A DNA stretch of 31,030 nt from the IMG/VR virus record IMGVR_UViG_3300034073_002228, positions 1-31,030 of that record; one strand, 5' to 3'. Below are positions 1 to 31,030 of the stretch, one piece after another. The stretch comes from a virus. Below the pieces are notes generated by a model. That model did not search any database. It was not told where the DNA came from and worked only from the letters and a program-made list of their open reading frames with translations. Made by a program: the position numbers and the translations under genes. Position 1 is the first letter of the stretch. Every line of letters begins with the position of its first letter.

Positions 1-687
1 CTGCGGCGCGGCTGCGTTGCGCGTTCGGAGCCACATTCCGCCGCCATCATCCTGCGAGCCTGCCGTGCCGGGCGACGTGTTGCCCTCGACGGTCGGCACG
101 TTCAGCGTCGCAAGGTTCGGGCGTGCGCGGATCAGGCCGATATGATCGTGCGTCCGGTCGCCCTGCCAGTCGAAACAGATCGCGTCGCCCCGGCGGGCAC
201 GACGCGGCGAGACGATACTCATCCCGTAGCGTCCCTCTCGAGCAGCGCGCACCCAGTCGGGCACCCATGCCTCGTGATGCGTCTTCACGAACGCGGCCCA
301 CGACTTCCATCCGGCACAACGGTACGCCCACGATGTCGTCGCGGCGCACCACGGCCACGCGCCCGGAGAGAGTTCGCTGCCGAGCCGCTGAATCTGCTGC
401 ACATACGGGCCGAGGTTATTGCCCCACACCTCGAGCGGACCGACGACGAGCTCCATGCACGTAGCGGCGCGATCCTGAAGCGTGCCAGGAAGGAACCGGC
501 CGACGACGAGGAGCGTCTCCGGCGTGATGTTCCCGTCCGACTTGATGCGGTTGCGCTCCTGGATGCGCTTCGTCAGCGTCCTTGCGGGCGCTCCGTACGA
601 GTCGGAGAACGAGATGCCCTTCGGGACGGCGATCCCTGCCTGCTTCGCATACGCGACACACGCGCGCTTGTACGCTCCGCGGCGCAC
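1..687 (-). CDS. CHAP-domain endolysin, partial copy cut by the left window edge
   Basis: This is the terminal-repeat copy of the endolysin, intact from its GTG start at 687 but missing the last six codons and the stop, which lie beyond the left edge. The complete gene is at 30237-30944. The start codon shares one base with the holin stop (TAGTG), so the two lysis genes are translationally coupled. It is an overlap artefact of the contig ends, not a second gene in the phage. Confidence 0.9.
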   Translation of the reverse strand, partial: MRRGAYKRACVAYAKQAGIAVPKGISFSDSYGAPARTLTKRIQERNRIKSDGNITPETLLVVGRFLPGTLQDRAATCMELVVGPLEVWGNNLGPYVQQIQRLGSELSPGAWPWCAATTSWAYRCAGWKSWAAFVKTHHEAWVPDWVRAAREGRYGMSIVSPRRARRGDAICFDWQGDRTHDHIGLIRARPNLATLNVPTVEGNTSPGTAGSQDDGGGMWLRTRNAAAPQ

Positions 688-773
688 TAGACGCGGCGCG
701 GGTCGGTGACGAAGTAGCCGACGAGGCCGACGATGATCGTGATGATCGCGCCCTGCACGACCTCGGGAATCTC
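1..773. repeat. Terminal direct repeat, left copy
   Basis: Bases 1-773 are repeated in the same orientation at 30258-31030, with the offset constant at 30257 wherever I compared. The repeat contains most of the endolysin gene and the 3' part of the holin gene. The simplest reading is that the contig is a complete genome of about 30,257 bp whose ends overlap, from a circular or circularly permuted assembly. A true long direct terminal repeat would look the same. Confidence 0.97.
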
Positions 774-860
774 GATGCCCGCGTAGGATGCGAGCCACAC
801 GACGACCGTCACGACCGCAGCGGCCAGGACGCTCAGGGACACCTTCGGGGATACGCTCAT
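687..860 (-). CDS. Holin, 57 aa
   Basis: Small hydrophobic protein of 57 residues (begins MSVSPKVSLS, ends TDPRRV). Two membrane segments are visible, about residues 8-25 (rich in Ala and Val) and 36-52 (AIITIIVGLVGYF), separated by a short acidic loop; the C-terminus carries arginines. Size, topology and position directly upstream of the endolysin fit a phage holin, which would permeabilise the membrane and release the muralytic enzyme. A GGAGAG ribosome binding site sits just before the ATG at 860. The stop TAG overlaps the GTG of the endolysin by one base. The function is inferred from context and topology, because holins lack conserved catalytic motifs. It could instead be an accessory membrane protein working with the coiled-coil protein upstream. 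Confidence 0.85.
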   Translation of the reverse strand: MSVSPKVSLSVLAAAVVTVVVWLASYAGIEIPEVVQGAIITIIVGLVGYFVTDPRRV

Positions 861-869
861 GCTCTCTCC

Positions 870-1079
870 TTACATCGCTTCCGTAACTCGGAGTAGGATA
901 GTCGTCCCGGCGGATATGCCCGCGATGATGATGCCCGCCCACACGGCGACCTGAGCCTTCGTCATACGCCGCGCGTCCTCCTTGCCACGATTCTCCGCCA
1001 GCTCCTTCTCGATATGCATCAGCCGGCGCTCCAACTCGCGCAGCATCTGATACAGGCGCTCTACGTCGTCGCTGCTCAT
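870..1079 (-). CDS. Coiled-coil membrane protein of the lysis cassette (XhlA-like), 69 aa
   Basis: The 69-residue protein starts with a highly charged amphipathic helix (about residues 1-43, heptad-like leucines in LYQMLRELERRLMHIEKEL). One membrane span follows at about 47-65 (VAVWAGIIIAGISAGTTILL). This layout is typical of XhlA/hemolysin-type proteins that sit beside holins in phage lysis cassettes. It precedes the holin by nine bases. No Shine-Dalgarno sequence is seen. Instead a TAAAAT box lies exactly 6 nt upstream of the ATG, so the gene may start a leaderless transcript. The assignment rests on topology and context; a second holin or a holin regulator is the alternative. Confidence 0.75.
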   Translation of the reverse strand: MSSDDVERLYQMLRELERRLMHIEKELAENRGKEDARRMTKAQVAVWAGIIIAGISAGTTILLRVTEAM

Positions 1080-1085
1080 GAGAGT

Positions 1086-1091
1086 ATTTTA
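1086..1091 (-). promoter_or_regulatory. TAAAAT -10 box for a leaderless start at 1079
   Basis: On the minus strand TAAAAT is followed by six bases (ACTCTC) and then the ATG of the coiled-coil lysis protein. The expected transcription start is the A of that ATG. No -35 hexamer is obvious. The same geometry recurs at several other genes here. Confidence 0.55.
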
Positions 1092-1131
1092 CCCTGCCAT
1101 GACGCGCGACCTAGACGCTACGCCACTATTG

Positions 1132-1665
1132 TTATTCGGCTTCGTAAATCCAATGACCTTGGAAAATATTTCCGTTTGCGAAGGTCACGGGCGATGTGGG
1201 AGCCCAAAGACTGAACGCTCCTGTTGTGGCGTGCGCGACGAAGTTATCGGTAGTGCCGGCGGCAGTAGCCCCATATCCGACTCCCGCGAAAAAGCTATTT
1301 GCGACGCCAGGCTGGTTGATCATTGCCGAACCAGTAATGTTTATATGTCCCGTGGCGGTTGTATCCCTGCGCGGCTTGAGGCCAGTAGGCGGACTCAATA
1401 GATACGTTCCGCTGCCGAATGTCGTTGTGCTGCCAGGGGCAACCAGGATTTTTACTTGCACAAACTTGCCGACCGCCAAATACCTACCAGAAATACTTCC
1501 GTTACCAATAACGGGGTTAGTTGTTGTGGCTGACCATGTCGGCGTGTACGACGTCCACGCTCCGAAGAACGGAGCGAGTTCCGTCAAATCATCAACGATC
1601 ACGTTATGCGCTGCTGCGGTATAGACTTGCCCGGCGGTGCCGGGCTGTGGAGTAACCCAAGCCAT
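1132..1665 (-). CDS. Minor tail or tail-fibre protein, 177 aa
   Basis: The 177-residue protein is rich in Thr, Ser, Gly and Ala with little charge. It begins MAWVTPQPGTAGQVYTAA and contains GAWTSYTPTWSATTTNP, ISGRYLAVGKFVQVKI and LLSPPTGLKP. From memory, these motifs are typical of small beta-structured tail-tip or fibre proteins of actinobacteriophages that carry host-binding surfaces. It is the last tail gene before the lysis cassette, a usual place for a receptor-binding or accessory fibre protein. Its codons contain visibly more A and T than the neighbours (ATT, TTT, AAT), suggesting separate acquisition or exchange. The start follows a TACAAT box at 6 nt with no Shine-Dalgarno sequence. 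The exact role in adsorption is inferred. Confidence 0.7.
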   Translation of the reverse strand: MAWVTPQPGTAGQVYTAAAHNVIVDDLTELAPFFGAWTSYTPTWSATTTNPVIGNGSISGRYLAVGKFVQVKILVAPGSTTTFGSGTYLLSPPTGLKPRRDTTATGHINITGSAMINQPGVANSFFAGVGYGATAAGTTDNFVAHATTGAFSLWAPTSPVTFANGNIFQGHWIYEAE

Positions 1666-1671
1666 AACGTT

Positions 1672-1677
1672 ATTGTA
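1672..1677 (-). promoter_or_regulatory. TACAAT -10 box, leaderless start of the tail-fibre gene
   Basis: The minus strand reads TACAAT, then AACGTT, then ATGGC at 1665. The same string, TACAATAACG(A/T)TATGGC, precedes the neck gene at 7975. The repeated box-to-ATG distance of 6 nt and the absence of a Shine-Dalgarno sequence support a leaderless promoter. Confidence 0.6.
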
Positions 1678-1683
1678 CCTTTC

Positions 1684-2958
1684 CTATAGGCCGAACGGGG
1701 ACGAGTCAAAAACAGAGAACGGATACTCGGCGGTCGAGGTGCCGCCGGCGAAGACGAACGCGGCCGTGTCCGTCGAGGCGAACTGGAACGAGACGACGTG
1801 CGACGCGGGCCGAGCGTCATGCCGAATCCCGATCACTTGGACGTCCCGGATGATGCGATCGCCGACGCCGTTCGGCTGGTACTCGACCCTGACGATATCC
1901 GCCAACTCGACGCCGAGAACGGTCGCCTGATCCGAAGCGTCGAGGCCGGCGAGTTGCACGTCGAGCGTATCGAACCGCAACTCGGGGTCGGCGTACTTCC
2001 TCACGATGAAGTTCGCGAGCGCGTCACAATCCTCATCCGTGTCGATCAGGAGTCCGTTCAGCTCGAGCGAGACGACTCCATACTCGGCGATTGACGCGTC
2101 ATTCTCCGCCACCTGCGGCGTCCCGCCGAGGTTAGAGATCACCGCGCGGTTGTAGAGGAGTTCCGTGCCGTACGAGACGGTAATCCCGTTATACGGGATC
2201 GCCGTCCCAGCGTCCGAGAAGATCACCGCCGTCCCGACCGTCGCCGCGGTTGAGCGGTCCCGGAACGTGATCTTATTATCCTTCGACATGAAGAGCTGCC
2301 CGGGTTCGGACGCTTCGACGAGCTGCAGATACTCGAGCGTCTCGCGTCCCTGCTCGATGACGTCCGCGCCGAAATCCTGCACGCCCGTATCGATATCGCG
2401 CAGCCCACTCGGCCATGCGACCTCGGGCCGGTCGAGGATCGCGCCGATCCTGACGCCGCTCGTCTCCGGCGTCGCCGTGCCGAACTCGAGCTGCTGCCCG
2501 CCGAACAGCACGAACCCGTCAACACACGCGGCGAACGCGTCCGACTGGCCGCTAATGTCATAGTCGAGACTCCAGTCCTCGACGAGGCCGGTGAACTGCA
2601 CCGCCGTCGAGCCGCTCACGACTGTCGACACGCGAATGTTCCTACGAGGACGGATATCGGGGAAATAAGGTGAGGAAGTGTAGAACGGGTCGAACGCGCG
2701 ATCCTGATTCGCGAACGTGATATTCGCCGAACCCGTCGTGAATCGATCAAGCTCGCGACTCTTGCCCCGATTGATCGTGAACGACTTTACCTTCTCCGTC
2801 ACGTCATAGAACAGCGTCCCGCCGAGACGATACGTCGTATTATCGAACAGGCTCTGAGGATTCTGGAACGGGTCCTCGCTGAAGCCGAACGTGAAGAACG
2901 GTCCGCCCACGCTCGACAAGTCGAGACCGAGCTCGACGATCACGCCCGGCGTCGCCAC
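1684..2958 (-). CDS. Minor tail protein (distal tail/baseplate type), 424 aa
   Basis: The 424-residue protein has a pattern well known from minor tail proteins of actinobacterial siphophages: an N-terminal stretch ending in NRGKSRELDRFTTGSANITF, then NQDRAFDPFYTSSPYFPDIRP, RRNIRVS and GLVEDWSLDYD. These place it in the family that follows the tape measure and builds the distal tail or baseplate-like tip. The start is GTG at 2958, preceded by GGAGGGG at a good distance and directly after the tape-measure stop, so the two genes are co-transcribed. The C-terminal half (VELADIVRVEYQPNG) is beta-rich. Whether it is the hub or an adaptor cannot be decided from sequence alone. Confidence 0.85.
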   Translation of the reverse strand: MATPGVIVELGLDLSSVGGPFFTFGFSEDPFQNPQSLFDNTTYRLGGTLFYDVTEKVKSFTINRGKSRELDRFTTGSANITFANQDRAFDPFYTSSPYFPDIRPRRNIRVSTVVSGSTAVQFTGLVEDWSLDYDISGQSDAFAACVDGFVLFGGQQLEFGTATPETSGVRIGAILDRPEVAWPSGLRDIDTGVQDFGADVIEQGRETLEYLQLVEASEPGQLFMSKDNKITFRDRSTAATVGTAVIFSDAGTAIPYNGITVSYGTELLYNRAVISNLGGTPQVAENDASIAEYGVVSLELNGLLIDTDEDCDALANFIVRKYADPELRFDTLDVQLAGLDASDQATVLGVELADIVRVEYQPNGVGDRIIRDVQVIGIRHDARPASHVVSFQFASTDTAAFVFAGGTSTAEYPFSVFDSSPFGL

Positions 2959-5373
2959 CTATCCCCTCCGCGCAGCCTTGATGAAGTTGAAATCACTCGC
3001 CCCGCTCGCCGTCGACGCGACACCCGCAGCCGTCGTCGTCGACTGCACAAGCGGACCAGAGAACACTTGCCCATTCCGCCGCTCGTACCGCTTGATCGAA
3101 TCGACGATCACGCGGGAGAGTTCGTCCGGATTCGTCCCCAGACCCGCATTCACGGTGAGATAAATATCGCCGCCACCGCCGCGCCTGCCGCCACCATTCA
3201 ACGCTTCACTCAGCATGCTCATCGCGCTCGGCGACTCGAGCGGAATCACCGCCTCAGGACCTGCTTCACCCGCAGCGAATACCGTCTTCTTCAGGATGCC
3301 GCCCATCGCGAGACCATACGCGGCGCGTTGCGGTCGAGGATTGCGCTTATTCCACGCGCGCATAATGTCCTCGATCTCCTTCTTCTCCCTCTCCGTGATC
3401 TTCGTCCCACCGTCCGACGCTTCACGCTTACGGAAATCCGTCGCCTGCTTCCGACGATTATCCCGACGATTCTTCCAATCCTCGAGCGCCTCCTGATACG
3501 CAGCCTCCGCAGACTCTCGAACCGGAGCAGCGCCCCCGCCAGCGATCGGAACACCAGTCCCGACAATCGCGAAGATATCCTTCACGCGAGCGATCAGATC
3601 CTCGATCGCTCGGCCGAACGCGCCAGCGAATCCGATACCAAGTTCGGCGCCACGATTCGGCCCGATGATATCCTCGAGCGCCGCCGAGAACTGCTCCGCG
3701 CTCAACTCGCCACGATTGAACGATTCGACGAGATCATCGATCGCGCGAGCGTTCGCGTTCTGCTGCTGCTCGATGCTGTCCTCGAGACGCTGCGCTTCCT
3801 GCTCGAGCAGGAAATCATCCAAGTCGCGCTGCGCGTCCGCACGCTCCTCCGCCGTCTCAGACTCCGCGATCCGCCGGCGAAGATCCGCCTCCTCCCGCGC
3901 CGCCTCCTCCTTCTTCTGCTGCTTACGGATCTCCTTCAGCCGGATAGCCTCGGGACTCGTCTCGCCGAGAAGATCCGACACGAACCCGGCGATCGTCGCG
4001 CCCAGACTCTGCAACTCTCGACGTGACGCTTGTACCGCTTCGCGCATGCTCGCCGTGATGACCTTCTTGAATGCGCGCGCCATCCTCGGCGACCGGCCAG
4101 GGACAAGATCAAGAGCTCTGCCGAGCGTGCCGCGAATCCCATTCGCAGCCATATCCAGTCCCATGCTGAATGCTCGCCGGAGACCCTCAGCGATCGCTTG
4201 CGCCATTCGGGGAACGAAATCCTCCACGAAGCCAGAGATGAACGGGCCGATCAGGTTTTTACCGAGGAACCTACCCGTCGCGCCGATCGGATCGAGCAGC
4301 GTCAGGAGCGAACTCGTGAACGATCCGCGCAACCGGCGACCCAACTCCTCGGACGAGCCGGCGAGAAGACCCTCCGCCGCCGCGCGACCCACCCGGCGAC
4401 CCGACGCTCGAGCAGCCGGCGCGAGACTATCGATCAACTCCTCGACTTGTTGGCGCCCACCGGGAGCGGTGAACACGACACGCGCCGGCAACTCCACGCG
4501 CCGCGTCTCCCGATTCCACCATTGATAAATGCTCGTGATCCCAGTCCACGCGATATCCGCGAAGCGGCCGATCACGAACTCGATCCGCGCGCGTAGCGTC
4601 GGCTGATCCGCGAACTCGCGCAAGAATCCAACGAGCCGAGTCGCCGCGTTCGCGACCGCCGGCATGAACCTCGCGACAAGTTCGCCCGCCAGATTAGAGA
4701 ACGTCTGCCGCAGGATATTCAACTGGCCCGGCAGGGTCTTTCCTACCGCTGCCGCGCTCCCGCCGAACTGGGTCGTCAACTCGCGCAGGATGATCTTCTG
4801 CGCGTCCATCACGCGACCCGACTCGACGAACGCCTTGATTTGATTCCGCTGACCCTCCGTCAACTGCACGCCCGCACGAGTCAACGCCGTCGCGCCCCTG
4901 ATCGGATCGTTCAACGCCTTGCCGACGAGGATCGCGCTCGACGGAAGATCCTTCCCCATCGCGACGCTCAGGTCGAGCATCGCTCGCGTCGCCTGATTGA
5001 AGATATCGTTGCCCTTGCCCTGCTCGTTTCGAATCTTCGTGAACGTGAGGAGCAGATTCTGACCCGACTGGATCGCCTCATCATCGACGCCGCTCTTCCT
5101 CATGAGCGATTCGGCGAGCGTGCTGATCTCATCCGCCGTTACCTTCGCGATCCCACCCGTCGACTTCAGGACCGCACCAGTCTGAGCGGCGACCTTCTGC
5201 TGCTCCATGAACTCCTCGGTCCCGATCTGGATCGTCTTCACCAGACCACCGAGCGCAGCCGCACCCGCCGCTACCGCAGCGATCTTCCCGAACCGTGCGA
5301 GCTGACCACGCGCACCCGTCAGGCCGCGTTGTAATCCCTTCGTATCAACCCCGATCGGAACGATGATCGCCAT
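2959..5373 (-). CDS. Tape measure protein, 804 aa
   Basis: This is the longest gene of the genome. The product has a hydrophobic stretch near residues 30-46 (KIAAVAAGAAALGGLV), the tape-measure core around residues 55-230 (EFMEQQKVAAQTGAVLKSTG, QSGQNLLLTFTKIRN, DLSVAMGKDL, QLNILRQTFSNLAGEL), long charged coiled-coil helices around residues 470-570 and a GEAGPEAVIPL motif at about residue 715. All are typical of siphovirus tape measures, which set tail length and are threaded through the tail tube. At roughly 0.15 nm per residue the tail would be near 120 nm (family rule, not measured). The ATG at 5373 lacks a Shine-Dalgarno sequence but has a TAGAAT box 7 nt upstream. Confidence 0.95.
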   Translation of the reverse strand: MAIIVPIGVDTKGLQRGLTGARGQLARFGKIAAVAAGAAALGGLVKTIQIGTEEFMEQQKVAAQTGAVLKSTGGIAKVTADEISTLAESLMRKSGVDDEAIQSGQNLLLTFTKIRNEQGKGNDIFNQATRAMLDLSVAMGKDLPSSAILVGKALNDPIRGATALTRAGVQLTEGQRNQIKAFVESGRVMDAQKIILRELTTQFGGSAAAVGKTLPGQLNILRQTFSNLAGELVARFMPAVANAATRLVGFLREFADQPTLRARIEFVIGRFADIAWTGITSIYQWWNRETRRVELPARVVFTAPGGRQQVEELIDSLAPAARASGRRVGRAAAEGLLAGSSEELGRRLRGSFTSSLLTLLDPIGATGRFLGKNLIGPFISGFVEDFVPRMAQAIAEGLRRAFSMGLDMAANGIRGTLGRALDLVPGRSPRMARAFKKVITASMREAVQASRRELQSLGATIAGFVSDLLGETSPEAIRLKEIRKQQKKEEAAREEADLRRRIAESETAEERADAQRDLDDFLLEQEAQRLEDSIEQQQNANARAIDDLVESFNRGELSAEQFSAALEDIIGPNRGAELGIGFAGAFGRAIEDLIARVKDIFAIVGTGVPIAGGGAAPVRESAEAAYQEALEDWKNRRDNRRKQATDFRKREASDGGTKITEREKKEIEDIMRAWNKRNPRPQRAAYGLAMGGILKKTVFAAGEAGPEAVIPLESPSAMSMLSEALNGGGRRGGGGDIYLTVNAGLGTNPDELSRVIVDSIKRYERRNGQVFSGPLVQSTTTAAGVASTASGASDFNFIKAARRG

Positions 5374-5380
5374 GACTTAC

Positions 5381-5386
5381 ATTCTA
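5381..5386 (-). promoter_or_regulatory. TAGAAT -10 box before the tape measure gene
   Basis: TAGAAT on the minus strand lies 7 nt before the ATG at 5373 and directly after the stop codon of the preceding gene. No Shine-Dalgarno sequence is present, so a leaderless transcript or readthrough from upstream would have to supply translation. Confidence 0.45.
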
Positions 5387-5387
5387 C

Positions 5388-5885
5388 CTAGCGCCTTAGC
5401 TGGCGATTGATAACGTCTTCCATCCGTCCGCGCGCCTCCTCGAGGCTATCGATCACGCCGGGCATGTTCTTCTCCGCCGCCGGCCACATCGAGCGGGACG
5501 CGCGCCCCCACTTATTCGTAAGGTTCTGTTGGAACGTGCGCCCCATGTTCTGCCGACCGGCCGCGTCAAACACTTCGCCCGCGCCATCATTCTGCACGAG
5601 TCGGACTAGCACGATGCGACCCCCGCCGGTCTTCGGCCGCTGCTTGCGAATCCTGATACCGATCTTCCGCTTCGCGCTCGACGAGTTCCACGCCGGCACC
5701 TTCTGCCGCTCCGTCGTGCTCCACCTGGACAGCGGAGGACCATCCGGGACGCGACTCTTCGCATCCGCCTGCATCGGCTTGATCGCTTCGCGGATCTCCT
5801 TCCGCGCCGCCTTCTCAAACTCGGGCGCCATCTTCTTCAACGTGTCGAGCGTCTCACCGAGTCCCTGAATATTCGCACGCGCCAC
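5388..5885 (-). CDS. HK97 gp10-like neck/tail-completion protein, 165 aa
   Basis: The basic 165-residue protein starts with a helical, charged segment (LGETLDTLKKMAPEFEKAAR KEIRE region) and continues with PMQADAKSRVPDGPPLSRW and a Lys/Arg-rich middle. This is the pattern of HK97 gp10-type tail-completion proteins, in which residual capsid-tail joining functions are expected. The start is GTG at 5885, sharing one base with the TAG stop of the frameshifted tail chaperone (TAGTG). The usual place of gp10 proteins is before the tail tube. Here the gene lies between the chaperone and the tape measure, so the family call is tentative. A tail-tip assembly factor is an alternative. Confidence 0.6.
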   Translation of the reverse strand: MARANIQGLGETLDTLKKMAPEFEKAARKEIREAIKPMQADAKSRVPDGPPLSRWSTTERQKVPAWNSSSAKRKIGIRIRKQRPKTGGGRIVLVRLVQNDGAGEVFDAAGRQNMGRTFQQNLTNKWGRASRSMWPAAEKNMPGVIDSLEEARGRMEDVINRQLRR

Positions 5886-6297
5886 TACTCAGCCCGCCCC
5901 GCATGTACCGCTCGCCAACGAAGATACGCAGCCATCGTCCAAAGCATACGCCGCGACTCCTGCATCAGCAGACTCGGCGCGATGCCCGTCTCAACCGCGA
6001 GAGACGCTACGAACCAATGGCTGGAGGATTCTCCGAGGGCGCTAAAGGGGCCGACTCTTCCGCACTCTCGATCTCCTCGAGCGTCGCCACCCAGTCCATG
6101 AACTCGAGGTCCGTCTTGCCCTGCCGCTTCTCCGCATGCCACGCGAGCCAGACGTAATCCCGTGCGTATACGTCGGAAGCGGCGAGCATCGTCGACGGCT
6201 TCTCGAATCGTTCCTCCCACGCGATCACATCGACGAGGGCAGCCTTCACGACGCGCGACTCCTCGCCAACAGGCTTGATCTGGAACTCGATCTGCAT
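5885..6297 (-). CDS. Tail assembly chaperone gpGT, -1 frameshift product, 137 aa
   Basis: This is the extended tail chaperone made when ribosomes slip back one base at CCCTTTA (6043-6049, minus strand). In the zero frame the codons are GCC CCT TTA, so the heptamer has the exact X XXY YYZ arrangement. After slippage, reading enters the other frame at AGC and continues as SALGESSSHWFV to the TAG at 5885. The product is 85 residues of gpG plus 52 new residues (VETGIAPSLLMQESRRMLW). The tail tube gene lies upstream and the tape measure downstream, matching the lambda G/GT arrangement. The chaperone pair is thought to bind the tape measure and recruit tube subunits. The stop overlaps the next GTG start. 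Confidence 0.85.
6007..6297 (-). CDS. Tail assembly chaperone gpG, 96 aa
   Basis: The unshifted chaperone is 96 residues, acidic and helical in the second half (QGKTDLEFMDWVATLEEIES), with an N-terminal part MQIEFQIKPVGEE followed by VDVIAWEERFEKP. Length, acidity and position directly after the tail tube gene are those of the short chaperone of siphoviruses. The ATG at 6297 has a strong AAGGGGGAGA ribosome binding site. Near the 3' end lies the slippery CCCTTTA, and normal decoding ends at TAG at 6007. Most product is expected to be this short form. Confidence 0.87.
   Translation of the reverse strand: MQIEFQIKPVGEESRVVKAALVDVIAWEERFEKPSTMLAASDVYARDYVWLAWHAEKRQGKTDLEFMDWVATLEEIESAEESAPLAPSENPPAIGS
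6043..6049 (-). promoter_or_regulatory. Programmed -1 frameshift slippery site CCCTTTA
   Basis: The minus strand reads GCC CCT TTA in the gpG frame; re-pairing as CCC TTT is possible at both ribosomal sites. The -1 frame is open from here to 5885 and encodes the expected second half of a GT chaperone. I do not see a clear pseudoknot, but the following GC-rich region could fold. Confidence 0.85.
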
Positions 6298-6330
6298 CCG
6301 TTCTCCCCCTTCCGCTAGTGCGGATCAGAC

Positions 6331-6735
6331 TCAGGCGGTGCCGCGCGTCACAGTCCCGACGGTCGGGAAGGTGACACTCTGCGTGGCGAGCTCTCCGACC
6401 GCGCCGGCGATCGGCGTCAACTCGGTGATGAGGACGGTCCCGGAATACTTCGGGTTCGCCGTGCCCGTCGCCGTGCCGTTCGGATGCACCTCGAACGCGA
6501 CGGTGCTTCCGAGCAGCGGATAGAGGAGCGCGTCGATCGTCGGATATCCGGTGTGAATGTCCAGCGCGAGGCTGCCATCCTTCAGACCGCCGACGCGAGT
6601 GACCGCGCCACCCGAACCGAACGAGGTCGTCTCGACCTCGGCCGCGCTCGTCGTGAGCGTCACGGAAGCCACGTAGTCCGAGATATCGGTCGTGCCGATC
6701 TTCACGGCCGCATTGGTGAGAACGAGCTTACTCAT
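6331..6735 (-). CDS. Major tail (tube) protein, 134 aa
   Basis: The 134-residue beta-rich protein begins MSKLVLTNAAVKIGTTDIS, with a repeated strand pattern (YVASVTLTTSAAEVETTSFG) and a C-terminal TQSVTFPTVG. These features are typical of the short major tail tube proteins of actinobacteriophages, with the N-terminal 'I..TDIS..V..V....' pattern seen from memory in this family. It lies between the neck genes and the tail chaperone, the expected place for the tube protein, which polymerises in rings around the tape measure. The start at 6735 overlaps the end of the upstream gene, with GGAGGA located 11 nt ahead. Expression is probably high relative to neighbours; I see no separate promoter. Confidence 0.85.
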   Translation of the reverse strand: MSKLVLTNAAVKIGTTDISDYVASVTLTTSAAEVETTSFGSGGAVTRVGGLKDGSLALDIHTGYPTIDALLYPLLGSTVAFEVHPNGTATGTANPKYSGTVLITELTPIAGAVGELATQSVTFPTVGTVTRGTA

Positions 6736-6958
6736 CGGTTGTATCGTCCTCCTCCGAGGCGTCGACGTTTACACCCTGGATTGTACCGGACGAATCCGAG
6801 GATACGCGAATCAGATGACCAGCATCCGCCAGGATCTCCGCAATATCCACCTCGCCCTCGGCGATGAACGCACCCTCGCCCTTGCCGTTCACGTTATGAC
6901 CCGGCGCGACCGTGTAGCCTCGCGCGGGCGTCGTCTTCGACTTCTTCATACTAGCCAT
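6728..6958 (-). CDS. Small acidic virion-module protein, 76 aa
   Basis: The 76-residue protein has a basic N-terminus (MASMKKSKTTPARGYTVAPG), a middle AEGEVDIAEILADAGHLIRV and a strongly acidic tail ending SEEDDTTDE. I do not recognise the family. The middle resembles the short proteins found between tail-completion and tail tube genes in other siphophages, where some are head-tail joining or decoration proteins. It overlaps the upstream neck gene by eight bases and the downstream tail tube by eight bases, so it is co-translated with both and likely needed in similar amounts. The basic-acidic polarity would suit a bridging role, which is inference. Confidence 0.7.
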   Translation of the reverse strand: MASMKKSKTTPARGYTVAPGHNVNGKGEGAFIAEGEVDIAEILADAGHLIRVSSDSSGTIQGVNVDASEEDDTTDE

Positions 6959-7361
6959 ACACTATCACCCGAAACTCGGTTGTCAGATAGATCGTATTGT
7001 CGTTGCCTTCGATCGTGCGGATCGGACCCGCCGACTCGACGACGCTCGCTTGCGCGACACCGCCGAGCGTGACATCCGACTCGATCGCGTAACGAATCCC
7101 ACCCGAACCGTACGACATGTACGTGTCGAGCAGACGCTCGCTCGTGCGCTCCGCCGCCCGGCCGACAACGGTCGTCAGCGTATATGTATGCGTCACAAGT
7201 CCCGGACCCATCGCGCCGTGGTACTCGATGTTCTCGAGCGTCGGGAAGGCGAATGGCGGGTTGATCTGATCGGGCTGCCGATCGTACGTCCGCAGTCCGC
7301 TAATCGTCGCGACGGCAGAGCCGAGCGCCGCCTTCACCTCGCTTACCGTCGGCGTCGTCAC
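6951..7361 (-). CDS. Tail terminator/neck protein, 136 aa
   Basis: The 136-residue protein begins MTTPTVSEVKAALGSAVATI and carries PPFAFPTLENIEYHGAMGPG followed by TYTLTTVVGRAAERTSERLL. The pattern of an N-terminal helix, a strand-rich centre and an 'R..E.....LD.Y' helix is typical of tail terminator or minor capsid proteins that cap the tail tube before head joining. It lies directly after the head-tail connector and before the tail tube gene. The start is GTG at 7361, overlapping the connector stop by four bases. The family call rests on motif and position; a tail-completion protein of the neck is the alternative. Confidence 0.7.
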   Translation of the reverse strand: MTTPTVSEVKAALGSAVATISGLRTYDRQPDQINPPFAFPTLENIEYHGAMGPGLVTHTYTLTTVVGRAAERTSERLLDTYMSYGSGGIRYAIESDVTLGGVAQASVVESAGPIRTIEGNDNTIYLTTEFRVIVYG

Positions 7362-7975
7362 CGGATGTTCCGCATCTTCTTATACGGCATCACGAGCTGC
7401 TCGACGTCCGGGTCGAGGAACCGACTCACGCGAACCGCGCCGAAATCGCCGAAGCCGGCGACGCCGAGCGGCGAGTCGTACCGCTTGAAGATCCGCATCG
7501 ACTGAATGATCGTCGCCGTCTCGATCGCTTGCGGGACGCTCGGCCATCCGAACACTCCCGTGATTCGGATCAGCGCCTCGTCCTGATCGCCGAACGCATT
7601 ACCCGTCGGCCAGACGTAATCATCGATCGCGCGAATCCGATCGTACGCCCACGGGATACCATCGAGATTCCCGTTCAACGGCTCAAGCTGATAGTCGGTG
7701 ACGGTCCACGTGATGAAGTTCCCATCGCCCGCCGGTTCGGATTCGACGGTGATGGCGGTCCCGGCGATGTCATCCGTCTGCAGGATCAGCGGATCACTCG
7801 TCGCGAAGTACCGCGTCACCGTGCCGGACTGGTAGAAGTTCCGCATCGCATACCCATCGATCAGGCGGGACGCCGCCTCGACGGCGCCCTCGATCAGCGC
7901 ATCATCCACCGAGTCGGTAATGCGGAGCGCCTGTTTTACCTGATCCAGCGTGGCATACCCATTCGTAATGGCCAT
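7358..7975 (-). CDS. Head-tail connector (gp6-type adaptor), 205 aa
   Basis: The 205-residue protein begins MAITNGYATLDQVKQALRIT and continues DDALIEGAVEAASRLIDGYA, a pattern of the phage gp6-type adaptor, which packs helices under the portal. The central part is strand-rich with EPAGDGNFITW and DQDEALIRITGVFGWPSVP. The C-terminus has helix IETATIIQSMRIFKRYDSP. Such connectors form the dodecameric ring below the portal. It is the first neck gene after the glycosylation cassette. The ATG lacks a Shine-Dalgarno sequence but follows TACAAT by 6 nt. Expression may thus be uncoupled from the sugar genes upstream. Confidence 0.8.
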   Translation of the reverse strand: MAITNGYATLDQVKQALRITDSVDDALIEGAVEAASRLIDGYAMRNFYQSGTVTRYFATSDPLILQTDDIAGTAITVESEPAGDGNFITWTVTDYQLEPLNGNLDGIPWAYDRIRAIDDYVWPTGNAFGDQDEALIRITGVFGWPSVPQAIETATIIQSMRIFKRYDSPLGVAGFGDFGAVRVSRFLDPDVEQLVMPYKKMRNIR

Positions 7976-7979
7976 ATCG

Positions 7980-8891
7980 TTATTGTAGCCTTGCGCGTCG
8001 CCGCTTTATGACCATCTCGCAGACGCGCCCGATGCCCTCCTCGAGCGTCACCTCGGGCACGACGCGCAGGATCTCCTCCTGCCGACGCAGCATCGGATTC
8101 TTCACGAGCGTCATACGCTCCGGCAGGACCGTGGTGCGAATGAGATCGTGCGACGCTCCGAGCGCGTCGCATATCATCTCCGCCACGTGATACATAGGCC
8201 GGATATCCGGGTGGCCAATGTTGACGACGAGGTAGGGTTCTTCGCGTAACTCGCCAGCACGAATGATCGCCCGAATCGCATCCGTCACGTACAGCCATCC
8301 TCGAGCACTACCGGCATGCACCTCAATCGGGCGCCCGTCGGCGAGGTTCTCGGCGAAGCGGATCATCGCGGAACGATGATCGCCCGTGTCCTCCTCCGCG
8401 TCGTACATCATGAACGGGCGCAGCGTGATCGCGTCCAGTCCATGCGTCATCGCTTCGTACTCGACGAGGCGCTCGCCAAGGAGCTTCGTCAAGCCATACC
8501 GATTATTCGGACGCGGCTCCGCAGTCTCCCGCATATAGTCGCGCGTGTTGCCGTACACCTCGCTCGTCGAGAAGTAGACGAGACGCGCGCCCGACCGGAC
8601 GGCGAGCTCGATAATGTTCTGCGTCCCGACGAGGTTGACATCCGTCGCCATGCTCGGAGCTGACTCGCACGTCACGCGGCTCACCATCGACGCTAGATGA
8701 AATATCACATCCGGCTGATAGTCGAGGATGCCGATCAGGTCCGAAGCGTTCCGAATGTCCGCCGTCAGGTACGAGTCGCGCCATGCGGGCTTATGGTCGA
8801 TCTCGAAAACGTCCACGCCTCGAGCTCGCAACTCGGCGACCAGCGGCCGGCCAATGTTCCCCGCCGCTCCCGTGACGACGGCGCGCCTCAT
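7980..8891 (-). CDS. NAD-dependent sugar epimerase/dehydratase (extended SDR), 303 aa
   Basis: Extended short-chain dehydrogenase of 303 residues. The Rossmann motif is TGAAGNIG (residues 7-14), followed by the acidic strand end DVFEID near residue 31. The catalytic set is Ser/Thr in STSEVYG (108-114) and YGLTK with Tyr132 and Lys136. A substrate-binding part follows (RPFMMYDAEEDTGDHRSAMI, GWLYVTDAIRAI). Family members act on NDP-sugars, for example as UDP-glucose 4-epimerases or dehydratases; the substrate here is unknown. The ATG overlaps the stop of the glycosyltransferase upstream (ATGA). Together with the three transferases it can supply and attach a modified sugar, most likely to virion proteins. 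Confidence 0.9.
   Translation of the reverse strand: MRRAVVTGAAGNIGRPLVAELRARGVDVFEIDHKPAWRDSYLTADIRNASDLIGILDYQPDVIFHLASMVSRVTCESAPSMATDVNLVGTQNIIELAVRSGARLVYFSTSEVYGNTRDYMRETAEPRPNNRYGLTKLLGERLVEYEAMTHGLDAITLRPFMMYDAEEDTGDHRSAMIRFAENLADGRPIEVHAGSARGWLYVTDAIRAIIRAGELREEPYLVVNIGHPDIRPMYHVAEMICDALGASHDLIRTTVLPERMTLVKNPMLRRQEEILRVVPEVTLEEGIGRVCEMVIKRRRARLQ
7982..7987 (-). promoter_or_regulatory. TACAAT -10 box, leaderless start of the connector gene
   Basis: TACAAT on the minus strand is followed by AACGAT and the ATG at 7975. It overlaps the stop codon of the epimerase gene. It is nearly identical to the box before the tail-fibre gene at 1665, over 14 of 15 bases from TACAAT to ATG. It would let the neck and tail genes be transcribed independently of the sugar cassette. 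Confidence 0.6.
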
Positions 8892-9583
8892 CGCAGCCCC
8901 AGCCTCTCCGCATACTCGACGACTTGACGATACGCCGCGTCGCGCTGATCGGGACTCATCTGCACGCCGCTGCGCGTCGCGTGCGCGTTGCCCTCGTCGA
9001 AGATGATCCGCACCGTTGAGGCTTGATATGTCTTCACTCCGAGCGCCGCAGCGTCCATATAGAACGCCCAGTCCGAAGAGTAGATCTCCGACCTGAATCC
9101 GCCGATCTTGTCATATAAGGATCGGCGGAATGGTGCCGCGCCCGGCAAGGTCAGCACGCGCCCGATCGCCGCCGCGTCCCAATACCCGCGCCACTCATCG
9201 CCCCGATACTTCCACCGGATCGCGTCGACGAGCAGCTCGGCGCCCGCATCCTCCGCCGCCTGAATCTCCGTCAACGCATCCGGCAAGAATCGATCATCGA
9301 TACAACACGGCGCGAGCCAATCACTCGTGCAAGCGTCGAAGACTTGATTCCACCAGTCCGAGAATGAGCCACCATCCTCGAGCGTCACGACCGTCAGCGG
9401 AATCTCGGTCAGACGAATATCCTCGAGCATGCGCCGGCATCCCGTCTCGTCCGGGTCGGTCAGGCCGAGGATGATCTCGTTAGGCTTCCGCGTCATCAGG
9501 TCGATCGCCTCGAAATACCCGCCGACGAATCGTGCCCAGTCCGCGCCCCACACGGCGACCGGAACGCTAATCGTTACCGGCAT
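8888..9583 (-). CDS. Glycosyltransferase family 2-like, 231 aa
   Basis: The protein starts MPVTISVPVAVWG, the beginning of a GT-A fold. It has an acidic DD in CCIDDRFLPDAL near residue 95, the place of the DxD metal/nucleotide-sugar site, and the later GGFRSEIYSSDWAFYMDAA, which matches the GT2 'GGF.....ED...' acceptor region. The start at 9583 is chosen because the homologous part begins there; the frame stays open a further 22 codons upstream, but that would overlap the preceding gene widely. It overlaps the upstream transferase by ten bases and the epimerase downstream by four. The acceptor and donor are unknown; virion proteins are the likely acceptors by context. Confidence 0.82.
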   Translation of the reverse strand: MPVTISVPVAVWGADWARFVGGYFEAIDLMTRKPNEIILGLTDPDETGCRRMLEDIRLTEIPLTVVTLEDGGSFSDWWNQVFDACTSDWLAPCCIDDRFLPDALTEIQAAEDAGAELLVDAIRWKYRGDEWRGYWDAAAIGRVLTLPGAAPFRRSLYDKIGGFRSEIYSSDWAFYMDAAALGVKTYQASTVRIIFDEGNAHATRSGVQMSPDQRDAAYRQVVEYAERLGLR

Positions 9584-10350
9584 ACCGCATCCCAATAAAT
9601 ACTCGGCGCAGCCTTCACCCTGGCACGCAACTCGTCCGGCTCGTCCCACCCGTCGATGCTCGTCACGCCGACACGATCATTCGTCACGACACGACACCCG
9701 CACAAGACTGCCTCGATCACGCTCCGACATTCGGACTCGAACTCGAGCGGCAAATGAACGAACACCTCGGCGCGCCGCATATACTCGATCACCGTCGAGC
9801 GGCGCTCGCGCGTCATCACAACGATCGGATAATCATTGATCGCCGCCCACGCGCGCGCATTCTTCAATCCCTTGAGCGGATGATTCCGCGAAGCTGCGAG
9901 CGCGAACCCGTCCCGCTCCTCGGCCGGATACAACTCGGACTCATCGAGCGCGCTCAACACATGGACGACTTCGCGCGGCTCGCACCATCTGATCGTGCGC
10001 GCCTCATGCGCCGGCGTGTGCAGCATCAGCCGCCGCGCCCTCCCGATCAGATGCGCCTTCCACGGCTCGGGCTGCGTCGCATGATGGAGAAAGACGACCG
10101 GCTCGTGCTCGGCGAGGAGATCCGCGTCCGCCTCGCCGATCCCCTCGAGACTCGTCACGAGGACCCGATCGACCGTGTGCGCCTCGCCGGGTTCGATATA
10201 CACCCACGATACACCTTCCGGGCACGCGGCCAAATACTCCGCATCCGACAGTTCGGCACCACCGCGGTACCGTCCGGGAAGCCACGCCTCGCCGAGGTCT
10301 TCCTCCGTCGGCCGGTGCGTCGACACGACGCCGACCCTCACGGCTCCCAC
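9574..10350 (-). CDS. Glycosyltransferase family 4-like, reduced, 258 aa
   Basis: The 258-residue protein begins MGAVRVGVVSTHRPTEEDLG. The C-terminal half shows the GT4-type nucleotide-sugar site: EFESECRSVIEAVLCGCRVV, where Glu205 and Glu213 form the E-x7-E pair, then TNDRVG. A strand-helix unit with ALAASRNHPLKGLKNA (residues 150-165) matches the 'NP.KG...' donor domain start. It is shorter than typical GT-B enzymes (350-400 residues), and the N-terminal acceptor domain is compact. It overlaps the large GT4 upstream by 13 bases and the GT2 downstream by 10, forming one translational unit. The protein may need a partner transferase for acceptor choice. Confidence 0.78.
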   Translation of the reverse strand: MGAVRVGVVSTHRPTEEDLGEAWLPGRYRGGAELSDAEYLAACPEGVSWVYIEPGEAHTVDRVLVTSLEGIGEADADLLAEHEPVVFLHHATQPEPWKAHLIGRARRLMLHTPAHEARTIRWCEPREVVHVLSALDESELYPAEERDGFALAASRNHPLKGLKNARAWAAINDYPIVVMTRERRSTVIEYMRRAEVFVHLPLEFESECRSVIEAVLCGCRVVTNDRVGVTSIDGWDEPDELRARVKAAPSIYWDAVCR

Positions 10351-11621
10351 CTAGCGAGCACCTCGAGGACCGGGCGCCAATGCTCCGCATAGACGCGATC
10401 CGCGTCGTACTGCTCGGCGAACGCGAGCGCGTCCCGACTCGTCTCGCCACGCTCCCGCGCGTACGCACCCTCGAGCGCCTCGACGATCTGCCCGACCAGG
10501 GGCGTGAAAAACCACGAGTTCTGAAACGGGTCCCAAAGCGGCTGACCCTCGACGACCCAGCCATCACCGACGAGTTCGGGCTGCGCCGTCCAGTTACTCA
10601 CGATCACGGGCGTTCCGCACGCCTGCGCCTCGATCACCGGAACGCCGAACCCTTCACCCGCCGAGGTGGCGAGCAGAACGTCCGCGTCCGTGTAGAGCGC
10701 GGCGAGCGCCTGCTGCGGCAATCCCATCCGGTAGGCGTACTGATTGACGAAGCGGACCTGCGCCGGCTTGATCCCGCACGCTCGGATCAGCGCGTGAAGG
10801 TCGACGCCGCCGAGCGCGGACGACTCGTCCGTGTGCAGATACAGGATCGCGTCGGGCTTGTCCTGCGCGAAGATTCCAAACGCGAGCAGATTCTCTCCCC
10901 ACGACTTACGCGGCGGCGTCCTGCCCTTATTCGCCGAGTTCATCATCACGACGAACGCTGACTCGTCCTCGACCTGCATGATGTCGCGTCCGCGGATCGG
11001 CTGGCCGAGCGCATCCGTGAACGAGGGCGTCGGCTTGAAGAACCGGCCATCGAAAGCGTGCGGCGCGTACAGATGCTCGAGACTCTCGAGGCTCATCATC
11101 TCCGAGCCGAATCGGCTCATCGCGATCGGCATCACATTCGGCCGGCGCAGCCATTCGATCACGTCGGGCGGCGCGGGCTTATGATCGATCGGAACCCACG
11201 CGCCGATCTTCGGGATACGATCGATGCTTGGATTTTTCAACGCCCACACGTCGAAGAGGGTGATGACGAGACTCGGCAGGTCCGACCCGCTCGCCCAATG
11301 CTGCGAGTGCGCGGTGAGGATATCGTCCGAGTAGGGCGATACGCCCGTAGGATAGAGCTTGATTCCGTTCCACTCGGTTTCCGATCCTTGGAGTCCGAAG
11401 TTGCAGGCGACGGCGACCTCGTGCCCGTCACGCTTCAGCCGCTCCGTGACCTGCGCCGTCTGCACGCCATAACCCGTGCCGGCGAAGGGTGCGTTACTCG
11501 CCCAGAGCATACGCTGCCGGGTGACACCCGGTGTCACACCTTGCCGCTCCTCACCGGACGACGCACTCGGAATCGTGATCCCCTGCTTCTTCGCCGCTCG
11601 ACGCGCCGCGCGATTCGCCAC
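10338..11621 (-). CDS. Glycosyltransferase family 4 (GT-B), 427 aa
   Basis: A full-length GT-B fold of 427 residues. The N-terminal acceptor domain contains MLWASNAPFAGTGYGVQTAQ (residues 38-57), the glycine loop of GT4. The donor domain has ATSAGEGFGVPVIEAQACGT with Glu323 and Glu331 of the E-x7-E motif, then PVIVSNWTAQPELVGDG. Retaining transfer from a nucleotide sugar is the family reaction. The first 35 residues are basic (NRAARRAAKKQG) and not part of the fold. The GTG start has GAGGGGAG upstream. It is the first gene after the capsid gene, separated by a hairpin, and starts the sugar cassette, so capsid or tail glycosylation is the likely role. Confidence 0.88.
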   Translation of the reverse strand: MANRAARRAAKKQGITIPSASSGEERQGVTPGVTRQRMLWASNAPFAGTGYGVQTAQVTERLKRDGHEVAVACNFGLQGSETEWNGIKLYPTGVSPYSDDILTAHSQHWASGSDLPSLVITLFDVWALKNPSIDRIPKIGAWVPIDHKPAPPDVIEWLRRPNVMPIAMSRFGSEMMSLESLEHLYAPHAFDGRFFKPTPSFTDALGQPIRGRDIMQVEDESAFVVMMNSANKGRTPPRKSWGENLLAFGIFAQDKPDAILYLHTDESSALGGVDLHALIRACGIKPAQVRFVNQYAYRMGLPQQALAALYTDADVLLATSAGEGFGVPVIEAQACGTPVIVSNWTAQPELVGDGWVVEGQPLWDPFQNSWFFTPLVGQIVEALEGAYARERGETSRDALAFAEQYDADRVYAEHWRPVLEVLARWEP

Positions 11622-11643
11622 TTACCGACTCCCCTCTGAATGA

Positions 11644-11681
11644 CTTCGGGCGGCCGACCCGTGAAGATCGACCGCCCGAAG
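11644..11681 (-). terminator. Strong hairpin between capsid and sugar genes
   Basis: A 10-bp perfect stem (CTTCGGGCGG with CCGCCCGAAG) extends by three further pairs across one mismatch. It lies between the capsid stop and the first glycosyltransferase. There is no T-run after it, so it may reduce rather than stop transcription or protect the capsid mRNA 3' end. Confidence 0.6.
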
Positions 11682-11703
11682 GGTACCACTCTCAGCGGAT
11701 CGC

Positions 11704-12894
11704 CTAGGCGGTGCCGCCGATGAACGCCAGGATGTGCGAGGACTGCGGCAGGTTGCCGTCCACGCGAGCCGAAGCTCGGAAGGTTACGAGATCCTCCGAG
11801 AAGGCAAACTCATCGCTGCGGTCGAGGCGGATGCCGCCGACCATGCGAGTGTAGTACGAGGGCATATGCCCAACGATGGCCGATCGGACCCCGGTCCCCG
11901 CGGCCGCGATGGCCGGGTTCTCGATGATCGGCACGCCGAGGAGCATGTCCCGCTGATCCGCGCTGAGGCTCGGGGAGAACAGGAACTGGCCCTGCGAATC
12001 CTTGAGCTTGCGGACCGCACCGACCGTCGCGCCCGACATCTGCCACGCTAGACCCGGCAGAAGGCGAGCCGCCCCGTCCAGGCTGTAGTAGAGATCGATC
12101 AGGTTATCGGCGGTGAACGCACCCGTCACGCCCGTGCCGCCCGTGATGCCGGAACCGGCAGCCGGAACGATGCCCTGCGGCTGCACGGTGCCCGTGCCGT
12201 TGGTCAGGGCGTTGTTGACGTTGAACCCGACGGCGTTGCCGACCTGATCGGCCAGGAAGCCGAGGATGTCGACGCCCGAGTCCTCGATCATCTCACGCGA
12301 GACCTGGATCAGGAAGCCATATTTGTAGGCCTTGAGCTCGACGAACTGACCGAAGGTGGGGTCGGATTCTGAGTAGATACCGGCCTGCGGCGTCACAGTC
12401 GCCGAGGACGAGTACGCGCTCAGACGCGGGACCTGAAGGGTCTCGCCGCCAGCCGTGTTCAGGACCGTGACGACGCTCGGGTCCATCATCGGACCGACCA
12501 GACGCGCCTTGAGAATCACGGAATCGAAGAACGACGTAGGCACGGGGCTGCCGGTCGAGGCGGTGGTCACATCACGCTTCTCGAACGTGTGCGAGCGGAT
12601 CTCGCCACGCGCGAGGGCGCGAATCGCCTCCGCATCCTCATCGTCACCCGCCGGAGCCTCATCCGTGCGGACCTCAGCAGCCACCGCGTCGAGACGCGCA
12701 GCGCGCTCCTCGTCGTTCTTCAGCTGCTCGATGACCTGCGCGCGCTGATCCAACTCAGCGGAAATGCGCTCATAGGTCTCGTTCTCCTCGGCGGTCAGGT
12801 CGCGGTTCTCCGCGGCAGCCGTGTCGAGGAGATGCTTCGCTTCGTGCCACGCCTTCTGGCGCAGCTCGTGCTGACGTGCGATGTAATCGCTCAT
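11704..12894 (-). CDS. Major capsid protein, HK97 family, 396 aa
   Basis: HK97-fold major capsid protein of 396 residues. The N-terminal 100 residues are helical and charged (YERISAELDQRAQVIEQLKN), the delta/scaffold domain that the maturation protease upstream should remove. The mature part holds VPTSFFDSVI, SSATVTPQAGIYSES, KAYKYGFLIQVSREMIEDS, NALTNGTGTVQPQGIVPA and a C-terminal AFSEDLVTFRASARVDG, all typical for the family. I start at ATG 12894 because an AAAGGGGA ribosome binding site precedes it; the frame is open to a GTG at 12987, but this part is a hairpin leader. It is the probable acceptor for the glycosyltransferases downstream. Confidence 0.93.
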   Translation of the reverse strand: MSDYIARQHELRQKAWHEAKHLLDTAAAENRDLTAEENETYERISAELDQRAQVIEQLKNDEERAARLDAVAAEVRTDEAPAGDDEDAEAIRALARGEIRSHTFEKRDVTTASTGSPVPTSFFDSVILKARLVGPMMDPSVVTVLNTAGGETLQVPRLSAYSSSATVTPQAGIYSESDPTFGQFVELKAYKYGFLIQVSREMIEDSGVDILGFLADQVGNAVGFNVNNALTNGTGTVQPQGIVPAAGSGITGGTGVTGAFTADNLIDLYYSLDGAARLLPGLAWQMSGATVGAVRKLKDSQGQFLFSPSLSADQRDMLLGVPIIENPAIAAAGTGVRSAIVGHMPSYYTRMVGGIRLDRSDEFAFSEDLVTFRASARVDGNLPQSSHILAFIGGTA

Positions 12895-12900
12895 CGTTGC

Positions 12901-12918
12901 AATCCCCTTTCTGGGATT
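12901..12918 (-). promoter_or_regulatory. Hairpin overlapping the capsid ribosome binding site
   Basis: AATCCC and GGGATT form a 6-bp stem with a six-base loop just before the capsid start. The GGGG of the Shine-Dalgarno sequence is within the stem, so folding would limit initiation. Whether a factor opens it is unknown. Confidence 0.4.
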
Positions 12919-12939
12919 CGTAGGTTTCAGGATTCCCGG

Positions 12940-12979
12940 CTGCGGCTCCGCTAGCCGAACGCCCACCGCGGCTCCGCAG
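12940..12979 (-). promoter_or_regulatory. Leader hairpin of the capsid transcript
   Basis: CTGCGG and CCGCAG pair, then a tandem A-G/G-A mismatch, then CCGC with GCGG, enclosing a 16-base loop. It contains the repeated word GCGGAGCCGC in both arms. It sits in the approximately 90-base leader between a likely promoter and the capsid start and could stabilise this mRNA. Confidence 0.4.
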
Positions 12980-12991
12980 GTAGACACCTAA

Positions 12992-12997
12992 ATATTA
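12992..12997 (-). promoter_or_regulatory. Candidate capsid promoter, TAATAT -10 box
   Basis: Within the short AT-rich segment after the protease stop the minus strand reads GTAATATTTAGG. It is the only AT-rich stretch upstream of the capsid gene. No convincing -35 box is seen, so the call is weak. Confidence 0.35.
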
Positions 12998-13016
12998 CGC
13001 TACGAAAAAGCGACTA

Positions 13017-15290
13017 CTAGACTCGGGCGAGCAGCATGTCGAGCTGCTTCTGTTTCATCGCGAGCGCCTGCGCGACATCATCCCGATCCGCGCGCAACTT
13101 CGTCACCGCCGCATCGAGCACGCTGGCGAGATCCTCATCCAACGTCTCCCCCGCCTCGAGCGCTGAGAGCGCCGCGTTCAACTTGTCCGCCTCGAGACCC
13201 GTCGCGTCGACGAGACCGTCGAGGCTACGAACGGTCGCCGTCGTCGCCTCGTACGCGGGGAAGCCAGTCACGACCGAGACCTCGTGCAGCCGAACCTCAC
13301 GCAACTCGCGCTCCTGCCCATCGTCACTCCACGAGTCTCCACCCTTCGGAACGGAGAAGCCGAAACTCATCGAGTCGACATCGCCACGCTTTAGCAGAAC
13401 CGCCATGTCACGGCCATCGGTCGTGTCGGGCAGGTCCGCCTCGACCTCAAGGCCACGATCCGACTCCCACAGACGCAACGTGCCCGCACGCTTCGACGCG
13501 AGCACACGACTCGTGTCGTGATTCACGAAGAGCTTGATCTCATTCCGCGAACGAAGCGAACGCGAGAACGCACCCGGCGCGATCCGCTCGATGAACGGCA
13601 GCGGCTGACTCGGCGAGTTGAACGCGGCAGCGAGGCCGACGAACGTCGACCCGGCACCCTCGGCCGCGTCGCGCACCTCGAACTCGTTCACCGTTACGCG
13701 ACGCTGCTCGATACCATTCTCCATACGAAACAGGGTAGCACCCGGCCGCTCATGTACCCGGATCGATGGATAGCATCGCTCCGCCTCGGCCTCCTCCTCC
13801 GCGCGAATCTGATCCCGCTTCCGCTCGAACCATTCGATCGCCGGCTGCGGATCAAGCGGATCGATCCCCCACAAGTAGAACGCGACCGCGCCATTTCCCG
13901 GCCAGCCGTCCGCGTCCGCATCCGAGTTCGCCGGCGCATCCAGGTCGACCATATGCCGAGCCGCCCACGCGGCGACCCGAATCACCTTATCCTCGGACAC
14001 CTCGCCGTTCGCCATCAGGCGCGCTTCGCGAATCGTCCGCTCGACGAGGCCATCACCGCCGAATCCTTCGGCGCGCAAGTCGAGGCCACGACGCGCCGCG
14101 TCCCGAATGTATTGCGGCAGCGTCAGGTCGACCTGTCGCTCGAGGCTTCGCGTCGACCGGGGATGATCCTCCGGCAGAAGATCATTATCGCCAACATACG
14201 CCGCGTTCTGCGGGCGTCCCGTACGCAACAGATACAGAAAAGCGTTTACGCGCGCCATCGCCCACGCGCCACGCGACACGCCCGGACGATGGCTCGTCGA
14301 GTACGCACCAGCGCCGCGACGATATACCGCCGCCAACTGGCCGAACGTCGTCCGCGTCCACGCCGGCCGATCCGCCTCGCTCATCGCATCATTATGATCC
14401 TGCATCTTATTCCGCAGCGCCGTCTCCGTCGCCGCGCTCAACTCGATATCTCCACCCGCGCCGCTCGCACTCCCCGGAGCATTCTCATCCGACCCCTCGA
14501 TCTGATCCTCAGGAGGAGCCGGCGTCGACGCGCCAGTCTGACGATCCGCATACGCAGCCGCCGCGCGCCACGCATTGCAATAGTAGGACGGCGAGACGTA
14601 ATCATCCCACCGTTCGCACCATCGACGCGATCCTTCCTGACGCGACGCATCATAGAATCGGCAGTTAGAACACCTGCGCCCATCGGGCACATCATCCGAC
14701 GAGGCGGGCCGATAGTTCTCCGGCAACACGCGCACCGAACGGCCCAGCATCTCCGGCAACTCCTGCGGATCGACCGCTTCCGGCGTCAGCGTCGTGATAC
14801 CAATCCGCGCATACTCGGCGCGAATATCCTCATCCGCTTCGATCGCGATCTCCACGTTGTAGATATCGAGAATATCCTTCATATCCTCAGACTTGAACGC
14901 GAAGATGTCCGCACCCTCCGAGGGTCGCATTCGCAACTGATCCCAGTCCGCATCGATCCGCTCGAGCTCGCCGACCGTCGCGTCACGCTCCGACTCGACG
15001 CGCGCCGTGATGATGATGACCTCGCCCTCGTACTCGTCCACGAAGCGAATCACATTTTCGCGCGGCATCCCGTCAGCATCCACGAGCACGCCGTCGACCT
15101 CGAGCACGATAGCCGGCGGACCGTTGAGGTTCCGCTCGCCGCCAGGCTCCATACCCTCGGCGATCGAGACGGCGATCATCTGATCGATCGCAGCCTGCTT
15201 CGTCTCATGGCATCCGATCACCTCGCCGTCATCCTTGATCGTCGCCCAACCGGCGCAGCCCTCTGCCGAATCCGTGATGAAGTACGGCAC
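13017..15290 (-). CDS. Multidomain capsid maturation protease (S78 type) with HAD-like and accessory domains, 757 aa
   Basis: HK97-type prohead proteases are usually 170-250 residues; this one is 757. Order seen: residues 1-50, a GWA...GCHET small domain; 58-170, a HAD-fold domain like the phosphatase part of polynucleotide kinase (LEVDGVLVD, IITAR, QLRMRPSEG, AFKSEDMKD, EADEDIRAEY); 201-245, four cysteines (207, 210, 225, 238) of a likely metal-binding knuckle; 290-378, a helical domain with RRGAGAYSTSHRPGVSR and NDLLPEDHP; 390-475, a domain with AARHMVDLD and FYLWGID; 530-690, the S78 protease with His591 (VNHD), the Ser640/Ser642 motif DSMSFGF and LHEVSVV; 690-757, helices. The first HAD aspartate is Glu64, so phosphatase activity may be lost. 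GTG start at 15290 with AGGA. Confidence 0.88.
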   Translation of the reverse strand: MPYFITDSAEGCAGWATIKDDGEVIGCHETKQAAIDQMIAVSIAEGMEPGGERNLNGPPAIVLEVDGVLVDADGMPRENVIRFVDEYEGEVIIITARVESERDATVGELERIDADWDQLRMRPSEGADIFAFKSEDMKDILDIYNVEIAIEADEDIRAEYARIGITTLTPEAVDPQELPEMLGRSVRVLPENYRPASSDDVPDGRRCSNCRFYDASRQEGSRRWCERWDDYVSPSYYCNAWRAAAAYADRQTGASTPAPPEDQIEGSDENAPGSASGAGGDIELSAATETALRNKMQDHNDAMSEADRPAWTRTTFGQLAAVYRRGAGAYSTSHRPGVSRGAWAMARVNAFLYLLRTGRPQNAAYVGDNDLLPEDHPRSTRSLERQVDLTLPQYIRDAARRGLDLRAEGFGGDGLVERTIREARLMANGEVSEDKVIRVAAWAARHMVDLDAPANSDADADGWPGNGAVAFYLWGIDPLDPQPAIEWFERKRDQIRAEEEAEAERCYPSIRVHERPGATLFRMENGIEQRRVTVNEFEVRDAAEGAGSTFVGLAAAFNSPSQPLPFIERIAPGAFSRSLRSRNEIKLFVNHDTSRVLASKRAGTLRLWESDRGLEVEADLPDTTDGRDMAVLLKRGDVDSMSFGFSVPKGGDSWSDDGQERELREVRLHEVSVVTGFPAYEATTATVRSLDGLVDATGLEADKLNAALSALEAGETLDEDLASVLDAAVTKLRADRDDVAQALAMKQKQLDMLLARV

Positions 15291-15293
15291 GGC

Positions 15294-16004
15294 TCAGTCC
15301 TGCCTAATGACGGCCACCTGCACCGGCGTACCGCCCCCCGTCGCCACGACTGCCTCACCCGAATCGAGAAATAATTGCACCTCGTCACCGCCCGATAGTC
15401 GCATCGCCGACCCGTTCGCGCCGAGCCAGATGTCGTGCCCACCGTTGAACTGTTCGGAGAAGCCGAGATCGAACGCGACCGTCGTCGACTGATTCCCGTT
15501 ATTCACGAATCGCATCGCATACGTCGACGATCCGAGGAGCGTGAAGATCTTCGACGAGTCGATACCGCCGCTCGCCTTATTCTGACCCGGCATGAGCTCT
15601 GTCGCGATCACCGTCCCACCCGTCACACTCGTCGCCGTATCGAACACCGTCGCGTGTGTGCCGCCGACCTGCCGATTCAAGTTATACGCCGGGATCGGCG
15701 TACCCGCGCTCACGACCGATCCGCCCTCGATCAGCGTCGCCGTGACCTGCGCGTCAGTCGTCAGGATCGAATAGAAATCAAACTGCACCCCGCCCGCCGG
15801 CGTCGCCAGCGAGAACGTCACCGTCCCCGGCGACGTCACCGTGAACGTCTGCGAGAGTAGGAACACGTATCCGTCGCGCGAGTATGCGCCGACCTCATAC
15901 TCAGGTTGTAGATTCTTGATCGTAACCTTCGCCGTGTCCACGCTCGGCGCGACGATTTCAACCGTCGACGTTCCGAGCGTGTAGACCGTCTGAGTGATCG
16001 CCAC
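15294..16004 (-). CDS. Beta-rich virion protein between portal and protease, 236 aa
   Basis: The 236-residue protein is mostly strands and small polar residues (VTSPGTVTFSLATPAGGVQF, GTPIPAYNLNRQVGGTHATV, SGGIDSSKIFTLLGSSTYAM). From memory, a GTPIPAYNLNR-like segment and a C-terminal YAMRFVNNGNQSTTV part occur in phage virion proteins of unknown role, some of which are capsid fibres or spikes. The gene lies between portal and protease, two bases after the portal stop and three bases before the protease start, so it belongs to the head operon. A head decoration or vertex protein is the best guess. No signal peptide or membrane segment is seen. Confidence 0.65.
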   Translation of the reverse strand: MAITQTVYTLGTSTVEIVAPSVDTAKVTIKNLQPEYEVGAYSRDGYVFLLSQTFTVTSPGTVTFSLATPAGGVQFDFYSILTTDAQVTATLIEGGSVVSAGTPIPAYNLNRQVGGTHATVFDTATSVTGGTVIATELMPGQNKASGGIDSSKIFTLLGSSTYAMRFVNNGNQSTTVAFDLGFSEQFNGGHDIWLGANGSAMRLSGGDEVQLFLDSGEAVVATGGGTPVQVAVIRQD

Positions 16005-16006
16005 GA

Positions 16007-17377
16007 CTAGGCTCCCTCTCCGTCGACCGGGTACGCCGCGCCGGGATCTTCCGGCGAGATCTGACTGATCGGCTGAAGCTGCGTCGTCGGAAGACCCGTA
16101 TGCGGAATCGCCGGCAATCCGAGAACCTCGAGAATCGTCGACGGGTCATATCCGGCGAAGACGAGGCGCTGCACAATGCTGCTCTTCTTCTCAAGCTCGG
16201 TCAGGTTCGCCGCGTCCAGGTCAACATTCGCGAGCGGCACGCGGTACACGCCGCCGCCATCCACGGGCGGCATATCCTCGATACGGCGGATGTCATTGAT
16301 CGACGCCCACCCGTTCACGAGCGCCGAGGCGTGCGCCGCATACCGGCTCGCCTGATCGCCACGCTGCAACGCGTCGACATTGAACTTCAAGAACGCGACG
16401 CCGGGCAGTAGGCGCGAGTATGCATCCTCGATCTTCACCGTATACGGCCGGATCGTATGTTGAACAAAGTGGATGCCGTTCTGCTCGACCGAAGCGTAAC
16501 TGGATGCTCCGGGCTTCGTCACGCCGATCATGCTCGGCGGCACGCGAAACGTCCGCGCGATCTCCTCAACGGCGAACTCGCGCGACTCCAGCATCTGCGC
16601 CTCATTCGGCTCGACCGAGGTCTTCGTGAACTTCGCGCCGCCAAACAGGACACCAGGTCGGTGCGAGCGGCGCACGCTCCGATGATTCAACTCGAACGAG
16701 TCGGCGAGATCCTTCGCCTGCTCGCGCGTCAGATTCCCCGGATACTCGATGATCCCGCCGACCTGCGAACCCTGCCCGAAGAACAGTTGCGAGAACAAGT
16801 CGAGCGCCTTCGCGAGGCCGAGAGTGTCCTTCACCATGTCGATGCGGGACCGGCCGCGCAACTCGCCCGGCAATCGCAGCTCCGTGATATGGATCATGTC
16901 CTCGTACGGAATCACGTCGCGATTGTTGTAGACATACTCGGGCCGACGGTTCACGCGGTTTAGGCGGACCTCGACGTGACGAGGATTCAGCACGGCGAGA
17001 CCGGCGATGCCCTGATCGTCGCGCAGAATGCGCGTGAACGAGTTCCCATCGAGCAGCAGCGACACGAGCACCTGCTGGAAATGCTCCGTCCGGGCAACGC
17101 CCACCTCGGGCATGTCGAGCCAATCCGGCCGCGGGCGGAACGGCGTCCGCGTACCGTCACGCCTGACGAACGTATCGACCGGCAGCGTCGAGATCGAATC
17201 GGCGATGAGCCGGACACACGCGTACACCGTGCCGAGCTTCATCGACTCGTCCTGATTCATCGTCACGCCCGCAGGCGTCGTGACCATCAGATCGCCGCCC
17301 GATCCGAAGATCGTCTGGAACGAGATCGCCCGATCCTCGAGCGGCGCGTCGGCTGGATTGAAGATGCGACTAAGCAC
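16007..17377 (-). CDS. Portal protein, HK97 family, 456 aa
   Basis: HK97-type portal of 456 residues. Typical parts are MKLGTVYACVRLIADSISTL (residues 46-65), LLLDGNSFTRILRD, VLNPRHVEVR, YEDMIHI and GRSRIDMVKDTLGLA, RPGVLFGGAKF and the stretch EIARTFRVPPSMIGV. The portal ring forms the DNA gate at one capsid vertex and docks the terminase. The start is GTG at 17377, overlapping the small membrane gene upstream by eight bases. The C-terminal tail after residue 400 is proline-rich (LPAIPHTGLPTTQLQPISQI), as often seen. The length matches the family, and no key region is missing. Confidence 0.95.
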   Translation of the reverse strand: MLSRIFNPADAPLEDRAISFQTIFGSGGDLMVTTPAGVTMNQDESMKLGTVYACVRLIADSISTLPVDTFVRRDGTRTPFRPRPDWLDMPEVGVARTEHFQQVLVSLLLDGNSFTRILRDDQGIAGLAVLNPRHVEVRLNRVNRRPEYVYNNRDVIPYEDMIHITELRLPGELRGRSRIDMVKDTLGLAKALDLFSQLFFGQGSQVGGIIEYPGNLTREQAKDLADSFELNHRSVRRSHRPGVLFGGAKFTKTSVEPNEAQMLESREFAVEEIARTFRVPPSMIGVTKPGASSYASVEQNGIHFVQHTIRPYTVKIEDAYSRLLPGVAFLKFNVDALQRGDQASRYAAHASALVNGWASINDIRRIEDMPPVDGGGVYRVPLANVDLDAANLTELEKKSSIVQRLVFAGYDPSTILEVLGLPAIPHTGLPTTQLQPISQISPEDPGAAYPVDGEGA

Positions 17378-17507
17378 GCGACCTCTCGATTGCGAAAGCG
17401 AACACTAGGAGGAAGACTCCAGCCGCCACGATCGCCGCAGGCAGGAAGACTAGTCCGATCCCTGCCGTGACGAGCGCCGCGCCCGCAACTTCCATTACCA
17501 GTATCAT
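17370..17507 (-). CDS. Small membrane protein between terminase and portal, 45 aa
   Basis: The short frame ATG 17507 to TAG 17370 encodes MILVMEVAGAALVTAGIGLV followed by FLPAAIVAAGVFLLVFAF and ends AIERSRA. Almost all residues are hydrophobic, with one or two membrane spans and a basic end. It fills the gap between large terminase and portal and overlaps the portal start by eight bases, which supports a real gene. Tiny membrane proteins at this position occur in other actinobacteriophages, with no known role that I can name. No strong ribosome binding site is seen, so coupling to the terminase stop 10 bases upstream may start translation. Confidence 0.65.
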   Translation of the reverse strand: MILVMEVAGAALVTAGIGLVFLPAAIVAAGVFLLVFAFAIERSRA

Positions 17508-17517
17508 ACCGGCCGAT

Positions 17518-19008
17518 TTAGACACGGAAGAACCCCGGCACCGTAACCTCCCCTGATTGCAAGACTGCTCCGTACGTCGCCATCACGCCGGCGACGAGCG
17601 CGTCGATCCTCTGACGCTGCTTCATTTTACTCACCTTCCATCCCCTATCGGTCTGAGTTGCGGCAGCGTGAAGGCAATGGGCGGCGAACTCGGGATCGTC
17701 ACCCGCATGGACGATATCCCCCTCGCCGAGCATTGAATAGAACATCTGGTAAGCGTCCGCCATCGTCGCCGAGTTCTGCGGCATCGTCACCATCGCGATT
17801 CCCTCATGATCGAGAACCTGCGCTGACCGCTCGAAGAATCGCGGGTCATACCATACCGAGAGCTGATACACGCTCGACATCTCGCGAATGTAATCCTCGA
17901 CGATCGTCAGGTCAACATTCCGACCAGGTGCCGGCGTCCAGATACGCGCCTCGAGCACGACCTTCTCATCGTCCCGCTTATATGCCAGAACGCACGCCGT
18001 CGCGTCATGCACGATGCCGACGTCGACGCCCATCGCGACCGGAGCGCCAGCCGGAATCTCCGCGTCCCGATCGATCGCCGCGTTCCACCAGTCCGCCGGA
18101 ATCCACGCCTGCGATCCGGCAACCCACACGCACCCGTGAAATTGCAGCACCTCCTCGGCGGATAGTTCCGGGTTCGCCGCCTGCCGAGCGAGATACTCCT
18201 CGGTAATCCACGATGCCGGATTCGCGAGCTTCATCGCTGCCGTATCCGCAGGGTCTCGAGTCGGAGCCGAATAGTTGTAGATGAGCGTCCGAGCGTCGTG
18301 ATTCCGCGAGATCGTCAACCCTGGCCGCTTCTCCAACTCGCCGATCGCCTCGTTCCGATCGAGTAGGCGTCCGAGAATCGACTGCTCCCGATCATTCGCA
18401 TCACCCGCCGTCGTAATCGTGAAGACCTGCGTATTCACCCGCGCGCCGCCCGCCGTCGTCAACGCCGCCCACGCCTTCCGCTGCGACGGCTTCGTCCAAG
18501 CGTGCAACTCGTCAGCGATCACCAGACTCGGCGAATAGCCGTGCAGATTATCCGCACTCGACGGCATCCGCAGGATCTTCCCGCCGCCATCGACCCGGCC
18601 GATCTCGCCGATGTATTCCCGCAGCACCGCCAACTCGGAGAGTTCCGGCGAGCGGCGAATGAACTGCACGCACGTATCGAACAGACGACCCGCCTGCTTA
18701 TCCGACGCGGCAGCGAGCAGGATCTCCGGCTGCGTCTCATCATTGAAGAATCGATAGAGCGCATACGCAGCGAGCATCGTCGTCTTCCCATTCTTACGCG
18801 GAACGAGAATCACGACCGAGCGCCACCACGGAGCGACACCCTCCTCGTCCGCCGTCGCCAATGCCTCGCCCATGATCTCCAACTGCCAGTCCTCAAGGTC
18901 GAGCGGCTGATCGGCGAACTGATCGATCGACTGCACCAGATACTCGGCGCACCAGTCCGCGAAGTGACCCGACCTCGAGCCGACCGCATACTCAGCCCAT
19001 TGCCTCAC
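17518..19008 (-). CDS. terL: Terminase large subunit, 496 aa
   Basis: Packaging motor ATPase-nuclease of 496 residues. Walker A is LVPRKNGKTT (about 68-77), Walker B SLVIADELH with Asp166 and Glu167, and a coupling motif TITTAGD follows (198-203). The nuclease part begins near GVDVGIVHD (Asp329, Asp335), followed by WYDPRFF and a C-terminal acidic region. It hydrolyses ATP to drive DNA into the prohead and cuts the concatemer. The start is GTG at 19008, overlapping the small subunit stop by four bases (GTGA). The sequence falls in the phage terminase-like family found in HK97-type siphophages. All key residues appear intact. Confidence 0.96.
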   Translation of the reverse strand: MRQWAEYAVGSRSGHFADWCAEYLVQSIDQFADQPLDLEDWQLEIMGEALATADEEGVAPWWRSVVILVPRKNGKTTMLAAYALYRFFNDETQPEILLAAASDKQAGRLFDTCVQFIRRSPELSELAVLREYIGEIGRVDGGGKILRMPSSADNLHGYSPSLVIADELHAWTKPSQRKAWAALTTAGGARVNTQVFTITTAGDANDREQSILGRLLDRNEAIGELEKRPGLTISRNHDARTLIYNYSAPTRDPADTAAMKLANPASWITEEYLARQAANPELSAEEVLQFHGCVWVAGSQAWIPADWWNAAIDRDAEIPAGAPVAMGVDVGIVHDATACVLAYKRDDEKVVLEARIWTPAPGRNVDLTIVEDYIREMSSVYQLSVWYDPRFFERSAQVLDHEGIAMVTMPQNSATMADAYQMFYSMLGEGDIVHAGDDPEFAAHCLHAAATQTDRGWKVSKMKQRQRIDALVAGVMATYGAVLQSGEVTVPGFFRV

Positions 19009-19397
19009 GCCGGCCCGATCTCCTTCGGCCGCGCCAACTCGACGACCGGCCGCGCGACCCGATCCTTCGCGACCGTCCGACCCTGCACGCCGCCGCGCGG
19101 ATTCTTCAACGCCTCCGGCTCGAGCTTCAACGCGCGACCCGCACGCGCCGCCGCCTGCTCCGAATCCGCTAGCAACTTCACCAGCGGATGCGGCACGACC
19201 GCACCGTTGGAATGCGTGAAGAGTTTCGGCCGGCCCTCAGCTATCCACTCCGCGCGAACCTCCTCGACCATATCGATAGCGCGCGCGTAACGCAGAACCG
19301 AATCGGCGAAGCGGACCGGATCTGGTAACTTCTCGACGTGCTCTGAAGCCATCACGAACGCGCGACGCCCAGCATCGCCGAGATCGTTCGGGATCAT
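19005..19397 (-). CDS. terS: Terminase small subunit (P27-like), 130 aa
   Basis: The 130-residue protein is helical, with RFADSVLRYARAIDMVEEVR near residues 28-48, HPLVKLLADSEQAAARAGRA around 70-90 and LEPEALKNPRGG after it. The HPLVK...LA......A...L..EP pattern is that of the P27 family of small terminases, which recognise the packaging site and regulate the large subunit. It lies directly upstream of and overlaps the large subunit (GTGA). A strong GAGGAGG site precedes the ATG at 19397. Packaging strategy (cos or pac) cannot be told from this gene alone; the HNH nuclease upstream is often found with cos-type packaging. Confidence 0.8.
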   Translation of the reverse strand: MIPNDLGDAGRRAFVMASEHVEKLPDPVRFADSVLRYARAIDMVEEVRAEWIAEGRPKLFTHSNGAVVPHPLVKLLADSEQAAARAGRALKLEPEALKNPRGGVQGRTVAKDRVARPVVELARPKEIGPA

Positions 19398-19424
19398 TTG
19401 CTAAACCTCCTCACAATAAGAACC

Positions 19425-19462
19425 CCCCACGAGACGGCTTCGTCCGTCCCGTGAGAGTGGGG
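19425..19462 (-). terminator. Hairpin before the small terminase gene
   Basis: The minus strand has CCCCAC, a six-base bulge, then GGGACGG pairing with CCGTCTC around an ACGAAG loop, closed by GTGGGG. A TTCTTATT stretch follows. It could end the HNH transcript, or act as a processing site ahead of the terminase ribosome binding site. Confidence 0.45.
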
Positions 19463-19485
19463 CCGGGGGCAACGTGCGACGCATG

Positions 19486-19881
19486 CTAGAGATCTACCCC
19501 ACCCCCCCGATTTCCGTACGAGGGGGTAGCAGTCGCGCGCTCGACGTGCCGACGACGGTACACATCCGCCGGCATGTCACCTCGTCGCGAGTTACACGAA
19601 CGATGAGCAGGCATCAGGGGGGCTTCAGAGTTTCCCGCCTCGGTATGGTCCGCAGTCCAAGGATCATCCGCCCGTGCGAGCTCTCCGCATAGCCAGCATC
19701 GCGTCAACGAATCCGCATTAGCAGCTCGCCGCACCGCTGCCGCCCTCGCCTGGTAGTCACCTCGATAGTGTGATCGTCGACGCGATCGCGCAGCCTCCCG
19801 CCGCGCAGCGCACGAACGGCACCGGCCACCGTCGGCCGTCAGGGTTCCGCATCCGAGACAGACTTGCATAATCGCCATCAC
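19486..19881 (-). CDS. HNH endonuclease, 131 aa
   Basis: Two zinc-binding cysteine pairs frame the fold: CLGCG at the start (residues 8-11) plus CRSC, then CWLCG (62-65). The HNH motif reads ADHTEAGNSEAPLMPAHRSC with the catalytic histidine in DHT, then NSRRGD. HNH proteins next to terminase genes cooperate with the large subunit in cutting cos-type DNA ends in several HK97-like phages. The start may be any of GTG 19881, ATG 19878 or ATG 19869; all lie in the same frame, and none has a clear ribosome binding site. Its 3' end runs through C/G tracts near 19500. A free-standing homing nuclease is less likely given its position. Confidence 0.88.
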   Translation of the reverse strand: MMAIMQVCLGCGTLTADGGRCRSCAARREAARSRRRSHYRGDYQARAAAVRRAANADSLTRCWLCGELARADDPWTADHTEAGNSEAPLMPAHRSCNSRRGDMPADVYRRRHVERATATPSYGNRGGGVDL

Positions 19882-19926
19882 ATCACCGCCGCCAGCGTGG
19901 GGAGCGTGATACCCCCAGGGGGGGTC

Positions 19927-19962
19927 GAAAAAAACGAAGGCCAGGGGGGAAAAAAACGAAGG
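19927..19962. repeat. Tandem direct repeat with A7/T7 tracts
   Basis: GAAAAAAACGAAGG occurs at 19927-19940 and again at 19949-19962, with a G6 run between and another A6 run nearby at 19973. On the minus strand these are T7 tracts after the stop of the 88-aa gene and before the HNH gene. They could end transcription, but no strong hairpin precedes them. Confidence 0.75.
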
Positions 19963-19978
19963 GCACGGGGATAAAAAA

Positions 19979-20245
19979 TCATGCCGTCACCTCGCCGCTG
20001 TTACTTCGCGGAACGTACTTCCGCTTCAGCATCTCCGAGAACAGGGCGTCCGCCGTCCGCTCGATGTCATCGCCGAGCATCGCGATGACCTTACGCTCCT
20101 CGGTCACGTCACGAACATGCAGCACGATCCGGCCGTGCTCGCCGACCTGGAGTCCGACGCGATACCCGTGCTCGCGTGCTAGGTGCATGACGCGATCAAG
20201 GTTCCGCATCGTCGGCGCTGGGTGTCCACTCGCAGGTTCGGTCAT
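19979..20245 (-). CDS. Unknown protein, 88 aa
   Basis: The reading frame from ATG 20245 (MTEPASGHPAPTMRNLDRVM) to TGA 19979 encodes a mixed helix-strand protein with LAREHGYRVGLQVGEHGRIV and a basic C-terminal segment (MLKRKYVPRS). I do not recognise it. The start overlaps the stop of the zinc-ribbon gene upstream (ATGA), so the two are co-translated. The frame extends further upstream, but that part would fall inside the neighbour. It is the last gene of the replication operon before the T-tracts. A DNA-associated accessory role is possible but unsupported. Confidence 0.7.
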   Translation of the reverse strand: MTEPASGHPAPTMRNLDRVMHLAREHGYRVGLQVGEHGRIVLHVRDVTEERKVIAMLGDDIERTADALFSEMLKRKYVPRSNSGEVTA

Positions 20246-20541
20246 GGCAGGATCAGTCGATGGCGCTTCGCGTAGTCTCGAGCGGCTGATTGCGCGCTCG
20301 CAGCTGAAGGATACTCCGCCAGGCTCGCGATCGTATCCCACTCGAGCCCACGCCACCGCGCCGCGAACGCTTCATAGGGTCGGGACGGATCAGCGATATC
20401 CTCGTGCGCGTGCCGCAGACTCCGATCGATACGGGATCGTTCGCACGGAGCGCAGAGAATCTCGCGCGGCTTGCGGTACTTCGACAGGACCGCATTACAG
20501 TCGATGCAGCGGGCTTTACTCACCGAGCCACGCGGGTGCAT
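20242..20541 (-). CDS. Zinc-ribbon protein, 99 aa
   Basis: Four cysteines in CIDC (residues 12-15) and CAPC (30-33) form a likely zinc ribbon at the N-terminus. A helical, Arg-rich part follows (ERSRIDRSLRHAHEDI), then LAEYPSAASAQSAARDYAKR, which could be a helix-turn-helix. This suggests DNA or RNA binding, perhaps regulation of late genes, but no family is recognised. The start is uncertain: ATG 20541 overlaps the upstream gene by 26 bases, and GTG 20523 overlaps by 8; neither has a good ribosome binding site. The shorter form would begin right before the zinc ribbon. The downstream gene overlaps by ATGA. Confidence 0.72.
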   Translation of the reverse strand: MHPRGSVSKARCIDCNAVLSKYRKPREILCAPCERSRIDRSLRHAHEDIADPSRPYEAFAARWRGLEWDTIASLAEYPSAASAQSAARDYAKRHRLILP

Positions 20542-20779
20542 TGTCGAGCAGGTGCGGCCCCATCTCCTCGAGCTCGGCGGGTGGGAGGAGCAGGACCGTC
20601 TCGGGCTGCGCTTTGATGATATTCAGTACGCGCGTGACGTAGCGGACGGTATCGGAGTCGTAGTCGTCTTCGGTGTTGGCGCGCATCGTGAGGAGCGCGG
20701 CGAGGCAGAGGTACGCCGTCGAGTACGCGATCGGGAAGTATTCGGGATCGTCAGCGCTCATGTAGCACCATTGTCGCAT
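20516..20779 (-). CDS. Unknown protein, 87 aa
   Basis: The 87-residue protein begins MRQWCYMSADDPEYFPIAYS, has a hydrophobic helix (AYLCLAALLTMRA) and an acidic middle (NTEDDYDSDTVRYV), and ends with LPPAELEEMGPHLLDNAPAW. I do not recognise a family. It is the first gene after the AT-rich gap, so its upstream region could carry a promoter. The ATG at 20779 follows AGGCGG, which sits within a small hairpin (GTTGCC/GGCAAC). A second in-frame ATG at 20761 is possible. The hairpin suggests translational or operator-type control. The protein could be regulatory or linked to the replication module, which is inference from position only. Confidence 0.65.
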   Translation of the reverse strand: MRQWCYMSADDPEYFPIAYSTAYLCLAALLTMRANTEDDYDSDTVRYVTRVLNIIKAQPETVLLLPPAELEEMGPHLLDNAPAWLGE

Positions 20780-20796
20780 GTTGCCGCCTGGGCAAC
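20780..20796 (-). promoter_or_regulatory. Dyad overlapping the ribosome binding site at 20779
   Basis: GTTGCC and GGCAAC form a perfect 6-bp stem with a five-base loop, ending just before the ATG at 20779. The likely AGGCGG ribosome binding site is half in the loop and half in the stem. It may be an operator or a translation-control hairpin. Confidence 0.45.
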
Positions 20797-20813
20797 GCTT
20801 ATAGCGTCTCCAT

Positions 20814-20952
20814 CATTCTTCTCCTGTTTATATCGTGAATGAGAGAATGAAGAGAATGTAGTAAATAAGCCAAAAACGGAAAATAAGATTGGCGGACCAT
20901 AGGATTCCATACTCATCATTCTCCCATTCTCACGTAAGACGGTCCGAGAATG
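20814..20952. other. Candidate replication origin: AT-rich gap with GAGAATG heptamers
   Basis: This gap is the most AT-rich in the genome. GAGAATG occurs at 20843-20849, 20852-20858 and 20946-20952, and its complement CATTCTC at 20917-20923 and 20925-20931, with a near copy CATTCTT at 20814. Two copies face two others around a stretch rich in AAATAA. It lies right beside the primase-helicase gene. Repeats plus AT-rich DNA fit an origin or a cluster of operator sites. No protein site is known. Confidence 0.5.
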
Positions 20953-20973
20953 GCAACCATGCGGGTTTGCGGG

Positions 20974-22785
20974 TCATGTTCCACATGGTGGAACATAGTC
21001 GGCGGACTCGTACACGAACGATCCTCCGAACCCTCGACGCACTACTCGACCCCCGATCGTGCCGAGCGCGCGCTTGACGACGGCCGGATTCCACTCCGAG
21101 TTCGCCTGTTTCGCCGCCGATTCGACTTCGTTCTTCGCAGCTGCTCCGACGTGCTCGTCGAGGTAGTCTCGGAGCCATGCGGAGCATTCGCTGATGCGCG
21201 CGTGATCGTTGATCTTCCGCTCGTCGAGGATCTCGTCCGCCTCGAGGTTCGACTCGCCGACGAAGACGGCGCGGCTCGTGTAGATCGGCTTGCCGGCGTC
21301 GTCGATGGCGAGTTCTTCGGTGTCGATCTGATAGATGAGTGTCGGCATCTTCTTGCCGAGGTTCGTCTTGCCGTGCGCTAGGGCTACGTTGCGTTTCGCG
21401 TCGCCATCCTCGGCGGGTGCTGGTACATGCCCGGCGATGAATGCGGAGCGGGCGATCTTGTAGAGCGCGGACGAGCCGCCGGCGCGCATATACCCGCTGC
21501 CGCCTGCGGTCCGGTTTGTGTGGCCTACGGCGATGGTCGCGATGCGATGTTCGCGGCAGGCTTGTAGGTAGGGACCGAGGGCTTCGCGGTTGTCGCGTTC
21601 GTTCTTTACGTCCGCGTTTAGGTGTTCGGAGATGGGGTCGAGGACGATGACGGTTGCGCCGTATTCGACTGCTGCGGTGATGATGCGGTCGTGTTCGGTG
21701 GCGAGGTCGATGCTCATGGCTCCGGTGGGGCGTACGCTGTCGATGATGCTGACGCGGCGCAGGTCGGCGCCTGCGGCGATGAGGCGTGGCTTGATGACGC
21801 GGACGGGATCATCTTCGGGCGAGCTGATGAGGACGCGGCCTCCGGTTGCGGTTATTTCGCTTATGAGGCTTACGGTGATGCTGCCTTTGCCGACGCCAGG
21901 ATCGCCGTATATCATCGTGAGTTCGCCGAGGGGGAAGCGTCCGTGGAGATGCTCGCCGTCTACCCAGTCGACCGCTTCGGGCGCGGGCATGTCCGCGAAG
22001 CATACGGTCCGTATCTGCGATGGGGCTTCATCATTCTCGTCGGCGTGCGGATGACGCTTCGCATAGGTTCGCGCGCTCGTGATGAGATTATCGATCTCTC
22101 GATCGGTGATGATCCCGTCGGCTTGTTCGATGGCGATCGCGTGAATGCAGATACGGATCGTCGCGTTGTCCATCCCGGCGCGGACGAGCAGGAGCGCACG
22201 GTTGAATAGCGTATCGTTCCGCGTGCCTTCTTTGATGCGTTCGCCGGGCGGGATGATGCGCTGATCCGTCTGCTTCGCCTTTAGGAGGGCAAGGATATCT
22301 TCGGGCAGGTCGGCGATCGGCAGGTCGTTCGCCCATTCGTAGCGTCCGCCGTCGGTGACGCTGGGCGGGAGGATCGCGTACGACTCGCCGGCGCGCACGT
22401 CGATGCCGGGGAATAGGTCTGTCGACGGGCCGAGGTCGAGTCCTTGCGGAGCGTTGTAGTAGAGGTGCCGTCCTCGAGGAGTCTTCACGATCCGCGTCTG
22501 CGGAGCGCCGAACTTCTCATAGAACAGCCGGATCGCTTCTTCAGAGTCGAGGTCGATGATGACAAGGCCTGAGGCTCCGGCGACGAGGCCGAAGGCTTGC
22601 GCGCGTGCGGCTCGGTCGAAGAGCTCGAGGGCGTTCTGATAGTTGTACCGGTTGGCTTCGCCGGGTGACCATTTGCCGAGGGGGCGTTTGTCGGCGCCGA
22701 CGGCGAGGAGTGTCCAGTCGTGCGTATTGATGTAGTGGTAGGTGGCGGCGGCTTGTTCGGAGGCTTGCGGGTGCTCCTCACTCAT
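20974..22785 (-). CDS. Prim-pol/RecA-like helicase fusion, 603 aa
   Basis: A 603-residue replication protein. Residues about 10-165 are a bifunctional primase-polymerase (AEP) domain: IIDLDS with Asp78 and Asp80, TPRGRHLYY with His107, and GIDVRAGESYAILPPS with Asp129. The second half is a RecA-like ATPase of the RepA/AAA_25 type: Walker A GDPGVGKGS (294-302), Walker B VIVLDPIS with Asp383, and VGHTNRTAGG. Such proteins prime and unwind DNA in phage and plasmid replication. The C-terminal 80 residues are helical with a winged-helix look. The start ATG overlaps the small gene upstream by eight bases. No separate DNA polymerase is seen, so host polymerase is probably used. Confidence 0.92.
   Translation of the reverse strand: MSEEHPQASEQAAATYHYINTHDWTLLAVGADKRPLGKWSPGEANRYNYQNALELFDRAARAQAFGLVAGASGLVIIDLDSEEAIRLFYEKFGAPQTRIVKTPRGRHLYYNAPQGLDLGPSTDLFPGIDVRAGESYAILPPSVTDGGRYEWANDLPIADLPEDILALLKAKQTDQRIIPPGERIKEGTRNDTLFNRALLLVRAGMDNATIRICIHAIAIEQADGIITDREIDNLITSARTYAKRHPHADENDEAPSQIRTVCFADMPAPEAVDWVDGEHLHGRFPLGELTMIYGDPGVGKGSITVSLISEITATGGRVLISSPEDDPVRVIKPRLIAAGADLRRVSIIDSVRPTGAMSIDLATEHDRIITAAVEYGATVIVLDPISEHLNADVKNERDNREALGPYLQACREHRIATIAVGHTNRTAGGSGYMRAGGSSALYKIARSAFIAGHVPAPAEDGDAKRNVALAHGKTNLGKKMPTLIYQIDTEELAIDDAGKPIYTSRAVFVGESNLEADEILDERKINDHARISECSAWLRDYLDEHVGAAAKNEVESAAKQANSEWNPAVVKRALGTIGGRVVRRGFGGSFVYESADYVPPCGT
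20976..20996. repeat. Inverted repeat overlapping the primase-helicase stop codon
   Basis: ATGTTCCAC and GTGGAACAT form a perfect 9-bp inverted repeat with a 3-base spacer, across the last codons and stop of the prim-pol gene. It could be a transcription end or an operator. The tail V-P-P-C-G-T of the protein is encoded by it. Confidence 0.6.
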
Positions 22786-22924
22786 CCTTTAGCGCCTCCT
22801 CGGCGATCCTGATGAGTTGCTCGAACTTCGTGTGCCGGTATGCGCGTGGGGTTCGTTTGTAGCGGATGATCTGCTCGAGGGCTTCGCGGTAGCGGTCGCG
22901 CTGCTCTGCATAGTCGGTGGTCAT
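22778..22924 (-). CDS. Small helical protein, 48 aa
   Basis: The short frame ATG 22924 to TGA 22778 encodes MTTDYAEQRDRYREALEQII followed by RYKRTPRAYRHTKF and EQLIRIAEEALKDE. It is strongly helical and charged. The start overlaps the upstream stop by ATGA, and the stop lies past the start of the primase-helicase gene by eight bases. This tight overlap on both sides supports a real gene. I do not recognise the family. Because it sits directly before the replication protein, it may be an accessory or regulator of it, which is inference. Confidence 0.7.
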   Translation of the reverse strand: MTTDYAEQRDRYREALEQIIRYKRTPRAYRHTKFEQLIRIAEEALKDE

Positions 22925-23220
22925 CGCCCACCCTCCCACTTCGCCTCATTTAGGACGAGGATCATCGCCTGGTAGAGGATGAAGTCGAGGATCTCCTCGG
23001 CCGCTTCGATATGAAGCCAGCCGATGTCGTCGGTGTTCTGTAGCCATGCGCCGCCGTGTTCGGCTTCGCCTTTGCGGAACTTCCGCTCGAGGTGCGCGTT
23101 TAGGTCGGGATGTTCGAGGATCTGGCCGAGCGCGCTCCTGGCGGTTTCGATGGCGTCGGGGATGGTGCGTTCGATGATGGGCCAGACGTCGCGCCGGGCG
23201 CGGAGCTCGTCGATGTTCAT
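22921..23220 (-). CDS. Helical protein with a weak MazG-like pattern, 99 aa
   Basis: The 99-residue protein begins MNIDELRARRDVWPIIERTI and carries KFRKGEAEHGGAWLQN and HIEAAEEILDFILYQAMIL. The arrangement K..GE..HG......E..EE..D...Y resembles phage MazG-like or related all-alpha nucleotide hydrolases, but the classical ExxE...ExxD set is not complete, so function is uncertain. It lies in the middle of the replication operon, overlapping the next gene by ATGA and its upstream neighbour by ATGA. If the resemblance holds, it would act on the nucleotide pool during phage DNA synthesis. Confidence 0.7.
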   Translation of the reverse strand: MNIDELRARRDVWPIIERTIPDAIETARSALGQILEHPDLNAHLERKFRKGEAEHGGAWLQNTDDIGWLHIEAAEEILDFILYQAMILVLNEAKWEGGR

Positions 23221-23432
23221 GCGGCGCGGACGGGCTTCTCTGCGGGCATGAGGACATAATGATCGTTGCGGATTCTCATGACTCCGTACGTTTCTGTGAA
23301 TGCGCGGATCAGCAGGAGGGAGAGTTCGTGCCGATCGGTGGCGTGGATGTCATAGCCTCGGTCGAGTTCCCACTCGCCGATCACGTCATGGACGACGTAT
23401 TCGGGATCGGGGAATCGTTCGGTCCTGGGCAT
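23217..23432 (-). CDS. Unknown protein, 71 aa
   Basis: The protein MPRTERFPDPEYVVHDVIGE and onward contains WELDRGYDIHATDRHELSLL, a helix with LLIRAFTETYG and a C-terminal RIRNDHYVLMPAEKPVRAA. I do not recognise it. The start at 23432 has an excellent GGAGGT site seven bases ahead, so I prefer it to the longer open frame that extends to 23942 within the neighbouring gene. It overlaps the next gene by ATGA. Mixed alpha-beta composition and small size suit a small regulatory or nucleotide-binding protein, without further evidence. Confidence 0.75.
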   Translation of the reverse strand: MPRTERFPDPEYVVHDVIGEWELDRGYDIHATDRHELSLLLIRAFTETYGVMRIRNDHYVLMPAEKPVRAA

Positions 23433-23437
23433 GGTGT

Positions 23438-23518
23438 TTACCTCCGGGGGTCTCGTAGGATGACGGCGAGGATGATCGCGATACCGAGAAAGATGATCGC
23501 GTCGAGGCTGAGGCTCAT
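23438..23518 (-). CDS. Membrane peptide, 26 aa
   Basis: The 27-codon frame encodes MSLSLDAIIFLGIAIILAVI followed by LRDPRR: one membrane span with a basic end. Its ATG overlaps the stop of the transglycosylase-like gene (ATGA). The last codons contain the GGAGGT ribosome binding site of the next gene. Conserved-looking overlap and a clear topology support translation even though the gene is very short. It might form a membrane complex with the anchored transglycosylase-like protein, or act like a small holin or antiholin. That is inference. Confidence 0.6.
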   Translation of the reverse strand: MSLSLDAIIFLGIAIILAVILRDPRR

Positions 23519-24123
23519 CGCCACACGACCGTTCGGTTGTCGTACAGGACGCCGCCGAAGCCGATCTTGCGGGAGCAGTCCCAGAAGGTCGCGCCGCCGC
23601 CGACGCCGTAGATATTCCGGTAGTACTTGTAGGCGCGCCATGCGGTGCGGATCTGCTGCGCGGGCGTCGCCTTCGTCGGGTCCTTCGGCGTGCCCTTCGG
23701 ACGGAACTGTTCGTGATGGACTTGCATGATGCCGAGGCCTCCGGGCCATGTCTTGCCGGGATAGGCGTCCCATTTGATGCTGGCGTAGTAGCCGAGGCCG
23801 GAGGGCGCGGGCTGTTCGCATTGGCCGATCTTGATGATGGCGCGGATGATGTCGGGGTGCGGCATGCGCGGTTCGCGTTCCTTTCCGCCGTGGAGTGTGC
23901 GGTGTATCTTCGACGCTTTCGTGTCGTGACTGCCGTATGCACGTTCCGCTCCGATCGCTCCGGCAGCGATCAGGAGCATGCCGGCGATGAAGCCGATGAC
24001 GAAGCCTCGCGTCCACGCCCGGTCGATGGCTTTCTTCCGTGCCTGGGCGCGGTTGTAGCCGATGAGGATGCCCGTGTCGCGGGCGAGGCTGCGGTCGCGT
24101 TGGTTCTGTTCTTCGGTGAGCAT
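23515..24123 (-). CDS. Membrane-anchored lytic transglycosylase-like protein, 202 aa
   Basis: The protein has a cytosolic basic start (residues 1-38), one membrane span (about 40-58, FVIGFIAGMLLIAAGAIGAE) and an outside domain. This holds IIRAIIKIGQCEQPAPSGLG, YPGKTWPGGLGIMQVHHEQF, a helix PAQQIRTAWRAYKYY and a late WDCSRKIGF. The pattern (catalytic Glu103 after a cysteine, GGLGIMQ turn, helix after) is that of goose lysozyme/Rpf-type transglycosylases. Cys102 and Cys173 could be paired. GGAGGA precedes the ATG. The gene is in the replication operon, not the lysis cassette, so wall remodelling early in infection or exclusion of other phages are options. Confidence 0.75.
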   Translation of the reverse strand: MLTEEQNQRDRSLARDTGILIGYNRAQARKKAIDRAWTRGFVIGFIAGMLLIAAGAIGAERAYGSHDTKASKIHRTLHGGKEREPRMPHPDIIRAIIKIGQCEQPAPSGLGYYASIKWDAYPGKTWPGGLGIMQVHHEQFRPKGTPKDPTKATPAQQIRTAWRAYKYYRNIYGVGGGATFWDCSRKIGFGGVLYDNRTVVWR

Positions 24124-24172
24124 GATGTCCTCCGAGTGATGGGGTCGGGGAGTCTATACGACGCGGCGGGGA

Positions 24173-24676
24173 TTACTCCTCCGCGTCGAGTCGAGCAGCT
24201 GCGATGGCGATGCAGATCGCGTCCGCCGTGTCCTGATCGTCGACGATTCCGTACTGTTTCCGGTACTGATTCGCGTACTCGAGGCTCGCATCCTTGCCGC
24301 GTCCGCTTATGCCGCAGAGGCTCCGCCACGTCGCCGCCGGCATGCGCGTGAGACTGACGTACGGATATGAGACGATCGCCCACGCTTCGACATGACCGAT
24401 CGTCCTAGCGAGGTCGAGGCTGCCCTTCTTATTCGGGCCGAGGTACGAGTCTTCGATGGCGATCCGATGTAGGTCGCGATGGTGGACTCGTTCGGCGGTT
24501 CGGATCGCGTCCCGAATGTGGAGCCACGCCTCGCGCCGGTCTCGGATGTCTCGAATCTTGTCGACGTGCCATGTGTCGGCGAGGATGATATCCCCGGCGA
24601 TGTTGACGGCCCATCCGATGCGTCGCGGACTCGCGTCGATCCCGACGGTGAGTAGGTCAGGATCGACGCGAATCAC
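24173..24676 (-). CDS. RuvC-like Holliday junction resolvase, 167 aa
   Basis: RNase H-fold nuclease of 167 residues. The acidic set is seen at LTVGIDASPRRIGWAV (Asp14), IAIEDSYLGPNKKGSLDLAR (Glu75) and VDDQDTADAICIAIAA (Asp149, Asp152 region), as in RuvC. Family members cut four-way junctions in recombination and before packaging. GTG at 24676 lies four bases after the stop of the upstream gene, with no clear ribosome binding site. In this operon it would resolve branched replication intermediates. The basic N-terminal half of the acceptor loop (GPNKKGS) is intact. Confidence 0.87.
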   Translation of the reverse strand: MIRVDPDLLTVGIDASPRRIGWAVNIAGDIILADTWHVDKIRDIRDRREAWLHIRDAIRTAERVHHRDLHRIAIEDSYLGPNKKGSLDLARTIGHVEAWAIVSYPYVSLTRMPAATWRSLCGISGRGKDASLEYANQYRKQYGIVDDQDTADAICIAIAAARLDAEE

Positions 24677-24680
24677 GATA

Positions 24681-25199
24681 CTAGACGAGCCTCGCGTCGA
24701 CCTTGAGCGAGCGCCGCTTCTCGGGGAGGAGATCCTCGAGGTCGGCGGCGATGCTTGCGGGCGCGTCTTCGGCGTACTGGCTGATCTTCGCAGGCGTCAC
24801 GTGCGCCTGCATGGGTGCGACGTTATCGACGGCTTCCCATGGGATCGTGCCGTCCGCCGCGTGCTTCTCGAGGACGTCACGGATACGCTGCGCCGTCGTG
24901 CCGCTGATGCTGCCGCGGCTGACGGATTCGCGTGCCGTGCCGTACTCCGTATCGATCGGACCTGCGAGGGTGCGGACTCGCTGGGCGAGTTCGGTCTCGG
25001 CGATCCGCATCATCTCGCCCGCGATCCTGCGGAGCTCTTGCGCCATGATGACCCACGCGACGAGATCGACGTTCTCCGCCTCGGCGGGCGTGATGATCTC
25101 GCCCCGCTGGGAGAGGAGCGCGCCGTCATGTACGAATGCTTCGATGTCGGCGACGGGTCCCATGATCGCGGGACGATGAACGAGCGCACGGTCAGGCAT
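24681..25199 (-). CDS. Unknown protein of the replication operon, 172 aa
   Basis: Starts at ATG 25199, sharing a base with the stop of the SSB-like gene (TGATG). The protein (MPDRALVHRPAIMGPVADIE) contains a helical middle LVAWVIMAQELRRIAGEMMR, SRGSISGTTAQRIRDVLEKH and a C-terminal LEDLLPEKRRSLKVDARLV. I do not recognise it as a known fold. The position after the SSB-like gene and before the resolvase is that of recombination or replication accessory proteins in small phages. The frame is open upstream to 25340, but that would lie fully inside the neighbour, so the short form is chosen. Confidence 0.75.
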   Translation of the reverse strand: MPDRALVHRPAIMGPVADIEAFVHDGALLSQRGEIITPAEAENVDLVAWVIMAQELRRIAGEMMRIAETELAQRVRTLAGPIDTEYGTARESVSRGSISGTTAQRIRDVLEKHAADGTIPWEAVDNVAPMQAHVTPAKISQYAEDAPASIAADLEDLLPEKRRSLKVDARLV

Positions 25200-25636
25200 C
25201 AGAACGGCAGATCGTCGTCGGCGGTCGAGGTCATCTCCCGCTTCTCCGCGTCGCGCTGCGCCGGATTCGGAGCGGGGATGCTCTTCGCCTGCGTCGGCTC
25301 GGCGGTGAGTGTCCAGCCGCTGCGCGTGCCGTTCTCCCACCGGCCGAGGTAGAACGGGCCGGCCGCGTCCCCGCCGTTGGCGAGATGCTGGCTGATCTTT
25401 CGCGCCTGCTCCTTGCGAGCCTCGGATACGCCGAACGCGAGACGCGCGTCGTCCATGTCCTTCCGTCGGATCGTGAAGATCGTCTGCGGGCCGAACTGTC
25501 CCTCGGCCTCGGCGACCGCGCCGACGATGTAGAACGGGATCTGCTTCTCATGGAGTTGCGCCTTCTCCTCGGCTCCGACGTAGACGAGTCCGTCTCCGTC
25601 GCCGAGGATGTCAGACGCGGGGATGATGGTAGCCAT
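25199..25636 (-). CDS. Single-stranded DNA-binding-like protein, 145 aa
   Basis: The 145-residue protein from ATG 25636 begins MATIIPASDILGDGDGLVYV and shows strands such as KQIPFYIVGAVAEAEG, QTIFTIRRKDM and a C-terminal disordered tail ending TADDDLPF. That tip is the signature of bacterial and phage SSB proteins, which use D-D-D-(I/L)-P-F to bind partners. The middle is not an obvious OB-fold match, so I call it SSB-like. It is the first gene of the minus-strand replication operon, consistent with an early, abundant ssDNA protein. AAAGGA precedes the ATG. The frame is open upstream to 25939, but no good start lies there. Confidence 0.7.
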   Translation of the reverse strand: MATIIPASDILGDGDGLVYVGAEEKAQLHEKQIPFYIVGAVAEAEGQFGPQTIFTIRRKDMDDARLAFGVSEARKEQARKISQHLANGGDAAGPFYLGRWENGTRSGWTLTAEPTQAKSIPAPNPAQRDAEKREMTSTADDDLPF

Positions 25637-25713
25637 AGTGCCGTCCTTTCGTGGTTGTGGCTTGATGGCACCGGGCAGGGTACGGAGCGCGTCGGACGTG
25701 ACCTTATGACGAC

Positions 25714-25756
25714 TTGCGTCTAACCACTTGACAAGTGGGCGGGGATGCTTCATAGT
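25714..25756 (+). promoter_or_regulatory. Promoter of the 25763 gene (TTGACA - 17 nt - CATAGT)
   Basis: TTGCGTCTAA (25714), then TTGACA at 25728-25733, a 17-base spacer, and CATAGT at 25751-25756. Six bases later comes ATGGCAACCATC. The TTGCGTCTAA..C.CTTGACA block recurs at 26021-26040 with identical spacing, so both promoters are copies of one element. Confidence 0.8.
25724..25738. promoter_or_regulatory. Palindromic operator candidate CCACTTGACAAGTGG
   Basis: CCACTTG and CAAGTGG are perfect inverted arms around one base, and the palindrome covers the plus-strand -35 box. On the minus strand the same bases read TTGTCA. It lies in the gap between the two divergent operons, where a repressor could act on both. 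It is absent from the second copy of the promoter. Confidence 0.5.
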
Positions 25757-25762
25757 TCTCGC

Positions 25763-25972
25763 ATGGCAACCATCACCGCCAACAAGGAGAGCGTCATGGC
25801 CAGTCCCTTCCAGATCCTGTCCCTCGATAGCGATTGCGGTCGCTACAGCGTCACCCTCAAGGGTTCGACGTGGTTCCTCGTCAACAAGGAGACCAGCGAG
25901 AAGAATCGCCTCTCCGAGAACATGGAGGACGCGCTGCACATCGCGCGGACCTTCATCCGCGACGATTCGTAG
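25763..25972 (+). CDS. Small early protein A, 69 aa (58 aa from the internal start)
   Basis: The protein reads MASPFQILSLDSDCGRYSVT with LKGSTWFLVNKETSEKNRLS and ends HIARTFIRDDS; the longer form adds MATITANKESV. Two starts compete: ATG 25763, six bases after a -10 box and thus possibly leaderless, and ATG 25796 with AAGGAG seven bases ahead. Both are in frame. The first 11 codons match those of the next plus-strand gene at nucleotide level. I do not recognise the family. It is the first gene of the plus-strand operon, ends at a strong terminator, and is likely an abundant early protein, for example a host-takeover or regulatory factor. Confidence 0.75.
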   Translation: MATITANKESVMASPFQILSLDSDCGRYSVTLKGSTWFLVNKETSEKNRLSENMEDALHIARTFIRDDS

Positions 25973-25985
25973 CGGACTCGGAATC

Positions 25986-26018
25986 GCCCCGTCGGTCTTC
26001 GGATCGGCGGGGCTTTTT
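25986..26018 (+). terminator. Rho-independent terminator
   Basis: GCCCCGTCGGTC pairs with GATCGGCGGGGC around a TTCG tetraloop, 12 pairs including two G-T, followed by TTTTT and CTTT. It ends the transcript of the first plus-strand gene. Directly downstream the second promoter begins. Confidence 0.93.
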
Positions 26019-26020
26019 CT

Positions 26021-26063
26021 TTGCGTCTAATCCCTTGACATCCTGCCGGATCGCGTCTATCTT
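26021..26063 (+). promoter_or_regulatory. Promoter of the 26070 gene (TTGACA - 17 nt - TATCTT)
   Basis: TTGCGTCTAA is followed by TTGACA at 26035-26040, a 17-base spacer and TATCTT at 26058-26063. The ATGGCAACCATCACCG leader begins six bases after. It copies the promoter at 25714-25756, with the upstream element, spacings and initial sequence conserved and the 17-base spacer diverged. Confidence 0.8.
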
Positions 26064-26069
26064 ATTGAC

Positions 26070-26543
26070 ATGGCAACCATCACCGACCAAAAGGACGAAG
26101 CCATGACCACGATCACCTGGACCGATCTGCGCTTCATCGGCGAAGAGCCGAACCGCTTCGCCATCGCTGGCGACTACACCGTCCACGAGCGCCTCGTTCC
26201 GAAGCCGGGACAGGACATCCGCGACGCTCACATCCGCTTCGACGTGTCGACGCAGATCGATGGCGATGAGGTCATCATCGCCAAGGGCATTTTCTATGAT
26301 GAGGTGATGCGGATCGTGCGCGGCGAGCAGGAGGAGGTCGACACGAACCTGAACGCCTTCGTCCACTCCGACGACTTTGCGACGATCGCGATGACGCCGG
26401 ATCAGTTGGAGATGCTCCGCACGATACTCGACATCGCCAGCGCTGATGAGACGGGCGACGACGAGGAGCGCGAGCAGGTCGCTACGTTCGCGGACGCGCT
26501 GTACCGGACCATCGCCGCCGCGCTCGCGCAGGCGTCCTCGTGA
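26070..26543 (+). CDS. Small early protein B, 157 aa (146 aa from the internal start)
   Basis: After the MATITDQKDEA leader peptide the protein continues MTTITWTDLRFIGEEPNRFA and later has TQIDGDEVIIAKGIFYDEVM, FATIAMTPDQLEMLRTILDI and an acidic stretch DETGDDEERE. I do not recognise it. The ATG at 26070 is six bases from a -10 box; the in-frame ATG at 26103 has AAAGGA in front. The same two-start layout as in the first gene supports dual initiation or one of the two. Its stop overlaps the GTG of the methyltransferase (GTGA), so the two are co-translated. Its job may be linked to DNA modification or to early host control. Confidence 0.8.
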   Translation: MATITDQKDEAMTTITWTDLRFIGEEPNRFAIAGDYTVHERLVPKPGQDIRDAHIRFDVSTQIDGDEVIIAKGIFYDEVMRIVRGEQEEVDTNLNAFVHSDDFATIAMTPDQLEMLRTILDIASADETGDDEEREQVATFADALYRTIAAALAQASS

Positions 26544-27838
26544 CGCTGACGGTCGGCAGCACCTTTACGGGTGTCGGCGGCGCGGACCTCGGCCTGGAAT
26601 GGGCCGGATTCCGCGTCGCCTGGCAATGCGAACTCGACCCGTGGAAGCAGAGCATCCTCCGGGCGCATTGGCCAGACGTGCCGCTGCATGACGACATCAC
26701 GACCCTACGAGACCCAGAACCCGTCGACCTTATGATCGGCGGGTTTCCGTGTCAGGACTTGTCCGTGGCGGGCAAGCGGAAAGGATTCACCGGTGAACGA
26801 TCCGTCCTCGCGTTCGACTTCCTCCGAGTCGCCGAATCTGTTCGACCCCGATGGCTTCTCCTGGAGAACGTACCGGGCCTCCTGTCAAGTAATCGCGGAC
26901 GAGACTTCGCCCGACTCGTCGATGAAGTGGTCGCGCTGGGGTATGGCGTGGGATGGCGGGTGCTCGATGCCCGCTACTTCAACGTCCCGCAGCGCCGCCG
27001 ACGAGTCTTCCTCGTCGCCCATCGAGCCGACCTTGCGGATGATCCTGGAGCCGCGAGTGAGCGAGCGTTACGCGCTCTCCGCGAAAGCGGCAGCGGGGAT
27101 TCTACGCCGGGTTGGCCGCCGCGGACGGACGCTACCGCCGGAGCTAGAGCGGGCGCTGCGCTCGGTGGCGGAGACGCTCTAGGTTTTTACTCGAAGGGCG
27201 GCGCGATGGATGGCTTCGCAAGCTACGGGAATGCTTCTGGTCCGCTCATGCTGACGAATCCGATGGCCGTCTCCTACCGGAAGAGTAAGCGGGCGCAGAC
27301 GGATCAGGATGATGAGTCCTGGGTCGAGGCGGATGAGACGAACACGCTGAACCGGTTCGACACGGGCGACACGCGCGCGACGCAACTAATCGCAGCAACC
27401 CTCACGCGCGGTGGACATCCCAATAGCAACGCGCCAGGGCGTCGGAAAGAGGACGACGTAAATCTCGTCGCGGAGACGGCGAGCACGCTGCAACGAGCGG
27501 GCGGCGAGCGTGGTCAACGCATCGACGCGGAAGGCGCGGCCGGTGGGCATCTGATCCCATTCAACGCCGAGTTTTCCAATCAAGCGCAGCCGGGCGGAGA
27601 TCAGATGCACACGCTCGACAAGAATCCGAACGCGGCGATCGCGTCGGAGATGAGCGTCCGCCGTTTGACTCCGGTCGAGTGCGAGCGGCTCATGGGATGG
27701 CCGGACAACTGGACGGCACCCGAAGGCGTCAAAGCGCCCGACGGGAAGAGGTACGCGGCATGCGGCGACGGGATCGTCTCGTGGGTCGCGTACTGGATCG
27801 GGCAACGTATCCGAATGATCGAGGAGGAGAACCGATGA
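26540..27838 (+). CDS. DNA (cytosine-5) methyltransferase, 432 aa
   Basis: C5 methyltransferase with the motifs in order: SAM site TFTGVGGADLGLEWAGF (motif I), catalytic GGFPCQDLSVAG (Cys71, motif IV), LLLENVPG with Glu109 (motif VI), NVPQRRRRVFLVAH (motif VIII), then a long variable target-recognition part, SVRRLTPVECERLMGWPDNW, and AACGDGIVSWVAYWIGQRI (motif X). It adds methyl groups to cytosine at C5; the target site is not known. GTG start overlaps the previous stop by GTGA. No restriction enzyme is nearby, so it likely protects phage DNA or changes host expression. The part from codon 85 to 214 also encodes another protein in the +1 frame. Confidence 0.95.
   Translation: MTLTVGSTFTGVGGADLGLEWAGFRVAWQCELDPWKQSILRAHWPDVPLHDDITTLRDPEPVDLMIGGFPCQDLSVAGKRKGFTGERSVLAFDFLRVAESVRPRWLLLENVPGLLSSNRGRDFARLVDEVVALGYGVGWRVLDARYFNVPQRRRRVFLVAHRADLADDPGAASERALRALRESGSGDSTPGWPPRTDATAGARAGAALGGGDALGFYSKGGAMDGFASYGNASGPLMLTNPMAVSYRKSKRAQTDQDDESWVEADETNTLNRFDTGDTRATQLIAATLTRGGHPNSNAPGRRKEDDVNLVAETASTLQRAGGERGQRIDAEGAAGGHLIPFNAEFSNQAQPGGDQMHTLDKNPNAAIASEMSVRRLTPVECERLMGWPDNWTAPEGVKAPDGKRYAACGDGIVSWVAYWIGQRIRMIEEENR
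26793..27182 (+). CDS. Nested overlapping gene inside the methyltransferase gene, 129 aa
   Basis: In the +1 frame within the methyltransferase, GTG 26793 opens a frame of 129 codons that stops right after the region of motif VIII. AAAGGA lies 7 nt ahead. The product reads SWRTYRASCQVIADETSPDS, then SMKWSRWGMAWDGGCSMPAT and ends with RYALSAKAAAGILRRVGRRG and TLPPELERALRSVAE. I recall this ending, RY.LS.KA..GILRR...RG..LP..L..AL, and the W.R.GM.WDG.C motif from phage proteins encoded next to cytosine methyltransferases. A chance frame is unlikely to show a full family pattern. Function unknown; a partner of the methyltransferase is plausible. No search was possible. Confidence 0.7.
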   Translation: MNDPSSRSTSSESPNLFDPDGFSWRTYRASCQVIADETSPDSSMKWSRWGMAWDGGCSMPATSTSRSAADESSSSPIEPTLRMILEPRVSERYALSAKAAAGILRRVGRRGRTLPPELERALRSVAETL

Positions 27839-28092
27839 CGACGAGAGAACAGGCCGAGCGGCTTCTGCGGTTGGCCGAGGAGCGGCCGCTCGCGAGGCCG
27901 GATGGCCGGTCGGTGGCGGCGGCGCGTGTGTTGAATTTGTTGGACGCGGCGGATCATTTCTGGGAGCTGGCCGAGTTGGAAGAGCGTGCGGGTATGACGC
28001 GGGACGTGGTGGGCGAGTTGCAGCGTCGCGCAGTGATGTGCAGAATCGCGGCGGAGTTCGCCGCTCGAGAGATCGGAGAGGACGATGAGTGA
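27835..28092 (+). CDS. Unknown helical protein, 85 aa
   Basis: Starts at ATG 27835, overlapping the methyltransferase stop (ATGA), with GAGGAGGAG in front. The protein is helical and charged: MTTREQAERLLRLAEERPLA, AAARVLNLLDAADHFWELAE, ELEERAGMTRDVVGELQRRA. I do not recognise a named family. It overlaps the HTH gene downstream by eight bases. The all-helical build and the coupling on both sides suggest it works with its neighbours, perhaps as a small regulator; the evidence is only context. Confidence 0.75.
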   Translation: MTTREQAERLLRLAEERPLARPDGRSVAAARVLNLLDAADHFWELAELEERAGMTRDVVGELQRRAVMCRIAAEFAAREIGEDDE

Positions 28093-28330
28093 CACTCTGA
28101 AGGTTGCCGAGGCGCTTCGGAATGCGGCGGATGATCTGGTCGACGCCGAGTTCACGGTCGCGCAGCGGAAGCGTGAGCGGGACCGGTTGATCGTCGAGGC
28201 GCGGCGTGAGGGTATTCCTCTGCGGCAGATCGCGGAGACGGCGCTCGTGAGTCATCAGACGGTTGCGAATGTTGTGGCGGCTGCGGAGTTGCGCGACTCG
28301 CCCGACCAGTTGGCCGAGGTTGCGGAGTAG
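28085..28330 (+). CDS. Helix-turn-helix protein, 81 aa
   Basis: The protein has a charged N-terminal helix (TVAQRKRERDRLIVEARREG) followed by IPLRQIAETALVSHQTVANV, a classical helix-turn-helix with the turn after ETA and recognition helix SHQTVANVV. It is likely a small DNA-binding regulator of sigma-like or Trp-repressor-like type. GAGAGGAC precedes the ATG. It is the last gene before a perfect hairpin that probably ends the operon. Its target could be the divergent promoter region at 25.7 kb or the regulatory gap before the next gene, which is inference. Confidence 0.75.
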   Translation: MSDTLKVAEALRNAADDLVDAEFTVAQRKRERDRLIVEARREGIPLRQIAETALVSHQTVANVVAAAELRDSPDQLAEVAE

Positions 28331-28333
28331 GAG

Positions 28334-28374
28334 TGCCCGGTCGCGTGCGCCATCACTCGCAGGGCGACCGGGCA
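28334..28374 (+). terminator. Hairpin after the HTH gene
   Basis: TGCCCGGTCGC and GCGACCGGGCA pair perfectly over 11 bases with a 19-base loop. It is located four bases after the stop of the HTH gene. There is no T-run, so termination may be weak or need a factor. The gap to the next start at 28482 also holds a GATAAT word at 28402. Confidence 0.65.
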
Positions 28375-28401
28375 GAGTCTAGGATAGTGGCGCGGGCGGG
28401 G

Positions 28402-28407
28402 GATAAT
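28402..28407 (+). promoter_or_regulatory. Candidate -10 box GATAAT before the XRE-like gene
   Basis: GATAAT matches the consensus at five of six bases and lies about 75 bases before the ATG at 28482. No -35 box is found at the right distance. A long leader of C/T-rich DNA follows. Weak call. Confidence 0.3.
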
Positions 28408-28481
28408 GAGTGGTGGCGGCGCGAGCGTCTCCCCTCTCCCCTCCGCTCGCGTCGCCCACCATCACACGAGGAGTAGGGATC

Positions 28482-28946
28482 ATGGATAAGAGTCTGATCG
28501 GAGAGGCACTCGAGAACACGGGCATGACGTACGCGGATCTCGGCACCGCGCTCGGCATCTCGATGGGCACCGTGAACTCGAAGATGTCAGGACGCAGCCG
28601 GTTCACGTACGCGCAGGCCGAGCATCTGCGGCGCGAGTACGGGCGGGAGGGCGCGGCGCTCGTCGAAGCGTCGGAGATGATGTTCCGCGCCATCCAATCG
28701 GGCAGCGCCGAAGAACGCCGGAAGGTGACGGCGAAGGGACGCGCGCAGCTCCTCGAGGATGATGGAGTCGAGGTCGACTACTGGCCGAACGCGGACGGCA
28801 CCGTCACCCACTATGAGGACGGCGAGCCGGGCGAATGGACGATCGACGAGTGGAAGGCACGCTTCGGAATGCCCGGCATGGCGGCGGATCAGCATGGCCG
28901 GATGATGGGCTACTTCACGACCGAACCGGACTACTGCGAAGACTAG
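28482..28946 (+). CDS. XRE-like HTH transcriptional regulator, 154 aa
   Basis: The protein starts MDKSLIGEALENTGMTYADL, followed by GTALGISMGTVNSKMSGRSR, a Cro/C1-type helix-turn-helix at about residues 15-40. The rest has a helix SAEERRKVTAKGRAQLLEDD and a strand-rich C-terminus (YWPNADGTVTHYEDGEPGEW). I start at ATG 28482 with GAGGAG ahead. It stands alone after a hairpin, with its own leader, so it may be expressed independently. In a phage without integrase it could be a lytic regulator or a remnant of a lysogeny switch. Its stop overlaps by four bases the end of the convergent metallophosphoesterase gene. Confidence 0.8.
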   Translation: MDKSLIGEALENTGMTYADLGTALGISMGTVNSKMSGRSRFTYAQAEHLRREYGREGAALVEASEMMFRAIQSGSAEERRKVTAKGRAQLLEDDGVEVDYWPNADGTVTHYEDGEPGEWTIDEWKARFGMPGMAADQHGRMMGYFTTEPDYCED

Positions 28947-29950
28947 TCCAGCCAGAGGACATATTCGGCGGTGACGCGACCATCCCTCGGGTCGATGTAG
29001 TGGAGTCGCTGCGCCGGGCGTCCACGCGAGGCGACGAACTCGCGCGCATACTCGCTGCCGGACTCTAGGCTCGGCGTCATGAAGACGCGCCCACCATTCG
29101 GGAGTTGTAGCGTCATCACCGAATGAAAGTGTCCGAGATATACGTCATCGAACGCTTCGGTGACGCCAGAGCTCCACGCCGTCGACTTCCGCATGATCCC
29201 GAACGCCGGCGTGTTCCCGCCGAACGACTTGACCTGGTCGCCGTGGACGAGGAGGGCGCGGTAGGCGCCGACCTCGATGATGTCGTACCACGAGATCGGG
29301 TCGGGCCAGGAGAGCCGGTCATGCTCGCCGATCTTATCCCTGACGATCCGGTAGAGCACGCGGTCCCAGTTATCGCCGCGCGGATTCTCGCCACGCTTCC
29401 CGATGCGGCCATGATTGCCATTCACCGAGTGAACCGTCACCCGTGAGAAGTGCTCGAGGAGCGTGAGGATCGCTTCCTCGAGGACGTGCGCGGCGGCGAA
29501 GACTTGCTCGAACGTCGTCGAGTCGATCTCATACGCGGCTCCGGGGAATAGGATGCCCTCGACCATATCCCCGCCGAGCATCACGACGATCTCATCGACC
29601 GGATGCGCCGCCCGCTGGATCTCCGTCAGGTGTAACACCTTCTCGACGCTCTTGCGGACGCGCGCCTGCGCGACCGTCGTATCGTAGGATTCCGTAGCCT
29701 TTCCGAGCTGCCAGTCCGTCAAGTGCAACAGGGCGACCTCGGGCTTGCCTTTGCCCGCCCGCCGCTTCGCAGGCTTCGCCGGCTTCACGGTGCCCGTGAT
29801 GAGCGCCGCCTCGCGCGCAGCCTGCTCGACAGCCGCCACCAGATCCGCATCCTTTGACTTCGCCGCCGCGAGTTGGCGCTGCAGCGTCGCCGCGGTCTTC
29901 TCGAGCTCGGCGATGCGCTGCTCGTTCGCGATCTCATCCCTTAGAGACAT
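28943..29950 (-). CDS. Metallophosphoesterase (Mre11/SbcD-like nuclease fold), 335 aa
   Basis: Calcineurin-fold enzyme of 335 residues. After an N-terminal coiled coil (EQRIAELEKTAATLQRQLAA) and a basic linker (KPAKPAKRRAGKGK), the motifs are LLHLTDWQLGK (motif I with D-x-Q instead of the usual D-x-H), MLGGDMVEG, VNGNHGRIG, LLVHGDQVK and YLGHFHSVM. Such proteins are nucleases or phosphatases; in phages they are often DNA exonucleases. A partner ATPase (SbcC) is not found. I start at ATG 29950 because GGAGG lies eight bases ahead; ATG 29956 is too near it. It begins MSLRDEI, the same as the upstream gene. Its 3' end meets the convergent regulator. Confidence 0.88.
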   Translation of the reverse strand: MSLRDEIANEQRIAELEKTAATLQRQLAAAKSKDADLVAAVEQAAREAALITGTVKPAKPAKRRAGKGKPEVALLHLTDWQLGKATESYDTTVAQARVRKSVEKVLHLTEIQRAAHPVDEIVVMLGGDMVEGILFPGAAYEIDSTTFEQVFAAAHVLEEAILTLLEHFSRVTVHSVNGNHGRIGKRGENPRGDNWDRVLYRIVRDKIGEHDRLSWPDPISWYDIIEVGAYRALLVHGDQVKSFGGNTPAFGIMRKSTAWSSGVTEAFDDVYLGHFHSVMTLQLPNGGRVFMTPSLESGSEYAREFVASRGRPAQRLHYIDPRDGRVTAEYVLWLD

Positions 29951-30180
29951 TCGCATTCCCTCCGTCGGTGTCGCGCGACTTGCTTCGCGTTCCTGCCGAG
30001 GTCGTATCCGCGGCCGATTAGCGCGGCCGCGATCGCCTTATGCGTCACCGACTCGTCGTCGAGCACCTCGACGAGTTCGGCCGAATCATCCGCCGGCAAG
30101 TCCTCGAGGATCAGTGCGATGACGCAGCGGCGGGATGGGCGCCGAGTGTTCAGCGCGGTTATTTCATCTCGTAGGCTCAT
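29941..30180 (-). CDS. Small putative DNA-binding protein, 79 aa
   Basis: Begins MSLRDEITALNTRRPSRRCV and continues ALILEDLPADDSAELVEVLD, ESVTHKAIAAALIGRGYDLG and a basic ending NAKQVARHRRRECECL. The pattern LP..D...L...L.D..V....IA..L..RG......V.RHRR..C.C is one I recall from small helix-turn-helix proteins of actinobacteriophages. The start at 30180 has GAGAGG before it. It is encoded between the endolysin and the metallophosphoesterase, overlapping the latter by ten bases. It may regulate or assist the nuclease. The cysteine-rich tip could bind metal. Confidence 0.72.
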   Translation of the reverse strand: MSLRDEITALNTRRPSRRCVIALILEDLPADDSAELVEVLDDESVTHKAIAAALIGRGYDLGRNAKQVARHRRRECECL

Positions 30181-30236
30181 ACGTTTCCTCTCGTGATGGT
30201 CCCGGAAGCGTACCGGAACCAGTCGGACGGAGCCGG
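30181..30236. other. Short gap between endolysin and the small DNA-binding gene
   Basis: These 56 bases follow the endolysin stop. They hold a weak dyad (CCGGAAGCG.ACCGGAACC region) and the GAGAGG ribosome binding site of the next minus-strand gene. No terminator with a T-run or clear promoter is seen. Confidence 0.4.
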
Positions 30237-30944
30237 TTAGGTGATCCGAATCAACAGCTGCGGCGCGGCTGCGTTGCGCGTTCGGAGCCACATTCCGCCG
30301 CCATCATCCTGCGAGCCTGCCGTGCCGGGCGACGTGTTGCCCTCGACGGTCGGCACGTTCAGCGTCGCAAGGTTCGGGCGTGCGCGGATCAGGCCGATAT
30401 GATCGTGCGTCCGGTCGCCCTGCCAGTCGAAACAGATCGCGTCGCCCCGGCGGGCACGACGCGGCGAGACGATACTCATCCCGTAGCGTCCCTCTCGAGC
30501 AGCGCGCACCCAGTCGGGCACCCATGCCTCGTGATGCGTCTTCACGAACGCGGCCCACGACTTCCATCCGGCACAACGGTACGCCCACGATGTCGTCGCG
30601 GCGCACCACGGCCACGCGCCCGGAGAGAGTTCGCTGCCGAGCCGCTGAATCTGCTGCACATACGGGCCGAGGTTATTGCCCCACACCTCGAGCGGACCGA
30701 CGACGAGCTCCATGCACGTAGCGGCGCGATCCTGAAGCGTGCCAGGAAGGAACCGGCCGACGACGAGGAGCGTCTCCGGCGTGATGTTCCCGTCCGACTT
30801 GATGCGGTTGCGCTCCTGGATGCGCTTCGTCAGCGTCCTTGCGGGCGCTCCGTACGAGTCGGAGAACGAGATGCCCTTCGGGACGGCGATCCCTGCCTGC
30901 TTCGCATACGCGACACACGCGCGCTTGTACGCTCCGCGGCGCAC
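30237..30944 (-). CDS. CHAP-domain endolysin, complete, 235 aa
   Basis: Muralytic enzyme of 235 residues. Residues 1-65 have a peptidoglycan-binding-like layout (RTLTKRIQERNRIKSDGNIT, PETLLVVGRFLPG). The catalytic part is a CHAP amidase/endopeptidase: WPWCAATTSWAYRCAG with Cys114, GDAICFDWQGDRTHDHIGLI with His182, and VEGNTSPG with Glu201. It cuts peptide links in host peptidoglycan once the holin opens the membrane. No signal peptide is present, so holin is needed. The GTG start overlaps the holin stop. No other cell-wall binding repeat is seen after residue 210. A partial copy appears at the left window end by overlap of the genome ends. Confidence 0.92.
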   Translation of the reverse strand: MRRGAYKRACVAYAKQAGIAVPKGISFSDSYGAPARTLTKRIQERNRIKSDGNITPETLLVVGRFLPGTLQDRAATCMELVVGPLEVWGNNLGPYVQQIQRLGSELSPGAWPWCAATTSWAYRCAGWKSWAAFVKTHHEAWVPDWVRAAREGRYGMSIVSPRRARRGDAICFDWQGDRTHDHIGLIRARPNLATLNVPTVEGNTSPGTAGSQDDGGGMWLRTRNAAAPQLLIRIT

Positions 30945-31030
30945 TAGACGCGGCGCGGGTCGGTGACGAAGTAGCCGACGAGGCCGACGATGATCGTGAT
31001 GATCGCGCCCTGCACGACCTCGGGAATCTC
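30258..31030. repeat. Terminal direct repeat, right copy
   Basis: This is the second copy of the 773-bp repeat at the left end of the window. The repeat edges fall inside genes: the left edge cuts the endolysin six codons before its stop, and the right edge cuts the holin. That placement fits an arbitrary cut of a circular assembly better than an evolved packaging terminus. Confidence 0.97.
30944..31030 (-). CDS. Holin, partial copy cut by the right window edge
   Basis: The 3' 87 bases of the holin gene, encoding its C-terminal 28 residues (EIPEVVQGAIITIIVGLVGY and the TDPRRV end) and the stop. The full gene is at 687-860. The copy arises from the overlap of the genome ends and its 5' part is outside the window. 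Confidence 0.88.
   Translation of the reverse strand, partial: EIPEVVQGAIITIIVGLVGYFVTDPRRV

Follow-up and report, generated by a model that had tools for sequence, protein, structure and literature searches.

In a group of related phages, a glycosyltransferase gene of the GT4 family is a fixed neighbour of the gene for the HK97-fold major capsid protein (MCP), and the block of genes between this GT4 and the head–tail connector differs from one phage to the next. On comparative sequence evidence, we interpret this as a locus that probably serves virion glycosylation, in which the constant GT4 would start a glycan and the exchangeable block would extend or decorate it. The novelty lies in the constant GT4 with exchanged genes behind it, transferases among virion genes being already known in mycobacteriophages; a literature search returned no description of a GT4 kept constantly next to the capsid gene of such phages. 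In the window (the whole analysed stretch of 31,030 nucleotides), the interval from the MCP to the connector is occupied by four enzymes. The features are as follows:

7358..7975, minus strand: gp6-type head–tail connector P0009 (PF05135, 4.1e-6; phrog_442, 1.8e-16), the right border of the exchangeable block
7980..8891, minus strand: extended short-chain-type (SDR) enzyme P0001 (PF01370, 7.5e-42; 143.8 bits, over the cut-off)
8888..9583 (ORF open to 9649), minus strand: predicted GT-A glycosyltransferase of the GT2 type, P0002 (phrog_9549, 1.7e-8)
9574..10350, minus strand: predicted compact GT-B glycosyltransferase P0003 (PF00534, 2.1e-4, below the cut-off; assigned by family, model and Foldseek)
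10338..11621, minus strand: GT4 (GT-B) glycosyltransferase P0004, the conserved anchor and proposed initiating enzyme (PF00534, 4.3e-12; phrog_2170, 1.5e-34)
11644..11681, minus strand: terminator-like hairpin between capsid and GT4 genes, from the fold of the 82-nt spacer
11704..12894 (ORF open to 12987), minus strand: HK97-fold major capsid protein P0005, candidate acceptor (PF05065, 3.1e-48, 165 bits; phrog_10, 7.5e-64); likely start, the ATG at 12894
11893..11895, minus strand: capsid codon T365 of P0005 (T334 from the likely start), in a candidate acceptor loop; S/T in most capsids with the GT4 and in none without
12151..12153, minus strand: capsid codon S279 of P0005 (S248 from the likely start), a second position with the same pattern as T365

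The frames of P0001–P0004 are all open and overlap by 13 nt (P0004/P0003), 10 nt (P0003/P0002, counted from the likely P0002 start; 76 nt from the upstream GTG) and 4 nt (P0002/P0001), with the connector starting 4 nt past the SDR stop. For P0002, the ATG at 9583 is the likelier start than 9649, as in most homologues. Taken with the profiles and models below, these overlaps confirm the four overlapping enzyme genes between capsid and connector that had been proposed in the original prediction. The P0003, P0002 and P0001 trio recurs downstream of the GT4 in 10 of the 94 loci that have both a GT4 and a connector (window included), and thus the arrangement is not a product of chance. Searches of the window against phages for near DNA matches, and of P0002 and P0003 against phage records, returned none.

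P0004 matches the GT-B C-terminal domain profile PF00534 with 46.3 bits (cut-off 26.4), and its E323 and E331 are invariant across 10 aligned members. They form the EX7E motif, a hallmark of the GT4 family, whose strict pattern is present in 127 of 140 complete GT4 ORFs. P0003 reaches 21.3 bits with the same profile, under the cut-off, and 9 of the 15 members of its family match it at E ≤ 0.01. Its model (pLDDT 91) confirms, at the level of prediction, a GT-B fold with two Rossmann-like domains: Foldseek recovers 118 PDB chains at E ≤ 0.001 (best E 2e-8, TMq up to 0.75), and the best 50 of the 118 are all GT-B-type glycosyltransferases. Similarly, P0002 scores about 17.5–17.9 bits against PF00535 (cut-off 23.3), with 10 of 14 family members matching at E ≤ 0.01, an invariant D96 and a nearly invariant D97. 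The P0002 model (pLDDT 88.5) confirms a predicted GT-A fold like that of solved GT2 enzymes; its structural neighbours include the WrtF fucosyltransferase (E 8e-15, TMq 0.78) and the wall-teichoic-acid enzymes TarS, TarP and RmlT, pointing to a WrtF/RmlT/TarS-like fold. In P0001, Y132 and K136 of the YxxxK motif and the STSEVYG stretch are invariant in 8 members, as expected of an extended SDR, and the sequence suggests a nucleotide-sugar epimerase, dehydratase or decarboxylase. None of the NCBIfam equivalog cut-offs for UDP-sugar 4-epimerases, decarboxylases or 4,6-dehydratases was reached among the best 25 of 30 families (top score 82.3 bits vs 224). Hence, of the names first given to the four genes, GT4 and SDR stand above their Pfam cut-offs, whereas the GT4-like and GT2-like proteins fall below theirs, yet have glycosyltransferase folds backed by their families and models.

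The pairing of the GT4 with the capsid gene is the most regular element of the locus. Among 80 contigs fetched with the capsid, 4 ended too early, and in 76 of the 76 with anything downstream the GT4 directly follows the capsid gene. The order from MCP through GT4 to connector is kept even at 32% capsid identity (L369), and of the 80 relatives listed from bacterial genomes, just two cover the full length, each adjoining a capsid gene. Our wider collection of 364 loci, which overlap and are therefore not contig counts, comprises 304 with the GT4, 27 without it, 28 short ones and 5 lacking a capsid gene. This linkage could nevertheless reflect co-expression or common descent rather than an enzyme–substrate relationship.

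The 82-nt spacer between capsid and GT4 genes folds at −48.8 kcal/mol (z −6.1), and 168 distinct capsid–GT4 spacers have a mean z of −4.6. Given this strong terminator-like hairpin, the cassette is tied more closely to the connector and tail genes than to the capsid gene. The suggestion that it lies inside a head–tail operon therefore fits the connector side, which it adjoins by 4 nt, better than the capsid side. Likewise, the proposed virion glycosylation cassette is retained in its presence and order, with virion glycosylation as its best-supported role, but late co-expression as originally worded is not, the hairpin standing between capsid and GT4. That it would separate transcription of the two genes also counts against our preferred explanation.

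The block between GT4 and connector spans 9–3905 nt and includes at least 18 gene combinations across the 94 loci. It contains transferases, SDRs, an oxidoreductase, an acyltransferase, a cytidylyltransferase (TagD-like, in some relatives), methyltransferases and homing endonucleases; two small clusters apart, every part that can be named is a nucleotide-sugar or glycan enzyme, a methyltransferase or a homing endonuclease. Among the 281 cassette proteins, 27 have a marginal hydrophobic window (at most 1.92), and none was recognized as a flippase, a polyprenyl-phosphate enzyme or a multi-pass membrane protein. In one locus (L244) the GT4 stands alone before the connector, and in two (L123, L127) it is fused to a GT2, different from the c0 family, to which the fused domain showed no match; both arrangements are consistent with an initiating enzyme and a subsequent extending one. 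On the capsid tree, block types change 29 times for 18 types, a figure that depends on the hand relabelling of 14 of the 94 loci from cassette length and neighbours because of shadow frames in ORF calling or a fused or opposite-strand block (L009, L011, L041, L085, L086, L091, L092, L097, L119, L123, L127, L141, L144 and L158). L011, a duplicate of L086, was left out of the trees, and L239 out of that for GT4 state and residue. The L006 and L007 capsids are 99.7% identical although their blocks differ; the exchange between this pair is not clean, however, as the left flank is ~100% identical but the right flank only 89.6%. The GT4 itself is chimeric in two recent exchanges (L006/L007 and L045/L050). 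A capsid-linked N-terminal and block-linked C-terminal half is seen in these pairs but not on average: across 279 pairs whose blocks differ, the C-terminal half shows no lower mean conservation than the N-terminal one.

We favour virion glycosylation because of the fixed GT4–capsid pairing, the lack of multi-pass membrane proteins in the block, a search of the window that found no base-hydroxymethylation enzyme and the mycobacteriophage precedents. The GT4 would act in the cytoplasm while heads assemble, using a nucleotide sugar of the host to attach the first sugar to a virion protein, of which the major capsid protein is the likeliest. In the window phage, P0003 and P0002 would add further sugars, and P0001 may supply a nucleotide sugar that the host makes insufficiently. 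Phages with different blocks would then carry different glycans on a largely similar shell, with shielding, masking from host surface sugars and altered adsorption as likely uses.

The pattern among relatives speaks for the virus particle as the target, unlike earlier accounts of transferases in phages of abundant freshwater bacteria that invoked DNA protection or wall modification, both suggested by the isolators of Nanopelagicales phages (PMC10202952). Of these, modification of a glycan in the host envelope (the wall polysaccharide or a cytoplasmic precursor of it), for instance to block superinfection, is an improbable role; the TarS, TarP and RmlT neighbours of P0002, the TagD-like cytidylyltransferase of some relatives and the varied sugars of actinobacterial walls (PMC6106888) speak for it, but the membrane and lipid-carrier functions absent from the blocks, the place fixed beside the capsid gene rather than among early or lysogeny genes, and the sufficiency of a single GT4 in L244 argue against it. 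Glycosylation of phage DNA, as in T4 or TET-type phages, we consider very improbable. The window does encode a C5-cytosine methyltransferase (PF00145), the kind of enzyme that reportedly acts before glycosylation in TET phages, and the structural neighbours of P0003 include T4 AGT. However, the sugar-building blocks are placed with head genes, Pontimonas phage phiPsal1 carries the locus with no annotated base hydroxymethylase, and none was found among 30 window ORFs run against Pfam, in a record that may be a fragment. A thymidylate-synthase-like match occurred in one of 12 records, the window not being that one, and Tet_JBP was unmatched in all 12, a weak negative because the control was equally silent.

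A further alternative concerns the acceptor alone and overlaps with the preferred explanation: the modified virion protein might be a different one, for example the tail tube or a connector, with the capsid linkage being only a matter of timing. The hairpin, the 4-nt distance to the connector, the glycans reported from mycobacteriophage capsids as well as tail tubes (PMC12619734) and GT4 relatives in other head modules whose capsid is not detectably homologous to that of the window (L159) lend this some weight, but the unbroken capsid–GT4 adjacency and the divergence of two capsid loop positions in relatives lacking the GT4 make it rather unlikely. Close capsid relatives without the GT4 and block exist (18 distinct capsids without any intervening gene and 3 with only a GT2), and thus both are dispensable in that group. 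One such sister group differs in two capsid loops, with only two independent events, whereas a sign test takes at least six to reach 0.05. After merging capsids of equal GT4 state whose last 330 residues are identical, S/T occupies the T365 position in 194 of 217 capsids with the GT4 (23 lack it) and in 0 of 18 without; in a held-out set, the counts are 42 of 50 and 0 of 11. The S279 position behaves concordantly in both contrasts (a fraction of 0.82 vs 0). We reject the claim that T365 is the sole acceptor, however, with only 2 changes of GT4 state on the tree against 16 of the residue, and with 2 of the 142 capsid columns tested behaving alike with respect to GT4 state.

Returning to virion glycosylation, we tentatively entertain, with a belief falling a little short of even, a serotype-like shell locus: the capsid-linked GT4 would initiate, a combinatorial block would be swapped by recombination able to cut inside the GT4 gene, near-identical capsids would wear different glycans, and the T365/S279 loops would be the acceptor. 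If true, aquatic phages vary their particle surface as bacteria vary their O-antigens. L006 and L007 (nearly the same capsid, different blocks), L244 (GT4 alone) and L217 with L240 (neither) form the natural comparison set.

Parallels exist on both the cellular and the viral side. In streptococcal serine-rich adhesin loci, the GT4 enzyme GtfA/GtfB starts O-GlcNAc on protein Ser/Thr in the cytoplasm, and variable extending transferases are also encoded; GtfA-type chains are among the matches of our searches, but the acceptor is a host adhesin with no virus involved, and the likeness to P0004 is at the level of GT-B fold and motif. In chloroviruses, the major capsid protein bears a glycan built by virus-encoded enzymes, but these viruses infect eukaryotic algae, and their capsid fold and enzymes are not known to be related to those described here. 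Glycosylated virions in some mycobacteriophages, as originally invoked, do have precedents in the literature: those of Che8, Corndog and Myrna are reported as such (Freeman 2023, as cited; PMC4351075 and PMC12363180). The same sources give small transferase runs with a methyltransferase in Corndog (cluster O; gp35–gp38, four such genes among virion genes) and Che8 (gp108–gp110), but these lie between portal and protease in the former and at the right genome end in the latter. P0004 matched 11 phage records by tblastn, with no mycobacteriophage among them, and P0002 and P0003 had no phage match; thus, homology to the Che8 or Corndog enzymes was not seen. The Che8 translations, judged by reading rather than by profile, resemble a GT2 with a methyltransferase, a GT2 and a GT25-like protein, and these were rejected as P0004 homologues. 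The failure to detect a GT4 homologue in mycobacteriophages with reportedly glycosylated virions is an observation against our explanation. In the cluster J mycobacteriophages Omega, Thibault and LittleE, 8–10 genes separate capsid and connector, the same place as the transferases of the window, and include several glycosyltransferases and methyltransferases, one transferase having two catalytic domains, with contents varying by phage; however, the insert also encodes a metalloprotease-like protein and a kinase, the relevant section mentions no one enzyme that is constant, its authors leave viral versus host targets open (PMC3706429), and P0004 matches none of these phages. The phiPsal1 locus, known by sequence only and, in its authors' words, one that "will not be further discussed" (PMC6106888), differs in that an opposite-strand methyltransferase and one GT2 replace P0003, P0002 and P0001. 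Its MCP, GT4 (44% identity), GT2 and neck protein genes (MG835450) follow the same order as in the window.

In the window, which spans 31,030 bases with a G+C content of about 62–67% in the region of interest, the minus-strand genes run in the order terminase, portal, prohead protease, capsid, GT4, a compact GT-B enzyme, a GT-A enzyme, an SDR, connector, tail terminator, major tail protein and tape measure, with no composition step at the cassette. Adjacent enzyme genes in this run of four overlap by 13, 10 and 4 nt; the connector begins 4 nt past the SDR stop. The second and third enzymes (P0003 and P0002) fell below the Pfam cut-offs and were tested by family and structure model; since these show P0003 to be a GT-B protein of compact form and P0002 to be of GT-A type, the original observation of three glycosyltransferases and an SDR between the capsid gene and the connector holds. 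The prohead protease, P0006 (13017–15290), is atypical of such enzymes in carrying a long N-terminal extension; this gives weak matches of HAD-like, polynucleotide-kinase-like (phrog_415, 2.5e-5) and DUF5824 type. A C5-cytosine DNA methyltransferase is encoded at 26540–27838 on the plus strand amid mostly minus-strand ORFs, and one of the 12 records searched, that of the relative L339 (G006, at 6345–6848), has a thymidylate-synthase-like match.

Using the capsid protein as the sole query, we retrieved 80 contig stretches; 76 of these have a called gene downstream of the capsid gene, and in every case the first such gene is GT4. Enlarging the set with GT4, genes of the Pontimonas phage phiPsal1 and of Mae-JY09, and two more capsids as queries yielded 364 loci: in 304 the capsid is followed by GT4 (among them L121, L129 and L132, which start inside or just before GT4, and L172 and L173, with a more distant GT4 type), 27 have the connector but no GT4, 28 are too short and five lack a capsid gene. 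The distant type (37–40% identity) is found in L159, L172 and L173, in head modules that have no detectable homolog of this capsid; in L173 it forms part of an 896-residue ORF. A bacterial-genome scan recovered at least 80 relatives; among the matches listed, only L369 and L370, on short metagenome contigs labeled Chloroflexi and Microbacteriaceae, align over their full length, and both lie behind a capsid gene of the same kind.

The stretch between GT4 and the connector is exchangeable, ranging from 9 to 3905 nt in the 94 loci with both genes, with 18 gene combinations (15 without counting homing endonucleases; some block-type labels were assigned by hand). Pfam and NCBIfam recognize GT2 and GT2-like transferases, GT17, several kinds of SDR, GFO/IDH/MocA oxidoreductase, hexapeptide acyltransferase, TagD-like cytidylyltransferase, several methyltransferases and GIY-YIG endonuclease; clusters c9 and c15 are without a Pfam match. 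Over 85 loci, the 18 block types, for which 17 changes would be the minimum, require 29 on the capsid tree and 25 on the GT4 tree. Where flanks are similar, whole blocks or single genes may differ: L130 and L151 share 91.9% identity in capsid, 91.9% in GT4 and 94.1% in connector, with blocks of 0 and 0+7+2+1 (cluster labels), and L101 and L105 (99.0%, 97.8% and 98.0%) differ by one extra gene. In L006 and L007 the DNA is ~100% identical from the capsid gene into the early part of GT4 and falls to 67–81% farther inside GT4, which therefore holds the breakpoint; nothing is shared across the block, and similarity returns at 89.6% from 13 nt before the connector, so that this right flank is no recent twin. 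Homing endonucleases lie inside the cassette in L126, L138 (GIY-YIG, by Pfam), L155 and L102 (HNH-like, by eye) and may help its exchange. In phiPsal1 a methyltransferase (8162–8680 of L158; PF08241, 1.1e-6) lies on the opposite strand within the operon; four relatives (L163, L167, L176, L177) have an ORF of similar size and strand.

Loci of this kind are already known, since transferase genes and glycosylated virions have both been reported in mycobacteriophages. As in the window, cluster J phages carry transferases at this place, among 8–10 genes that include methyltransferases, with targets left open in the authors' account of them (PMC3706429). In Corndog, four such genes lie between portal and protease, with modification of the capsid suggested as their role in 2015 (PMC4351075), and PMC12363180, citing Freeman 2023, states that Che8, Corndog and Myrna virions are glycosylated. 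The phiPsal1 sequence was deposited but not discussed (PMC6106888). In the literature searched, we found no account of the present variant, in which phages of this aquatic group keep GT4 constant and exchange the block behind it.

We consider that the locus probably serves virion glycosylation. GT4 stands without partners in L244 and so can function by itself, while its fusion with GT2 in L123 and L127 indicates that both work on one product; GT4 would act as initiator, followed by an extender. The isolators of Nanopelagicales phages ascribed the transferases of those phages to DNA protection or wall change (PMC10202952). Action on the host envelope appears unlikely and action on DNA highly improbable. 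No membrane machinery was seen among the cassette proteins, which together with the position beside the head genes argues for a cytoplasmic protein acceptor.

Adjacency makes the capsid protein the leading candidate acceptor; its role as main acceptor is somewhat less probable than virion glycosylation itself. Among 238 distinct capsids, S/T occupies the position of T365 in 194 of the 217 accompanied by GT4, compared to 0/18 where no gene separates capsid and connector and 0/3 with GT2 only. For this column, chosen on the first set before new loci were fetched, the new loci gave 42/50 with and 0/11 without GT4. T365 and S279 are the two of 142 columns tested that are concordant in both contrasts, a number that cannot be significant. 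The tree has only two changes of GT4 state against 16 of the T365 residue, most of which are thus not tied to GT4; T365 marks where to look and is not taken as evidence for the acceptor. A virion protein other than the capsid is a more doubtful acceptor, in a reading that overlaps with virion glycosylation rather than excluding it.

Against the capsid protein, or at least weakening its case, counts a strong terminator-like hairpin (z −6.1) in the 82-nt spacer 3′ of its gene (11622–11703). The 168 distinct spacers of relatives average z −4.6, with 90% below −2 (versus mononucleotide shuffles). The hairpin is kept despite changes in its sequence and is also present where GT4 is missing, and is thus part of the capsid unit; GT4 is likely expressed at a lower level than the capsid or from its own start. 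In loci without GT4, a TAGAAT-like stretch, read by eye, follows the hairpin and is perhaps the promoter of the next gene.

Follow-up and report, generated by a model that had tools for sequence, protein, structure and literature searches.

The window, i.e. the whole stretch of DNA analysed, is a 31-kb virus record. It contains a gene for a C5-cytosine DNA methyltransferase (MTase), and a second open reading frame (ORF) is nested in the +1 frame of this gene (Table 1). The MTase ORF was matched to PF00145 in Pfam (E=4.6e-56) and to PHROG 116 (E=3e-85). It was assigned to the C5 MTases on the PF00145 match together with motifs IV (PCQ), VI (ENV) and VIII (QRRRR). Motif IX (RRLTPVECERL) and the C-terminal motif X region are retained in its own frame. 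The MTase gene has as neighbours a phage exonuclease gene on the minus strand (28943-29956; PHROG 284, E=2e-52) and a gene for a likely transcriptional repressor on the plus strand (28410-28946; PHROG 4583, E=1e-4).

Table 1. Features of the MTase gene and of the ORF nested in it. Positions are those of the window unless a locus is named.
Feature	Position	Strand	Basis
C5-cytosine DNA MTase (432 aa), whose gene hosts the overlap	26540-27838	+	Pfam, PHROG, AlphaFold
AAAGGA, Shine-Dalgarno-like, 7 nt before GTG 26793	26780-26785	+	sequence, SD scan
Gene nested in the MTase gene (+1 frame), 129 aa	26793-27182	+	translation from GTG to stop; permutation, codon-position and residue-map tests
N-terminal and middle part of the nested product, with predicted disorder (pLDDT 47-65); overlaps MTase motifs VI-VIII	26817-27029	+	per-residue map, AlphaFold
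MTase motif VI (ENV), within the shared DNA	26864-26872	+	translation; invariant in the alignment
MTase motif VIII (QRRRR), within the shared DNA	26990-27004	+	translation; alignment
Nested C-core TLRMILEPRVSERYALSAKAAAGILRRVGRRGRTLPPELERALRSVA, helical hairpin (predicted), strongest nested-frame constraint	27030-27170	+	permutation, codon positions, residue map, AlphaFold
Residues 183-241 of the MTase, with predicted disorder; overlap with the nested C-core over about the first 30	27086-27262	+	AlphaFold pLDDT <50
HNH ORF and 81-aa C-core ORF (Thibault, Constella)	L279 1375-1992 and 1962-2207; L286 1375-1992		

The original prediction had described a 129-aa frame inside the MTase gene with AAAGGA 7 nt before its GTG, and translation confirmed it. 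In +1, a stop at 26733-26735 precedes the open frame, which begins at 26736. All the motifs that had been named were located in the shared DNA, ENV and QRRRR in the MTase frame and WSRWGMAWDGGC and RYALSAKAAAGILRRVGRRGRTLP in the nested frame. A GTG with an AAAGG-type upstream site was also found in the close relatives L170, L171 and L175; both elements, however, are partly dictated by the MTase codons (KRKGF.GER). In many homologues, the scan for Shine-Dalgarno (SD) sequences pointed to SD-linked nested starts, located in two different regions some 175 and some 300 nt from the beginning of the MTase gene. The nested gene belongs to no Pfam or NCBIfam family, and neither an HNH domain nor any other Pfam match was found in its product. 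The product was matched to PHROG 16143 (E=3.7e-8). PDB sequence searches with P0001 and A2 gave no matches.

Both products were modelled with AlphaFold. In the nested product, pLDDT was 47-65 for residues 1-90 and 94-97 for the last 30 residues, where two helices are predicted (97-110 and 116-126). In the MTase, most residues as far as about 165 and at the C-terminus had a pLDDT above 90, and a helix was predicted at 169-180. According to these models the shared DNA would be divided between the two proteins, the folded part of one coinciding mostly with disorder in the other, except for a short common stretch at about 27044-27079. The pair would be an example of two encoded proteins sharing out the same DNA in this way. 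No significant match to the nested product was found by Foldseek in the PDB; the best match in BFVD was an 81-aa protein of phage Thibault (gp104), with E=1.5e-3.

Constraint on the nested frame was assessed by synonymous permutation, in which the MTase protein is kept fixed and its codons are shuffled, on the assumption of a uniform codon usage along the gene. The frame might be a by-product, open through high GC and conserved merely via the conservation of the MTase. Its openness in the window is unremarkable: the region was stop-free in 15-22% of the permutations, so that an open frame alone is weak evidence in a GC-rich gene. Permuted MTases also still reached 33 bits on the nested profile (33.0 +/- 6.5 over 2000 permutations, maximum 58.7). 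The window frame itself, however, scored 109.9 bits on this profile, from which the window had been excluded and whose source loci have MTases at most ~45% identical to that of the window. The test was extended to 57 representatives with less than 70% MTase identity. The score of the C-core was above all 100 permutations in 56/56 testable representatives (93 vs 6.6 bits), i.e. permutation abolished its signal, and that of the N-half in 45 of 55 (59 vs 34 bits). In AT-rich homologues, 3-7 stops were expected in the nested frame and none was observed. In a gapless 38-codon alignment of the C-core (55 sequences), nucleotide entropy was 0.85, 0.77 and 1.41 bits at nested positions 1, 2 and 3, which are MTase positions 2, 3 and 1, so that nested third positions vary most. 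Protein entropy was 1.25 in the nested frame and 2.09 in the MTase frame. A chance or GC-driven ORF is thus refuted for the C-core by the permutation and codon-position tests. The by-product reading is possible for the N-half of the window's nested product and very improbable for the nested gene as a whole. Many C-core positions are highly conserved in nucleotides, as could be expected if a DNA or RNA cis element were constrained rather than a protein. Nevertheless, variation tracks the nested codons, with first and second positions near 0.8 bits, and the invariant Arg and Leu residues of the C-core change codon family at the first base, which indicates selection on the protein. The product is also predicted to fold confidently. 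A cis element can hardly be the explanation.

Substitutions were then counted between the window and L170 at MTase positions 1, 2 and 3. The counts were 7/6/28 upstream of the nested gene, 8/5/26 in its N-terminal and middle part and 16/11/10 in the C-core. The shift from position 3 to position 1 in the C-core gave p=0.0013 in Fisher's test; two further pairings in the window lineage gave p=0.0020 and p=0.0003, the three comparisons being overlapping and non-independent. Free substitution thus moves to the nested third position in the C-core. This pattern suggests that the DNA of the N-terminal and middle part is held by the MTase and that of the C-core by the nested protein. The prediction of two constrained proteins in one stretch is supported, with unequal constraint: in the window's own lineage, nested-frame constraint dominates only in the C-core and none was seen in the N-terminal and middle part, although residues are conserved there family-wide. 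At the family level, the residues above permutation expectation are ..SPxSC..DG.L.PSSGRW..SGM...E..TL..SE.P.. and the residue map gives nested Gly at column 26940 in 69% (14% expected), Leu at column 26970 in 84% (19% expected) and Glu at column 26982 in 84% (25% expected). We consider it very likely that the overprinted nested frame is a real gene.

Homologues were searched with tblastn, and 18 phage records were matched by the nested product. The 7 annotated MTase loci checked among these matches all had it in the +1 frame of a CDS with MTase motifs. In L003 and L007, the overlapping CDS is annotated only as hypothetical, yet it carries MTase motifs. Contig scans gave at least 585 viral and at least 284 genome relatives, of which the best 80 of each were kept. 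In total, 170 nested homologues were analysed, and each of them (170/170) shares DNA with a C5 MTase in +1: 164 with a single MTase frame, and the other 6 with broken or duplicated ones. Their hosts or source genomes include Actinomycetota, Pseudomonadota, Acidobacteriota, Bacillota and one Phaeocystidibacter, which we take to be a member of the Bacteroidota. A longer homologue used as query matched 147 phage records, including P1, P7, S. thermophilus, Vibrio and Akkermansia phages and mycobacteriophages. When relatives were recruited by the MTase only, with a query ending at motif VIII, the nested core was present in 79/81 phage-type MTases, always in +1; the query alignment had been built from nested-bearing MTases, so the count does not describe C5 MTases as a whole. 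In 16 bacterial genomes, phage-type MTases had the nested core (weakly in L249, L250 and L269), and it was absent from other C5 MTases, such as Dcm, in the same genomes. As judged by these comparisons, the nested gene is conserved in several hundred phage and prophage MTase genes from very different bacteria.

The homologues called for by the original prediction are therefore present, and the +1 frame of homologous MTases stays open rather than being broken by stops. The earlier placing of such proteins beside phage MTases has to be corrected: they are encoded inside them, and no stand-alone homologue outside an MTase was found among the 170 recovered by the nested-product search. It was rightly anticipated that the nested gene is usually missed by annotation. 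It has been annotated only sporadically (PHROG 16143, Thibault gp104), and no description of it was found in the open-licence literature searched, an absence of little weight. PHROG 16143 (139 aa, labelled 'DNA methyltransferase') corresponds to the nested product in the short form that occurs in Streptococcus phages. An example is P0092_45 of S. thermophilus phage P0092, which lies within the MTase CDS, has been annotated as a separate CDS and matches this family with E=6e-85. The label is misleading, since no MTase domain was matched. The short form also stops short of the second core helix. Short-form products of two loci (L282 1818-2237 and L003 1749-2252) end shortly past KY[FY]LS, without the second core helix; in their MTases, QNRERVF or QSRERVY replaces QRRRR. 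In the dmt gene of phage P1 (AF234172.1; L280 2219-2707), the nested frame opens at 66710 and closes with a stop whose last base is 67201; all P1-like loci read have it open as well. A start candidate in P1 is the ATG at 66728 with GGAG upstream. The presence of the nested gene in P1 dmt makes the age and frequency of long same-strand overlaps in prokaryotic viruses testable in a standard laboratory phage.

In phage ShiLan, an HNH endonuclease is hidden out of frame in a DNA methylase gene (PMC11855218). The nested gene is similar in being an out-of-frame protein gene concealed within a phage DNA methylase gene. However, the ShiLan element is a mobile insertion, lies in the third frame and encodes an HNH nuclease, whereas the nested gene is in +1, is not an insertion and has no HNH match. 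It is also common to nearly all phage-type relatives (79/81), whereas a ShiLan-type insertion would be expected to be absent from close relatives. In Thibault and Constella, a ShiLan-type HNH ORF inside the MTase gene lies between the upstream part and the C-core, which survives as an 81-aa ORF (gp104 in the Thibault annotation).

A likeness that goes beyond what had been proposed for this locus was found between the C-core and a segment of other MTases. In canonical C5 MTases without the nested frame, motif VIII is followed in frame by KLGHILDSNVDEKYTISDKLWAGHQRRK (L300), with a counterpart in L253 (Dcm). The pattern of this Dcm/HpaII-like segment is DILE..V..KYtLS.KLW.GHQRRK. The C-core has a similar residue pattern at the same position after motif VIII and a profile similarity far above that of shuffled profiles, but it lies in the +1 frame, whereas the segment is in frame within one polypeptide. 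With hhalign, the nested core was aligned to the segment with a score of 31.6 and a probability of 85%, over a short length (~32 columns) and with a small in-frame set drawn mainly from one search; 100 column-shuffled controls scored 8.1 +/- 2.0 (maximum 13.9). One row of the in-frame alignment (L263) is a spurious regular-expression match, and the probability was 76% for an earlier set without it. The best local match of the nested profile in L300, L324, L299 and L296 is the post-motif-VIII segment. The in-frame segment was found in 0/266 nested-bearing MTases and the nested core in 0/14 MTases with the segment. About 30 other C5 MTases had neither the nested core nor a recognisable segment; C5 MTases in general can therefore do without it. 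At the sequence level, then, the C-core resembles a Dcm/HpaII-like segment that is absent in frame from nested-bearing MTases. A tree was built from the N-terminal parts of 83 MTases, and one large group in it comprises 38 of the 41 nested-bearing rows; three short-form rows adjoin the in-frame clade, and at least 4-5 label changes are needed. The tree would fit either one origin of the nested gene with losses or two origins.

The genes of EcoHK31I overlap in different frames. M.EcoHK31I and M.AquI are C5 MTases split over two polypeptides, the smaller of which carries a conserved MTase piece (PMC3404938). The locus studied here is similar in that the main ORF lacks a segment which occurs in frame in other MTases and which the small product contains (266 vs 14 MTases with no overlap, the in-frame set being small). 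The pieces are different: the small subunit of M.EcoHK31I carries motif IX and that of M.AquI motifs IX-X, whereas the window MTase ORF keeps both IX and X and its nested product carries only the post-motif-VIII segment. The window MTase is thus not of this type, in which the main ORF is without IX or IX-X.

Two further explanations were weighed for the way in which the nested frame is expressed and used. A +1 ribosomal frameshift from the MTase could give a truncated MTase (motifs I-VIII followed by the C-core) and no separate protein. Since the C-core matches what follows motif VIII in canonical MTases, the shifted product would look canonical up to there. It would then end before motifs IX-X and lack both; moreover, nested residues are conserved above expectation far upstream of the C-core, and SD-linked starts occur at two places in many homologues, which favours independent initiation. 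Expression by frameshift only is disfavoured by this upstream conservation and these starts, and we regard it as improbable. The nested gene could also be real and its product act apart from the MTase, as a small basic DNA- or protein-binding factor (a regulator, an anti-restriction or a replication-linked protein). The C-core is indeed a small, basic helical hairpin without a significant fold match in the PDB, and a beta-clamp-like motif, Q[LMI].[LIM]F, follows the SD-linked start in 10/57 homologues (0.03 expected by permutation, the motif having been picked post hoc). On the other hand, this motif was found in 0/20 loci of an independent set and is absent from the window product, no homologue was found outside an MTase, and the similarity to the segment points toward an MTase function. 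A role apart from the MTase is rather doubtful. Nested N-termini with beta-clamp-like motifs (QLSLF, QMNLF, QLGLF and similar) were seen in L136, L124, L162, L166, L097, L004 and L126.

The best explanation, with a probability of about 0.6, is that of an overprinted gene which probably supplies an MTase segment in trans. Because the C-core is the counterpart of a segment absent from the main ORF, its most likely job is that of a small MTase subunit; we give this mechanism an even chance. By frame relocation, the post-motif-VIII segment would have been shifted into the +1 frame. The nested product would probably be translated separately from its own SD and GTG on the mRNA of the MTase. Its disordered N-half would be tolerated within the DNA for MTase motifs VI-VIII, and its folded C-core would be the out-of-frame counterpart of the DILE..V..KY.LS.KLW.. 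segment. Made alongside the MTase, the product may dock between the catalytic and target-recognition domains. The docked C-core would provide the segment in trans, and this may be needed for DNA binding or methylation or may tune them. Whether, in the C5 MTases of phages and prophages of several phyla, an ancestral piece was moved to +1 and retained as a small subunit is about evenly balanced in our judgement. If so, few overprinted pairs in prokaryotic viruses would be as widespread and as well conserved as this frame-relocated subunit and its MTase, which occur even in P1, and phage C5 MTases produced from recoded or codon-optimised genes would be without their partner.

Some loci differed in the arrangement of the two frames. 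The 'DNA methylase' CDS of Lucky2013 (L001 1676-2515 and 2481-2876) ends at 279 aa, before motifs IX-X; the remainder may have been lost or may sit in the small genes that come after it. In a Firmicutes metagenome-assembled genome (L139 3542-5338), a single 600-aa ORF carries MTase motifs I-VI, then the nested core and then motif IX, with motif VIII in another frame. This may be a frame-swapped or twice-shifted variant or an assembly error. L155 and L156 lie at opposite ends of one Bifidobacterium moukalabense contig and are near-copies in which the MTase is broken across frames and the nested core is intact.
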